Of a DNA stretch of 64,000 nt, positions 1-64,000 are shown piece after piece. A model generated the notes under the pieces. The model saw only the letters and a list, made by a program, of their open reading frames with translations, was not told the DNA's origin and did no database searches. How positions within the stretch are numbered: the first letter of the stretch is position 1; every line of letters starts with the position of its first letter. A program made the position numbers and the translations under genes. Source of the DNA: Geobacter sp. FeAm09 (lineage in GTDB: Bacteria > Desulfobacterota > Desulfuromonadia > Geobacterales > Pseudopelobacteraceae); contig NZ_CP042466.1 of NCBI RefSeq assembly GCF_008330225.1, positions 1,436,501-1,500,500 of the forward strand, read 5' to 3'.

Positions 1-635
1 GAGACGATGAAGACGAAATCGTCGCCGCCGATATGCCCGCAGAAACCGCCGCCCGCATCGCGCACGGCGTTGAACATGATGCGGGCCAGCATCCTCAGCA
101 CCTCGTCGCCGTGGGAAAAGCCGAAGGCGTCGTTGTACGGCTTGAAATGGTTGATGTCCACGTGGCAGACCGCCTGAGGCTTGCCCATGGCGTCCTCGAT
201 GGCCCGCTGGATGGATGTGTTGCCCGGCAGCCGCGTCAGGGGGTTGTTGTCGAAGATGCGCCTGAGGCGGGAGAAGGAGAGCGCAATGCGGCAGAAAAGT
301 TCGCTGAAGTTGAGGGGGAGGAAGGCAAAATCGTCCAGGGGATAGGTTTCCCACGGGAAGGAGTCGTAATCCCTGCTCGACACCAGGCCGATGATCGGGA
401 TGGTGCTGAAGAAGCTGTCGCTGCGCAGGGCCGTGACGATCGTGGATCCCGCGTTGCTGTCCGAGGCGAGGTCGATGATCAGAAGGTCGGGCGGGTCGGA
501 ATAAAAGGCGCCCAGCACGCCGTCGATATACGACATGCCGGTGGCCTGGTGCCCCCTGCTTTGCAGGCGCAGTTGCAACTGGGAGATGAGCTGCGCGTCG
601 GAGGAGACGAGGGCGATCCTAATAGGTGGCAGCAT
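1..635 (-). CDS. Response-regulator-like GGDEF protein, 3' end cut by window edge
   Basis: The reading frame opens with ATG at 635 and runs off the left edge after 211 codons, so only the N-terminal part is visible. Residues 1-120 look like a receiver domain, with D55 in the usual phosphoacceptor position (DLLIIDL). The conserved Lys-Pro of true receivers is not evident. From about residue 130 a GGDEF domain follows (DNNPLTRLPGN, then CHVDINHFKPYND). The signature is GGDDF at residues 203-207, not GG[D/E]EF, so diguanylate cyclase activity is uncertain. The start overlaps the stop of the upstream HDOD gene by 17 bases, implying translational coupling. Likely role: output or partner of the HDOD protein in c-di-GMP-type signalling. 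The family is clear; the activity is inferred. Confidence 0.8.
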   Translation of the reverse strand, partial: MLPPIRIALVSSDAQLISQLQLRLQSRGHQATGMSYIDGVLGAFYSDPPDLLIIDLASDSNAGSTIVTALRSDSFFSTIPIIGLVSSRDYDSFPWETYPLDDFAFLPLNFSELFCRIALSFSRLRRIFDNNPLTRLPGNTSIQRAIEDAMGKPQAVCHVDINHFKPYNDAFGFSHGDEVLRMLARIMFNAVRDAGGGFCGHIGGDDFVFIV

Positions 636-1485
636 TATCGACGCCCTGCTGCAACTCCAGGCTGAAGTTCTTGACCTCCACCAGTTTGTCCTCCAACTCC
701 TCGACCAGGTCGGCAATGATCTGCTCGTCGAGCTTGAGGGTATCCCAGGCGGCCTGCTGGATCTGGGGGACATAGCCGTCGCCGCTGTCGCCGAAGCCGC
801 TGGCCTTGATCAGCGCGTCGGCGATATGCACCACAGCGGTCTTGATGCGGTGGTTCCCCGACGCCGCCACATTGTGGTGGCAGTTGATCGGTTCGCTCAG
901 CTTATCCGGCAGGAACCAGCTCTTGGCAAGCCATCCGCCCACTTCGGCGTGATCCGTGTCGATGACTTCCTGCTCCGCCTCCCGCATATGGACCCGCTTT
1001 TCCCCGATGACGCGACGGACCTCCCGCTCGGCCTCGCTGCATTTGAGGCTGATGATGACCTTGCCGATATCGTGCAGCAGTCCGGCGGTGGCGATCTCCT
1101 CGCACTCCGGCAGGCCGAGCTTGGTGGCGATCAGGTTGGAGGCCACCCCGACCCCCAGGGAATGCTCCCACAGGCCGACGCTGTTCTTCTCCATGATCTC
1201 GAAAATGGATGAGGAAAGGGCCAGGCTTTTGACCACGTTGACCCCCAGGAGGATCATGGCGTTGGAGATGGTCGAAACCCGGTAGAAACCATAGGAGGGG
1301 GAGTTGGCCAGCCTGAGGATGCGCGCGGAAAGCACCTGGTCCGAGGAAACGATCCTGGCCATCTCCTGTACCGATGATTTGTCGTTGTCGGACAGGGAGT
1401 TCAGTTTGCTGATGACACCGGGCAGGGTGGGGAGCGTTTTGGTGTCCATGATGATTTTTTTCAGTTCATTCCGCTTTTCGTCCAC
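619..1485 (-). CDS. HDOD domain signalling protein
   Basis: A 288-residue soluble protein. An HDOD domain covers about residues 10-220 (TLPTLPGVISKLNSL near the N-terminus, then the HD-type motif LLHDIGK near residue 138). HDOD proteins are HD-superfamily relatives found in bacterial signal transduction, often beside GGDEF and HD-GYP proteins; most have no proven enzyme activity. This copy retains the His-Asp pair and a later CHH, so a metal site is possible. The first codons overlap the end of the upstream 112-residue gene by 20 bases, and its end overlaps the GGDEF gene by 17 bases. The three genes therefore form a tightly coupled operon. Confidence 0.85.
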   Translation of the reverse strand: MDEKRNELKKIIMDTKTLPTLPGVISKLNSLSDNDKSSVQEMARIVSSDQVLSARILRLANSPSYGFYRVSTISNAMILLGVNVVKSLALSSSIFEIMEKNSVGLWEHSLGVGVASNLIATKLGLPECEEIATAGLLHDIGKVIISLKCSEAEREVRRVIGEKRVHMREAEQEVIDTDHAEVGGWLAKSWFLPDKLSEPINCHHNVAASGNHRIKTAVVHIADALIKASGFGDSGDGYVPQIQQAAWDTLKLDEQIIADLVEELEDKLVEVKNFSLELQQGVDNAATY

Positions 1486-1804
1486 CAGATTCTCCCATGG
1501 AACGTTTCAGATACTCGGCATAGATGTCGTAGACTTTTGCCATCAAGGGATCCTGACGAACCTTTTCAAAGCGGGTGTCAAGATCGCGGAGCGTCTCTTC
1601 GAGCGTCCGGTCTCCTTCCGACCAGACGGGATGCCCCTCCACATAGACGGATTGAATGTTCAGATTCTCCAGCCGGGCAATGAGCGAATCCGTCAGTTCC
1701 GTATCCTTGCCGCAGATGGGGATGCCGTTTGCGGACTCGGTGCGAAAGACGTCCCGCGCGAGTACCATGCCCACTTTGGCGGCCATGAGGGGTATTTTCT
1801 GCAT
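1466..1804 (-). CDS. Small HD-GYP-associated-like protein, function unknown
   Basis: A 112-residue protein. The first 60 residues (AAKVGMVLARDVF, then SLIARLENLNIQSVYVEG) resemble the short N-terminal module that often precedes HD-GYP phosphodiesterase domains. No HD-GYP domain follows here. The remainder is charged and probably helical. It is the first gene of the HDOD/GGDEF operon, sits 60-90 bases downstream of a good sigma-70 promoter on the minus strand, and overlaps the HDOD gene by 20 bases. Function is unknown; a regulatory partner of the HDOD protein is the natural inference. Confidence 0.65.
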   Translation of the reverse strand: MQKIPLMAAKVGMVLARDVFRTESANGIPICGKDTELTDSLIARLENLNIQSVYVEGHPVWSEGDRTLEETLRDLDTRFEKVRQDPLMAKVYDIYAEYLKRSMGESGGRKAE

Positions 1805-1869
1805 TGAGGTCGCTGTCCTTGCCTGATGGTTGAATTTGCTAAGCGATTGTTAATAAAACAGGATTAAGC

Positions 1870-1898
1870 ATGATAGCCAAAAAAGGCCCTAACGTCAA
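1870..1898 (-). promoter_or_regulatory. Sigma-70-type promoter for the HDOD/GGDEF operon
   Basis: On the minus strand TTGACG (1898-1893) is followed after 17 bases by TATCAT (1875-1870). Predicted transcription start is near 1863, about 60 bases before the ATG at 1804. It separates this operon from cheD upstream. Found by eye; not experimentally supported. Confidence 0.55.
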
Positions 1899-1977
1899 TC
1901 TGTTCATTGGCGGAGCAGGACTTTCGTACCCTGGAACAGATAATACCAGACAAATCGGCAGAGTTCGAGTAGCAAAC

Positions 1978-2496
1978 TCAAAAAAAAGATTCCAACTGCC
2001 GTGGCTGTTGCGTCGGTGCGGCAACTTTGCGCTTGCCCACCCACACGACGCCGGTGCCGGTTTGCATGACGATCTTGCGTCCCAGGTGCCCCCCCACGTC
2101 CCAGGCCTTGATCGGTATGGCGTATTCATCCAACAGCTGATTGGCCAGGATGACGTTGCGGTCGCCAATCATGAATATCTCGTTGCCGTTGCCGCCGCCG
2201 TTGACGTTTGCCCCCCCGAAAACCTTTGCCACGAGATGCTTTTTCGAGCAGCCGAGCGCCAGCATCTTGTGCAGGAGTTTCTCCACGGCGATGTTGCCGT
2301 ACCGGGGGGTCGCCAGGCCCTCGCCGTTCCAGAGCGGCAGCATGAAGTGATTCATGCCCCCCACGCGGGCCACGGTATCCCACAGGCAGACCGAAACGCA
2401 TGACCCGAGCACGGTACTGACCTGGTAATCGCGCAGGTCGGCAAAGAGGGTGCCGGGGAACAGAAAGTGCCTGTTTGGAGTGTCTTCCCTATTCAT
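1978..2496 (-). CDS. cheD: Chemoreceptor glutamine deamidase CheD
   Basis: A 172-residue protein with the CheD fold signature. The catalytic Cys33 lies in LGSCVSVCLWD and the catalytic His50 in GGMNHFMLP, followed by the conserved GNIAVEKLL and AKVFGGANV segments. CheD deamidates specific Gln residues on methyl-accepting chemotaxis receptors and usually works with CheC. No cheC, cheA or mcp gene is in this window. Its ATG lies 5 bases after the stop of the Asn-kinase gene, so the two are co-transcribed. A role outside classical chemotaxis, or action on receptors encoded elsewhere, cannot be told from the sequence. Confidence 0.93.
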   Translation of the reverse strand: MNREDTPNRHFLFPGTLFADLRDYQVSTVLGSCVSVCLWDTVARVGGMNHFMLPLWNGEGLATPRYGNIAVEKLLHKMLALGCSKKHLVAKVFGGANVNGGGNGNEIFMIGDRNVILANQLLDEYAIPIKAWDVGGHLGRKIVMQTGTGVVWVGKRKVAAPTQQPRQLESFF

Positions 2497-2501
2497 GGAG
2501 C

Positions 2502-3392
2502 CTATTTCTCGCTGATGTCGTCGAACAGAAACAGGTTGCCCCCTTCGGCAAAGGAGGTGAAGGGGGCGTCACCGACAGGGGCCGGGAGCGTGACGCGGAA
2601 CAGGGAGCCCTGCCCGCGGCCGCTTTCCAGGTCAATGGTCCCCTGCAACAGGTCGGCCAACGCCTTGGCGATGCTGAGTCCCAGGCCGTGCCCCAGGTGG
2701 GAGCGGGTGGTACCGGTCTCCAACTGGGTGAAACGGTTGAAGATGCGCTGTTGATCCTCCTCGGCGATACCGGCTCCAAAGTCCCGTACCCCAACGACCA
2801 GGCTGCCGTCCGGGGCGAGGGCCAGGGAAACCTGGATGCGCCCCCCCTCGCGGCTGTATTCCAGTGCATTGGCCACCAGATTGGAGAGGATGATCTGCAC
2901 CTTTTCCGCGTCGGTGTCGAACAGCAGCGGGGCTGCTTCCGGCGGCGGCTCCAGCTCGATCTCCACGTCCTTGCGGGCCGCGCGGTGCCGGAACGATTCC
3001 GCCACGTCCCGCGCCACTGCGGTGACGTTCACCCGGCTTATGTGCGGGTCGAGTTCCCCCGCCTCCAGTTCGGCGGCCGCGAAAATATTGCGGAGTTGAA
3101 AATCCAGATGGTTTGCTTCAGAGCAGATCATGGACGCCAGGGCGACAATCTCGTCCCGCTCGGGATCAAGGGCCCCTATCTGCCCCGCCAGTCCGACAAT
3201 GGCATTGAGAGGATTGTTGATCTCGTTGCGGATGTTGGAGAGGAAGTTGCTTTTCAGCGCCTCAGACTGCTCCAACCGCCGGTTCATCTCCACCAGTTTG
3301 CGGTTGACCACGCTCAGATCCGAAAAGGTCTTGCGACTCCGGGCAAAGCGGTTGCTCAACTCCTGGATCAGCTCATCGTCCGTCAGATTCAT
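2502..3392 (-). CDS. Histidine-kinase-like ATPase lacking the phosphoacceptor His
   Basis: ATG at 3392 has GGGAG 8 bases upstream, giving 296 residues; a longer frame from 3452 has no ribosome site. Residues 20-45 are a short coiled coil. Residues 47-68 align with the HisKA dimerisation helix (consensus KSxFLAxMSHEIRTPLNAI), but the phosphorylated His is Asn56 (NIRNEINNPL). The ATPase domain looks intact: N-box ILSNLVANALEYS, G1 VRDFGAGI, and G2 GHGLGLSIAKAL near the C-terminus. There is no transmembrane or sensor domain. It may be a pseudokinase, or a kinase acting in trans or using another residue. It lies between the polyferredoxin gene (46-base gap) and cheD (5-base gap), suggesting a redox- or taxis-linked signal. 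Confidence 0.85.
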   Translation of the reverse strand: MNLTDDELIQELSNRFARSRKTFSDLSVVNRKLVEMNRRLEQSEALKSNFLSNIRNEINNPLNAIVGLAGQIGALDPERDEIVALASMICSEANHLDFQLRNIFAAAELEAGELDPHISRVNVTAVARDVAESFRHRAARKDVEIELEPPPEAAPLLFDTDAEKVQIILSNLVANALEYSREGGRIQVSLALAPDGSLVVGVRDFGAGIAEEDQQRIFNRFTQLETGTTRSHLGHGLGLSIAKALADLLQGTIDLESGRGQGSLFRVTLPAPVGDAPFTSFAEGGNLFLFDDISEK

Positions 3393-3438
3393 GGCAGATT
3401 CTCCCTCACCGATATCCCAGTTCCGCCCCGGTCTCTGT

Positions 3439-4965
3439 CTATGCCCCCCCACCGGTGGCCTCGGCGATGGGCGCCCGGTTTTTGACCCCGAAGACCTCGA
3501 TGCCCGCCTTCGTCTCCAGGGGGCAGGCGTTTTCGCAGATGCCGCACCCGTTGCAGATATCCTCCACCACGTAGGGCTCCCTGACCTTTTTACGTACGCC
3601 GTCCAACCCCAGGACCTCCACCTCCCGCGTGCGGATGGCCTTGGACGGGATGGGGCAGTGCTCTTCGCAGACCATGCAGTCGATCCGTTTGGCGAACGGC
3701 AGGCAGTGGTTCTTGTCGAGAACCGCCTTGCCGATCACCTCGCGCTGCTTGGCGCCCGCCGGCAGTTTGGGGATGGCCCCGGTGGGGCAGACCTGCCCGC
3801 ACAGGGTGCAGTTGTATTCGCAGTATCCCAGGCGCGGGACGACCAACGGGGTATAGAGACCCTCCATGCCGGCCTGCCAGGCGGCCGGATAGAGGGCGTT
3901 CTTCAGGCAGACCTTCATGCATTCGCCGCAGCGGACGCATTTGTTCAGAAACTCGGCCTCGTCGCGCACGCCGGGTGGGCGCAGCAGGCGCTCGCCCTTC
4001 TCGGGCGGGCGGAAGCGCGCAGGGATGGCCAGCAGCAGACCGGTGGCCACGCTCCCCAGCAGTACCCGCCGCTCCGGGAGAAACGGCCCGGCATTCCCGC
4101 GTCCGGCGGCGAGGCGGAACGAGATGCGCTGATGGGGACAGTGCAGTTGACACTCCATGCAGAGGATGCATTCCTCCTTGGCCAGCAGGTCTCGGTCAAA
4201 GGTGGTCGGGCAGAGTTCGCGGCATTTGCCGCAATCGCCGCACAGGCCGGCCGGGATGCGCCGGAAGAGGGAGAAGCGTCCCAGTAACCCCAGCAGGGTG
4301 CCCAGGGGACAGAGGTTGCGGCACCAGTTGCGCTCTTCGAACTGTTCCAGGACGATGATCGCCAGGAGGACCAGGGCCGAAAAAGCGGCCAGGGGATAAA
4401 GGGTTTCGCGGAACGGCAGCAGATGGGCGTGCAAAAGTTCGTAGGCCGGGGCGATGGCGTCGCGCCGCTCGCCCAGCAGGTGATAGAGTCCGACCCACCC
4501 CTCCCGCGCTCCGAGCCCCAAAAGGGGATAGAGAAAAAAGGTCACCCCCCGCAGCAGGATGGCCATGGGGTCCAGCAGCCCGGCCAGATTCAGATTGAAC
4601 AGGGCCGCCGCCAGGATCGGCAGCAAAAGCCAGTATTTCAGGTTTCCCTTGAGGGCGGCGATGGGCCGGCGTGTGCGGCTTTTGGGCGTCACCAGGTCGA
4701 GGACGGTTCCCAGCGGGCAGATCCAGCCGCAGAAAAAACGCCCCAGAAGGAGCGTTGTCACGGCCATCAACACTGCCGGCAGCAGGAGCCAGGTCCAGGT
4801 TTTTGCGGCCAGAAGGTAGCTGAAGAACACGAGGGGGTCGGCCCGGAAGAAAGCGTTCACAGCGGCATTGATCTCGTCGCGGCCGCGGTACTCGGTCTGG
4901 ACGAACAACACGAGGAACAGGGCCAGGAAAGCCAGTTGGCTGGTGCGGGAAGAAGTCGGTTTCAT
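3439..4965 (-). CDS. NapH/CcoG-type membrane polyferredoxin
   Basis: ATG at 4965 (AAGGTGAC upstream) gives 508 residues; a longer open frame to 5202 is not supported. The N-terminal half has about five membrane segments and the two CxxxCP motifs typical of NapH, RdxA and NosR-type proteins (FCGWICPLG, WCRNLCPLG). The C-terminal half carries about six Cys-rich [4Fe-4S] ferredoxin motifs (CGDCGKCRELCP, CILCMECQLHCP, CVRCGECMKVC, CTLCGQVCP, CMVCEEHCP, CNGCGICENACP). A further hydrophobic segment sits between clusters. It looks like a fusion of a NapH-like membrane part with a NapG/MauM-like ferredoxin, moving electrons between the membrane pool and soluble or periplasmic clusters. The substrate is unknown. 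Upstream genes encode another iron-sulfur protein and a DUF362 protein. Confidence 0.85.
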   Translation of the reverse strand: MKPTSSRTSQLAFLALFLVLFVQTEYRGRDEINAAVNAFFRADPLVFFSYLLAAKTWTWLLLPAVLMAVTTLLLGRFFCGWICPLGTVLDLVTPKSRTRRPIAALKGNLKYWLLLPILAAALFNLNLAGLLDPMAILLRGVTFFLYPLLGLGAREGWVGLYHLLGERRDAIAPAYELLHAHLLPFRETLYPLAAFSALVLLAIIVLEQFEERNWCRNLCPLGTLLGLLGRFSLFRRIPAGLCGDCGKCRELCPTTFDRDLLAKEECILCMECQLHCPHQRISFRLAAGRGNAGPFLPERRVLLGSVATGLLLAIPARFRPPEKGERLLRPPGVRDEAEFLNKCVRCGECMKVCLKNALYPAAWQAGMEGLYTPLVVPRLGYCEYNCTLCGQVCPTGAIPKLPAGAKQREVIGKAVLDKNHCLPFAKRIDCMVCEEHCPIPSKAIRTREVEVLGLDGVRKKVREPYVVEDICNGCGICENACPLETKAGIEVFGVKNRAPIAEATGGGA

Positions 4966-5066
4966 GTCGTCACCTTGTCGGGGGTGGAAAATCGGTGCGG
5001 TGGACCGTCTGCGGCGGTGCGGGGTGTGCGAATCGTGCTCATATGTGTGTTTTGTGCTCCTCCCGG

Positions 5067-5891
5067 TCACGACCGCCAGGTGACGGTAAGGGGGTTGCGT
5101 TTCGGTGGTCGCTGGTAGCGCAACAGCGGATAGCCGAGCATCATGGCGTGGATCGGCAGGTGGTCCACCGGCAGGTCCAGCGCCTGCCGCAGCGGTTCCC
5201 ACCGGGCGGCCGCCATCTGGAAGAAGCCGGCCCAGCAGGTGCCGAGGCCGAACGAGGGGGCGGCGATCTCAAGGTGTGCAAGGGCGATGACGGCGTCGGT
5301 TCCGGCCACAATGGAGTCCTTGTGGGCGTATGCCACCACGAGGTGGGGGGCCTTGCGGCAGACCGGATCGTTGCCCTTGTCCCAGGAACGGATGATCCCC
5401 TCGAAGTTAAAATAGGCGTTGACCGGCGCGTCGGAAACCATGATGGTCCGCATCCAGTCAACCGCCAGGCCGGCCAGGCGCCGCACCTCGCCACTGTTGT
5501 GGACGACCAGCCAGCGTATGGACTGGCTGTTGCCGCTGCTGGGGGCATAGCGCACCATATCCAGGAGCCGTTCAATGGTACCTCGCTCCACCGGGGTGTC
5601 ACGGTAATTGCGTACCGACCGCCGCATGCGCAGGTAGGCCGCCAGGCGTTCCGGGGCGATGTCGGCCTCGCCGGTTTCGTAACCGTCCGGGACGAGGCGC
5701 GCATCCTCGATCTCCACCGCTTCGCTCGGGCAGACCGCCACGCAGTGGCCGCAGATTATGCAACGGGTGGCGCCGTCCGCCACGTAGCGTGGCTGTTCTC
5801 CCCGGGGAAGCCTGATGATGTCGAGGGGGCAGGCGGCTGCGCACAGGCCGCAGCGGGTGCATCTCTGGCTGTTGATGGCAAGTTTTGGCAT
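5067..5891 (-). CDS. Ferredoxin-nitroreductase fusion protein
   Basis: ATG at 5891 gives 274 residues. Two [4Fe-4S] motifs lie at residues 10-60 (CTRCGLCAAACP, CIICGHCVAVCP). A nitroreductase-family FMN domain follows (RRSVRNYRDTPV, YAPSSGNSQSIRWLVV, and C-terminal HAMMLGYPLLRYQRPPKRNP). Such fusions are flavoproteins that pass electrons from ferredoxin-type clusters to FMN; the physiological acceptor is generally unknown. It sits 26 bases downstream of the DUF362 gene and upstream of the membrane polyferredoxin, forming a redox module. A longer overlapping frame upstream of 5891 is out of frame with the DUF362 gene and is not coding. Confidence 0.88.
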   Translation of the reverse strand: MPKLAINSQRCTRCGLCAAACPLDIIRLPRGEQPRYVADGATRCIICGHCVAVCPSEAVEIEDARLVPDGYETGEADIAPERLAAYLRMRRSVRNYRDTPVERGTIERLLDMVRYAPSSGNSQSIRWLVVHNSGEVRRLAGLAVDWMRTIMVSDAPVNAYFNFEGIIRSWDKGNDPVCRKAPHLVVAYAHKDSIVAGTDAVIALAHLEIAAPSFGLGTCWAGFFQMAAARWEPLRQALDLPVDHLPIHAMMLGYPLLRYQRPPKRNPLTVTWRS

Positions 5892-5917
5892 GTCTCGGCC
5901 GCTCGCTCCGTCGGGCG

Positions 5918-6802
5918 TCAGGCCCGCACCACCTTGATCCGCCCCAGGTCCATCTCGCCCAGGCCCCTCTTGTGGGCGGCCACGATGGTCGGGATATCTG
6001 CCGGCCTGAGGCCGAACAGGGTGGTGGCAAAGGCGTCGGCGGCCACGATGTCGGCGGAGGCGATCACCTTGTTGAGCACCCTGACGTCGGCCATGTTCCC
6101 CCCTTGGGGACCGTGGGCGGTCAGGATGCGGGTGGCGTCGATCACGGTCAGGTGGCTCTTCAGGCGGGCGTTCACATCCGCCAGGGCCGTGTCGAGGCTG
6201 CGATGGATGTAGCCCCGGTTCCCTCCCATGACCCCCATGATATTCTTGAGGCCCAGGGTAAGTTTGGACAGGCCGTGGTGCTTGGCGATTGGGACGTTGA
6301 TGAAGACGTTGGCCGAAAGGGCCTCGTCGTACAGTTCCCACTCCTTGAGGAAGCGGCCGTTCAGGGTCACTTTTTTGAAACGCTCCTGCTCGATCTGCTT
6401 GCACTCCACCTGTTTCATTCCCCTGAGTGCCCCTTCAATACCACTGTTGACGTAGCAACGCCGCGAATCGTTACAGGTATAGTCGAACACCTTGACTTTT
6501 TTTGCCCCGGCGGCCAGGCATTCCTCCACCAGGGCCCGTACCACCTGGGGATGGGTATTGGCGGCAAACTCGGTGGAGCGGTCCCACCCCATGTTGGGCT
6601 TGACCACCACCACATCGCCGGCCTTGACGAAGCGCCGCATGCCGCCGACGGCGTTGACCGCCTTGCGGGTGACGGCCCCGTAATCCTTACCCTCGGCCAC
6701 CGCTACCAGCGGCTGTTCCTTTGCCGCCAGGGCTTCCTTGACCAGGCTGGGGGTAAGAAGGGAGGCAGCGGCCGCTGTCCTTAAAAACTCGCGTCTATCC
6801 AT
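5918..6802 (-). CDS. Tat-exported DUF362 protein
   Basis: ATG at 6802 with AGGAG upstream gives 294 residues. The N-terminus DRREFLRTAAAASLL is a Tat signal (twin Arg, hydrophobic stretch, AxA site near residue 26), so the folded protein is expected in the periplasm. The rest is a DUF362 domain (VVVKPNMGWDR, VPIAKHHGLSKLTLGLKNIMG, ADAFATTLFG). DUF362 proteins are often found with ferredoxins, but their reaction is unknown. No ferredoxin cysteines are seen here. It is the first gene of the redox module and lies downstream of a good promoter. Confidence 0.85.
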   Translation of the reverse strand: MDRREFLRTAAAASLLTPSLVKEALAAKEQPLVAVAEGKDYGAVTRKAVNAVGGMRRFVKAGDVVVVKPNMGWDRSTEFAANTHPQVVRALVEECLAAGAKKVKVFDYTCNDSRRCYVNSGIEGALRGMKQVECKQIEQERFKKVTLNGRFLKEWELYDEALSANVFINVPIAKHHGLSKLTLGLKNIMGVMGGNRGYIHRSLDTALADVNARLKSHLTVIDATRILTAHGPQGGNMADVRVLNKVIASADIVAADAFATTLFGLRPADIPTIVAAHKRGLGEMDLGRIKVVRA

Positions 6803-6849
6803 GGGAGGGGCTCCTGTCGGCTGTGGAATCAATGCATATATGGAGGATC

Positions 6850-6877
6850 ATTGTACGCCAGCAGGCGCAATTTTCAA
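6850..6877 (-). promoter_or_regulatory. Sigma-70-type promoter of the DUF362/redox module
   Basis: On the minus strand TTGAAA (6877-6872), a 16-base spacer and TACAAT (6855-6850) precede the DUF362 ATG by about 47 bases. It resembles the promoter proposed for the HIT gene at 8450-8477. Confidence 0.55.
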
Positions 6878-6883
6878 GTACGC

Positions 6884-6916
6884 AAAAAGGAAAAAGGAGC
6901 CGTGGTGGTGCCGGCT
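6884..6916 (-). terminator. Possible rho-independent terminator of the HIT-ROK transcript
   Basis: Reading the minus strand, AGCCG (6916-6912) and CGGCT (6902-6898) can pair across a 9-base loop. They are followed by two T5 runs (6895-6891 and 6888-6884). The stem is only 5 bp, so the call is weak, but its place between the ROK stop and the next promoter fits. Confidence 0.4.
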
Positions 6917-6959
6917 GAGCGCACCATACGGGGCATGAGAGCCGGTGATGGCCGTGTCG

Positions 6960-7925
6960 TCAGCGTCGGCAGGGGGAAAGGGGGGGCTGCAGGCGCTCTT
7001 CCGCCAGCGCCGCTCCGCCCAGGAGGCCGGCGTCGTCCCCCAGTTCGGTCTTGAGGATGGCAAGCCCCTCGCGGATGTGGGGGAAGCAGCGCTGTGCCAG
7101 CTCCGCCTCAAGCCCCGGGAGCAGCAGATCGAAGCTGGCGGCCACGCCGCCACCCACGATGACCGCCTGCAGATTGAGGATGTTGGCGAGGCTCCCCAGG
7201 GCGATGCCGAGCCACCCACCCACCCGCTCGAAGGCGGCCCGGGCGCCGGCTACCCCCTGGCGGGCCAGGGTTGCCACGGCCTCCGCGCTCGGCTCCGTAG
7301 CCGCAGCGGCGAGTCGGTCCGCCGGGACCAGTTCGCGGGCGGCGCGTACCACGGCGCCTGCCGAGCAGTACTGTTCCAGGCACCCCCGGTTGCCGCAGGG
7401 GCAGGGGAGGCCATCCGGGGCCACGGTGACATGGCCGAACTCGGCCGCAAAACCGTTTGCGCCGGTCCAGAGCCGGTTGTCCAGAATCAAGCCGCTCCCC
7501 AGGCCGGTCCCGATGGTGACCGCCAGGAACGACGGCACCCCTCTGCCGGCGCCAAAACGTTGTTCGCCCAGGGCGATGGTGTTGGCGTCATTGCCGCAGG
7601 CGGCCGGGATGCCGGTGCGCTCTTCCAGGAAGGCGCCCAGATTCAACCCCTCCAGGGGGCGCATGTTGACCGACGACCGGATCTGCCCATCCCGTCCGAT
7701 CAGTCCGGGTACCCCGGCGCCGATGGCCTGAATCCCGATGCCGCTGCGGGCCGCCCCGTCGCGCAATTCCGCGATGTCGGCCAGGAGTCGGGAGCAGAAA
7801 CTCTCACGTCCTCCTTCGATCCCGCTGGCGCTACGCCGCTGGTCGATGATGGTCCCCGATGCCGTAACCAGGGCGCAGCGCAGATTGGTCCCGCCGATGT
7901 CGATGCCGATGACGGCCGTTTTCAT
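6960..7925 (-). CDS. ROK-family sugar kinase (glucokinase-like)
   Basis: ATG at 7925 overlaps the HIT stop by 4 bases (ATGA), giving 321 residues. The N-terminal phosphate motif IGIDIGGTNLRCALV is clear. Also present are the sugar-binding GNDANTIALGE, the second ATP motif TIGTGLGSGLILD, and the ROK zinc signature GHVTV...CPCGNRGCLEQYCS. This is the pattern of ROK kinases such as glucokinase, fructokinase and N-acetylmannosamine kinase. No helix-turn-helix is present, so it is an enzyme, not a ROK repressor. Glucose is a likely substrate but not proven. It is co-transcribed with the HIT hydrolase. Confidence 0.88.
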   Translation of the reverse strand: MKTAVIGIDIGGTNLRCALVTASGTIIDQRRSASGIEGGRESFCSRLLADIAELRDGAARSGIGIQAIGAGVPGLIGRDGQIRSSVNMRPLEGLNLGAFLEERTGIPAACGNDANTIALGEQRFGAGRGVPSFLAVTIGTGLGSGLILDNRLWTGANGFAAEFGHVTVAPDGLPCPCGNRGCLEQYCSAGAVVRAARELVPADRLAAAATEPSAEAVATLARQGVAGARAAFERVGGWLGIALGSLANILNLQAVIVGGGVAASFDLLLPGLEAELAQRCFPHIREGLAILKTELGDDAGLLGGAALAEERLQPPLSPCRR

Positions 7926-8419
7926 CCCTTTGCGGCTCCCGCCGTGATCTCTTCGGACAAGCGGTCGTAGGTTTCCATCAGTCCTTCGGGGATGACGCGC
8001 ACGTTCCCCACGACGGACATGAAGTTGGTGTCGCCGTTCCAGCGCGGCACGATATGGATGTGCATATGGTCCTCGATGCCTGCCCCGGCCGCTTTGCCCA
8101 GGTTGATGCCCATGTTGAACCCCTGGGGATTGGCAACGGCCCTCAGCAGGTTGTGGGCCCGGCGCACGCTCTGCATGAGGTCCAGCAGTTCCGCATCGGA
8201 GAGATCGTCCATATCGGACACGTGCCGGGCGGGGGCGGCCATGAGATGGCCGCCGCTGTAGGGGTAGCGGTTCATCATGATCAGGGAGTGCCTGCTTCGG
8301 GCCAGCACCAGCCGTTCCCGGTCGTCGTTTTCCTCCCAGGCCTTGCAGAAGATACACCCCTCCTGGGGGGCCGGGTTGTTGATGTAGGCCATCCTCCAGG
8401 GTGCCCAGATCCGTTCCAT
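7922..8419 (-). CDS. HIT-family nucleotide hydrolase/phosphorylase
   Basis: ATG at 8419 follows AAAGGAGG by 7 bases and gives 165 residues; the longer frame to 8482 has no ribosome site. The histidine triad is HMHIHIVPRW. The N-terminus MERIWAPWRM matches the branch of HIT proteins that includes actinobacterial Ap4A phosphorylase. Two Cys (FCKAWEEN) near residue 20 could belong to a zinc site. It probably acts on diadenosine polyphosphates or adenylated compounds in the cytoplasm. It is first in a two-gene operon with the ROK kinase, overlapping it by 4 bases. Confidence 0.88.
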   Translation of the reverse strand: MERIWAPWRMAYINNPAPQEGCIFCKAWEENDDRERLVLARSRHSLIMMNRYPYSGGHLMAAPARHVSDMDDLSDAELLDLMQSVRRAHNLLRAVANPQGFNMGINLGKAAGAGIEDHMHIHIVPRWNGDTNFMSVVGNVRVIPEGLMETYDRLSEEITAGAAKG

Positions 8420-8449
8420 GGCGGTTCCTCCTTTGCGCGCTGTCCCTGG

Positions 8450-8477
8450 ATTGTAGCAGCACGAGCGCGGGAGGCAA
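8450..8477 (-). promoter_or_regulatory. Sigma-70-type promoter for HIT-ROK
   Basis: On the minus strand TTGCCT (8477-8472), a 16-base spacer and TACAAT (8455-8450) lie about 30 bases before the HIT ATG at 8419. Confidence 0.5.
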
Positions 8478-8525
8478 ACCATTAGTTGCGGATATAATAT
8501 TTTTTTATCCGTACTTATTAACTTC

Positions 8526-8555
8526 TTGACAAATACGGTGTTTTAGGGATATGTT
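8526..8555 (+). promoter_or_regulatory. Sigma-70-type promoter of the malic enzyme gene
   Basis: A consensus TTGACA (8526-8531) is followed after 18 bases by TATGTT (8550-8555). Predicted start is near 8562, giving a leader of about 75 bases that contains the hairpin at 8591. Confidence 0.5.
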
Positions 8556-8590
8556 TTTTTAATTTGAATAAAGATGTTGTCGATATGACC

Positions 8591-8612
8591 GGGGCTAAGC
8601 CCCTGTTTTTTT
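8591..8612 (+). terminator. Terminator-like hairpin in the malic enzyme leader
   Basis: GGGGC (8591-8595) and GCCCC (8599-8603) form a tight stem with a TAA loop, followed by T, G and seven Ts (8606-8612). It lies between the predicted promoter and the ribosome site (GGAGG at 8628). It could be a transcription attenuator, or stop read-through from upstream. No antiterminator arm was found by eye. Confidence 0.45.
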
Positions 8613-8637
8613 ACCGTAACTAAAACTGGAGGACATG

Positions 8638-10896
8638 ATGGCCAAAATTACCGGTGCATTGGAATATCACTCGAGCGGTAGAAAAGGCAAGATAGAGGTT
8701 GTATCTTCGAAACCGTGTTTGACGTCGCGGGACCTTTCCCTGGCATACTCGCCCGGTGTCGCCGAGCCCTGCCTCGAGATCGAGAAGAACCCGGAAGATG
8801 CCTACCAGTACACGGCCAAGGGGAATCTGGTGGCCGTGGTCTCCAACGGCACGGCTGTCCTAGGCCTGGGCAATATCGGCGCCCTGGCGGGCAAGCCGGT
8901 CATGGAGGGGAAGGGGGTTCTCTTCAAGCGTTTTGCCGATATCGACGTGTTCGACATCGAGCTGAACAGCGAGAACCCGGACGAGATCATTCGGGCCTGC
9001 CAACTCCTGGAGCCGACCTTCGGCGGCATCAACCTGGAGGATATCAAGGCCCCCGAGTGCTTCTACATAGAAGAGGAATTGAAGAAGACCATGAACATCC
9101 CGGTCTTCCACGACGATCAGCACGGCACCGCCATCATCTCCGCCGCGGCCCTGATCAATGCCCTGGAACTGATCGGCAAGAAGATCGACGAGATCAGGAT
9201 CGTGGTGAACGGTGCGGGCGCCTCGGCCATCGCCTGCGCCAATCTGGCCATCTCCCTGGGGGTGAGGCGGGAAAACCTGATCATGTGCGACACCAAGGGG
9301 GTGATCTACCGGGGGCGCGCCGAAGGGATGAACAAGTACAAGGAGCGCTTTGCCGTCGATACGCCGCTGCGCACCCTGGAAGAGGCGGCCAATGGGGCCG
9401 ACGTGCTCTTCGGGCTTTCCTCCAAGGGGGCGTTCACCCAGGAGATGGTGCGCAAAATGGCCGCCAATCCCATTATCTTCGCCATGGCCAACCCCGACCC
9501 GGAGATCACCCCGGAAGAGGCCCGGGCCGTGCGGGGCGACGTCCTGGTCGCCACCGGGCGTTCCGACTATCCCAACCAGGTCAACAATGTGCTCGGTTTC
9601 CCCTTCATCTTCCGCGGCGCATTGGATGTGCGCGCCACGACCATCAACGAGGAGATGAAAAAGGCCGCGGTCTTCGCCTTGGCGGAACTGGCCCGGGAGG
9701 AATGCCCCGATTCGGTCTGCCGGGCCTACGGCAACGTCAAATTCTCCTTCGGCCGCGACTACATCATCCCCAAGCCGTTCGACCCCCGGGCCCTGTTGCG
9801 GGTGGCGCCGGCAATCGCCAAGGCCGCCATGGATTCTGGCGTTGCCCGGCAGCCGATCGCCGACATGGACAAGTACGTGGAACACCTGGAATCGCTGCAG
9901 GGCAAGGCCAAGGAGACCATGCGCCTGATCATCAACAAGGCCAAGAGCGACCCCAAGCGGATCGTCTTTCCCGAGGGGGACAACGAAAAAATCCTCCGCG
10001 CCGCCCAGATCCTGATCGAAGAGGGGATTGCCAAACCGATCCTCATCGGCAACCGGGACAAGATCAACGCCAAGATGGAGGAGTTGGGGCTTGATCTGAA
10101 CGGCAGCGCGCCGATCATCGATCCGGCCAACTTCGATCAGGCCGAGGCGTACGCCCAGGAGCTGTTCAGCCTGCGGCAGCGGAAGGGGCTGACCCTGTCC
10201 GAGGCCCGACGGATCCTGACTCGCAAGTCGCGCACCCACTTCGGCTGCATGATGGTGCGCCAGGGGGATGCGGATACCCTGCTCTCGGGCATCGATACCC
10301 ATTATCCCGAAACCATCCGTCCGGCCCTGGAGGTGATCGGCAAGCAACCCGGTCTTTCCAGCGTGCACGGCCTCTATATGATGATATTCAAGAAGCGGAT
10401 CTTCCTCTTGGCCGACACCACGGTCTGCATCGAGCCGACCGCCGAGGAGTTGGCCGAAACCGCCATCCTGGCCGCGGAAAAGGCCCAGATGCTCGACATC
10501 GAACCGACGATCGCCATGCTCTCCTTCTCCAACTTCGGCTCGGTCCAGCATCCCCAGGCCCTGAAGGTCAAAAAGGCGACGGAGATCGTCAAGGACAAGG
10601 TGCCGGGGCTTGTCATCGACGGCGAGATGCAGTCCGATACCGCCGTGGTCACGGAGATTCTCCAGAAGAGCTTCCCCTTCGCCAACCTGAAAGAGGCGGC
10701 CAACATCCTCATCTTCCCGGATCTGAACTCGGGGAATATCTGCTACAAGCTCCTGCACCATCTGGGGGGGGCCGAGGCCATCGGGCCGATCCTCATGGGC
10801 ATGAAGAAGCCGGTCCATGTCCTGCAGCGGGGGGATGACGTGGACGACATCGTCAACATGGCGGCCATAGCCGTGGTGGACGCCCAGATATCATGA
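8638..10896 (+). CDS. maeB: Malic enzyme with C-terminal phosphotransacetylase-like domain
   Basis: The ATG at 8638 is 5 bases after GGAGG; a second ATG three bases earlier is too close to it. The product has 752 residues. Residues 1-130 are the malic enzyme N-terminal domain ([41 protein letters not shown]). Residues 150-390 are the NAD(P)-binding domain ([15 protein letters not shown]). Residues 420-752 match phosphate acetyl/butyryl transferases ([33 protein letters not shown]). In this MaeB-type architecture the enzyme converts malate to pyruvate with NADP reduction, and the PTA-like domain is thought to sense acetyl-CoA and not to catalyse. It links the TCA cycle to pyruvate and acetyl-CoA in the cytoplasm. 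It is monocistronic, with a hairpin at 11091 behind it. Confidence 0.95.
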
Positions 10897-11090
10897 CATG
10901 ATCGGGGGTGTGCGCGCGAAGCCCCGCATGGTGAGCCCAATTAGGCCATCAGGAGATCGTCTGCGGCATCCCGGGGATTGCAAGGTGGCGGAATGCCGTG
11001 ATAACTATGTGATATGTTTTCTTTAGCCATCCCCTGTTTCGTCGCCTCCCCGTGAGGATTATTCAGAGCCCCGACAGGGCATTGTGCAAC

Positions 11091-11125
11091 AAAAACCACA
11101 GGCGGTCAGCCTGTGGTTTTTGTGT
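11091..11125 (+). terminator. Rho-independent terminator after maeB
   Basis: AAAAACCACAGGC (11091-11103) and GCCTGTGGTTTTT (11109-11121) form a 13-bp perfect inverted repeat with a 5-base loop. The T-run on one side and A-run on the other would let it work in both directions. It ends 41 bases before the first gene of the secretion locus. The 194 bases between maeB and the hairpin show nothing else. Confidence 0.8.
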
Positions 11126-11153
11126 TTGAATTTGAGGTGCGATGTGATATTTT
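11126..11153 (+). promoter_or_regulatory. Candidate promoter of the pseudopilus operon
   Basis: TTGAAT (11126-11131), a 16-base spacer and TATTTT (11148-11153) place the transcript start near 11160, only a few bases before the ATG at 11163. The match to consensus is moderate. Confidence 0.35.
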
Positions 11154-11162
11154 AACGCAGTT

Positions 11163-12374
11163 ATGGCGATTTATACCTGCAAACTCGGCGCAGCCGACGG
11201 CAAAGTTGTGTTTCGCGATCTCGAAGCGGATGAGCCGTTGCAGTTGCGCAAAAGCCTGGAAGACCAAGGTTTTTTTGTTTTTGAAGTAAAGAAGAAGCCG
11301 CTGCAGTTTCTTTTCGAAAAGGGATTGAAGCGGCGCCGCATCGATAACCGGTCGCTTTTGACCCTGAATCAGGAAATGCTCGTCCTGATCAAGTCCGGCA
11401 TGCCGATCATGCAGGTGCTCGATGCGATCCTGGAGCGGCACGAGGCGGGCAAGCTCGCCGAGATACTGCAGCAGGTGCGTGAAGACGTAAAGGGAGGGGC
11501 AGCGCTCTCGGCCGCCCTGGACAAGCATGGTCGCGCATTTCCGCAGTTGTACGTCGCCTCCATCCGCGCCGGAGAAAGGACCGGCGACCTGCTCCGCACG
11601 ATCCGGCGGTATATCCAGTATCTCAAACGGGTTGACGGCATTCGCAAAAAGGTCATCTCGGCGTTGTTTTACCCCTCCATACTCATTATTTTCGCATTCA
11701 TAGCCATTACCCTGCTTTTGTTGTACGTGGTGCCCACCTTCAGCCAGGTCTATGCCGACTCCGGGTCCCAGTTGCCGGCGCCGACCCGGATGCTGATCGG
11801 TTTCACCTCGTTTCTCCGCCATTTCGCCATTTTCGGGGTGCTTCTGGTGGTCGGCCTGATCGCCGCGTATCGCTCCTGGGTCGGTACTGAGTCCGGCCGC
11901 TACACGGTCGATCGTTTCAAGCTGACGATCCCCGTGGCGGGCGACGTGTTCACCAAGTATTCGGTGGCCGGGTTTACCCGTACCCTGGCAACGGTGCTCG
12001 GTAGCGGCATACCGATCATCGAGTCGCTCCGCATGTGCATCGGGACCCTCAACAACCGGTACATGGAAAAGCGCCTTTTCGAGACGGTCCGGTTCATCGA
12101 GGAGGGGGGGAGGCTTTCCACCGCCCTGGAGCGGATCAATATCATGCCGCCCCTTGCGCTGCGCATGCTGGGGGTGGGGGAGGCGACCGGCGCCCTGGAG
12201 GATATGCTGGTTGACATTTCCGATTATCTGGAGGAAGAGTTGGAGGAGCGCATGCACGTCCTCACAACGGCCATAGAACCCGCCATCATGCTTGTTGTCG
12301 GCGTGGTGATCGGCATCATCATCGTTGCCATGTACCTGCCCATCTTCAAGATCGCGGGCACGGTAGGCGGCTAG
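11163..12374 (+). CDS. gspF: GspF/PilC-type inner-membrane platform protein
   Basis: A 403-residue protein with two GspF domains (about residues 65-190 and 270-390). Each follows the pattern of a cytoplasmic helical bundle, as in LNQEMLVLIKSGMPIMQVLDAI and GFTRTLATVLGSGIPIIESL. Three hydrophobic membrane segments lie near residues 170-190, 220-240 and 370-395. It forms the inner-membrane platform that couples the assembly ATPase to the growing pseudopilus. There is no obvious ribosome site before the ATG at 11163. It is the first of nine genes with short gaps or overlaps that encode a secretion/pilus-like machine. Confidence 0.92.
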   Translation: MAIYTCKLGAADGKVVFRDLEADEPLQLRKSLEDQGFFVFEVKKKPLQFLFEKGLKRRRIDNRSLLTLNQEMLVLIKSGMPIMQVLDAILERHEAGKLAEILQQVREDVKGGAALSAALDKHGRAFPQLYVASIRAGERTGDLLRTIRRYIQYLKRVDGIRKKVISALFYPSILIIFAFIAITLLLLYVVPTFSQVYADSGSQLPAPTRMLIGFTSFLRHFAIFGVLLVVGLIAAYRSWVGTESGRYTVDRFKLTIPVAGDVFTKYSVAGFTRTLATVLGSGIPIIESLRMCIGTLNNRYMEKRLFETVRFIEEGGRLSTALERINIMPPLALRMLGVGEATGALEDMLVDISDYLEEELEERMHVLTTAIEPAIMLVVGVVIGIIIVAMYLPIFKIAGTVGG

Positions 12375-12382
12375 GAGCGGCA

Positions 12383-14101
<1,719 letters not shown>

Positions 14102-14120
14102 CGGGGATGAATTGACCACT

Positions 14121-15047
14121 ATGCTGCTTGCCAAGACTTCACTCGGAGCCGAGATAAACCCATCCGGCATGGCCTTTGCCCTTTTGGGGGGCACCGCCGC
14201 CGCGCCGCGCCTGGAGAGAACCGCCTACGCGCCTTTGGCGGCAGGCACCGTGCGCAGTTCGCTGCGTGAAGCGAATATTCTCGACCCGCAGGCATTTGTC
14301 GAGCGTTTCCAGAGCGCCCACAACCTGCTGCTGCATCGTTCGAAGCGCCTTTCCCTTACCCTGCCGGACTCGACTGGGCGCATCATGCTGCTGGATATGG
14401 AAGGTCGTTTCAAAAACCGGGCAGAGGGCCTGGACATGATCCGCTGGAAGTTGAAGAAAAACCTTCCGTTCGATGCCGCCGATGCTCATCTGGATTACCA
14501 GGTGCTGAAAATTCGCGAGAACGGCGATATGGCCCTGCTGGTAGCCCTGGTATCCCGCACGGTCATCGGGCAATACGAGGACGTACTCACATCGGCGGGG
14601 TTCACGCCGGCGCGGATCGATTTCAACAGTTTCAACCTCTACCGGGCATTCGACCGTCGCCTGGCCCTGCTGGACGACTGTCTCCTGATCTTTTTTCACA
14701 ACCATACCCTCGGCATCATGGCCTATTACGGCGACATACCCGAGTTCATCCGGGTCAAGGAGCTTGCCGGCACGGAGGCCGTGGATAACCGTGTCTTCAT
14801 GGAGATCAATAACTCGCTCATGGTCTACCGGGAGCGCTTTCCCGAACGGAATACGGCCAATGTGTTCTGCTGCGCCCCCCCTGATGCGGCCCACGCTTTC
14901 TGCGAGATGGTTGCCGAAGCGGCCGGATCGGAGGCAACCCTGCTGGAAACCAAAACCGCCGTGACACCCGGCGACGGGGCACCCGGGGACCAGGAGTCGC
15001 TCTTCCTCTTTTCCGCCGCCATCGGCGCCGCCCTGAGGAGTCTGTGA
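14121..15047 (+). CDS. PilM/GspL-like actin-fold assembly protein
   Basis: About 308 residues from ATG 14121; an in-frame TTG at 14112 is closer to GGGGATG and may be the true start. The sequence looks like the cytoplasmic actin-like domain of PilM or GspL: conserved RWKLKKNLPFDAADAHLDYQV, then SAGFTPARIDFNSFNLYRAF. Nucleotide-binding motifs are weak. There is no membrane segment, so it matches PilM, with the PilN-like partner encoded as a separate gene one base later. It would link the ATPase to the periplasmic alignment complex. Confidence 0.8.
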   Translation: MLLAKTSLGAEINPSGMAFALLGGTAAAPRLERTAYAPLAAGTVRSSLREANILDPQAFVERFQSAHNLLLHRSKRLSLTLPDSTGRIMLLDMEGRFKNRAEGLDMIRWKLKKNLPFDAADAHLDYQVLKIRENGDMALLVALVSRTVIGQYEDVLTSAGFTPARIDFNSFNLYRAFDRRLALLDDCLLIFFHNHTLGIMAYYGDIPEFIRVKELAGTEAVDNRVFMEINNSLMVYRERFPERNTANVFCCAPPDAAHAFCEMVAEAAGSEATLLETKTAVTPGDGAPGDQESLFLFSAAIGAALRSL

Positions 15048-15586
15048 TGCGTTTCACCATCAATCTGGCCACCAGAACCTATGTAGACCAACGGCTGATC
15101 AGCCAGGTCTGCTACACCGCCCTTGCCCTGCTTGCCCTCGTGTTGACATGGAACGTGGTGATTGCATTCAGTAATTTCGGGGAACTGCAACGCCTGAGGG
15201 TGGATATCGCAACCTATGAGGGCCGGCTGAACAGCCGGCCCAAGGACATCCCGGAACGCGACTACACCCGCCTGCTGGCGGACATAACCTTTTTCAACGG
15301 CGTGATCGAACGCAAGGCCTTTAACTGGCTGGGACTCCTCGATCAGGTGGAGGAGGTCACGCCTGAGGGTATCGCCGTGTCATCCCTGGCGCCTGACATG
15401 AAAACCGGCGAGGTGAAGATCGAAGGCTTGGCACACTCCTTTGCGAACGTTCGCGCCTTTATGGAAAAGTTCGATGAATCCAGGGCATTTACCAGAGCCC
15501 TGCTCCTGTCCCACCGAGACGTGGCGATGGGCGACAAGACCCGTGGCGTACAATTCAGCCTTTCCTGCAGGATGGCGTCGAAATGA
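15047..15586 (+). CDS. PilN-like inner-membrane protein
   Basis: ATG at 15047 (GAGGAG 7 bases upstream) overlaps the previous stop by one base; 179 residues. The N-terminus INLATRTYVDQRL is a PilN-type motif that docks into PilM. One membrane helix lies at about residues 17-40, then a periplasmic coiled-coil/ferredoxin-like domain (VEEVTPEGIAVSSLAPD, VKIEGLAHSFANVRAFM). Together with the PilO-like gene, which starts in a 4-base overlap, it should form the periplasmic alignment subcomplex. Confidence 0.82.
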   Translation: MRFTINLATRTYVDQRLISQVCYTALALLALVLTWNVVIAFSNFGELQRLRVDIATYEGRLNSRPKDIPERDYTRLLADITFFNGVIERKAFNWLGLLDQVEEVTPEGIAVSSLAPDMKTGEVKIEGLAHSFANVRAFMEKFDESRAFTRALLLSHRDVAMGDKTRGVQFSLSCRMASK

Positions 15587-16131
15587 ACCAGATGATCCTG
15601 GAAATAGCCAGCCAGAGGCGGCGTGTCCTTGTGGCGGTCCTGGTGCTCCTGCTCCTCAACATCGCCGTGCTTGTGGTTTTGAAGGGGTATCTGGCATCCG
15701 CCATCAGCGATGCCCAGACCAAATGGGGCGACCTGCGGCGCCGCGTAGCGGTTGCCGGGCAGAACGATGCCGCAACGATCTACCGCCGGGGCAAGGCCGA
15801 GCTGGAACAAGTGCGAGGCCGCATCCCCCATAAGAGCCAGTTTCCCCGGTTATTGGGAGGTATCTTCGATACGGCGTCTTCCGACAGCGTCAGGGTCGTA
15901 ACGGTCACCTACAAGCCCACGCAGGTAAAGGAGAACTCGGCGCTCCTCTCCTACGGCATCTCCCTGTCCGTCAGCGGCAGGTACGCCGCAGTCAAGAATT
16001 TCCTGGCGGACATGCAGAAACACGGGGAGATGATCGTCATCGACGGCATGACCATGGCGAACAGCGACCCCTATGAGGAAAACGTCGTTATGGACCTTCA
16101 CCTGACGGTGTATCTCCGGGAGGTCCCATGA
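15583..16131 (+). CDS. PilO-like inner-membrane protein
   Basis: 182 residues. One membrane helix is at residues 13-36 (VLVAVLVLLLLNIAVLVVL). A coiled coil and a PilO-type periplasmic domain follow (RIPHKSQFPRLLGGIFDTAS, SLSVSGRYAAVKNFLADMQ). It overlaps its neighbours by 4 bases on both sides, typical of coupled translation of stoichiometric subunits. Assignment rests on order and topology as much as on sequence. Confidence 0.8.
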   Translation: MNQMILEIASQRRRVLVAVLVLLLLNIAVLVVLKGYLASAISDAQTKWGDLRRRVAVAGQNDAATIYRRGKAELEQVRGRIPHKSQFPRLLGGIFDTASSDSVRVVTVTYKPTQVKENSALLSYGISLSVSGRYAAVKNFLADMQKHGEMIVIDGMTMANSDPYEENVVMDLHLTVYLREVP

Positions 16132-16769
16132 ACCGGCAACGGCTGATTCTGTTCATACTGCTCATCGCGCTGGTTGCTGCCGTGATCTGGAGCTTTTGGG
16201 CCACGCCCCGCCCCAAGGTCGCTCCCACCCTGAAATACGCCCCGGGCCAGCGGGGCGCCGCCGGTTCGGGTACCCCGGGACGCCCAGCCCCGCCACCGGC
16301 GTTGCCGAGCGACGCCCGTATCTTGAGGCTGGGGCTTCTCGACCAGGGGCAGGATCTTTTCAAGGGGTATCGCCGCAATATCTTCAAGCCACTCTTTGTC
16401 GATGAGATCAAGGTCATGCAAAACAGGGCAGCGGCGCTTAAGCAGGTAAAACCGCCCCCATTGCCACCCCCGCCGGCTCCGCCGCCCAAGATCGCCCCGC
16501 CCCTGACGCCCGCGGAGGAGCGGGCGCAGCAAACCAGGCGTGAATTGGCCCGATTCGTTTTCAAGGGGTTTCTCAGCAAGGATCAGCAAAAAACCATCTT
16601 TTTGTCCAAGGATAGCGCCATCTTCCTGGTGAAAAAGGGCGATATTTTCGAAAAGCGCTACAAGGCCGCATCGATTACCGAACAGGCGTTGACCATTCAG
16701 GTTACGGATACGGGAGAAGAGATTGTCATACCGCTCATGGAAAATCTCTCGCTCAGAGCAGTGCCCTGA
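16128..16769 (+). CDS. PilP/GspC-like protein with Pro-rich linker
   Basis: 213 residues. A membrane helix at residues 5-25 is followed by a Pro/Ala-rich region. A second proline tract near residues 105-130 leads into a C-terminal domain (FVFKGFLSKDQQKTIFLSKD, FLVKKGDIFEKRYKAASI). The C-terminal pattern fits the HR domain of PilP/GspC, which contacts the N0/N1 domains of the secretin. PilP is a lipoprotein in many species; here the N-terminus is a plain membrane anchor, closer to GspC. The next gene is the secretin. Confidence 0.75.
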   Translation: MNRQRLILFILLIALVAAVIWSFWATPRPKVAPTLKYAPGQRGAAGSGTPGRPAPPPALPSDARILRLGLLDQGQDLFKGYRRNIFKPLFVDEIKVMQNRAAALKQVKPPPLPPPPAPPPKIAPPLTPAEERAQQTRRELARFVFKGFLSKDQQKTIFLSKDSAIFLVKKGDIFEKRYKAASITEQALTIQVTDTGEEIVIPLMENLSLRAVP

Positions 16770-16802
16770 CGCATGAACACAGTTCCAGAGGAGACGCTAC
16801 GG

Positions 16803-19361
16803 ATGCGCTATCTGATTCATCTGACCATACCAAGCCTCATTGCGATTACCTTGCTGTCCGGATGTACGGGCGGACGCCAGGCTTTCAGCACGGGGGAACG
16901 ATTCGAGGCTGAAGGGCGCTACGACGAGGCCATGTACAGCTATGCCGAGGCCTTTCGCAAGGAGCCCGAGGCCGGCGAATACCGGGTGCGTTTCCTCAGC
17001 GCCCGCCAGAAGGCCGCCGACAGGCATTACCGGGACGGTATTCAGCTCAGCGCCAAGGGGGACTATGTCGCGGCGCTGGAAGCGTTTCAGAGTGCCTACG
17101 GGCTCGATCCCGGCCAGGCTGCCTACAAACAGCAGGTTGAAGCGGCCGGCCGCCTGAAGGATGCCCAGCTTGCCTTCCAGGAGGGGGCGGAGCTTGAAAA
17201 GGCCAACAAGCTCAAGGAAGCCAATCGCGCCTTTACCCAGGCGGTGGCGCTCTGTCCCGACAACAAGGAGTACCAGGCTGCCTTGCGGCGTGTCAGCGGC
17301 ATGCGCAAGAGCAAGCTTGAAGGCTTCGAACTGAACCTCAAGTCGGCCAAGCCGATTACGCTCAAGTTCAAGGATGCCAAGATCAAAGATGTCTTCAGCA
17401 TCCTCACCCGGCTTTCCGGCATCAATTTCGTGTTTGACGATCTCGTGAAAGACCAGAACGTCACCATCTACATGGAGAACGGGACCTTTCAGCAGGCCCT
17501 GGACCTACTGACCAACATGTTCAAGCTGGGGCGCAAGGTGCTGAACGAAAGCACGGTGATCATCTACCCCAAAGTGCCGGACAAGATAAAGCAGTACGAA
17601 GAGATGGAGGTGCGTACCTTCCATCTCAACTACCTGGAGGCCAAGAAGGCGATCAACCTGATCCGGGGCATGTTGCAGGTGCGCAAGATCCAGGCCAATG
17701 AAGATTCCAACTCGATCATTGTCCGCGACACCAAGGATGTCGTCGATGTGGTGGACAAGATCCTGGACGCCCACGATGTCCCCGAACCGGAGGTCTTGCT
17801 CGACGTGGAGGTGGTGGAGCTCAACGATTCGAACACGGAAAGCGTGGGGCTCCTGCTCAGTTCCTACAACGTGCAGCTGGGGGGCTTTGCGCCGGACGGC
17901 ACGGCGCTCTCTTCCAGCCTTTCGACGACAACAACCACATCGACGTCATCGACCACGTCGTCGTCCACCATCAGCAGCCTGATCCGCGCCTTTTCCATCA
18001 AGGGGTACGGCGGCTACGTGACCGTGCCCAACGCCACCTACAATTTCGGCAAGACGCTGTCCAAGGGCGAGGTGCTGTCCAACCCCAAGGTCAGGGTCAA
18101 GAACAAGGAAAAATCCAAGTTCACGGTCGGCACCAGGGTCCCGATCACCACCACGACCACCACCAACTCCACCACGAGCGTCAATGTCCAGTACGTGGAC
18201 GTGGGGGTCAAGGTGAACGCCGAGCCGACCATTCAGCTCAACAATGAAGTCACCATAAAGCTCTCGCTGGAGGTGAGCTCGATCCTCTCCACCGAAACCG
18301 TGGGCAGCACGGATAGCGCGACCAAGGTCGTCACCATCGGCACCCGCAACCTTGAAACGGTGCTTAGCCTGAAGGACGGCGAAACCAGCGTCATCGGCGG
18401 CCTGATCTCGCACACCAACAGCGACAGCAAGAGCAAAGTCTTCCTGCTGGGGGATCTGCCGCTCATCGGACCGCTCCTTTCCAACAATTCCGGCAGCAAA
18501 TCCAAGACGGAACTGGTGCTGGCGATCACCCCGCGGCTGGTGCGAGGGGTGACCGTACCCCAGCTCGACCTCTCCGCGTTCATGTCCGGCAAGGAAGACG
18601 ACCCTTCCCTGGTTCGGCCGCTGGGGGCCTTCGAAGAGGAGCCGGTCTTTTCGACGGACGGGAATGTGCCGCAGGTTTCCCCGTCCGAGGCGATTACCGA
18701 CCAGCTCTCGCGGACAAAACCGGCCATTCAGACGTTAACGACACGACGCTCCAAGCGCCCGATTCCGCCTGCCGTGCCGCCGGCATCGCTTGGCGAAAAG
18801 GAACGTCAGGCGAAGCAAAACGCCGAGCAGGAACGCATCGCCGCAGAAAAAGGCGAAGAAGAGGGGGCGGCGGCTTCCCCGGCGGCCCCATCAGCAGCGA
18901 CCGGGGGCGCGCCTTCGGCAGCGGCGAAAGCCACGTGGGTTCCGGACAAGGGAATGCTTGAATTTGTGATGCCGGCCGCCACCACTGTCGGGCAGCCGTT
19001 TACCGTCAACGTCAAGGCCAGCTTTGTCAAGGATTTGGCGAAATCTGCTTTCGTGCTGACCTATGATACGGCAAAACTTGATTTTGTCTCGGTGGCGGAA
19101 GGGGAACTGCTCAAGGGTGACGGCATGCCGACAACTTTCTCCGGCGAGGCGCAACCTGCAAACGGAACGGTGACGGTCAGCCTTTCACGAAAAACGGAAA
19201 ATGGCGGCATTTCGGGCAGTGGAACCGTTGCAACCCTTGTTTTCAAGGCGAAGCAGCCGGGGCTTGCCAGTTTTGTCTTTGGCGATGTCACCTTTGCCGC
19301 CACCGACGGCAAACCATATGCAATGGTCCCGTTCAGCAAGGCAATTGATGTTAAACCGTAG
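16803..19361 (+). CDS. Lipoprotein secretin with C-terminal cohesin-like domain
   Basis: ATG at 16803 with GAGGAG upstream is preferred over ATG 16773, which lacks a ribosome site; 852 residues. The lipobox is LLSGC, with Cys21 as the lipidated residue. Residues 25-160 are TPR-like repeats. A secretin N-terminal region (ITLKFKDAKIKDVFSIL) and NolW-like repeats follow, then the secretin pore (EVLSNPKVRVKNKEKSKFTV; VIGGLISHTNSDSKSKVFLLG; LVLAITPRLVRG) to about residue 600. Ser/Thr-rich tracts occur near residues 369-392 and 450-460. After an Ala/Glu/Lys-rich linker, residues 710-852 look like a cohesin domain (VGQPFTVNVKASFVKDLAK, FVLTYDTAKLDFVSV, GSGTVATLVFKAKQPG). It forms the outer-membrane pore of the machine. 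Confidence 0.88.
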   Translation: MRYLIHLTIPSLIAITLLSGCTGGRQAFSTGERFEAEGRYDEAMYSYAEAFRKEPEAGEYRVRFLSARQKAADRHYRDGIQLSAKGDYVAALEAFQSAYGLDPGQAAYKQQVEAAGRLKDAQLAFQEGAELEKANKLKEANRAFTQAVALCPDNKEYQAALRRVSGMRKSKLEGFELNLKSAKPITLKFKDAKIKDVFSILTRLSGINFVFDDLVKDQNVTIYMENGTFQQALDLLTNMFKLGRKVLNESTVIIYPKVPDKIKQYEEMEVRTFHLNYLEAKKAINLIRGMLQVRKIQANEDSNSIIVRDTKDVVDVVDKILDAHDVPEPEVLLDVEVVELNDSNTESVGLLLSSYNVQLGGFAPDGTALSSSLSTTTTTSTSSTTSSSTISSLIRAFSIKGYGGYVTVPNATYNFGKTLSKGEVLSNPKVRVKNKEKSKFTVGTRVPITTTTTTNSTTSVNVQYVDVGVKVNAEPTIQLNNEVTIKLSLEVSSILSTETVGSTDSATKVVTIGTRNLETVLSLKDGETSVIGGLISHTNSDSKSKVFLLGDLPLIGPLLSNNSGSKSKTELVLAITPRLVRGVTVPQLDLSAFMSGKEDDPSLVRPLGAFEEEPVFSTDGNVPQVSPSEAITDQLSRTKPAIQTLTTRRSKRPIPPAVPPASLGEKERQAKQNAEQERIAAEKGEEEGAAASPAAPSAATGGAPSAAAKATWVPDKGMLEFVMPAATTVGQPFTVNVKASFVKDLAKSAFVLTYDTAKLDFVSVAEGELLKGDGMPTTFSGEAQPANGTVTVSLSRKTENGGISGSGTVATLVFKAKQPGLASFVFGDVTFAATDGKPYAMVPFSKAIDVKP

Positions 19362-19857
19362 GCAGGGCAGCCAACTGTTTGGTCGTCGCGGCGTCAGCCT
19401 GGTGGAACTGATCGTGACGATGACCATCCTGGCTATCCTGGCGTCGGTCATCATGCCCATGATGCAGATGACCGGCACCCGGTCCCGGGAGATTGAACTG
19501 CACCAGAACCTGCGCACCATCCGCACCGCCCTGGACGAGTTTAAAAAGAGCTACGACAAGGCCATAACCGAAAAAAAGATGCTGCAATCCGCCAACAAGT
19601 CGGGGTACCCGGAAACGCTGCAGCAATTGGTGGACGGGTATGATTTCGGCGGCCTGTACGCGACCAAGAAGAAATTCCTGCGCAGGATACCGTCCGATCC
19701 GACGAATCCGCCCCGGCCGGGCGAAGAGCCGAAATGGGGCATGCGCTCCTATGCCGACAAGCCGGATTCCAGCGTGTGGGGCGGCGAAGATGTCTACGAT
19801 GTGTACTCATTGAGTGAAGGAACGGCCATTGATGGGACGAAATACAAAGATTGGTGA
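19348..19857 (+). CDS. Pseudopilin (GspG-like), first of two
   Basis: ATG at 19348 overlaps the secretin stop by 14 bases; 169 residues. A short positively charged leader ends at RRG, and cleavage before VSLVELIVTMTILAILA fits prepilin peptidase processing with the conserved Glu at +5. The C-terminal half (YDVYSLSEGTAIDGTKYKDW) resembles the C-terminal GspG segment, where calcium binds in true type II pseudopilins. The frame opens further upstream, to 19201, but that part overlaps the secretin and has no ribosome site. It would be a component of the short periplasmic piston. Confidence 0.85.
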   Translation: MLNRRQGSQLFGRRGVSLVELIVTMTILAILASVIMPMMQMTGTRSREIELHQNLRTIRTALDEFKKSYDKAITEKKMLQSANKSGYPETLQQLVDGYDFGGLYATKKKFLRRIPSDPTNPPRPGEEPKWGMRSYADKPDSSVWGGEDVYDVYSLSEGTAIDGTKYKDW

Positions 19858-20356
19858 GCGCCCGGCGCGGTTTCATGCCCTTCCGGCTTCCGACGGCCTG
19901 CGGGGCAACGACCGCGGTTTCACCCTGATCGAACTGATGATCGTGGTTTCGATCATTGGCATCCTGGCGGCTATTGCCGTGCCCAACTACCAGTGGGGCA
20001 TCATCAAAACCAAGGAGTCGGTGCTGCGGGAGGACCTGTACAACTTCCGCTCCACCATCGACCAGTTCTATGCCGATCAGGGCAAGTACCCCGATACGCT
20101 CGCCGAACTGGCGGACAAAAAATACCTGCGCGGGATCCCCAAAGACCCCTTTACCGGCAAAAACGATACCTGGGTGACCGTTCCGCCGCCGGCCGAGGGG
20201 GGATCTTCGCCCTCCGGTTCGAGTTCGAGCAATGTCTTCGATACGTCGAGCATCCGCGCGGGGCAGATACTGAACGTCAACCAGGGCAATGTGTATGATG
20301 TCCATAGCGGCTCCGATCTCGTCGGGACCAATGGCGTTCCCTACAACGAATATTGA
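19832..20356 (+). CDS. Pseudopilin (GspG/OxpG-like), second of two
   Basis: ATG at 19832 follows AAGGAA by 9 bases and overlaps the previous gene by 26 bases; 174 residues. A long charged leader (about 34 residues) ends in DRG, followed by FTLIELMIVVSIIGILAAIAVPNY, the classic type IV prepilin N-terminus with Glu at +5. The C-terminus (NVYDVHSGSDLVGTNGVPYNEY) mirrors the first pseudopilin. A related atypical type II pseudopilin, OxpG, is needed for metal-oxide reduction in Geobacter sulfurreducens; equivalence here is inferred from order and family. It is the last gene of the operon. Confidence 0.85.
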   Translation: MGRNTKIGERPARFHALPASDGLRGNDRGFTLIELMIVVSIIGILAAIAVPNYQWGIIKTKESVLREDLYNFRSTIDQFYADQGKYPDTLAELADKKYLRGIPKDPFTGKNDTWVTVPPPAEGGSSPSGSSSSNVFDTSSIRAGQILNVNQGNVYDVHSGSDLVGTNGVPYNEY

Positions 20357-20465
20357 GGTGACAGGCGCGGCGCCCGCTGCCGGGACGGACGGCACCCGTC
20401 GTGCCGCAGGGGGCTTGCACGCCTTCCAGTCCGAGTTTGTCCGATAACCACCACAGGTAAATCAC

Positions 20466-21155
20466 ATGATCCAGTTACATAACGTTTCCTTGGCGTACCA
20501 GAAGGATGCCACGGCCTTGAACGGCATCAACCTGCGGATCGAAAAGGGGGAGTTCGTCTTCCTGACCGGTCCGTCGGGGGCGGGAAAGACCACGCTGCTG
20601 CGCCTTTTGTACGGCGCCCTCACCCCCACCCGGGGGCAGGTGCTGATCGACGGTCAGAACGTCTCCCGCATGACCCGGTCCCAGATCCCTTTTCTCCGCC
20701 GCAGTGTCGGGGTCGTCTTTCAGGACTTCAAGCTGCTCCCCAACCGGACGGTCTTCGAAAACGTCTCCATCACCCTCGAGGTCCTGGGATGGGGGAGGGC
20801 GGACATCGGCAAGAAGGTCATGCACGTGCTGAAGCAGATGGGCATGGACTCCAAGATCGCCATGACCCCCCAGCGCCTTTCCGGCGGGGAGCAGCAGCGG
20901 GTGGCCCTGGCGCGGGCACTGGTGAACGACCCCAAGATTCTCGTGGCGGACGAACCGACCGGAAATCTGGACGACGCCAACAAGAACCAGATCCTTACCA
21001 TCTTCAAGGAAGCCAACGTGCGGGGGACGACGGTCGTGGTCGCCACCCATGACCGCCGGCTTATCGATAATTGTCACAAACGGCTGATAACCCTCAGCAA
21101 GGGAGAGATCGTTGAACAGGTGGAAAAAGAAGGCGCCCCCGGCGAACCAGCCTAG
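20466..21155 (+). CDS. ftsE: Cell division ATP-binding protein FtsE
   Basis: A 229-residue ABC ATPase with Walker A GPSGAGKTT, Q-loop VFQDFKLLPNRTVFENV, signature LSGGEQQRVALARAL and Walker B ILVADEPTGNLD. The FtsE-like order and the overlapping ftsX identify it. FtsE with FtsX forms an ABC-type complex at the division septum; it activates periplasmic murein hydrolase activators and does not transport. ftsX begins inside the last 44 bases. Confidence 0.95.
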   Translation: MIQLHNVSLAYQKDATALNGINLRIEKGEFVFLTGPSGAGKTTLLRLLYGALTPTRGQVLIDGQNVSRMTRSQIPFLRRSVGVVFQDFKLLPNRTVFENVSITLEVLGWGRADIGKKVMHVLKQMGMDSKIAMTPQRLSGGEQQRVALARALVNDPKILVADEPTGNLDDANKNQILTIFKEANVRGTTVVVATHDRRLIDNCHKRLITLSKGEIVEQVEKEGAPGEPA

Positions 21156-22080
21156 CATACGCCCCAATCTTGCCGGCGAAGGGTTCGGCGGCCGGCTCGG
21201 CTATTATTGCAACCGCGCCTTGACCAACATACGGCAGAATGTCTTCGTCAATGTGGTGACGGTCGGCACCATCACCCTGGCGCTCCTGATCGTTTCGCTG
21301 TTTCTGCTGGTGTTCGTCAATCTGGAGAATGCCGCGGAGAACTGGAGCGAACGGGTCCAGGTGACGGTCTATTTCGACCGCGAACTGAGCGCCCAGGAAC
21401 AGACGGCGTTGCGCGGCAAGATCATGGCCCTGGGCGGCGTGTCCCGCATCGGCTACGTGTCCCGGGACGAGGCGTTCAAGCGTTTTGTCGGCAGGCTCCG
21501 GGGGCAGGAGACGCTGCTCGAGGGGGTCAGGTCCGATATCCTGCCCACCTCCTTCGAGATCTCCCTCAAGCGGGCGAACCGGGATACCCGCGGGGTCGAG
21601 ACGTTTGTCGCCGCACTCAAGGGCATTGCCGGCATCACCGAGGTGCAGTACGGCGAAGAATGGGTCCGGCGCTTCAACACCTTCCTGAACTTCATGCGGC
21701 TGCTCGGGGCGCTGTTGGGCGGCTTCCTGGTAGTCGCGGTGGTGTTCATCGTTTCCAACACCATCAAGCTGACCATCTATTCCCGGCGCGATGAACTGGA
21801 AGTCATGGCGCTGGTGGGCGCCACGCGCTTTTTCATCAAGGCCCCCTTCCTCATCGAAGGGATCATCCAGGGGGGAGCGGGCGCGGTGCTTGCCGTCGGC
21901 CTGCTGTGGGGATTGTACGAGGGGTTCCTCCACAACGCGGGGAGTTTTCTGACCTTCAATCCGGCCACCTCGGGGCTGGCTTTTCTCCCGCTCGAATATC
22001 TGGGCGGCATTGCCGTGGCCGGCATCCTGCTCGGTTTCCTCGGCAGCCTCACGTCTCTCAAACGTTTCATTACCGTCTGA
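21112..22080 (+). CDS. ftsX: Cell division permease-like protein FtsX
   Basis: 322 residues from a TTG start, 5-6 bases after GGGAGAG. It has four membrane segments: one at about residues 45-70, then a periplasmic loop (VQVTVYFDRELSAQEQ, YVSRDEAFKRF), then three near 200-220, 250-275 and 295-315. This is the MacB/FtsX topology. The large extracytoplasmic loop is where FtsX contacts EnvC-type activators, and an EnvC-like gene follows directly. The overlap with ftsE suggests coupled synthesis. Confidence 0.93.
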   Translation: MNRWKKKAPPANQPSIRPNLAGEGFGGRLGYYCNRALTNIRQNVFVNVVTVGTITLALLIVSLFLLVFVNLENAAENWSERVQVTVYFDRELSAQEQTALRGKIMALGGVSRIGYVSRDEAFKRFVGRLRGQETLLEGVRSDILPTSFEISLKRANRDTRGVETFVAALKGIAGITEVQYGEEWVRRFNTFLNFMRLLGALLGGFLVVAVVFIVSNTIKLTIYSRRDELEVMALVGATRFFIKAPFLIEGIIQGGAGAVLAVGLLWGLYEGFLHNAGSFLTFNPATSGLAFLPLEYLGGIAVAGILLGFLGSLTSLKRFITV

Positions 22081-22084
22081 AGCA

Positions 22085-23266
22085 ATGATGCGACTGGTAT
22101 GCATACTACTGATGCTCGCAGCGGCTTCACCCGGGTGGGGCGACAGCCCCAAGGATGAACTGAAGGGGGTCAAGCGGGAGATCAAGGCGAAGCGGCAACT
22201 CATCACCAAGAGCCGCAAGGTCGAAGCGGTCGTCTCCACGGAACTCCAGGAGATCGACCGTTCCCTGGAGCGGAAGATGAACGACCTGGGGAGCCTCGAC
22301 CGGGACCTGCGGAATGTGGAGTCGAACCTCGACCGCACCGGGCGCACCATCACCCAGGTTACGGAGGAGACCAACCGGAAGAAACGGGAGATCGAACGCC
22401 GCCTCGTCTCGCTCTACAAGGCGGGCGAACTGGGCGCGCTGCGCATGTTCTTCTCCGCCGAATCGTTTCCCCAGATGGCGGAGAATATCCGTTACATGCG
22501 CTCCATTCTGGAGAATGACAAAAAAATATTTGCGGAGTATACTACCAAGATTGAAGAGTTGCGCCGGCTGAAAGCCTCCCTGGAGCAGGATATGACCAGG
22601 AAGGAGCGGATCAAGAACGGCATAGCCCTCAAAAAACGCGAGATCGAGCAGGAAAAGAACAAGAAGTTCGCGTACCTGGTCAAGGTGCGCCAGGACCGCA
22701 AGGGGTACGAATCGTCGCTCAAGGAGCTCCAGGCCAACGCAGCCCGTTTGCAGGCCATGCTGAACCGCCTTGAGGCGCTGAGCCGGAAAAAGCTTTCATC
22801 CCGGCACGAAAAACCGGGGAGCAAGCTCAAGCCGCTCCCGGAACTGCCGCCGGTGCCGGATCGGGGCTTCGCCTCCCAGAGGGGGCGCATGGCGCTGCCG
22901 GTCCGGGGCGACATCATCGAGACGTACGGCAAGCACAAACACCCGGAATTCAATTCCTACACCTTCAGCAAAGGGCTCTCCATCGCCGCCGGAGCCGGTA
23001 CGGAGATCAAGGCGATCTACGACGGCAGCGTGATCTTTGCCGACTACTTCAAGGGGTACGGCAACATGATCATCGTGGATCATGGCGGCGGTTATTTCAG
23101 CCTGTACGCCCACGCCGCGAAGATAACGAAAAAGGTGGGCGCCGAGGTCGGCAAGAACGAGACGCTGGCCACGGTGGGGGATGTGGATTCGGCCAAGGGG
23201 CCGATGCTCTACTTTGAAATACGGCACCAGGGCAAGCCGGTGGACCCGGCCGGCTGGGTGCGGTGA
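22085..23266 (+). CDS. envC: EnvC-like murein hydrolase activator (degenerate LytM/M23)
   Basis: About 393 residues; ATG at 22085 or 22088, with a weak ribosome site. There is a signal peptide at residues 1-20 (CILLMLAAASPGWG), a long coiled coil at about 25-240 (many Lys/Glu/Arg heptads), and a C-terminal LytM domain from about 275. The LytM metal ligands are lost: the HxxxD site reads SKGLS and the final LHFEIR reads LYFEIR, as in E. coli EnvC. It should therefore activate amidases, not cut peptidoglycan itself. Position directly after ftsEX supports an FtsEX-EnvC septum-splitting pathway. Confidence 0.88.
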   Translation: MMRLVCILLMLAAASPGWGDSPKDELKGVKREIKAKRQLITKSRKVEAVVSTELQEIDRSLERKMNDLGSLDRDLRNVESNLDRTGRTITQVTEETNRKKREIERRLVSLYKAGELGALRMFFSAESFPQMAENIRYMRSILENDKKIFAEYTTKIEELRRLKASLEQDMTRKERIKNGIALKKREIEQEKNKKFAYLVKVRQDRKGYESSLKELQANAARLQAMLNRLEALSRKKLSSRHEKPGSKLKPLPELPPVPDRGFASQRGRMALPVRGDIIETYGKHKHPEFNSYTFSKGLSIAAGAGTEIKAIYDGSVIFADYFKGYGNMIIVDHGGGYFSLYAHAAKITKKVGAEVGKNETLATVGDVDSAKGPMLYFEIRHQGKPVDPAGWVR

Positions 23267-23316
23267 CCATTATCACAAGATATCCTAACGGTGTTCAATA
23301 CAAACGGAGGCAGAAG

Positions 23317-24681
23317 ATGTTCACAAACGGCAGCAGAAAGAAGAAGATGGTGGTCGGCTTTGCACTCGTTGTAGCTGTCCTTGTGGTTTTCATCGGCATC
23401 AGCACGCAGCGGCACGCGGCGGCTGAGGGCAAGGGGAGCGATTACGAGTCCATCGAACTCTTCACGGACGTCATGGCGATCATCAAGAAGAGCTACGTGG
23501 ACGAGGTGGATACCAAGAAGCTCATCTACGGCGCGATCAACGGCATGCTCTCGTCCCTCGACCCCCACAGCTCCTTCATGGCCCCCGAGACCTACAAGGA
23601 GATGAAGATCGATACCAAGGGGGCCTTCGGCGGTCTGGGGATCGAGATCTCCACCAAAGACGGCGTCCTGACCGTCATTTCGCCCATCGAGGATACGCCC
23701 GCCTTCAAGGCCGGGATCAAGGCCGGCGACCAGATCCTCAAGATCGACGACAAGTTCACCAAGGACCTGAACATCAATGAGGCGGTCAAGCGGATGCGCG
23801 GCCCCAAGGGGACCAAGGTCGTCCTGACCATCATGCGGGAAGGTTACGAAAAACCGCAGGAATTTACCCTGGTGCGCGACGTGATCCAGGTGAAGAGCGT
23901 CCGTTCCCGCCTGCTGGACGACGGCTACGGGTATGTGCGCATCGCCCAGTTCCAGGAAAAGACCGATGAAGACCTCACCAAGGCCCTGAAAGCCCTCAAG
24001 GAGGAGAACAAAGGCGACCTCAAGGGACTGGTCCTCGACCTGCGCAACGATCCCGGCGGACTCCTGGACCAGGCGGTACGGGTGGTTGACCACTTTATCG
24101 CCGAAGGGCAGATGGTCGTCTATACGGAAGGGCGCGAAAAGGATTCCAAGATGCAGTTCACGGCCAAAAAGGGCGGCAAGGAGCCGAACTACGCGATCGT
24201 CGTGCTGATCAACGGCGGCAGCGCCAGCGCCTCCGAGATCGTGGCCGGGGCGCTGCAGGACCACAAGCGGGCCATCATCATGGGGACCCAGAGCTTCGGC
24301 AAGGGGTCGGTCCAGACCATCATCCCGCTCTCGGACGATTCCGGCCTGCGCCTCACCACGGCCCGGTACTATACGCCCAAGGGGCGCTCCATCCAGGCCA
24401 AGGGCATAACCCCCGACATCACGGTCGAGCGTCTGGAACTGCCCAAGGAAACTGCTGAGAAGAAAGAGTTCATGCACATCCGCGAGAAGGATCTGGAGCA
24501 CCATTTCGAAAACGAGGACAAGACCGACCAGGGCGCCGCCAAAAAGGACGTCAAAAAGGAAAAGGAAAAAGGCACCCAGCAGAAGATCGACGACGCCCTG
24601 AAGAACGACTATCAGGCCATGCGCGCCCTTGACCTCCTCAAGGGGTGGGACATCCTGAAGACCATGGGGCCGGGCAAGTAG
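23317..24681 (+). CDS. ctpA: Carboxy-terminal processing protease (S41)
   Basis: ATG at 23317 with GGAGG upstream gives 454 residues. An N-terminal membrane anchor/signal lies at about residues 9-28. A PDZ domain follows (GVLTVISPIEDTPAFKAGIK, GDQILKID). The S41 protease core has LDLRNDPGGLLD, the catalytic Ser in NGGSASASE and Lys in SFGKGSVQT. A charged C-terminal tail is at 390-454. CtpA enzymes degrade periplasmic or envelope proteins from the C-terminus and often control peptidoglycan hydrolases, which fits its place behind envC. Confidence 0.95.
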   Translation: MFTNGSRKKKMVVGFALVVAVLVVFIGISTQRHAAAEGKGSDYESIELFTDVMAIIKKSYVDEVDTKKLIYGAINGMLSSLDPHSSFMAPETYKEMKIDTKGAFGGLGIEISTKDGVLTVISPIEDTPAFKAGIKAGDQILKIDDKFTKDLNINEAVKRMRGPKGTKVVLTIMREGYEKPQEFTLVRDVIQVKSVRSRLLDDGYGYVRIAQFQEKTDEDLTKALKALKEENKGDLKGLVLDLRNDPGGLLDQAVRVVDHFIAEGQMVVYTEGREKDSKMQFTAKKGGKEPNYAIVVLINGGSASASEIVAGALQDHKRAIIMGTQSFGKGSVQTIIPLSDDSGLRLTTARYYTPKGRSIQAKGITPDITVERLELPKETAEKKEFMHIREKDLEHHFENEDKTDQGAAKKDVKKEKEKGTQQKIDDALKNDYQAMRALDLLKGWDILKTMGPGK

Positions 24682-24730
24682 GGTAGCCGCCCGGGGGCGC
24701 ACGGGAAACCGGCGCCCCGGGCAGGCTACC
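24682..24730 (+). terminator. Long GC-rich hairpin after ctpA, no U-tract
   Basis: GGTAGCC (24682-24688) pairs with GGCTACC (24724-24730). The intervening GCCCGGGGGCGC and GCGCCCCGGGC extend the stem to about 17 bp. There is no T-run, so intrinsic termination is unsure; a processing or mRNA-stability hairpin is an alternative. Confidence 0.5.
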
Positions 24731-24743
24731 GTCCCGCAACGCC

Positions 24744-25732
24744 ATGGCGAACAGACCCAAAAACAGAAGATCCAAGCAGAGCCGGGGCGGCAGCCGTATT
24801 GCCGCCCTGGTTGTTGTGGCCCTCATCGTTGCCGCCGCCGGGCTTTACCTGCTGAACGCCCGCCGGGGCCCCGCCCCGTCCCCCGTTTCTCCCCCCCCTG
24901 CACACCAGCCGCCCGCGGCCGGACGGAGCACCCCCCGCCGGCGCACCCCGCGGTACCGGTGGCGCCGGTACCCGCGCCACCGGAGCCGACCCATAAAGAG
25001 TATCCCCGGGAACCCGCCGCCGTGGAAGAGGAGCAGGAGCAACCGGCCCCGGGACGGAAGGATGGCGCCCGTGGACAGTTGGCCGTCATCATCGACGACA
25101 TGGGGAACAGCATGCAGGAGGCCCGCGCCCTGGCAGGCATCGGCCTTCCCGTGACCTTCTCCATCATCCCCGGCCTGCGCCACGATCGGGATGTGGCCGA
25201 TTTCGCCGCCCAGGGCGGTATCGAGACCATGATCCACATCCCCATGCAGTCCAAGGGGTGGCCCCAGCGCAGGCTTGAGGCCAACGGACTCCTGCTCGCC
25301 ATGGACGACGCCGCCATCCGCGAGCATATGGGCGACTATGCGCTCCGCATCCCCCGGGCCCATGGGGTGAACAACCACATGGGCTCCGAGTTCACCGAGC
25401 ACGAGGACAAGATGCGCACGGTACTGGAGGTATTGAAGGGGAGGGGACTGTTCTTCGTGGACAGCGTGACCACGCCCAAGACGGTGGGGCTGCGCCTGGC
25501 GCGCGAGATGGGGGTGAAGACGGCGAAGCGGAACGTGTTTCTCGATAACGAGCAGGACGGCGCCTATATCCGCGGGCAACTGGCCCAGGCGGTGCGCCTG
25601 GCGCGAAAAAACGGCTCGGCCATCGCCATCTGCCACCCGCACCCGGCGACCATCGCCACCCTGGCCGAAGCGCTGCCGACCCTGGCCGGGCAGGGGATCA
25701 CCCTGGTGCCGGTGTCGCGCCTGGTGCGATGA
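24744..25732 (+). pseudogene. Divergent polysaccharide deacetylase, frameshifted
   Basis: The N-terminal part opens with ATG at 24744 and has a membrane anchor (IAALVVVALIVAAAGLYLL) and a Pro/Ala-rich linker, then runs into an unrelated Arg/Pro-rich frame ending at 25154. The deacetylase domain lies in another frame, from about 24935 (possible GTG at 24959) to 25732. It shows QLAVIIDDMGNSMQEA, VTFSIIPGLRHDRDVADFA, IHIPMQSKG, HGVNNHMGSEFTE and IAICHPHPATI, matching the divergent (YibQ-type) polysaccharide deacetylase family. Adding one C to the C6 run at 24931-24936 would join the two frames into a protein of about 330 residues. It could be a real mutation, a phase-variable tract or a sequencing error. 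It follows ctpA by 62 bases. Confidence 0.8.
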
Positions 25733-26031
25733 TTAGTGTTTATTGGTGGGGATGGTAGCACTTCTCGGCCGGCGACCCAGCGCAGGTTCATCGCGACCGG
25801 GTCTGCTGGACTCATTGGACGTTCGTTTCTGACATTGAACACCAGGGCCTTTCAAATACTTTCCAGCTGTGCCCCCAGACCTCCTTCAACTCTGCTTGGA
25901 ATTGAATTTATACGTAATTTCAAGGTTTTAATTCTTTGGTCTCCAAGGGGCCAATTCCCCGCCCCTCGGGGCGATCGCTGTATCCAATAAGACCATAGAT
26001 GCCCCGCTGCTTGCCGCTGGATGATCATCAT
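25733..26031 (+). other. Intergenic stretch without recognised content
   Basis: About 300 bases between the deacetylase stop and the hipBA operator. No frame with a credible start, tRNA or terminator was seen. A short palindrome (GCCCCTCGGGGC at about 25961-25972) is the only structure noticed. Base composition falls toward the hipBA side. Confidence 0.4.
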
Positions 26032-26084
26032 AAAAAATATTTTGTATTAAATCGTGAAGTCCGACATAATATAAAATATTTTTT
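26032..26084 (+). promoter_or_regulatory. AT-rich inverted repeat, probable HipB operator
   Basis: Two 18-base arms, 26032-26049 and 26067-26084, are reverse complements with 17 of 18 matches, separated by 17 bases. Each arm contains the palindrome AAAATATTTT. The pair sits 20 bases before the hipB start, where a HipB-type antitoxin would bind to repress its own operon. The motif differs from the E. coli HipB operator (TATCC-N8-GGATA). Confidence 0.65.
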
Positions 26085-26103
26085 GTGTTATATGGGGTTG
26101 AAA

Positions 26104-26397
26104 ATGACGGAAGACCAACAGCTCTCTTTGCTCGGATCACGGCTTCGCTCTGAACGAATTGGGAGAAACGATTCCCAGGCCGCATTCGCTGCCAGAATCG
26201 GGATCAGTATACCGACGCTCCGCAAAATGGAAGAGGGGGACGGTTCTGTCCGGATAGGGCACTGGGTCCAGGCCCTGAGGGTGCTCAACCGCGATAGGGA
26301 TCTGGATATGATCCTGGCTCCAAAGGAAGACCTCTTTGCCAAATTCGACAGGCTAAACGCTCCTTCCCGCAAACGGGCTTCCAAAAAGAGAGCATAA
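26104..26397 (+). CDS. hipB: HipB-like XRE antitoxin
   Basis: From ATG 26104 (GGGG 8 bases upstream) the product has 97 residues; in-frame starts exist upstream (26092) but read through the operator region. A helix-turn-helix spans about residues 8-55 (LGSRLRSERI, SQAAFAARIGISIPTLRKME). The C-terminus is basic (PSRKRASKKRA). It is expected to bind the inverted repeat just upstream and to neutralise the HipA kinase encoded 15 bases downstream. Confidence 0.85.
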   Translation: MTEDQQLSLLGSRLRSERIGRNDSQAAFAARIGISIPTLRKMEEGDGSVRIGHWVQALRVLNRDRDLDMILAPKEDLFAKFDRLNAPSRKRASKKRA

Positions 26398-26412
26398 GGG
26401 GGATATCCTGGT

Positions 26413-27603
26413 ATGATGTACCGCCTTAACGTATGGTCGCGCCTGACGAGTGAAATACTGGTTGGGGATATGGTCTGCGAGATAGATGATTATGGCCTGG
26501 CACGCGGAGCGTTTCGTTATTCTCCGGGTTTTCTCGAACATGTGGACGCTTTTCCCCTGGACCCGGTATCGCTGCCACTTCAGCAGGAAATCTTCGAATT
26601 CCGCCATCCTGGCGTCGCGAAGGTATTTGAGGACAGCCTGCCGGACGATTGGGGGCGAAAGCTCTTGATACGGAAACATGGGATTCCCCAGCAGAGACAG
26701 AACATGCCTGTCTTGCTGGCCGCTCTTGGCGGTTCGGCTCTTGGCGCGCTGGCCTTTTCCCGGCACAAAAAAGTTGATCCCCCGCTTGCGTATCCATCCG
26801 TTATCAATCTCTCGACGCTTCTCCACGAGGCGGAGAAATTTGAACGTGGCGAGGCACGGGACGGGGAGATAACAATGCTGCTGAGTGCGGGAAGTTCCCC
26901 GGGTGGAGCCCGTCCCAAGGCATTGGTATGCAGCGAGTCGGCCGGAATCGGGTATATCGCCAAGTTTCCAAGCGAAAAAGATACGGTCAATGTGGTCAGG
27001 ATCGAGGCGGCAACCATGTCCCTCGCCCGAAAGGCGGGGCTTGTCGTTCCGAATACGGTTCTGTCGCCGTGCGGGCGCCGCGACGTGTTGCTGGTAGAGC
27101 GCTTCGATATTGTTCCGTCCGGGCGCCGTCACATGATCAGTATGCAAACTTTGCTCAAAGCGGATGGTTATTATGTCGCGCGTTATGGACAACTGCTGGA
27201 TATCGTGCGGCGGTTCAGCGCCGACCCGGCCAGGGATTCCGAGGCATTGTTCAGGCAGATGGTATTTAACGCCGTCATCGGCAACACTGACGATCATCTG
27301 AAAAATTTCTGGATGACGTATGGAGCCGGCGAGGGGTGGAGGCTCTCACCGGCATTCGATCTGGTGCCAAACATCGGGCAGCGGGATGAACACGTCTTGC
27401 TCTTTGATTGTGGCCCGTATCATCCGGGCCGAGGAAAACTGGAGAAATTAGGGCGTTCCTGGGGGGTACACCTGCCCGGCACGGTGATCGGGCAGGTGTA
27501 CGAGGCTGTTTCGACATGGCGGGAGGAGTTTGTCTCCCATGGGGTAGCCGCAGGTGATGTGGACCGTTTCAGGGAAATCGACCGGAACCTTTCCGCGACC
27601 TGA
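26413..27603 (+). CDS. hipA: HipA-like serine/threonine kinase toxin
   Basis: 396 residues. An N-terminal HipA domain (residues 1-110) is followed by the kinase core: a Gly-rich loop SSPGGARPKA, the catalytic segment NTDDH at residues 291-295 followed by LKNF, and the metal-binding SPAFDLVPN. HipA of E. coli phosphorylates glutamyl-tRNA synthetase and causes growth arrest; targets vary among relatives. All key kinase residues look intact, so the toxin is probably active. It converges with ribBA, whose stop lies 24 bases away. Confidence 0.9.
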   Translation: MMYRLNVWSRLTSEILVGDMVCEIDDYGLARGAFRYSPGFLEHVDAFPLDPVSLPLQQEIFEFRHPGVAKVFEDSLPDDWGRKLLIRKHGIPQQRQNMPVLLAALGGSALGALAFSRHKKVDPPLAYPSVINLSTLLHEAEKFERGEARDGEITMLLSAGSSPGGARPKALVCSESAGIGYIAKFPSEKDTVNVVRIEAATMSLARKAGLVVPNTVLSPCGRRDVLLVERFDIVPSGRRHMISMQTLLKADGYYVARYGQLLDIVRRFSADPARDSEALFRQMVFNAVIGNTDDHLKNFWMTYGAGEGWRLSPAFDLVPNIGQRDEHVLLFDCGPYHPGRGKLEKLGRSWGVHLPGTVIGQVYEAVSTWREEFVSHGVAAGDVDRFREIDRNLSAT

Positions 27604-27627
27604 GAAGTATGCCCATGGAAGGCTGCC

Positions 27628-28833
27628 TCAGAGATTCTTCAGCAGGTGCCCCATCTTTGCCTGCTTGGTCTTGAGATACTTGCGGTTGCTCTCGTTGGGG
27701 GGCGCCTCTATGGCGACCCGCTCGATGATGTCGATCCCGTACCCCTGCAGGCCGATGAGTTTCTTGGGGTTGTTGGTCAGGAGGCGGATCTTGGTGATGC
27801 CTAGGGCCAGCAGGATCTGGGCGCCGATGCCGTAATCCCGCAGGTCGGCCTTGAAACCCAGCTCCAGGTTGGCCTCCACCGTGTCGCGGCCCCGGTCCTG
27901 GAGCTCGTAGGCGCGGAGCTTGTTGATCAGGCCGATGCCGCGTCCTTCCTGGCGCATGTAGAGGATGACCCCTTTCCCCTCCCGTTCGATCATCTCCATG
28001 GCGCGGTGCAGCTGCTCGCCGCAGTCGCAGCGCTTGCTCCCCAGGACATCGCCGGTCAGGCACTCGGAATGGACCCGGACCAGGATGGATTCGCCCTTGG
28101 CGAATTCCCCCTTGACCAGGGCGATGTGATCCAGGTGGTCCACGTCGTTTTCAAAGGCGATGGCCTTCCACTCGCCGCCGTACACCGACGGGAGATGAGC
28201 CTCGGCCACGGTGCGCACGAGGCGCTCGTGGCGCAGCCGGTAGGCCACCAGGTCGGCCACGGTGCAGATCTTGATGTCGTGCTCCTGGGCGAATTTCTTC
28301 AGCTCCGGCATGCGCGCCATGGTGCCGTCGTCGTTCATGATCTCGCAGATGACGCCGGCCGGCCGGAGCCCCGCCAGGCGCGCCAGGTCCACCGAGCCTT
28401 CGGTCTGCCCCGACCGGACCAGAACGCCCCCCTTGCGGGCGCGCAGGGGGAAGATATGGCCGGGGCTGACCAGGTCGTTGGAGGTGGCGTTGTCGGCAAC
28501 GGCGGTCAGGACGGTGTGGGCCCGGTCGGCGGCCGAAATGCCGGTGGTGACCCCGTGTTTCGCCTCGATGGAGATGGTGAACGCGGTCTCGAAGGGAGAG
28601 GTGTTGTCCCGCACCATGGGGCGCAGGCCGAGCTCGTCGCACTTTTCGGCCGTCATGGTCAGGCAGATGAGGCCGCGCCCGTATTTGGCCATGAAATTAA
28701 TCGCCTCCGGCGTGACCGCCTCGGCCGCCATGGTCAGGTCGCCCTCGTTCTCCCGGTCCTCGTCGTCGGCCAGGATGACCATCTTGCCCTGCCGGATATC
28801 CTCTATCGCTTCTTCTATGGTTGCTATCGACAT
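27628..28833 (-). CDS. ribBA: Bifunctional DHBP synthase/GTP cyclohydrolase II
   Basis: 401 residues. Residues 1-200 are the RibB domain ([45 protein letters not shown]), making 3,4-dihydroxy-2-butanone 4-phosphate from ribulose 5-phosphate. Residues 205-401 are the RibA domain ([20 protein letters not shown] with three zinc Cys, and [20 protein letters not shown]), opening GTP for riboflavin synthesis. It is the last gene of the operon here; ribH and nusB, which follow in many relatives, are absent. Confidence 0.97.
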
Positions 28834-28860
28834 GTGAATCCTATCCTTTCTACGTTCTAC

Positions 28861-29502
28861 CTACAAAAATCCGTTCTCCGCCAAGGTCTTCATGCTCAAT
28901 CCGCCGCTGTCCTTCCAGGGCTGGGCCAGGCGTTCGATATATTTCCCCAGAATATCGGTCTCTATGTTCACCCTGCCTCCCGGCGCCAAGCCGGCCAGGG
29001 TCGTCGTGGCGAAGGAGTGGGGGATCACGGTGACGGTGAACCCGTCGCCGCTCACCTCGTTCACGGTGAGGCTGATGCCGTTTATGGCCACCGACCCCTT
29101 TTTGACCAAATAACGCCCGAATTCGGCCGGGAGCGTGAAGCTCAGGACATGATACCCGGAAGCCTGCTCGATCCTCGCCAGCATGCCGCAGCAGTCCACA
29201 TGGCCGGTCACGATGTGCCCCCCCAGGCGGTCCCCCATGCGCAGAGCCCGCTCCAGGTTGACCTTGTCGCCCGTTTTCAGGGTGTCGAAGGTGCTCTTGG
29301 AGATGGTCTCCGGCGAGACGTCGAAGGTCAGCACCGTGCCGCTGATGCTGGTGACCGTCAGGCAGATGCCGTTGACCGCCACCGAGTCCCCCAGGGCGAT
29401 CCCGTCCACGGGCAGGGCGGTTGCGATGCCGAGCACGGCCGCCTTGGCGCTGCGCCTGAATGAGGCCACCGTCCCCAGGTCTTCGATCAGGCCGGTGAAC
29501 AC
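28861..29502 (-). CDS. ribE: Riboflavin synthase, alpha subunit
   Basis: 213 residues made of two lumazine-binding repeats ([12 protein letters not shown] and MGDRLGGHIVTGHVD for the first; FGRYLVKKGSVAINGISLTV in the second). It dismutates two 6,7-dimethyl-8-ribityllumazine into riboflavin and a pyrimidine. It overlaps ribD by 16 bases and precedes ribBA by 27 bases. Confidence 0.96.
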   Translation of the reverse strand: MFTGLIEDLGTVASFRRSAKAAVLGIATALPVDGIALGDSVAVNGICLTVTSISGTVLTFDVSPETISKSTFDTLKTGDKVNLERALRMGDRLGGHIVTGHVDCCGMLARIEQASGYHVLSFTLPAEFGRYLVKKGSVAINGISLTVNEVSGDGFTVTVIPHSFATTTLAGLAPGGRVNIETDILGKYIERLAQPWKDSGGLSMKTLAENGFL

Positions 29503-30596
29503 GTCGCCTCCGCCGGCCAGGCGTGGACGATGATGTCCTGGCCGCTGTGGGCTATCTGGCCGAATTGCAGCTTGATCGCCTGGTCCATGCTGGTGATGCC
29601 GCGCAGGGTGAAGGGCGCGAACCCGTCGCTGCCGATGATCTTGGGCGCCAGGAAGAAGATGAACTCGTCGATGGCGTTGTTTTGCAGCATCTCCCCCGCC
29701 AGCCTGCTCCCCCCTTCGAGAAGGATGGACTGGATGCCCCGCTTGCCGAGCTTCTGCAGGAGATCCACCATGGATACCCGGCCGTCGTATTCGTCGCAGA
29801 CGACGACGGTGGCTCCCTGCCGGGTGTAGCGCAGATGCACCCGGGGATTGCTTTCGGTGGTGGCGATGATGGTGTCGTGGGCCATGCTTTCGCTGAGCAC
29901 GCCGACGCTCTCCGGCGTCCGTAGGCGGGTATCCACGATGATCCGCTGGGGGTTGCGCCCCTTTACGTGGCGTACCGTCAATTGGGGGTTGTCGGCGATG
30001 ATCGTATCCACGCCCACCATGATGGCATCGTGTGCCGCCCGCAGCCGGTGGGTGTAGCGCCGCGAATCAAGGCAGCTGATCCACTGGGACTCGCCGGTGA
30101 CGGTCGCGATGTTGCCGTCCAGGGTCATGGCGCACTTGTAGGTCACGTAGGGGAGGCCGGTGGTGATGTGCTTGATGAAGGGGCGGTTGATGGCCCGGCA
30201 CTCGGCCTCCATGACGCCGTGCTCCACGATGATGCCGGCCTTGCGCAAGAGGGCGAAGCCCTTGCCCGCCACCTGGGGGTTGGGGTCCACCATGCCGGCG
30301 ACCACCCGCCGTACGCCGGCGGCGATCAGGGCCTTGGCGCAGGGAGGGGTACGGCCGGTGTGGCTGCAGGGCTCCAGCGTGACGAAGACATCGGCGCCCT
30401 GTGCCTCGGCACCGGCCATGGCGAGCGCGTTTACTTCGGCATGGGGCTGCCCGGCCTTCTGGTGCCACCCCTCGCCGACAACGCGGCCGTCCTTGACAAC
30501 GACGCACCCCACCGCAGGGTTGGGCGACGTTTTGCCGATCCCCTTGCGGGCCAGGGTGAGAGCCCGTTTCATATGCCGTTGGTCCTGTTCACTCAT
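29487..30596 (-). CDS. ribD: Riboflavin biosynthesis deaminase/reductase RibD
   Basis: ATG at 30596 overlaps the nrdR stop by 4 bases and gives 369 residues; the longer frame to 30716 lies inside nrdR. Residues 1-145 are the cytidine-deaminase-like domain with the zinc site HAEVNAL and [11 protein letters not shown]. Residues 150-369 are the reductase domain ([35 protein letters not shown]). It carries out the second and third steps of riboflavin synthesis. Confidence 0.96.
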
Positions 30597-31045
30597 TTTT
30601 TGAGCAGCTCCTGTAACTCCTGCATGAATTCGCCAATATCGCGGAACGACCGGTAGACGGAGGCAAAACGGACATAGGCCACTTCGTCCATGCCGTGCAG
30701 CTCCTTCATGAGCCATTCTCCGATAGCCGTCGTGGATATCTCCCGCTCGGAGGACTCCTGTATCCTGCTTTCCAGCCGGTCCACCAGGCGTTCGATCTCG
30801 TCGATGGAGATGGGGCGCTTTTCACAGGCCTTCTTGATGCCTGAGACGATCTTCATCCGGTCGAACGGCTCGCGGCGCCCGTCCTTTTTGCATACCAGGG
30901 GAAGCATTTCTTCGATGCGCTCGTGGGTGGTGAACCGCTTGGCGCATCCCTCGCACTCCCGCCGGCGCCTGATGGTGGCTCCCCCCTTGTCGGGGCGCGA
31001 GTCCACAACCTTGCTGTCGGGATGGTTGCAAAAAGGGCATTTCAC
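30593..31045 (-). CDS. nrdR: Transcriptional repressor NrdR
   Basis: GTG start at 31045 with GGAGGG 8 bases upstream; 150 residues. An N-terminal zinc ribbon ([29 protein letters not shown]) and an ATP-cone domain ([20 protein letters not shown]) identify NrdR, which represses ribonucleotide reductase genes in response to dATP/ATP. Its place ahead of ribD is common in bacteria. It starts 2 bases after the dCMP deaminase stop. Confidence 0.96.
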
Positions 31046-31047
31046 AG

Positions 31048-31509
31048 TCAGGACCCTCCGGTGTCGCCAATAAATTGTATCACGTCTATGCCGCTTTCGG
31101 TGGTCATTTCCCGAGCAAGTTCGTCGGCATACCCCTCGCCGTAGATGATGGCGCGTATGCCGGCGTTGATGATCATCTTGGTGCAGATGATACAGGGCAT
31201 GGTGGTGCAGTAGAGGGTGGCGCCGTCGATATTGGTGCCGTGGCGTGCAGCCTGGATGATGGCGTTTTGTTCGGCGTGCAGGCCGCGGCACAATTCGTGG
31301 CGCTCGCCGGAAGGGACGCGAAGCCGTTCCCGCAGGCAACCGGTGGCGTCACAGTGGCTGATGCCGGAAGGGACGCCGTTGTAGCCTGTGGCAAGGATGT
31401 TGCGGTCTTTGACAAGTATCGCCCCGACCTGTCGGCGCAGGCACGTGGAACGCGTCGCGACCAGGCGGGTGATGTCCATGAAGTACTGGTCCCATGATGG
31501 GCGGGGCAT
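31048..31509 (-). CDS. comEB: dCMP/cytidylate deaminase (ComEB-like)
   Basis: ATG at 31509 gives 153 residues; a GTG at 31530 would add 7. The zinc site is HAEQNAI with PCIICTKMI. An extra Cys/His segment ([21 protein letters not shown]) is typical of ComEB/dCMP deaminases, which make dUMP for thymidylate synthesis. It leads the operon that includes nrdR, a deoxynucleotide regulator, which fits a nucleotide-supply theme. Confidence 0.92.
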
Positions 31510-31682
31510 AAATAACGTCTCTTTGCTCACAAGATGTGCATCAAATTACTCCAATATCCGCATGAGGTCAATATGTAAGCAGCGACATGGTGGGCGGGCG
31601 CCGGGCATCCGGGGGGAAACGGTGGGGACGGCACGCCTTATTTGCTTGAAATGTCTAGTATAATTGTCTTTCCGCGAAGGTC

Positions 31683-31711
31683 TTGCATTTTTGCCGGACG
31701 GGTGATAGTAT
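31683..31711 (+). promoter_or_regulatory. Promoter of rpoH overlapping the CIRCE region
   Basis: TTGCAT (31683-31688), a 17-base spacer and TAGTAT (31706-31711) place the start at about 31718, inside the CIRCE element. A separate perfect TATAAT at 31659-31664 with a poor -35 may be a second promoter. Confidence 0.5.
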
Positions 31712-31738
31712 TTAGCAGTCAGACGCGAAGAGTGCTAA
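31712..31738 (+). promoter_or_regulatory. CIRCE-type HrcA operator upstream of rpoH
   Basis: TTAGCAGTC, 9 bases, GAGTGCTAA matches the CIRCE consensus TTAGCACTC-N9-GAGTGCTAA with one mismatch, in the left arm. It lies 45 bases before the rpoH start. Its right arm also takes part in a perfect hairpin, GAAGAGTG (31727-31734) with CACTCTTC (31739-31746). HrcA repression of rpoH is inferred. Confidence 0.8.
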
Positions 31739-31783
31739 CACTCTTCCGGGAACGTCATCAATTTCCTTTACAGGAGAATCCAT

Positions 31784-32632
31784 ATGGTTACACGTCTTCC
31801 GGTTGTAGCCGACAGTTTGACCCTGTATCTTTCGGAGATCAGAAGGTTCCCCATCCTCTCGGAGGACGAGGAGCACCGCTTTGCGGTGAAGTTTTTCGAG
31901 GAAAAGGACCTGGAGGCGGCCCATTCGCTGATCACCGCGAACCTGCGGTTTGTGGTCAAGGTGGCCTCCGAATATCGCCATTACGGGATGAAGATGCTCG
32001 ACCTGATCCAGGAGGGCAATATCGGCCTGATGATGGCGGTGCGCAAGTTCAATCCCTACAAGGGGATCCGCCTGATCTCCTATGCGGTCTGGTGGATACG
32101 GGCCTATATCCAGAATCACATCGTCTCCGCCTGGAGCCTCCTCAAGATCGGCACCACCCAGGCGCAGCGCAAGCTGTTCTTCAAGTTGCGGGAAGCCAAG
32201 GACGCCATCCGCAGGTTGGGCAACGGGGAGGACGATCTCCATGCCACGGCCCTGTCGCTCAATGTGAGCGATCAGGAGGTGGTGGAGATGGAGCAGCGCC
32301 TCCACGGGGAGGCCTCCCTGGATGCTGAGATCCCCGGTGGCGACGGCTTTACGCTGCTGGAAAACCTGGCCGATGACCGGCAAAACCAGGAGGAGGCGCT
32401 GTCCGAGTTCCAGGAGAGCCGGCAGCTCCACCAGCAGGTGGCGCAGGTGGTGGCCGGGTTGAACGAAAAAGAGCGCTTCATCGTGGAAAAACGGATAAGC
32501 GCCGAAGAACCCCTGACTCTCCAGGAAATCGCCACCCATTTCTCCATCTCGCGGGAACGGGTCCGCCAGATAGAGGAGGGGGCGCTGAAAAAGATGAAGA
32601 TCGCACTTACCCCACTATTATCGGCAGCTTAG
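31784..32632 (+). CDS. rpoH: Heat-shock sigma factor RpoH (sigma-32)
   Basis: 282 residues; ATG after CAGGAG. Sigma-70 region 2 (LITANLRFVVKVASEYRHYG, LDLIQEGNIGLMMAVRKF, ISYAVWWIRAYIQNHI) is followed by the RpoH box region (TTQAQRKLFFKLRE) and region 4 (FIVEKRISAEEPLTLQEIA, SISRERVRQIEEGALKKMK). It directs RNA polymerase to heat-shock promoters. The CIRCE element in front suggests that the HrcA and sigma-32 regulons are stacked. It lies divergent from the dCMP deaminase operon. Confidence 0.96.
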   Translation: MVTRLPVVADSLTLYLSEIRRFPILSEDEEHRFAVKFFEEKDLEAAHSLITANLRFVVKVASEYRHYGMKMLDLIQEGNIGLMMAVRKFNPYKGIRLISYAVWWIRAYIQNHIVSAWSLLKIGTTQAQRKLFFKLREAKDAIRRLGNGEDDLHATALSLNVSDQEVVEMEQRLHGEASLDAEIPGGDGFTLLENLADDRQNQEEALSEFQESRQLHQQVAQVVAGLNEKERFIVEKRISAEEPLTLQEIATHFSISRERVRQIEEGALKKMKIALTPLLSAA

Positions 32633-32719
32633 GCGCTGCACCCTCTGGGTGTGACACGGTGGTGCCCCCCCGACAGGACGGGCGTGCGAAAAACTTTTTT
32701 TGCAGATCAGAAAAAAACC

Positions 32720-32748
32720 TTGACTTTGTCGGCGTGTTTCTTTAAATA
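32720..32748 (+). promoter_or_regulatory. Promoter of the tRNA-tuf operon
   Basis: TTGACT (32720-32725), a 17-base spacer and TAAATA (32743-32748) lie about 34 bases before the first tRNA, in an AT-rich stretch. The -10 is the same as that of the first str promoter candidate at 47028. Confidence 0.6.
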
Positions 32749-32781
32749 AACAAATTCTGTTTCGCGATTAATGAAACAAGT

Positions 32782-32857
32782 GCTGGCGTAGCTCAATTGG
32801 TAGAGCAGCTGACTTGTAATCAGCAGGTTGCGGGTTCGAGTCCCATCGCCAGCTCCA
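32782..32857 (+). tRNA. tRNA-Thr (TGT)
   Basis: 76 bases with encoded CCA. The acceptor GCTGGCG pairs with CGCCAGC. The anticodon stem GCTGA/TCAGC holds loop CTTGTAA with anticodon TGT. GGTTCGAGTCC is the T-arm. It is first of four tRNAs preceding tuf, in the same Thr-Tyr-Gly-Thr order as E. coli thrU-tyrU-glyT-thrT. Confidence 0.97.
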
Positions 32858-32900
32858 GCGAACAGAAAATGGATTACTTGGCTTTAGTACCGTTCTCCCT

Positions 32901-32986
32901 GGAGGGATTCCCGAGCGGCCAAAGGGAACAGACTGTAAATCTGTCGTCGTACGACTTCGGAGGTTCGAATCCTCCTCCCTCCACCA
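32901..32986 (+). tRNA. tRNA-Tyr (GTA)
   Basis: 86 bases with a long variable arm. The acceptor GGAGGGA pairs with TCCCTCC; the anticodon is GTA in CAGACTGTAAATCTG; CCA is encoded. The long variable arm (class II) and leader-like CCGAGCGGCC D-arm agree with Tyr. Confidence 0.97.
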
Positions 32987-33091
32987 TACAATCATCGGAA
33001 GCCGGCAGCAGGTGTGAATCCAGGAGACTTCGGTCGTTTGAACTGGTAAGGATTGTGTTGGGGTGGTTTCCAAATATCTTCATCTGGTAGC

Positions 33092-33168
33092 GCGGGAGTA
33101 GCTCAGTTGGCTAGAGCATCAGCCTTCCAAGCTGAGGGTCGCGGGTTCGAGTCCCGTTTCCCGCTCCA
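33092..33168 (+). tRNA. tRNA-Gly (TCC)
   Basis: 77 bases. The acceptor GCGGGAG pairs with TTCCCGC (one G-T pair). The anticodon stem CAGC/GCTG holds TCC. CCA is encoded. The 105 bases between this tRNA and tRNA-Tyr contain nothing recognisable. Confidence 0.97.
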
Positions 33169-33174
33169 GTTATC

Positions 33175-33250
<76 letters not shown>

Positions 33251-33311
33251 TTTCATTTCAGCATCACCACAACATAACAGCGTGCAGGTAGACAAAACAA
33301 AAGGCAATGAA

Positions 33312-34520
33312 TGAGGAGGGCCTGTTATCATGGCGAAGGCTAAATTCGAGCGTAACAAACCGCATGTAAACATCGGGACGATAGGTCACGTTGACCACGG
33401 CAAGACCACTTTGACGGCAGCGATCACGAAGGTATTGGCCGGTAAGGGTCAGGCCGAATTCAAGGCATTCGACCAGATCGACAACGCTCCTGAAGAGCGT
33501 GAGCGCGGTATTACGATTGCCACTGCGCACGTTGAATACGAGACGGACAAGCGTCACTACGCCCACGTTGACTGCCCGGGCCATGCCGACTACGTGAAGA
33601 ACATGATCACTGGTGCCGCGCAGATGGACGGCGCGATCCTGGTCGTGTCCGCCGCCGACGGCCCCATGCCCCAGACGCGTGAGCACATCCTGCTTGCCCG
33701 CCAGGTAGGCGTACCCTATATCGTCGTGTTCCTGAACAAGGCCGACATGGTGGACGACGCCGAGCTGCTGGAGCTGGTGGAGTTGGAGATCCGCGAACTG
33801 CTGTCCAGCTACGACTTCCCGGGCGACGACATTCCCATCATCAAAGGTTCGGCCCTGCAGGCGCTGAACGGCGAGAAGGGCGAACTGGCCGAGCCGGCCA
33901 TCATTGCCCTGATGGATGCGGTCGATGCCTACATCCCCGATCCGGAGCGCGCCATCGACAAGCCGTTCCTGATGCCGGTGGAAGACGTGTTCTCCATCTC
34001 CGGTCGCGGTACGGTTGCCACCGGCCGTGTTGAGCGCGGTATCGTCAAGGTTGGCGAAGAGGTCGAGATCGTCGGCATCAAGGCCACGGCCAAGACCACG
34101 GTTACGGGCGTGGAGATGTTCCGCAAGCTGCTGGACGAAGGTCGTGCCGGCGACAACATCGGTGCGCTGCTGCGCGGCGTGAAGCGTGAGGACATCGAGC
34201 GCGGCCAGGTGTTGGCGAAGCCGGGCAGCATCACCCCGCACACCAAGTTCAAGGCCGAAGCGTACGTCCTGACCAAGGAAGAGGGTGGCCGCCATACTCC
34301 GTTCTTCAACGGGTACCGTCCGCAGTTCTACTTCCGTACCACGGACGTGACGGGCGTTGCCGAACTTCCCGCGGGTATTGAGATGGTCATGCCGGGCGAC
34401 AACGTTGCCATGACCGTGAAACTGATCACCCCGATCGCCATGGACGAAGGTTTGCGTTTCGCCATCCGTGAAGGTGGCCGTACCGTTGGCGCCGGCGTCG
34501 TCAGCTCGATCATCGAATAA
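33312..34520 (+). repeat. Copy 1 of the 1.2-kb tuf repeat
   Basis: From TGAGGAGGG before the gene to the TAA stop, this block matches 50398-51606 in direct orientation 17,086 bases away. I found only two differences (34286 T versus 51372 C; 34313 G versus 51399 A), both synonymous Gly codons. The identity stops abruptly on both sides. Confidence 0.9.
33330..34520 (+). CDS. tuf: Elongation factor Tu, copy 1
   Basis: 396 residues. The GTPase motifs are GHVDHGKTT (G1), DCPGHADY (G3) and NKADMVD (G4), followed by domains 2 and 3. EF-Tu carries aminoacyl-tRNA to the ribosome. The ribosome site GAGGAGGG is shared with copy 2. It is the protein gene of the tRNA-Thr-Tyr-Gly-Thr-tuf transcript. The protein is identical to that of copy 2 at 50416-51606. 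Confidence 0.98.
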
Positions 34521-34527
34521 TTTCCGA

Positions 34528-34561
34528 ACGCCGCTGCGGTCGTCTCCGGCCGCAGCGGCGT
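34528..34561 (+). terminator. Perfect 12-bp hairpin after tuf copy 1
   Basis: ACGCCGCTGCGG (34528-34539) and CCGCAGCGGCGT (34550-34561) pair perfectly across a 10-base loop. No T-run follows, so it may be a partial terminator or a processing site between tuf and rpmG. Confidence 0.55.
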
Positions 34562-34582
34562 CACTGTTAAAGGAATAGTCAA

Positions 34583-34732
34583 ATGAGAGACATTATTACC
34601 CTTTCCTGCACCGAGTGTAAGCAGAAGAATTACACGACCACCAAGAACAAACGGACCAAGCCGGAGAAACTCGAATTCAGCAAGTATTGCCGTTTTTGTC
34701 GTAAACACACTCCTCACAAGGAATCCAAATAA
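34583..34732 (+). CDS. rpmG: 50S ribosomal protein L33
   Basis: 49 residues, too short for many gene finders. ATG follows AAAGGAA by 8 bases. Two Cys pairs (CTEC at residues 9-12 and CRFC at 36-39) form the zinc ribbon of the C+ type of L33. It sits between tuf and tRNA-Trp, as in many relatives where rpmG precedes secE. Confidence 0.96.
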
Positions 34733-34751
34733 TCGTTGTTTTCGGGCGTGC

Positions 34752-34828
34752 AGGCCAGTAGCTCTAACGGCTAGAGCGCCGGTCTCCAAAACCGGATGTT
34801 GGGGGTTCGAATCCCTCCTGGCCTGCCA
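34752..34828 (+). tRNA. tRNA-Trp (CCA)
   Basis: 77 bases with encoded CCA. The acceptor AGGCCAG pairs with CTGGCCT. The anticodon stem CCGGT/ACCGG holds loop CTCCAAA with anticodon CCA. Placement ahead of secE is common. Confidence 0.97.
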
Positions 34829-34917
34829 TTTTTCCCATCAGCGTTCAGCGAGCGGGAAAACGCCACTGACGGTGGCGTGACACCAAAGACGGTTTGTCGG
34901 TCACTACAGGAGCTCAC

Positions 34918-35100
34918 GTGCAAAACGTAAAAACTTTTCTCGAATCGGTTAAGATTGAGCTTGGCAAGGTTACCTGGCCAACCCGTAAGGAAACCGTGGC
35001 CACAACCGGCGTTGTGGTCGTCATCATCTTTCTTATCTCGATTTACCTGGGGGCTTGCGATATCGTCCTGGCCAAGCTGATGCGGCTTATACTGGGATAA
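34918..35100 (+). CDS. secE: Preprotein translocase subunit SecE
   Basis: GTG at 34918 with CAGGAG 6-7 bases upstream gives 60 residues; a longer frame from 34894 is not needed. The pattern is that of short SecE: an amphipathic helix FLESVKIELGKVTWPTRKE with the conserved VTWPT, then one membrane helix (TGVVVVIIFLISIYLG). It clamps SecY in the translocon. nusG follows after 10 bases. Confidence 0.95.
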   Translation: MQNVKTFLESVKIELGKVTWPTRKETVATTGVVVVIIFLISIYLGACDIVLAKLMRLILG

Positions 35101-35110
35101 AGGATTTATT

Positions 35111-35638
35111 ATGTCCAAAAAGTGGTATGGGGTTCACACCTATTCAGGATTTGAAAACAAAGTCAGGCTGAACCTGAATGAACGCATAAAGAACGAAGGC
35201 GTGGAGGAGTTTTTCGAAGAGATCCTGATCCCCTCCGAAACCGTCGTCGAGTTGAAAAAGGGTGAAAAGAAAACCTCTTCCCGCAAGTTTTTCCCCGGTT
35301 ACATCCTCGTCAAGATGGAGCTGACCGACGAGACGTGGCACATTGTGAAGGAAACAGCCAAGGTCACCGGCTTTGTGGGCGGCAACACGCCGTTTCCCAT
35401 CAGTGATGAAGAAGTGAACAAGATTTCCCGCCGCATGGAAGAGGGCGCTGAAAAACCGCGGCCGAAGGTGCAGTTCGAAGTCGGCGAGACCGTGAGGGTC
35501 GTCGATGGTCCCTTCCTCAACTTCTCGGGTATTGTGGAAGACGTCAAGCCGGACAAGGGCAAGTTGCGCGTCACGGTCACGATTTTTGGCCGGGCGACGC
35601 CGGTCGAGCTCGAATTCATGCAGGTGGAAAAGAATTAA
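35111..35638 (+). CDS. nusG: Transcription termination/antitermination factor NusG
   Basis: 175 residues. The N-terminal NGN domain ([38 protein letters not shown]) is followed by a C-terminal KOW domain ([24 protein letters not shown]). NusG binds the RNA polymerase clamp and links transcription to Rho or ribosomal S10. The secE-nusG-rplK order is universal in bacteria. Confidence 0.97.
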
Positions 35639-35695
35639 TTCGCGAACAAGCGTCATAATAGAGAAACGGCATTTGTCACACAAAGGAGCACCATA

Positions 35696-36118
35696 ATGGC
35701 AAAGAAGATCACAGGCTATATCAAGCTGCAAGTACCCGCCGGCAAGGCTAATCCGTCACCTCCCATCGGACCGGCGCTTGGTCAGCACGGCGTCAACATC
35801 ATGGAATTCTGCAAGGCGTTCAACGCCAAGACCCAGGCGGACGAAGGTACCATTACCCCGGTCGTCATCACGGTCTACGCCGACCGTTCCTTCACGTTCA
35901 TCACCAAGACGCCTCCGGTTCCCGTCCTGATCAAGAAGGCGCTGGGCATTGCGAGCGGCTCCGCCGTTCCCAACAAGACCAAGGTCGGCAAACTGACCAA
36001 GGCGCAGGTCGAAGAGATCGCCAAGAAGAAGATGCCGGACCTCAACGCCGCTTCCGTGGAAGCCGCCATGAGAACCGTTGAAGGGACTGCCCGCTCCATG
36101 GGCGTCGATATCGTCTAG
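35696..36118 (+). CDS. rplK: 50S ribosomal protein L11
   Basis: 140 residues with AAAGGAG upstream. The N-terminal domain carries the Pro-rich [22 protein letters not shown], and the C-terminal RNA-binding domain is normal. It forms the GTPase-associated region with 23S rRNA. rplA follows after 43 bases. Confidence 0.98.
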
Positions 36119-36161
36119 TCACGGGTTTATATATTCAAAAGAACCAGAGAGAGGTTGTATC

Positions 36162-36863
36162 ATGTCGAAGAGCGCGAAAAAGCATACGGCGGCGATGTCT
36201 CAGATAGACAGAACCAAGGTGTATCCCCTTGGGGCCGCCCTTGATGTTGTCAAGCAGACCGCCTATGCCAAATTTGACGAAACCGTCGATGTCGCCGTGA
36301 AGCTGGGCGTTGACCCGCGCCATGCCGATCAGATGGTCCGTGGGGCGGTTGTGCTGCCCAATGGCCTGGGCAAGAACGTGCGTGTCCTGGTGTTTGCCAA
36401 GGGTGAGAAGGAAAAGGAAGCCCTTGACGCCGGTGCAGACTACGTCGGTTCCGACGACCTGGTGGCAAAGATCCAGGGTGGCTGGTTCGAGTTCGATACC
36501 GCCATTGCCACGCCGGACATGATGGGTGTGGTCGGCAAGATCGGCAAGCTGCTCGGTCCCCGCGGTCTGATGCCGAACCCCAAGGTCGGCACCGTCACGT
36601 TCGAGATCGGGAAAGCGGTTAAAGAGTGCAAGGCCGGTAAGGTCGAGTTCCGCGTCGAAAAGGCCGGTATCGTCCACGCCCCGGTAGGGAAGGTGTCCTT
36701 CGACGCCGAGAGCCTCAAGGGCAACGTGCTGGCGCTGGTCGAAGCGCTGGTGAAGGCCAAGCCTTCCGCCGCCAAAGGCACTTATATCAAGAAGATCTCC
36801 CTCTCCTCCACCATGGGGGCCGGGATTAACCTCGATATCAGCGAAGTGACGGCACAGATCTAG
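36162..36863 (+). CDS. rplA: 50S ribosomal protein L1
   Basis: ATG at 36162 gives 233 residues; the frame extends upstream into rplK but without a ribosome site. The signature is [22 protein letters not shown]1 forms the stalk near the ribosomal E site and, in other bacteria, represses its own rplKA mRNA. Confidence 0.98.
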
Positions 36864-36879
36864 TCGTCCCGCTGTAACG

Positions 36880-37020
36880 ATTCTGCAGCCAAAGTCAAAG
36901 ACAGCAGGCGCACGCACAGCTTAATCCGGTGATGCGGCCGGACCTGCCGAGACTTGGGTAACGTAAGGCTCACTCCTTGCGCTTCCTGACTTTGGCCGGG
37001 GCTTTGCCCCAGATACCAAA
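36880..37020 (+). promoter_or_regulatory. Ribosomal protein L10 leader
   Basis: The 174 bases between rplA and rplJ have no gene but are rich in pairing. GCCAAAGTCA (36890s) can pair with TGACTTTGGC (36987-36996), followed by a GGGGC-TTT-GCCCC hairpin (36998-37010). The position and long closing stem fit the known L10 leader, which binds the L10-L12 complex and represses rplJL. A covariance-model search was not possible. Confidence 0.6.
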
Positions 37021-37037
37021 AGAAAGGAGGAAGTCGC

Positions 37038-37562
37038 TTGAACAAGAATAGCAAGCAGGAACTGGTAACCGAGATGCATGAGCGGCTCACACGCGCCAAG
37101 GCGGTCTTTCTGGCCGATTTCCGCGGCATGAGCGTGGGACAGGCCACCAGCCTTCGCAACGAGCTGCGCGGCGCATCCGTCGAGTACAAGGTATTCAAGA
37201 ATACCCTGCTCGACCTGGCCGCCAAGGGCACGGACGCCGAACCGCTCAGCCCGTATCTGGCAGGGCCGACCGCCGTCGCCATCACGTATGACGATCCGGT
37301 CAGCGCCGCCAAGGTGCTCAGCAAATTCGCCAAGGACCCCCAGGGCAAATTCGTCCTGAAGGCCGGCGTTCTTTCCGGCAAACTGCTGGACGTGAAGCAG
37401 ATCCAGGCATTGGCAGACCTGCCCTCGCGTGAGGTCCTCATCGCCAAGATGCTGGGCTCCATGCAGGCGCCCGCCACCAACTTCGTCGGCGTGCTTGCGG
37501 CACTGCCGAGTTCGCTGGTTCGCGCCCTGGACGCCATTCGCGCCCAGAAGGCCGGCAACTAG
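37038..37562 (+). CDS. rplJ: 50S ribosomal protein L10
   Basis: TTG start at 37038, 7 bases after AAAGGAGG; 174 residues. The N-terminal domain ([35 protein letters not shown]) binds 23S rRNA, and the C-terminal helix anchors L7/L12 dimers. Control through the leader just upstream is expected. Confidence 0.97.
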
Positions 37563-37612
37563 CCACCCAATTGACAACTACGCTACATTAAACCTATCGG
37601 AGGATTATTTAC

Positions 37613-37993
37613 ATGGCTATCACCAAGGAAGAAGTAATCAGCTTTATCGAAAATATGACCGTGCTCGAGCTTTCCGAACTCGTTAAGGAACTCGAAGACA
37701 AATTCGGCGTGTCCGCTGCCGCTCCGGTTGCCGTTGCCGCTGCTGCCGGCCCCGCTGCCTCTGCCGAGCCCGCTGAAGAGAAGACCGAATTCGACGTCAT
37801 TCTCAAGGCTGCCGGCGCCAACAAGATCAATGTCATCAAGGTTGTCCGCGCACTGACCAGCCTCGGCCTGAAAGAAGCCAAGGACCTGGTTGACGGCGCC
37901 CCCGGCACCGTGAAGACCGGCGTTTCCAAGCAGGAAGCCGAAGATGCCAAAAAACAGCTGGTTGAAGCCGGCGCCGAAGTCGAGATCAAATAG
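37613..37993 (+). CDS. rplL: 50S ribosomal protein L7/L12
   Basis: 126 residues. An N-terminal dimerisation domain, an Ala-rich hinge ([18 protein letters not shown]) and the C-terminal domain that recruits translation GTPases ([22 protein letters not shown]) are all present. A hairpin behind it separates it from rpoB. Confidence 0.98.
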
Positions 37994-38017
37994 TACGCCG
38001 TACCTTAATAGAAATGT

Positions 38018-38048
38018 AAGCCAAGGTCGCCTTGAGCGGCCTTGGCTT
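38018..38048 (+). terminator. rplL-rpoB intergenic hairpin (attenuator-like)
   Basis: AAGCCAAGG (38018-38026) and CCTTGGCTT (38040-38048) form a 9-bp perfect stem; additional GCC/GGC pairs are possible in the loop. There is no strong T-run. By analogy with E. coli, a partial terminator here would lower rpoBC relative to rplJL. Confidence 0.6.
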
Positions 38049-38147
38049 GTGCTGTTTCAACAAATCCCCTCCCGTTCTGGTAGTCTGTAAATCCGGCTAG
38101 TTACGCGTTTGCCGGATGCCTTGATGATACTCGCCAAAGGAGAAGCT

Positions 38148-42647
<4,500 letters not shown>

Positions 42648-42716
42648 TTACAGATACCTTCGTAGACAGCCGGCCCGGCGTCGTTACGGAGCTTCAGAAT
42701 AACGGAGGAGAGCAAC

Positions 42717-46931
<4,215 letters not shown>

Positions 46932-46953
46932 GTAGTGGATTATGCTGTGATTT

Positions 46954-46992
46954 GGTGGGGGAGGAGCGTGCCGTGCGCGCGCCTCCCCCACC
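46954..46992 (+). terminator. Strong hairpin after rpoC
   Basis: GGTGGGGGAGG (46954-46964) and CCTCCCCCACC (46982-46992) pair perfectly across a 17-base GC-rich loop. A T-run occurs only at 47018-47025, 26 bases on, so it is a likely but not classic terminator. Confidence 0.65.
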
Positions 46993-47027
46993 GCAGCTAA
47001 TAAAAATGAAGAAATTGTTTTTTTTAA

Positions 47028-47057
47028 TTGACAGGTGCCGTTCGGATGTAGTAAATA
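47028..47057 (+). promoter_or_regulatory. First promoter candidate of the str operon
   Basis: TTGACA (47028-47033) and TAAATA (47052-47057) are 18 bases apart, directly after an AT-rich tract (T8 at 47018-47025) of the kind that acts as an UP element. Confidence 0.5.
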
Positions 47058-47287
47058 TACGGACCATTTGAGTTCGCCTGTGTAACAAGGTTCAGCGCAA
47101 TAGCCATGAATGGAGATGTCGGTAAATTCCGACCCTACACCTATTCCATTCCCTTTCGCTTATTGTCATGTGCGCTGGATCGGTGGCTCGGAACCAAAAC
47201 CATTGTTGTTGTATTGTTTGTCGGCTGCGCAAGTTTTCCGGCTTGTGCGTAGTGTCCTGTTTTTTTGTGGAAGCGGGCACAATTGGG

Positions 47288-47316
47288 TTGACATTTGCGT
47301 TTAAAATTTGTTAGTT
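47288..47316 (+). promoter_or_regulatory. Second, proximal promoter of the str operon
   Basis: A consensus TTGACA (47288-47293), a 17-base spacer and TTAGTT (47311-47316) place the start near 47323, about 65 bases before rpsL. Confidence 0.55.
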
Positions 47317-47387
47317 TCACAATTCGCCTCTCGTGAGGGGTGAATCAGTGTGTCTGGATATTTTTGTGCTGGGAGAATAATGCGACT

Positions 47388-47759
47388 ATGCCAACGATTA
47401 ATCAGTTGATTCGTGAGGGCAGGGAAAAGAAGAAGGACAAATCGACGGCGCCTGCGCTGAAGTGCTGTCCCCAGAAGCGTGGCGTTTGCACGAGGGTTTA
47501 TACGACTACCCCGAAAAAGCCGAACTCGGCTCTTCGTAAGGTTGCCAGGGTGCGTCTGACCAACGGGATTGAGGTTACCTCCTATATTCCGGGTGTCGGT
47601 CACAATCTTCAGGAGCACTCCGTTGTCCTGATTCGTGGCGGCAGGGTCAAGGACCTTCCGGGTGTTCGTTATCACATCGTTCGTGGCACTCTTGACTCGG
47701 TCGGCGTGAAGGACCGCAAGAAGAGCCGCTCCAAGTATGGGGCCAAGCGTCCGAAATAG
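47388..47759 (+). CDS. rpsL: 30S ribosomal protein S12
   Basis: ATG at 47388 gives 123 residues; the upstream frame extension is not coding. Hallmarks are [18 protein letters not shown] and [17 protein letters not shown]. The residues that mutate to streptomycin resistance in other bacteria (Lys in TPKKPNS and Lys in GGRVKDLPG) are wild type. It is the first gene of the str operon. Confidence 0.98.
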
Positions 47760-47790
47760 ATATTTGACCTGATTTGCTGAGGGGATAGAT

Positions 47791-48261
47791 ATGCCAAGAA
47801 GAAGAGAAGTACCCAAAAGAATCATTCTGCCGGACCCGAAATACAGCGACAAGGTGGTTGCCAAGCTGATCAATACGTTGATGCTGGCTGGCAAGAAGAG
47901 CGTTGCCGAGTCGATCCTGTACGGTGCGCTCGATCTGGTTGCCCAGCGGAGCAACGAAGAGGCTCTCAAGGTGCTCAAGAAGAGCCTCGACAACATCAAG
48001 CCGATGCTGGAAGTCAAGTCGCGCCGTGTTGGCGGTTCCACCTATCAGGTGCCCATCGAGGTTCGCCCGGATCGCCGCATGTCTCTGGCCATGCGCTGGC
48101 TGATCAAGTACTCGACCGCCCGCAGCGAAAAAAACATGAAGGACAAGCTTGCCGGCGAAATCCTCGACGCCTACAACAACAGGGGCGCCGCCGTCAAGAA
48201 GCGTGAAGACGTTCACAAGATGGCCGAGGCCAACCGCGCTTTCGCCCATTATCGTTGGTAA
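47791..48261 (+). CDS. rpsG: 30S ribosomal protein S7
   Basis: 156 residues. The pattern [19 protein letters not shown], with [20 protein letters not shown] and [12 protein letters not shown] at the C-terminus, is standard for S7, which nucleates the 30S head. fusA follows after 33 bases. Confidence 0.98.
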
Positions 48262-48294
48262 TCATTCAACAGCATCACTTTTTTGGAGGATTTT

Positions 48295-50373
<2,079 letters not shown>

Positions 50374-50397
50374 TCAATTACGTTACCAACATTTCTC

Positions 50398-51606
50398 TGA
50401 GGAGGGCCTGTTATCATGGCGAAGGCTAAATTCGAGCGTAACAAACCGCATGTAAACATCGGGACGATAGGTCACGTTGACCACGGCAAGACCACTTTGA
50501 CGGCAGCGATCACGAAGGTATTGGCCGGTAAGGGTCAGGCCGAATTCAAGGCATTCGACCAGATCGACAACGCTCCTGAAGAGCGTGAGCGCGGTATTAC
50601 GATTGCCACTGCGCACGTTGAATACGAGACGGACAAGCGTCACTACGCCCACGTTGACTGCCCGGGCCATGCCGACTACGTGAAGAACATGATCACTGGT
50701 GCCGCGCAGATGGACGGCGCGATCCTGGTCGTGTCCGCCGCCGACGGCCCCATGCCCCAGACGCGTGAGCACATCCTGCTTGCCCGCCAGGTAGGCGTAC
50801 CCTATATCGTCGTGTTCCTGAACAAGGCCGACATGGTGGACGACGCCGAGCTGCTGGAGCTGGTGGAGTTGGAGATCCGCGAACTGCTGTCCAGCTACGA
50901 CTTCCCGGGCGACGACATTCCCATCATCAAAGGTTCGGCCCTGCAGGCGCTGAACGGCGAGAAGGGCGAACTGGCCGAGCCGGCCATCATTGCCCTGATG
51001 GATGCGGTCGATGCCTACATCCCCGATCCGGAGCGCGCCATCGACAAGCCGTTCCTGATGCCGGTGGAAGACGTGTTCTCCATCTCCGGTCGCGGTACGG
51101 TTGCCACCGGCCGTGTTGAGCGCGGTATCGTCAAGGTTGGCGAAGAGGTCGAGATCGTCGGCATCAAGGCCACGGCCAAGACCACGGTTACGGGCGTGGA
51201 GATGTTCCGCAAGCTGCTGGACGAAGGTCGTGCCGGCGACAACATCGGTGCGCTGCTGCGCGGCGTGAAGCGTGAGGACATCGAGCGCGGCCAGGTGTTG
51301 GCGAAGCCGGGCAGCATCACCCCGCACACCAAGTTCAAGGCCGAAGCGTACGTCCTGACCAAGGAAGAGGGCGGCCGCCATACTCCGTTCTTCAACGGAT
51401 ACCGTCCGCAGTTCTACTTCCGTACCACGGACGTGACGGGCGTTGCCGAACTTCCCGCGGGTATTGAGATGGTCATGCCGGGCGACAACGTTGCCATGAC
51501 CGTGAAACTGATCACCCCGATCGCCATGGACGAAGGTTTGCGTTTCGCCATCCGTGAAGGTGGCCGTACCGTTGGCGCCGGCGTCGTCAGCTCGATCATC
51601 GAATAA
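50398..51606 (+). repeat. Copy 2 of the 1.2-kb tuf repeat
   Basis: Direct repeat of 33312-34520, from the ribosome site region to the stop codon, with two synonymous differences noticed (51372 and 51399). Sequences outside the block are unrelated, so the copies appear to be homogenised by gene conversion. Confidence 0.9.
50416..51606 (+). CDS. tuf: Elongation factor Tu, copy 2
   Basis: 396 residues, identical in protein sequence to copy 1 at 33330-34520. It keeps its place as the last gene of the str operon (rpsL-rpsG-fusA-tuf) and leads, after 18 bases, into rpsJ of the S10 operon. This suggests read-through between the operons. Confidence 0.98.
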
Positions 51607-51624
51607 AACGTTACGAGGATATCA

Positions 51625-51933
51625 ATGCAGAGCCAGAAGATCAGAATCCGCCTTAAGGCATATGACCACAAGTTGCTGGACGTTTCGGTAGGCGAAATCG
51701 TTGAAACGGCGAAAAGGACCGGAGCCCGCGTGGCCGGACCGATCCCGCTGCCGACGACCATCAATAAGTACTGCGTTCTCCGTGGACCGCACGTTGATAA
51801 AAAGTCCCGGGATCAGTTTGAAATTCGGACCCACAAACGTCTGATCGACATTCTCGATCCTACGCAGCAGACCGTGGATGCCCTGATGAAACTGGACCTG
51901 TCCGCCGGTGTGGACGTTGAAATCAAACTGTAA
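51625..51933 (+). CDS. rpsJ: 30S ribosomal protein S10
   Basis: 102 residues with GAGG upstream. [15 protein letters not shown] and [26 protein letters not shown] are typical. S10 is also NusE, a partner of NusB and NusG. It is the first gene of the S10 operon; the space before it is too short for an S10 leader of the E. coli type. Confidence 0.98.
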
Positions 51934-51961
51934 CGGATAATACGACTGAATAGGAATGGCT

Positions 51962-52591
51962 ATGAAGAAAGGTATCATCGCAAAAAAACTGGGCATGACC
52001 CAGATATTCCTGGAAGACGGCACCAAGGTTCCGGTTACGGTTGTTCAGGCTGGCCCCTGCGTCGTCGTTCAGAAAAAAACCACCGATAGCGATGGTTATA
52101 CGGCGGTTCAGATTGGTTTCGAGCAGGTGAGCGCCGCCAACACCACGAAGCCCCTCCTGGGGCATTGCACGAAAGCCGGCCAGGGCGTCTTCAGGTACCT
52201 GCGCGAGTTCAAACTCGAGAACGCCGCCGAGCTGAATGTTGGCGATACCCTTACCCTCGATCAGTTTCAGCCCGGCGATTATGTGGATGTTACCGGGACC
52301 AGCATCGGCAAAGGTTTCCAGGGCGTCATCAAGCGCTGGAACTTCAAGGGTGGTCGTGCTTCCCACGGTTCGCGCTTCCACAGGGCGCCCGGTTCCATCG
52401 GCGCTTCCGCCACCCCTTCCCATGTCTTCAAGAACAAGAAGATGCCGGGGCAGTTGGGCAACGAACGTGTAACCGTGCAGAGACTCCAGGTCGTACGTGT
52501 GGTTTCTGCCGATAACCTGCTGTTGATCAAGGGGGCGATCCCTGGCCATGCCAACAATATCGTCCTCATCAAACAGAGTGTCAAAGCTTAG
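51962..52591 (+). CDS. rplC: 50S ribosomal protein L3
   Basis: The ATG at 51962 is 6 bases after AGGA and is preferred over the ATG at 51956, which abuts it; 209 residues. [13 protein letters not shown] and [21 protein letters not shown] are typical. It lies near the peptidyl transferase centre and is needed early in 50S assembly. Confidence 0.97.
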
Positions 52592-52612
52592 TAATCAATC
52601 GGGAGTAACAGT

Positions 52613-53236
52613 ATGCCTTCGATAGCGGTTTATAACATGAACAAACAGCAGGTGGGCGAGGTGCAGTTGCCGGACGCAGTCTTCGGCACCGAGGTGAAGG
52701 AGTATCTCATTCACCAGGCACTCCGTATCCAGCTTGCCAACAGACGAGCCGGGACCGTGGCGGTAAAGAACCGCGCGGCCGTTTCCGGCGGCGGCAAGAA
52801 GCCTTTCAAACAGAAAGGCACCGGCAATGCCCGTCAGGGCTGCAGCCGGGCCCCTCAGTATCCGGGTGGTGGCGTTGCCTTCGGTCCGCAGCCCAAGACC
52901 TATAACCTGAGCATGAACAAGAAAGCCCGTGCCGCCGCACTCTGTTCGCTCCTTTCGTTCCAGTACAAGAGCGAAAGCATCACGGTGCTCGACAAGCTCG
53001 ATTTCGACAAGATCTCAACCAAGGATTTTGCCGGCTTCATGCAGCGGTTCGAACTTGAGAAGTCCCTGATCGTCACCGATAGCCCAAGCAATAATCTCTA
53101 CCTTTCTGCGCGGAACGTACCGCATGTCAAGCTTTTGAAAGTGAGCGCCCTTAACGTTCACGACATGCTGAAGTACAAGAACATCATCTTCACGCAGGAT
53201 GCGGTTCAGACCGTTGAAGGAGCGTTGCAGAAATGA
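52613..53236 (+). CDS. rplD: 50S ribosomal protein L4
   Basis: 207 residues. The rRNA-binding loop with [20 protein letters not shown] is present. It binds 23S rRNA near the exit tunnel. It overlaps rplW by 4 bases (ATGA). Confidence 0.98.
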
Positions 53237-53517
53237 ACATTTACTCCATTATTAAAAAGCCTCACGTCACGGAGAAGACCTCGCTTGGCAGCGATACCTC
53301 CAATACGGTTTCCATCGTCGTTGACAGGGATGCCAACAAGATTGAGATCAAACAGGCTGTCGAAACGCTCTTCAAGGTCAAGGTCGACGATGTCCGCACC
53401 GTCAACGTGGCCGGCAAGGTCAAGCGCGTCGGCAAGAATTTCGGCAAGCGTTCCAACTGGAAAAAGGCCTATGTGACCCTCCAGAAGGGTCAGTCCATAG
53501 ATTTTTTTGAGGTTTAA
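53233..53517 (+). CDS. rplW: 50S ribosomal protein L23
   Basis: 94 residues. [12 protein letters not shown] and [20 protein letters not shown] identify it. L23 forms the docking site for SRP and trigger factor at the tunnel exit. Start overlaps the rplD stop. Confidence 0.98.
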
Positions 53518-53539
53518 TTACTAGTATTCGGGGTTCACA

Positions 53540-54364
<825 letters not shown>

Positions 54365-54386
54365 TACGTTGAGAGGCTGATACATC

Positions 54387-54665
54387 ATGGCACGTTCAAT
54401 AAAAAAAGGACCTTTCGTAGATGGGCACCTGATCAAAAAGGTGCAGACAGAAGGGCCCAACTCGAAAAAAATCATCAAGACATGGTCGCGTCGCTCAACC
54501 ATTACGCCTGATTTTATCGGCCTCAGTCTTGCCGTCCACAATGGCCGCAAGTTCATTCCGGTCTTCGTGACCGAGAATATGGTCGGCCATAAGCTGGGTG
54601 AGTTTGCACCTACGAGAACGTTTCACGGCCATGCCGCCGACAAGAAGAGTAAAGTCAAGAAGTAA
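54387..54665 (+). CDS. rpsS: 30S ribosomal protein S19
   Basis: 92 residues: [19 protein letters not shown], then the typical [13 protein letters not shown] and [15 protein letters not shown]. It sits in the 30S head with S13. Confidence 0.98.
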
Positions 54666-54680
54666 TCAGGGGAGTTTGAA

Positions 54681-55016
54681 ATGGAATCCAGCGCAAAATT
54701 GACACTTGCACGACTTTCGCCTCGTAAGACTCGCCTGGTGGTGGATCTTGTCAGGGGCAAGGCAATACAGGATGCACTCAATACGTTGCGTTTTCTTCCG
54801 CAACCTTCAGCCAAGCTTATTTCCAAGCTGCTGACGTCTGCGGTTGCCAATGCAGAGCAGAAGGGTGTCTCCGACGTTGATAAGTTGTTTGTGAAGACCA
54901 TATACGTCGATGGCGGCTCCGTGTTGAAGCGTTTTACGCCGCGCGCCATGGGGCGTGCCAGCAAGATTCGCAAACCGACCAGCCACATAGCGGTTACTCT
55001 TTCCGATACGAAATAG
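54681..55016 (+). CDS. rplV: 50S ribosomal protein L22
   Basis: 111 residues. [19 protein letters not shown] is typical, and the C-terminal beta-hairpin loop that lines the exit tunnel is of normal length ([20 protein letters not shown]). Confidence 0.98.
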
Positions 55017-55035
55017 TTTTTCCTGGAGGTGTAGT

Positions 55036-55668
55036 TTGGGACAAAAAGTTAATCCGATAGGTTTCAGGCTTGGTGTCGTTAAAACATGGGACTCCAAGTG
55101 GTATGCGGAAGCTGACTATGCAAAGCATCTGCATGAAGACCTGGCAATTCGGAAATTTCTGAAAAAGCGCCTGTACAATTCCGGCGTTTCCAAGATTGAA
55201 ATCGAACGTGCGGCCAACAAGACCAAGATCAACATCCACACCGCACGGCCGGGCCTGATCATCGGCAAGAAGGGCTCCGAGGTCGAGACGATCAAGAAGG
55301 ATCTGGCCAAGCTGACTTCCAAGGAAGTGTTCATCAATATCCACGAAGTCCGCAAGCCTGAACTGGATGCCCAACTGGTGGCCGAGAACGTGGCCCTCCA
55401 GCTTGAGCGTCGGATCGCCTTCCGCCGCGCCATGAAGAAGAGTGTGACGTCCGCACTCAAATTCGGGGCCAAAGGAATCAGGATCACCTGTTCCGGGCGA
55501 CTCGGCGGCGCTGAAATGTCCCGCACCGAATGGTATCGTGAAGGCCGCGTTCCCCTGCATACTCTGCGTGCAGATATCGATTACGGGTTCGCAGAAGCCA
55601 AGACGACCTACGGCATCATTGGAATCAAAGTTCTGATCTTTAAGGGTGAAATCCTCCCCGGTCAGTAA
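55036..55668 (+). CDS. rpsC: 30S ribosomal protein S3
   Basis: TTG start at 55036 after TGGAGG (6-base gap); 210 residues. It has [12 protein letters not shown], a KH domain ([20 protein letters not shown]) and [21 protein letters not shown]3 helps form the mRNA entry site. Confidence 0.98.
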
Positions 55669-55701
55669 CATCCTTATTTTGCGCTACAGGAGTATGCATC
55701 A

Positions 55702-56124
55702 ATGTTAATGCCTAAAAGGGTAAAACATAGAAAACAGATGAAGGGCCGTATGACCGGCAAGCCGTGTCGCGGTATCGAACTCTCCTTCGGCGAGTTCGGC
55801 CTGCAGGCAACCGAATGCGGTTGGGTGGACTCCCGTCAGATTGAGGCAGCCCGTATCGCCATGACCCGCTACGTCAAAAGGGGTGGCAAGATCTGGATCC
55901 GCGTGTTTCCGGACAAGCCGTTGACCGCGAAGCCCGCCGAGACCAGGATGGGCAAGGGTAAAGGTTCGCCCGATTCCTGGGTATGTGTTGTCAAGCCGGG
56001 AACCGTTCTTTATGAAATGGAAGGTGTCAGCGAGGAGATTGCCCGCGAGGCGCTTCGACTTGCCGCTCATAAACTGCCCGTTTCCACCAAGTTCATAACC
56101 AGGGGAGGCGACCATGAAGCCTAA
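55702..56124 (+). CDS. rplP: 50S ribosomal protein L16
   Basis: 140 residues; [20 protein letters not shown] is the usual N-terminus, so ATG 55702 is chosen. [21 protein letters not shown] follows. It overlaps rpmC by 11 bases. Confidence 0.98.
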
Positions 56125-56302
56125 TGAGTTGCGCAATCTGTCGGCCGACGAGCTGTCGAAGAAGCAGGGTGAACTCACCCAGGAACTGTTCAACCTCACG
56201 TTCCAGCTGCACACCGGCAGGCTCGAAAATACCGCCAAGCTGAAGACTATCCGCAAAGATATTGCCCGGATCAGCACTATTATTACCGAGAGCAAGGCAT
56301 AG
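56114..56302 (+). CDS. rpmC: 50S ribosomal protein L29
   Basis: 62 residues, all-helical ([37 protein letters not shown]). Start lies inside the end of rplP. Confidence 0.98.
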
Positions 56303-56312
56303 GGAGCAACTG

Positions 56313-56570
56313 ATGAGTGAACGTGGCCACAGAAAAACACAGTTGGGTGTCGTGGTGAGCGACAAGATGGAGAAAACGGTTGTCGTCAAGGTTGACCGTC
56401 TTGTAAAGCACCAACTTTATAACAAATATATCAAGCGCAGCGTGAAGTACAAAGTCCATGACGAGCAGAACGTCTGCAAGGTCGGCGACCGCGTTCAGAT
56501 CATCGAATGCCGCCCCTTGAGCAAGGACAAGCGCTGGAGCCTGAAGCAGATCATCGAAAGCATCTCTTAG
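56313..56570 (+). CDS. rpsQ: 30S ribosomal protein S17
   Basis: ATG at 56313 gives 85 residues; the upstream frame extension overlaps rpmC and is not coding. [20 protein letters not shown] is the S17 signature. Confidence 0.97.
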
Positions 56571-56587
56571 GACAGGGGTACCGAGTA

Positions 56588-56956
56588 ATGATACAGATGC
56601 AATCAATACTGGATGTAGCCGATAATTCAGGTGCCAAGAAGCTCTTTTGCATTAAGGTGCTTGGCGGCTCGAAACGTAAATATGCCGGGGTAGGCGACAT
56701 CATTGTGGCCTCCGTCCGCGAGGCTCTGCCTAACTCGAAGGTGAAAAAGGGCGATGTGGTCAAGGCGGTTATCGTCAGGACCGCAAAAGCGCTTGGCCGC
56801 CCCGATGGTTCATATATTCGTTTCGACGATAATTCCGGCGTCGTCATCAATAACCAGAAAGAGCCTGTGGGAACGCGTATCTTCGGCCCTGTTGCCAGGG
56901 AGCTGCGCGCAAAGAAATTCATGAAGATCATTTCCCTCGCACCGGAAGTACTTTAA
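56588..56956 (+). CDS. rplN: 50S ribosomal protein L14
   Basis: ATG at 56588 gives the standard 122 residues ([18 protein letters not shown]). It lies at the head of the spc-type gene block and contacts 16S rRNA in bridge B8. Confidence 0.98.
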
Positions 56957-56975
56957 TCTGAATCGGAGAACGTAG

Positions 56976-57302
56976 ATGCAAGCCATGAAATCTCATGTCA
57001 GCAAGGGCGATACGGTGATGGTTGTTGCCGGCAAGGAAAAGAACAAGACCGGCAAGGTTCTCAAGCTGCTGCCCAAAAAGAATGGTGTGATCGTTGAGGG
57101 GCTCAACCTTGTCAAGCGTCATGTGAAGGCACGCGGCAACGAGGCGGGCACCATCAAGGAGAAAGAAGCCGCGATCCACATCTCCAATGTCATGCCCTAT
57201 TGTCCCAAGTGCGCCAAGCCTGTCAGGACCCGCCATACGGTACTGGAAAATGGCGAAAAACAACGGAACTGCGTTAAATGCGGCGCTTCCATTGAGAAAT
57301 AG
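56976..57302 (+). CDS. rplX: 50S ribosomal protein L24 with C-terminal CxxC pairs
   Basis: 108 residues; GGAG precedes ATG 56976. A KOW motif ([22 protein letters not shown]) starts the protein. The C-terminus has two CxxC pairs (YCPKCAKP and NCVKCGAS) resembling a zinc ribbon; the E. coli protein lacks them. L24 initiates 50S assembly. Confidence 0.97.
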
Positions 57303-57323
57303 TTCGAAGGAGATACCATTACC

Positions 57324-57863
57324 ATGGCCCGTATAAAGGAATTGTATGATAACGAAATCATTGCCAAGCTGCGCAAGGATTTCAATTATAAGAACATAAT
57401 GGAAGTTCCGCGCATCGAGAAGGTCGTTGTCAATATGGGCCTTGGTGAAGCTATCCAGAACGTCAAGATCCTTGACTCCGCAACCGCCGAGTTGAACGCC
57501 ATTACCGGACAGAAATCGGTTATCACCAAAGCCAAGAAGTCCATCGCGACCTTCAAGCTGCGCCAGGGCATGCCGATCGGCTGCATGGTGACCCTGCGCC
57601 GGGACCGCATGTACGAATTCCTGGACCGGCTCATGAACGTAGCGCTTCCCCGGGTTCGCGACTTCAAGGGCGTTTCCGGCAAAGCCTTCGACGGCAAGGG
57701 TAATTACACCCTTGGCATCAAGGAGCAGCTCATCTTCCCTGAAATCAGCTATGACACCATTGACAAGATCAAGGGTATGAATATAACGATCGTAACAAGC
57801 GCCAAAACCGACGAGGAAGGCAAAGCGCTTCTCAAGTACCTGGGCATGCCGTTCAGGAACTAA
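57324..57863 (+). CDS. rplE: 50S ribosomal protein L5
   Basis: 179 residues. [16 protein letters not shown] and [21 protein letters not shown] are typical. It binds 5S rRNA and contacts P-site tRNA. Confidence 0.98.
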
Positions 57864-57881
57864 GATAACTGGAGGATTTCC

Positions 57882-58067
57882 GTGGCAAAAACCTCAATGA
57901 TCATCAAGTCGCAGCGCAAGCCTAAGTTCAAGGTCCGCCAGCATAACCGTTGCCCGGTCTGCGGAAGGCCCAAAGCATATTATCGCAAGTTTGAGATGTG
58001 CAGGATCTGCCTTCGCAAGTATGCGTCCATAGGCCAGATCCCCGGCGTAATCAAGTCCAGCTGGTAA
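57882..58067 (+). CDS. rpsN: 30S ribosomal protein S14, zinc type
   Basis: GTG start at 57882; 61 residues. Four Cys (RCPVCGR and MCRICLRK) bind zinc, so this is the short C+ form (type Z), not the longer zinc-free form. Confidence 0.97.
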
Positions 58068-58108
58068 GCAATCGAACTTGAAGTACACTAGATAGGAGCA
58101 CACGCACG

Positions 58109-58507
58109 ATGTCCATGACAGATCCAATCGCAGATATGCTGACCAGGATACGCAACGCCAATATGGTCAAGCTGCAGAAGGTAGATATCCCTTCCTCTAA
58201 CCTGAAGGTCAATATAGCCAATGTATTGAAGCAGGAAGGCTTTATTAAGAATTATAAGGTTATTTCCGACAATCTTCAGGGTGTCCTGAGGATCTATCTG
58301 AAGTATATCGACGAGAAGGATGGCGTGATCAACGAGATCAAACGCGTCAGCAAGCCGGGTGGCCGGGTTTATACCAAGGCCGAGGATATCCCTGTCGTCA
58401 AGAACGGTATCGGTGTTGCCATCCTGTCAACATCCAAGGGAATCATTACCGACAATGCCGCCCGTCAGGCCGGCGTCGGTGGTGAGCTTATCTGTACCAT
58501 TTGGTAA
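58109..58507 (+). CDS. rpsH: 30S ribosomal protein S8
   Basis: 132 residues from ATG 58109, 10 bases after AGGAG; ATG 58115 (MTDPIADML) is an alternative. [14 protein letters not shown] is the C-terminal signature. In E. coli S8 is the translational repressor of the spc operon. Confidence 0.97.
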
Positions 58508-58533
58508 ACATCGCGATCAAGGAGTAAGCAGAG

Positions 58534-59073
58534 ATGTCGAGAATAGGGAAACTCCCCATAGAGATACCCAAAGGGGTAAAGATCGTCCTGGATGATACGC
58601 TGGTTTCCGTACAGGGGCCCAATGGCAAGCTGGCTCGCCAGGTAATGTCCTGCGTCACGATCAATGTCGGCGAGAGCTCGGTAGAGGTCGTCAGGAACGA
58701 CGAGAGCGCCGCCGCACGCGCCGCCCACGGCCTGACCCGCACCCTGATCAACAATATGGTCGTCGGCGTGACCAAAGGCTTCCAGACCGATCTTGAAATC
58801 AACGGCGTCGGCTATCGTGCCGAAGTTAAGGGGAAAGAGCTTGTTTTGAGCCTCGGCTACTCCCATCCCATAAATTTCCCGATCCCGGAAGGCATTGCCA
58901 TCGATGTGGACAAGATGACCAAGGTCTCCGTCAAGGGCGCCGACAAGGAACTGGTGGGGCAGACCGCCGCCAAGATCAGATCATTCCGCGCACCCGAGCC
59001 CTACAAGGGCAAAGGCGTTAAGTATGCTGACGAGACTATCTTGAGAAAAGCCGGCAAGACCGGTAAGAAATAG
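58534..59073 (+). CDS. rplF: 50S ribosomal protein L6
   Basis: 179 residues: [17 protein letters not shown], duplicated beta-alpha domains, and C-terminal [16 protein letters not shown]. It lies near the sarcin-ricin loop. Confidence 0.98.
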
Positions 59074-59092
59074 TCTTTATAAGGAGATTTCT

Positions 59093-59458
59093 GTGGCAAA
59101 GACCGCACTTAAAACCATCATCCGTCTCAAACGCCAGGTCCGTGTCCGTAAAAAGATACAGGGCACCAGCGAGCGCCCCCGCCTGAACGTGTTCAAGAGC
59201 GCACGCCATATCTACGCCCAGTTGATCGACGATACCAAAGGCGTTACCCTGGCTGCCTGTTCAACCCTTACTTCCGACTCTGCCGAGCTCGCTTACACTG
59301 GCAACGTTGCTGCGGCTACCTATGTGGGGAAGGAAATCGCCCGCTTGGCCATCGAAAAAGGCATTTCATCAGTGGTATTCGACCGTAACGGTTTTCTGTA
59401 CCACGGCAGAATCAAGGCACTTGCTGACGGAGCCCGCGAAGCCGGGCTGCGTTTCTAA
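59093..59458 (+). CDS. rplR: 50S ribosomal protein L18
   Basis: GTG start at 59093 after AAGGAG; 121 residues. [20 protein letters not shown] and [20 protein letters not shown] identify it. It binds 5S rRNA with L5. Confidence 0.98.
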
Positions 59459-59478
59459 AGCATACGAGGAGGCTTTCA

Positions 59479-59967
59479 TTGAGCAGAATCAATCCAGCGG
59501 AACTGAATCTCACGGACCGTGTCGTTCATATCAGCCGCGTTGCCAAAGTTGTTAAAGGTGGTCGTCGTTTCAGCTTTTCTGCCCTGATCGTGGTGGGTGA
59601 CGGCAACGGCTACGTCGGTTATGGTCTTGGCAAGGCGAACGAAGTACCCGAGGCAATCCGGAAGGGTGTGGAGCAGGCCAAGAAGAACCTCATCAAGGTA
59701 CCGGTCAACCAGCATCAGACCATCCCCTTTGAAATCGAAGGCAGGTTCGGCGCCGGCCGGCTTCTGATGAAGCCTGCATCCGCTGGTACGGGCGTTATTG
59801 CCGGCGGTGCGGCACGCGCCATCTTTGAGGCTGCCGGGATCAACAACATCCTTTCCAAATGCCTTGGCTCCAACAACCCGCACAATGTGGTGAAGGCTGC
59901 CTTCGCCGGCCTTGAGCGGTTGAAGACCCCTGAAGAGATCGCCGCACGCCGTGGAATAACCGAATAA
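59479..59967 (+). CDS. rpsE: 30S ribosomal protein S5
   Basis: TTG start at 59479, 6 bases after GAGGAGG; 162 residues. [20 protein letters not shown] and [20 protein letters not shown] are typical; the loop where spectinomycin resistance changes arise is unremarkable. Confidence 0.98.
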
Positions 59968-59987
59968 TCGACTGAAGTGAGGATACC

Positions 59988-60167
59988 ATGAGCAGCACGC
60001 TACAAATCACACTCATCAAGAGCACTATCGGGAAAACCAAGAAGCATCGCGATATCGTCGCCGGCCTCGGCCTTTCCCGTCTCAACCAGACAGTTACCCG
60101 GCCCGACTCTCCGGAAGTGCAGGGGATGATCAACAAAGTCGGCCACATGCTGAAAGTGACGAAGTAA
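59988..60167 (+). CDS. rpmD: 50S ribosomal protein L30
   Basis: 59 residues from ATG 59988 with GTGAGG upstream. The protein begins [19 protein letters not shown] and contains [13 protein letters not shown]. It fits between rpsE and rplO as in other spc operons. Confidence 0.96.
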
Positions 60168-60181
60168 AAGGGGTGGAATAT

Positions 60182-60625
60182 ATGGATTTGAACACACTGA
60201 GACCCGCACTGGGATCGACAAAAGATAGGAAGCGCATCGGTCGCGGCACCGGTTCCGGCCACGGCAAGACCGCCACGAAGGGTCACAAGGGACAGAAGGC
60301 CCGTTCCGGCGGTAGCATCAAGGCCGGCTTCGAGGGCGGCCAGATGCCTCTGCAGCGCAGGCTGCCAAAGCGCGGTTTTACGCCTCTTGAGCGCATTGAG
60401 TATGCTGTGGTGAACCTCAGCCAACTCGACGTGTTCGAGGCCGGCGCCGAAGTGGATGCCGCCGCACTGGCTGCCAAAGGCCTGGTCAAGGGCACCAACG
60501 GTCTGGTCAAGATCCTTGGTAACGGCGATATCACGAAATCTCTCAAGGTCACTGCCAATAAATTCAGCCAATCCGCCAAAGAGAAGATTGTTGCCGCTGG
60601 CGGGTCTGTCGAGGAGAAGGCCTAG
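60182..60625 (+). CDS. rplO: 50S ribosomal protein L15
   Basis: ATG at 60182 after GGGGTGG gives 147 residues ([20 protein letters not shown]); GTG 60173 overlaps the ribosome site. The Gly/Lys-rich N-terminus is typical. Its stop overlaps the secY start by one base. Confidence 0.97.
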
Positions 60626-61932
60626 TGTTCGACGCACTCCAGAATATTTTCAAGATCCCCGAGTTGAAGAAACGCGTGCTTTTTTCCTTGGGGATGTTGG
60701 CTGTCTATCGTATCGGATGCCATATACCGACACCCGGTATCGACAGAATCGCGCTCGCGCATTTTTTCAAGCAGGCCCAGGGGACGCTCCTCGGCCTGTT
60801 CGATATGTTTTCTGGTGGTGCACTTGAACGTTTGACGGTATTTGCCCTGGGCATCATGCCGTACATCTCCTCGTCGATCATCTTCCAACTGCTGACGGTC
60901 GTGGTCCCGGCCATAGAAAAACTCTCCAAGGAGGGTGAATCCGGGCGCAAGAAGATCGTCCAGTACACCCGCTACGGCACGGTGGTGCTGAGCGTCGTGC
61001 AGGGCCTCGGCATTGCCATCGGCCTGGAAAGCATGCGCGGACCTGCCGGCGAACTGGTCGTCCCCAACCCGGGCTGGAGCTTCCGCCTCATGACGGTCAT
61101 CACCCTGACGGCCGGCACCGCCTTTATCATGTGGCTCGGCGAGCAGATGTCCGAAAAGGGGATCGGCAACGGCATCTCCCTGATCATCTTTGCCGGGATC
61201 GTGGTCAGAATCCCGACGGCATTGAGCAATACCGCCCGCCTGCTGAACGCCGGCCAGCTCTCCCTGTTCGTGCTTATCTTTGTGCTGGCCCTGATGTTCG
61301 CCGTTATCGCCGGCATCGTCTTTGTGGAGCGGGGGCAGCGGCGTCTCCCCATTCACTACGCCAAACGCGTGGTGGGGTTGAAGACCTTCAATGCCCAAAC
61401 CTCCCATCTGCCGCTGAAGGTGAACATGGCGGGCGTCATACCGCCGATCTTCGCTTCGTCCATCATCATGTTCCCGGCAACGGTCGCCAACTTCATCAAT
61501 ATTCCCTGGGTGCAGAAGGCCGCCAAAAGTTTAACGCCCGGCAACCTGGTATATGACATCTTTTTTGTTGCTTTCATCGTCTTCTTCTGTTATTTCTACA
61601 CGGCTGTAACATTCAACCCGGTAGATGTTGCCGAGAACGTCAAAAAGCATGGCGGCTATATTCCCGGCATCCGTCCGGGAAAAGAGACGTCCGACTTTAT
61701 GGACAGTGTCCTGACGCGGCTCACGTTTGCCGGCGCCATCTATATATCGATAGTGTGCGTGCTGCCCTCAATTCTGATCGGGAAGTTCAATCTCCCGTTC
61801 TATTTCGGAGGGACTGCGCTGCTGATCGCTGTCGGTGTTGGCATGGATACGGTCGCCCAGATCGAGTCGCACCTCATTACCCGCAATTACGAAGGGTTCT
61901 TGAAGGGCGTCAGGATCAGGGGGAGAAAATAG
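60625..61932 (+). CDS. secY: Preprotein translocase subunit SecY
   Basis: GTG start at 60625; 435 residues with ten membrane helices. FALGIMPYISSSIIFQLL and MSEKGIGNGISLIIFAGIV are conserved SecY segments. It forms the translocation channel with SecE, which is encoded at 34918. Confidence 0.98.
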   Translation: MFDALQNIFKIPELKKRVLFSLGMLAVYRIGCHIPTPGIDRIALAHFFKQAQGTLLGLFDMFSGGALERLTVFALGIMPYISSSIIFQLLTVVVPAIEKLSKEGESGRKKIVQYTRYGTVVLSVVQGLGIAIGLESMRGPAGELVVPNPGWSFRLMTVITLTAGTAFIMWLGEQMSEKGIGNGISLIIFAGIVVRIPTALSNTARLLNAGQLSLFVLIFVLALMFAVIAGIVFVERGQRRLPIHYAKRVVGLKTFNAQTSHLPLKVNMAGVIPPIFASSIIMFPATVANFINIPWVQKAAKSLTPGNLVYDIFFVAFIVFFCYFYTAVTFNPVDVAENVKKHGGYIPGIRPGKETSDFMDSVLTRLTFAGAIYISIVCVLPSILIGKFNLPFYFGGTALLIAVGVGMDTVAQIESHLITRNYEGFLKGVRIRGRK

Positions 61933-61933
61933 G

Positions 61934-62596
61934 ATGAATGTCATCCTGTTTGGCCCTCCGGGGGCCGGTAAAGGCACCCAGGCCCAGTTTATCGTCGAGC
62001 GCTTCGGTATTCCCCAGATTTCGACCGGCGACATGCTGCGTGCCGCCGTCAAGGCGCAGTCGCCCCTCGGCGTTGCCGCCAAGTCGATTATGGATGCCGG
62101 CGGGCTCGTGTCCGACGAGATCGTCCTCGGCTTGGTCAAGGAACGGATCTCGCAGCAGGACTGTCATAACGGTTTCATTCTCGACGGTTTTCCGCGCACG
62201 ACCCCCCAGGCCGATGCACTTATTGCATTGCTGGATGGGGTGGGCAAGCACATCGATCATGTCGTTTCCCTCGAGGTGGACGGCGCCGAGATCGTGCAGC
62301 GACTTTCCGGCCGGCGTACCTGCCCTTCGTGCGGCAAAGGCTACCATGTGGCCTATGATGCGCCGAAGGTCGCCGGAATTTGCGATGTCTGCGGTGCCGC
62401 CCTGGTTCAGCGCAACGACGACCGCGAAGAAACGGTCCAGAATCGCCTGGATGTGTATCGTGAGCAGACCTCGCCGCTTAAGGATTATTTTGAGCAGCGG
62501 GGCCTGATGCGTCATATTGACGGCAACGGCACGATCCAGGACATTCAGGGGCAGATCTGCTCATTACTGGAAGGCAGCGTCGGTGATCGTCCTTAA
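61934..62596 (+). CDS. adk: Adenylate kinase, zinc-lid type
   Basis: 220 residues. The P-loop is GPPGAGKGTQ, and DGFPRTTPQADAL is the AMP-site motif. The lid carries four Cys (CPSCGKGYH and CDVCG), a structural zinc site. It interconverts ATP, ADP and AMP. The start is one base after the secY stop. Confidence 0.97.
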   Translation: MNVILFGPPGAGKGTQAQFIVERFGIPQISTGDMLRAAVKAQSPLGVAAKSIMDAGGLVSDEIVLGLVKERISQQDCHNGFILDGFPRTTPQADALIALLDGVGKHIDHVVSLEVDGAEIVQRLSGRRTCPSCGKGYHVAYDAPKVAGICDVCGAALVQRNDDREETVQNRLDVYREQTSPLKDYFEQRGLMRHIDGNGTIQDIQGQICSLLEGSVGDRP

Positions 62597-63329
62597 ATCT
62601 CCCCGAGAGATTGAGAAGATGCGAGCCGCCTGCAAGATCGTTGCAGAAATACTCCTCCTGCTCCGCGAACGGGTAAAACCCGGGGTTACCACCGCAGAAC
62701 TGGACGAGTTCGCCGATTCCGAGACCAGGCGCCGCAACGCAAAGCCCGCGTTCAAGGGGTATTGCAAGTACCCCAACGCTTTGTGCTGCTCCCCCAACGA
62801 CGTGGTCGTGCATGGGATGCCGACGAAGATCCCCTTGAAAGAGGGGGATATCATCAGCCTCGATTTCGGTGTCCTCTATAACGAATTTTACGGCGATGCC
62901 GCCCTGACCATCCCGGTGGGAGCCGTGCCGGCACGGATCGCAACGTTGCTCAAGGCAACGGAAGAGTCGCTGTATGCCGGCATAGACAAAGCGGTGGCCG
63001 GCGGCAGGCTGCACGACATCTCCCACGCGGTCCAGACGCACGTTGAGGCACAAGGTTTTTCCGTCGTGCGCGATTTTGTGGGACACGGCATCGGCAGGAA
63101 GCTTCATGAGGAACCGCAGGTGCCCAATTTCGGCGCCGCGGGCACCGGGGTCCGGCTCAAGCCGGGCATGGTGCTGGCCATCGAGCCCATGGTCAACGAA
63201 AAGTCGTACGAGGTCGAAGTCCTTGAGGACGGTTGGACGACCATCACCCGCGACGGCGGTTTCTCGGCACATTTCGAACATACGGTTGCCATAACCGATA
63301 AGGGTCCTGATATTCTGACACGCATTTAG
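62583..63329 (+). CDS. map: Methionine aminopeptidase, type I
   Basis: GTG start at 62583 overlaps adk by 14 bases; 248 residues ([19 protein letters not shown]). Metal ligands are visible: [15 protein letters not shown] with two Asp, [12 protein letters not shown] with His, LAIEPM with Glu, and the C-terminal FEHTVAITD with Glu. It removes initiator Met. Confidence 0.96.
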
Positions 63330-63351
63330 CAAGCATGTGAAGGGGAGTAAT

Positions 63352-63465
63352 ATGAAAGTACGAGCATCGGTTAAGAAGATTTGCGACAAATGCAAGATTG
63401 TCAAACGCAAGGGTGTGGTACGTGTTATCTGTGACATCCCTAAGCATTCTCAGCGTCAAGGATGA
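63352..63465 (+). CDS. rpmJ: 50S ribosomal protein L36
   Basis: 37 residues from ATG 63352 with AGGGGAG upstream. Zinc ligands are C11, C14, C27 and H32 ([20 protein letters not shown]). infA, which often separates map and rpmJ, is not present here. Confidence 0.97.
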
Positions 63466-63487
63466 GTAACTAAAGGAGGATTTACAA

Positions 63488-63856
63488 TTGGCACGCATTG
63501 CAGGTATTGACTTACCAAAAAACAAACGGATCGTGATTGCTCTCACCTATATCTATGGTATCGGTAATTCGTCAGCAGAGCAGATCCTTGCCTCCACACA
63601 GATAGATCCCGACACCCGCACGGACAAGTTGACTGAAGCCGAAGTCTCTCGTCTTCGCGACGAAATCGACCGCAACTGCAAGGTCGAAGGGGATCTTCGC
63701 CGTGAAATTTCGATGAATATCAAGCGGCTCATGGATCTTGGCTGCTATCGCGGCCTTCGTCACAGAAAAGGCCTCCCGTGCCACGGCCAGCGCACCAAGA
63801 CCAATGCCCGTACGCGTAAAGGTCCTGCCCGCACCGTTGCCGGCAAAAAGAAATAA
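63488..63856 (+). CDS. rpsM: 30S ribosomal protein S13
   Basis: TTG start at 63488, 8 bases after AAAGGAGG; 122 residues ([20 protein letters not shown]). The C-terminal [20 protein letters not shown] is typical. It starts the alpha operon. Confidence 0.98.
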
Positions 63857-63881
63857 TCCCATTTAGCTCTGGAGAATTCGA

Positions 63882-64000
63882 ATGGCAAGTCCTGCGAAGA
63901 AAGTCGTCCGCAAGAAGAAGGAACGCAAAAATATATCCAACGGTGTTGCCCACATCCAGGCGACATTCAACAATACGATCATCACGATCACCGACCCGGT
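63882..64000 (+). CDS. rpsK: 30S ribosomal protein S11, cut by window end
   Basis: ATG at 63882 after TGGAG; only the first 39 codons are inside the window. [19 protein letters not shown] followed by NNTIITITD is the S11 N-terminus. rpsD, rpoA and rplQ would be expected next. Confidence 0.96.

Follow-up and report, generated by a model that had tools for sequence, protein, structure and literature searches.

A putative paired HipB operator, with a conserved 41-bp spacing, upstream of a hipBA operon in Geobacter sp. FeAm09

In Escherichia coli, HipB binds cooperatively to four palindromic operators and so represses hipBA; HipA serves as a co-repressor, and Lon degrades free HipB, according to the sections covered of two papers (PMC3376134, PMC3920265). 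In the literature covered, HipB operators are described for only a few systems. The hipBST operon of Legionella pneumophila carries three 18-nt inverted-repeat operators with six-nucleotide half-sites upstream of HipB, separated by 53-bp gaps; one of them overlaps the predicted promoter, and HipS and HipT are encoded separately, as stated in the portion covered of the report on this system (PMC10653801). The promoters of Caulobacter crescentus hipBA1 and hipBA2 contain a series of inverted repeats at set intervals, and the parts of the two papers that we drew upon report three operator sites (PMC7029023, PMC8545095). On the E. coli K-12 record, we measured the centers of the TATCCN8GGATA sites O1 to O4 to be 28, 39, and 28 bp apart. 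A Shewanella oneidensis HipBA-operator complex was reportedly described by Wen in 2014. By their entry titles, PDB structures 4pu3 and 4pu4 hold HipB and HipA of this species on operator DNA.

Here, we analyzed a hipBA locus of Geobacter sp. FeAm09 and the DNA around it (the window, meaning the whole stretch of 64,000 nt). Like E. coli K-12 hipBA, it has a HipB-type Cro-like repressor gene, several palindromes that may act as operators over the operon's own promoter, and the order hipB-hipA; unlike K-12, it has two putative operators rather than four, 41 bp apart, each with a 24-bp frame, TAA/TTA ends, and a TTGCA half-site. The original prediction held that the motif is unlike the E. coli HipB box. 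The letters do differ, TATCCN8GGATA being absent at the site, but the 5-N8-5 half-site frame is shared, with the family consensus here reading TGCAA-N8-TTGCA. With up to two mismatches, the E. coli box matched the window 20 times versus 16.6 expected, and none of the matches lay in 25700-26110. The locus resembles those of Legionella and Caulobacter in having inverted repeats upstream of hipB in a known, predicted, or plausible promoter region, and differs from them in the number of sites; it also differs from Legionella hipBST in that HipA is one chain. A literature search by title, abstract, and passage, with the main HipBA-DNA structure papers outside its scope, found no description of this operator. 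HipB operators as such are known; against the literature searched, the letters, the 24-bp frame, the two-site layout, and the 41-bp spacing are new.

The features of the locus are collected in Table 1. The hipB gene lies directly upstream of hipA with 15 nt between them, the gene order of hipBA type II toxin-antitoxin operons. The couple_hipB profile matches HipB with a score under its cutoff. A single-sequence structure model of HipB was poor (pLDDT, 57) and was replaced by one built from an alignment (pLDDT, 83), the best fold match of which is Pseudomonas fluorescens HipB (9u9g; E = 5e-5); weaker matches (E = 0.02 to 0.15) include the Legionella, E. coli, and Shewanella HipB proteins and other helix-turn-helix proteins. 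The recognition helix comprises about residues 36 to 43. The C-terminal tryptophan of E. coli type, called universally conserved among the HipB proteins compared in the part covered of one report (PMC3376134), is absent, and the sequence ends in ...RKRASKKRA. HipA is a single chain that includes the N-terminal domain (Couple_hipA plus HipA_C), and the Asp positions of its catalytic and metal-binding motifs are both retained in an alignment to E. coli HipA (IGNTDDHLKNF and AFDLVP, aligned with IGATDGHAKNF and FYDIIS). The match to S. oneidensis HipA reaches just E = 3e-4. A HipBST identity was excluded, since there is neither a separate hipS nor a short HipT, only a 396-aa HipA with its N-terminal domain. 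A PADLOC search returned weak matches only.

Table 1. Features of the hipBA locus, in window coordinates
Feature	Position	Strand	Remarks
Inserted stretch with operator and hipBA	25733..27614	.	Between deacetylase-like gene and ribBA
Left operator (putative), 24-bp palindrome frame	26026..26049	.	Family consensus TAAtnnAAAatATAgTTTGcaTTA; center 26037.5; includes left arm 26032-26049
Putative -35 hexamer TTGTAT (family TTGCAT)	26042..26047	+	Within inner half of left operator
Putative -10 hexamer CATAAT (family nATAAT)	26065..26070	+	17 bp from -35; overlaps inner half of right operator
Right operator (putative), 24-bp palindrome frame	26067..26090	.	Family consensus TAATgCAAAntATAnTTtnnnTTA; center 26078.5; includes right arm 26067-26084
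hipB, 97-aa Cro/C1-type helix-turn-helix antitoxin	26104..26397	+	Pfam HTH_31/HTH_3
hipA, 396-aa HipA-family Ser/Thr kinase toxin	26413..27603	+	Pfam HipA_C 1.6e-41, Couple_hipA 9.9e-11

The original prediction took a near-perfect inverted repeat ahead of hipB to be a new HipB operator. Its arms (26032-26049 and 26067-26084) are complementary at 17 of 18 positions across a 17-bp gap, exactly as claimed, and the hipB ATG (26104) is 19 nt past the end of the right arm. In a brute-force count, this was the sole inverted repeat of such quality in the 64 kb (18-nt arms with 17 or more matches and a gap of up to 40), and none arose in 1,000 dinucleotide shuffles of 25900-26103 or in 1,000 of 26020-26103. 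The proposal that each arm carries a palindrome of its own was borne out, as AAAATATTTT is present in both (26034-26043 and 26073-26082). The predicted center-to-center distance of 35 bp holds for the arm midpoints but not for the palindromes: the AAAATATTTT copies are spaced 39 bp apart (direct-repeat spacing), while the family-conserved palindromes have a center-to-center distance of 41 bp, or 40 where the gap is 16. On the window sequence alone, the two spacings are about equally good, with 37 of 48 matches at 39 bp and 36 of 48 at 41 bp. In the left operator of the window, the outer TAA is replaced by CAT and the internal palindrome matches at 7 of 12 positions; in the right operator, it matches at 9 of 12. 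The contrast between the AT-rich repeat and its GC-rich surroundings is real, with 20% GC in 26026-26090 versus 59% across the window.

For a comparison with related operons, HipA relatives were searched in 147 related genomes, 107 of which had a match, and 30 loci (L002 to L031) were examined among the matches listed. Another 49 loci were taken from GTDB contigs, where the closest HipA relatives come mostly from Geobacteraceae and other Desulfuromonadales but also from Kiritimatiellae/Lentisphaerae, nearly all in metagenome assemblies. The alignment upstream of hipB contained, after duplicate removal, 27 other operons with hipB present and HipA 53 to 65% identical, which do not amount to 27 independent observations, since several are closely related to one another (e.g., L033, L035, L036, L040, and L041). 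Two of the 27 have a damaged hipA, with a short frame in L010 and a stop in L011. Eight loci whose upstream region is identical to that of another were left out (L002, L032, L038, L043, L046, L048, L049, and L076), as were L077 to L080, which have no hipB match, and nine distant HipA loci also lacking such a match (L012 to L017, L019, L020, and L030). L036, L063, and L066, in which a contig end is too near, were excluded from the spacing, leave-one-out, or distant-group analyses; L009 was shortened in the upstream alignment, its start having been placed far downstream, and was included in the leave-one-out scan.

Column conservation in the 27 other operons is concentrated in two blocks around a weakly conserved spacer, TAAtnnAAAatATAgTTTGcaTTA - 17 - TAATgCAAAntATAnTTtnnnTTA. 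The conserved element spans 65 bp (26026-26090) and is wider than the repeat at 26032-26084. Each block is a 24-bp palindrome, with the family consensus TAAnnnAAA-N6-TTTGCATTA. In register, the mirror correlation between the two blocks is 0.94, and shifting by 1 to 10 positions lowers it to 0.31 or less; the internal-palindrome correlation in register is 0.86 for the left block and 0.82 for the right, dropping to 0.42 or less when shifted by 1 to 8. The blocks thus mirror each other and each is palindromic, so that the element is a 65-bp dyad of palindromes.

When a matrix was built from 26 operons in an alignment that left out the window, the site scored 60 bits and the next nonoverlapping place in the 64 kb scored 19.7. 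When leave-one-out matrices were run over whole loci, the top match fell immediately upstream of hipB in 26 of 26; five of these matches were on the opposite strand, as a dyad permits. The scores ranged from 20.8 to 66.9, the weakest rows being L006, L009, L045, and L052, and other places in the same loci never scored above 16.5. The records are titled Desulfuromonadales, Kiritimatiellae/Lentisphaerae, and Chlorobi. The motif is therefore found before orthologous hipBA operons, where its absence had been named in advance as refuting the prediction. Its family-wide position before hipB supports the predicted HipB operator with one dimer site per arm; the size and the dimer-site spacing of the candidate operator, now 65 bp and 41 bp, had to be revised.

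A -35/-10 pair that overlaps the inner half-sites makes a plausible promoter. The TTG of the -35 hexamer is retained in 26 of 26, 25 of 26, and 24 of 27 other rows, and the ATAAT of the -10 hexamer, which matches TATAAT at 5 of 6 positions, is retained in 21 to 26 of 27. A scan of 25700-27800 with a sigma-70-like consensus reported no promoter by its criteria; it missed the -35 hexamer because TTGTAT matches TTGACA at only 3 of 6 positions, and the promoter call therefore draws on conservation. Transcription would start near 26077.

The window has the layout of a proposed two-operator group, defined by two 24-bp palindromes before hipB with centers 40 to 41 bp apart. In an alignment-free test, the best-fitting spacing of two mirrored palindromes was determined for each upstream region, with 40 shuffles per group as the null; the largest null z was 3.2 to 4.0. 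A spacing of 41 bp came out best in four groups: the main one (23 rows including the window; summed z, 18.0; 15 rows at 41 and 4 at 40), the Chlorobi rows (summed z, 6.1; 2 of 4 at 41), a mostly betaproteobacterial group (summed z, 10.9; 4 of 6 rows at 41), and one that is mostly gammaproteobacterial (summed z, 11.0; 5 of 12 rows at 41). The two-part layout with its 41-bp spacing thus recurs in two more distant groups despite other half-sites. By a count made by eye, 7 of the 12 gamma-type rows have TATAnT at the center of the left operator, so that a 17-bp promoter spacer does not by itself account for the 41-bp frame. The half-site letters vary by group (TTTGCA; TTTCC or GTGCC; mixed), and so does the HipB recognition helix (e.g., SVPTLRKM or SVPTLYKM; SRPTLGKM; SVPTLRRL; SEQTVRAM); judged by eye, the two change together between groups. 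The TAA/TTA ends tend to persist across groups, although in the distant groups they were partly selected, because the score used to choose the centers included most TAA/TTA positions.

Two other HipBA groups, with HipA 31 to 37% identical, deviate from 41 bp. One of them (L023, L024, L026, and L029; HipA 35 to 37%) has a strong operator pair with a 31-bp spacing in 4 of 4 rows. The other, of seven rows (L018, L021, L022, L025, L027, L028, and L031), has TAACGATAATTAT-like arms around TTGACA, with best spacings of 32 and 38 bp.

These comparisons make it very likely that the element is the autoregulatory operator-promoter of hipBA, comprising a paired putative operator for HipB acting with HipA; support comes from the leave-one-out scan, in which the top match precedes hipB at every locus. 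The repeat, its conservation, its symmetry at both levels, its constant position ahead of hipB, and its family spacing are observations; we infer HipB as the binder, repression, co-binding of HipA, cooperativity, and promoter function. In the mechanism that we propose, two HipB dimers, each probably carrying HipA, would bind the two 24-bp palindromes, and a center-to-center distance of 41 bp, about 3.9 helical turns, would place them on nearly the same face of the DNA. Because each of the putative promoter hexamers shares bases with an inner half-site, paired occupancy would exclude RNA polymerase, and loss of HipB, for example through Lon proteolysis as in E. coli, would reopen the promoter and allow the operon to be transcribed.

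It could be argued that a host regulator, either a global AT-binding protein or another repressor, binds the element and that its position before hipB is fortuitous; AT-rich DNA before transferred modules is, as a matter of general knowledge, a typical target of silencing proteins. We regard this as unlikely, given that the element is tied to hipB at all 26 loci, which belong to several phyla, that AT-binding proteins do not need an exact two-level dyad with a set spacing, and that the organism's own genome has no second exact AAAATATTTT pair, single arms with up to two mismatches being found here only. The conserved inner letters are also the -35 and -10 positions, 17 bp apart, as would be expected if an AT-rich promoter (-35, -10, and upstream A-tracts) were conserved and the palindrome were due to chance. 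No mirror symmetry, however, relates the -35 to the -10 hexamer, whereas the columns are symmetric over 24 positions at the in-register r of 0.94, including the outer TAA/TTA, which promoters do not need. The gamma-type 41-bp pair, moreover, persists with TATAnT at the center of the left operator in 7 of 12 rows, and a promoter-only origin appears very unlikely.

Long inverted repeats are equally capable of forming an RNA hairpin or a cruciform or of marking the end of an inserted element, and the module is indeed an insert. We consider these explanations extremely improbable. With a start near 26077, within the right arm, the RNA would lack the left arm; an Rfam search of 25700-27700 gave no match; and internal palindromes are unnecessary for RNA pairing. 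As for an insert end, about 290 bp of the insert precede the repeat, which in other genomes stays close to hipB.

If the element is a HipB operator, it is conceivable, though somewhat short of an even bet, that the protein itself dictates the 41-bp distance. An assembly of the composition (HipB2HipA2)2 would clamp two operators across the promoter, on a single face and four turns from each other; within this HipBA lineage, the half-site letters and the recognition helix would be free to change and the promoter free to move, while the 41-bp frame and the TAA/TTA ends would remain constant in several phyla. That HipA bridges the sites at 41 bp is our proposal, and the geometry of such a clamp would be unlike that of the 28-bp E. 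coli pair. The distinct spacing raises the question of whether HipA-HipB assemblies on DNA, which in E. coli have a link to persistence, come in different fixed sizes. A conserved paired operator that is readable from sequence could also be used to recognize this HipBA lineage and predict its promoters. Half-sites and recognition helices that were exchanged in nature while the geometry stayed constant offer ready-made pairs for studies of HipB-DNA specificity.

A scan of the genome for further copies of the motif, as the original prediction had suggested, gave nine matches to an arm with up to three mismatches, compared to five for a backwards control. Two of the nine are the arms themselves, with 0 and 1 mismatch, and they are the only ones with fewer than three; the other seven have three mismatches, two of them being the palindromic arms in the other reading direction. 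The exact AAAATATTTT pair occurs once in the whole genome. With no further copy below three mismatches, there is no sign of a regulon. Across 141 genomes of the order, the half-site pattern gave 6 matches versus 3 for the backwards control, and 5 of the 6 lack hipBA in their 3-kb loci, the exception being the window's own. The pattern missed all seven other genomes with a full-length close ortholog among the matches listed (G023, G046, G064, G065, G070, G073, and G076); used as an exact pattern, it errs in both directions, being too loose and at the same time too strict. The genome has a second HipA_C gene, of 451 aa (L104, 2701-4056), at about 1,118 kb, the product of which presumably resembles YjjJ/HipH. 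No separate hipB gene was seen beside it, and it was not useful as a comparison.

The hipBA module was very probably acquired, as indicated by gene order and GC3. In four of five congeneric genomes (L093 to L096), the distance between the final codon of the deacetylase-like gene and that of ribBA is 20 to 123 nt, stop codons included, and in the window, 1.9 kb with hipBA separates the two genes. GC3 is 0.60 in hipB and 0.64 in hipA versus 0.86 and 0.90 in the neighbors. The original prediction had seen a hint of transfer in the AT richness of the repeat. This argument fails, because in all 32 relatives compared, the operator region has a GC content below that of the locus around it (13 to 44% versus 44 to 66%), including loci with at least 60% GC. 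In the fifth congener (G001), the same gap is filled by a different hipA-like gene and a small neighbor on the other strand (L102, 984-2504, minus strand); this HipA is 27% identical, and the small gene is weakly helix-turn-helix-like, below the Pfam cutoff. The deacetylase-ribBA gap is perhaps a recurrent landing place, with two different hipBA-type modules in two congeners. About 290 bp of the insert before the operator (25733-26025) contains no recognizable gene, only an 84-codon frame with no Pfam match. G001 also has a hipBA ortholog elsewhere in its genome (L103, about 5690-6680), where it is flanked by an aldehyde-dehydrogenase-family gene and by one for TypA/BipA. Its hipA frame is only 205 aa, and the identity is 64 to 65% over the first 191 to 196 aa, yet no other operator in the set is as well mirrored (23 of 24 positions).
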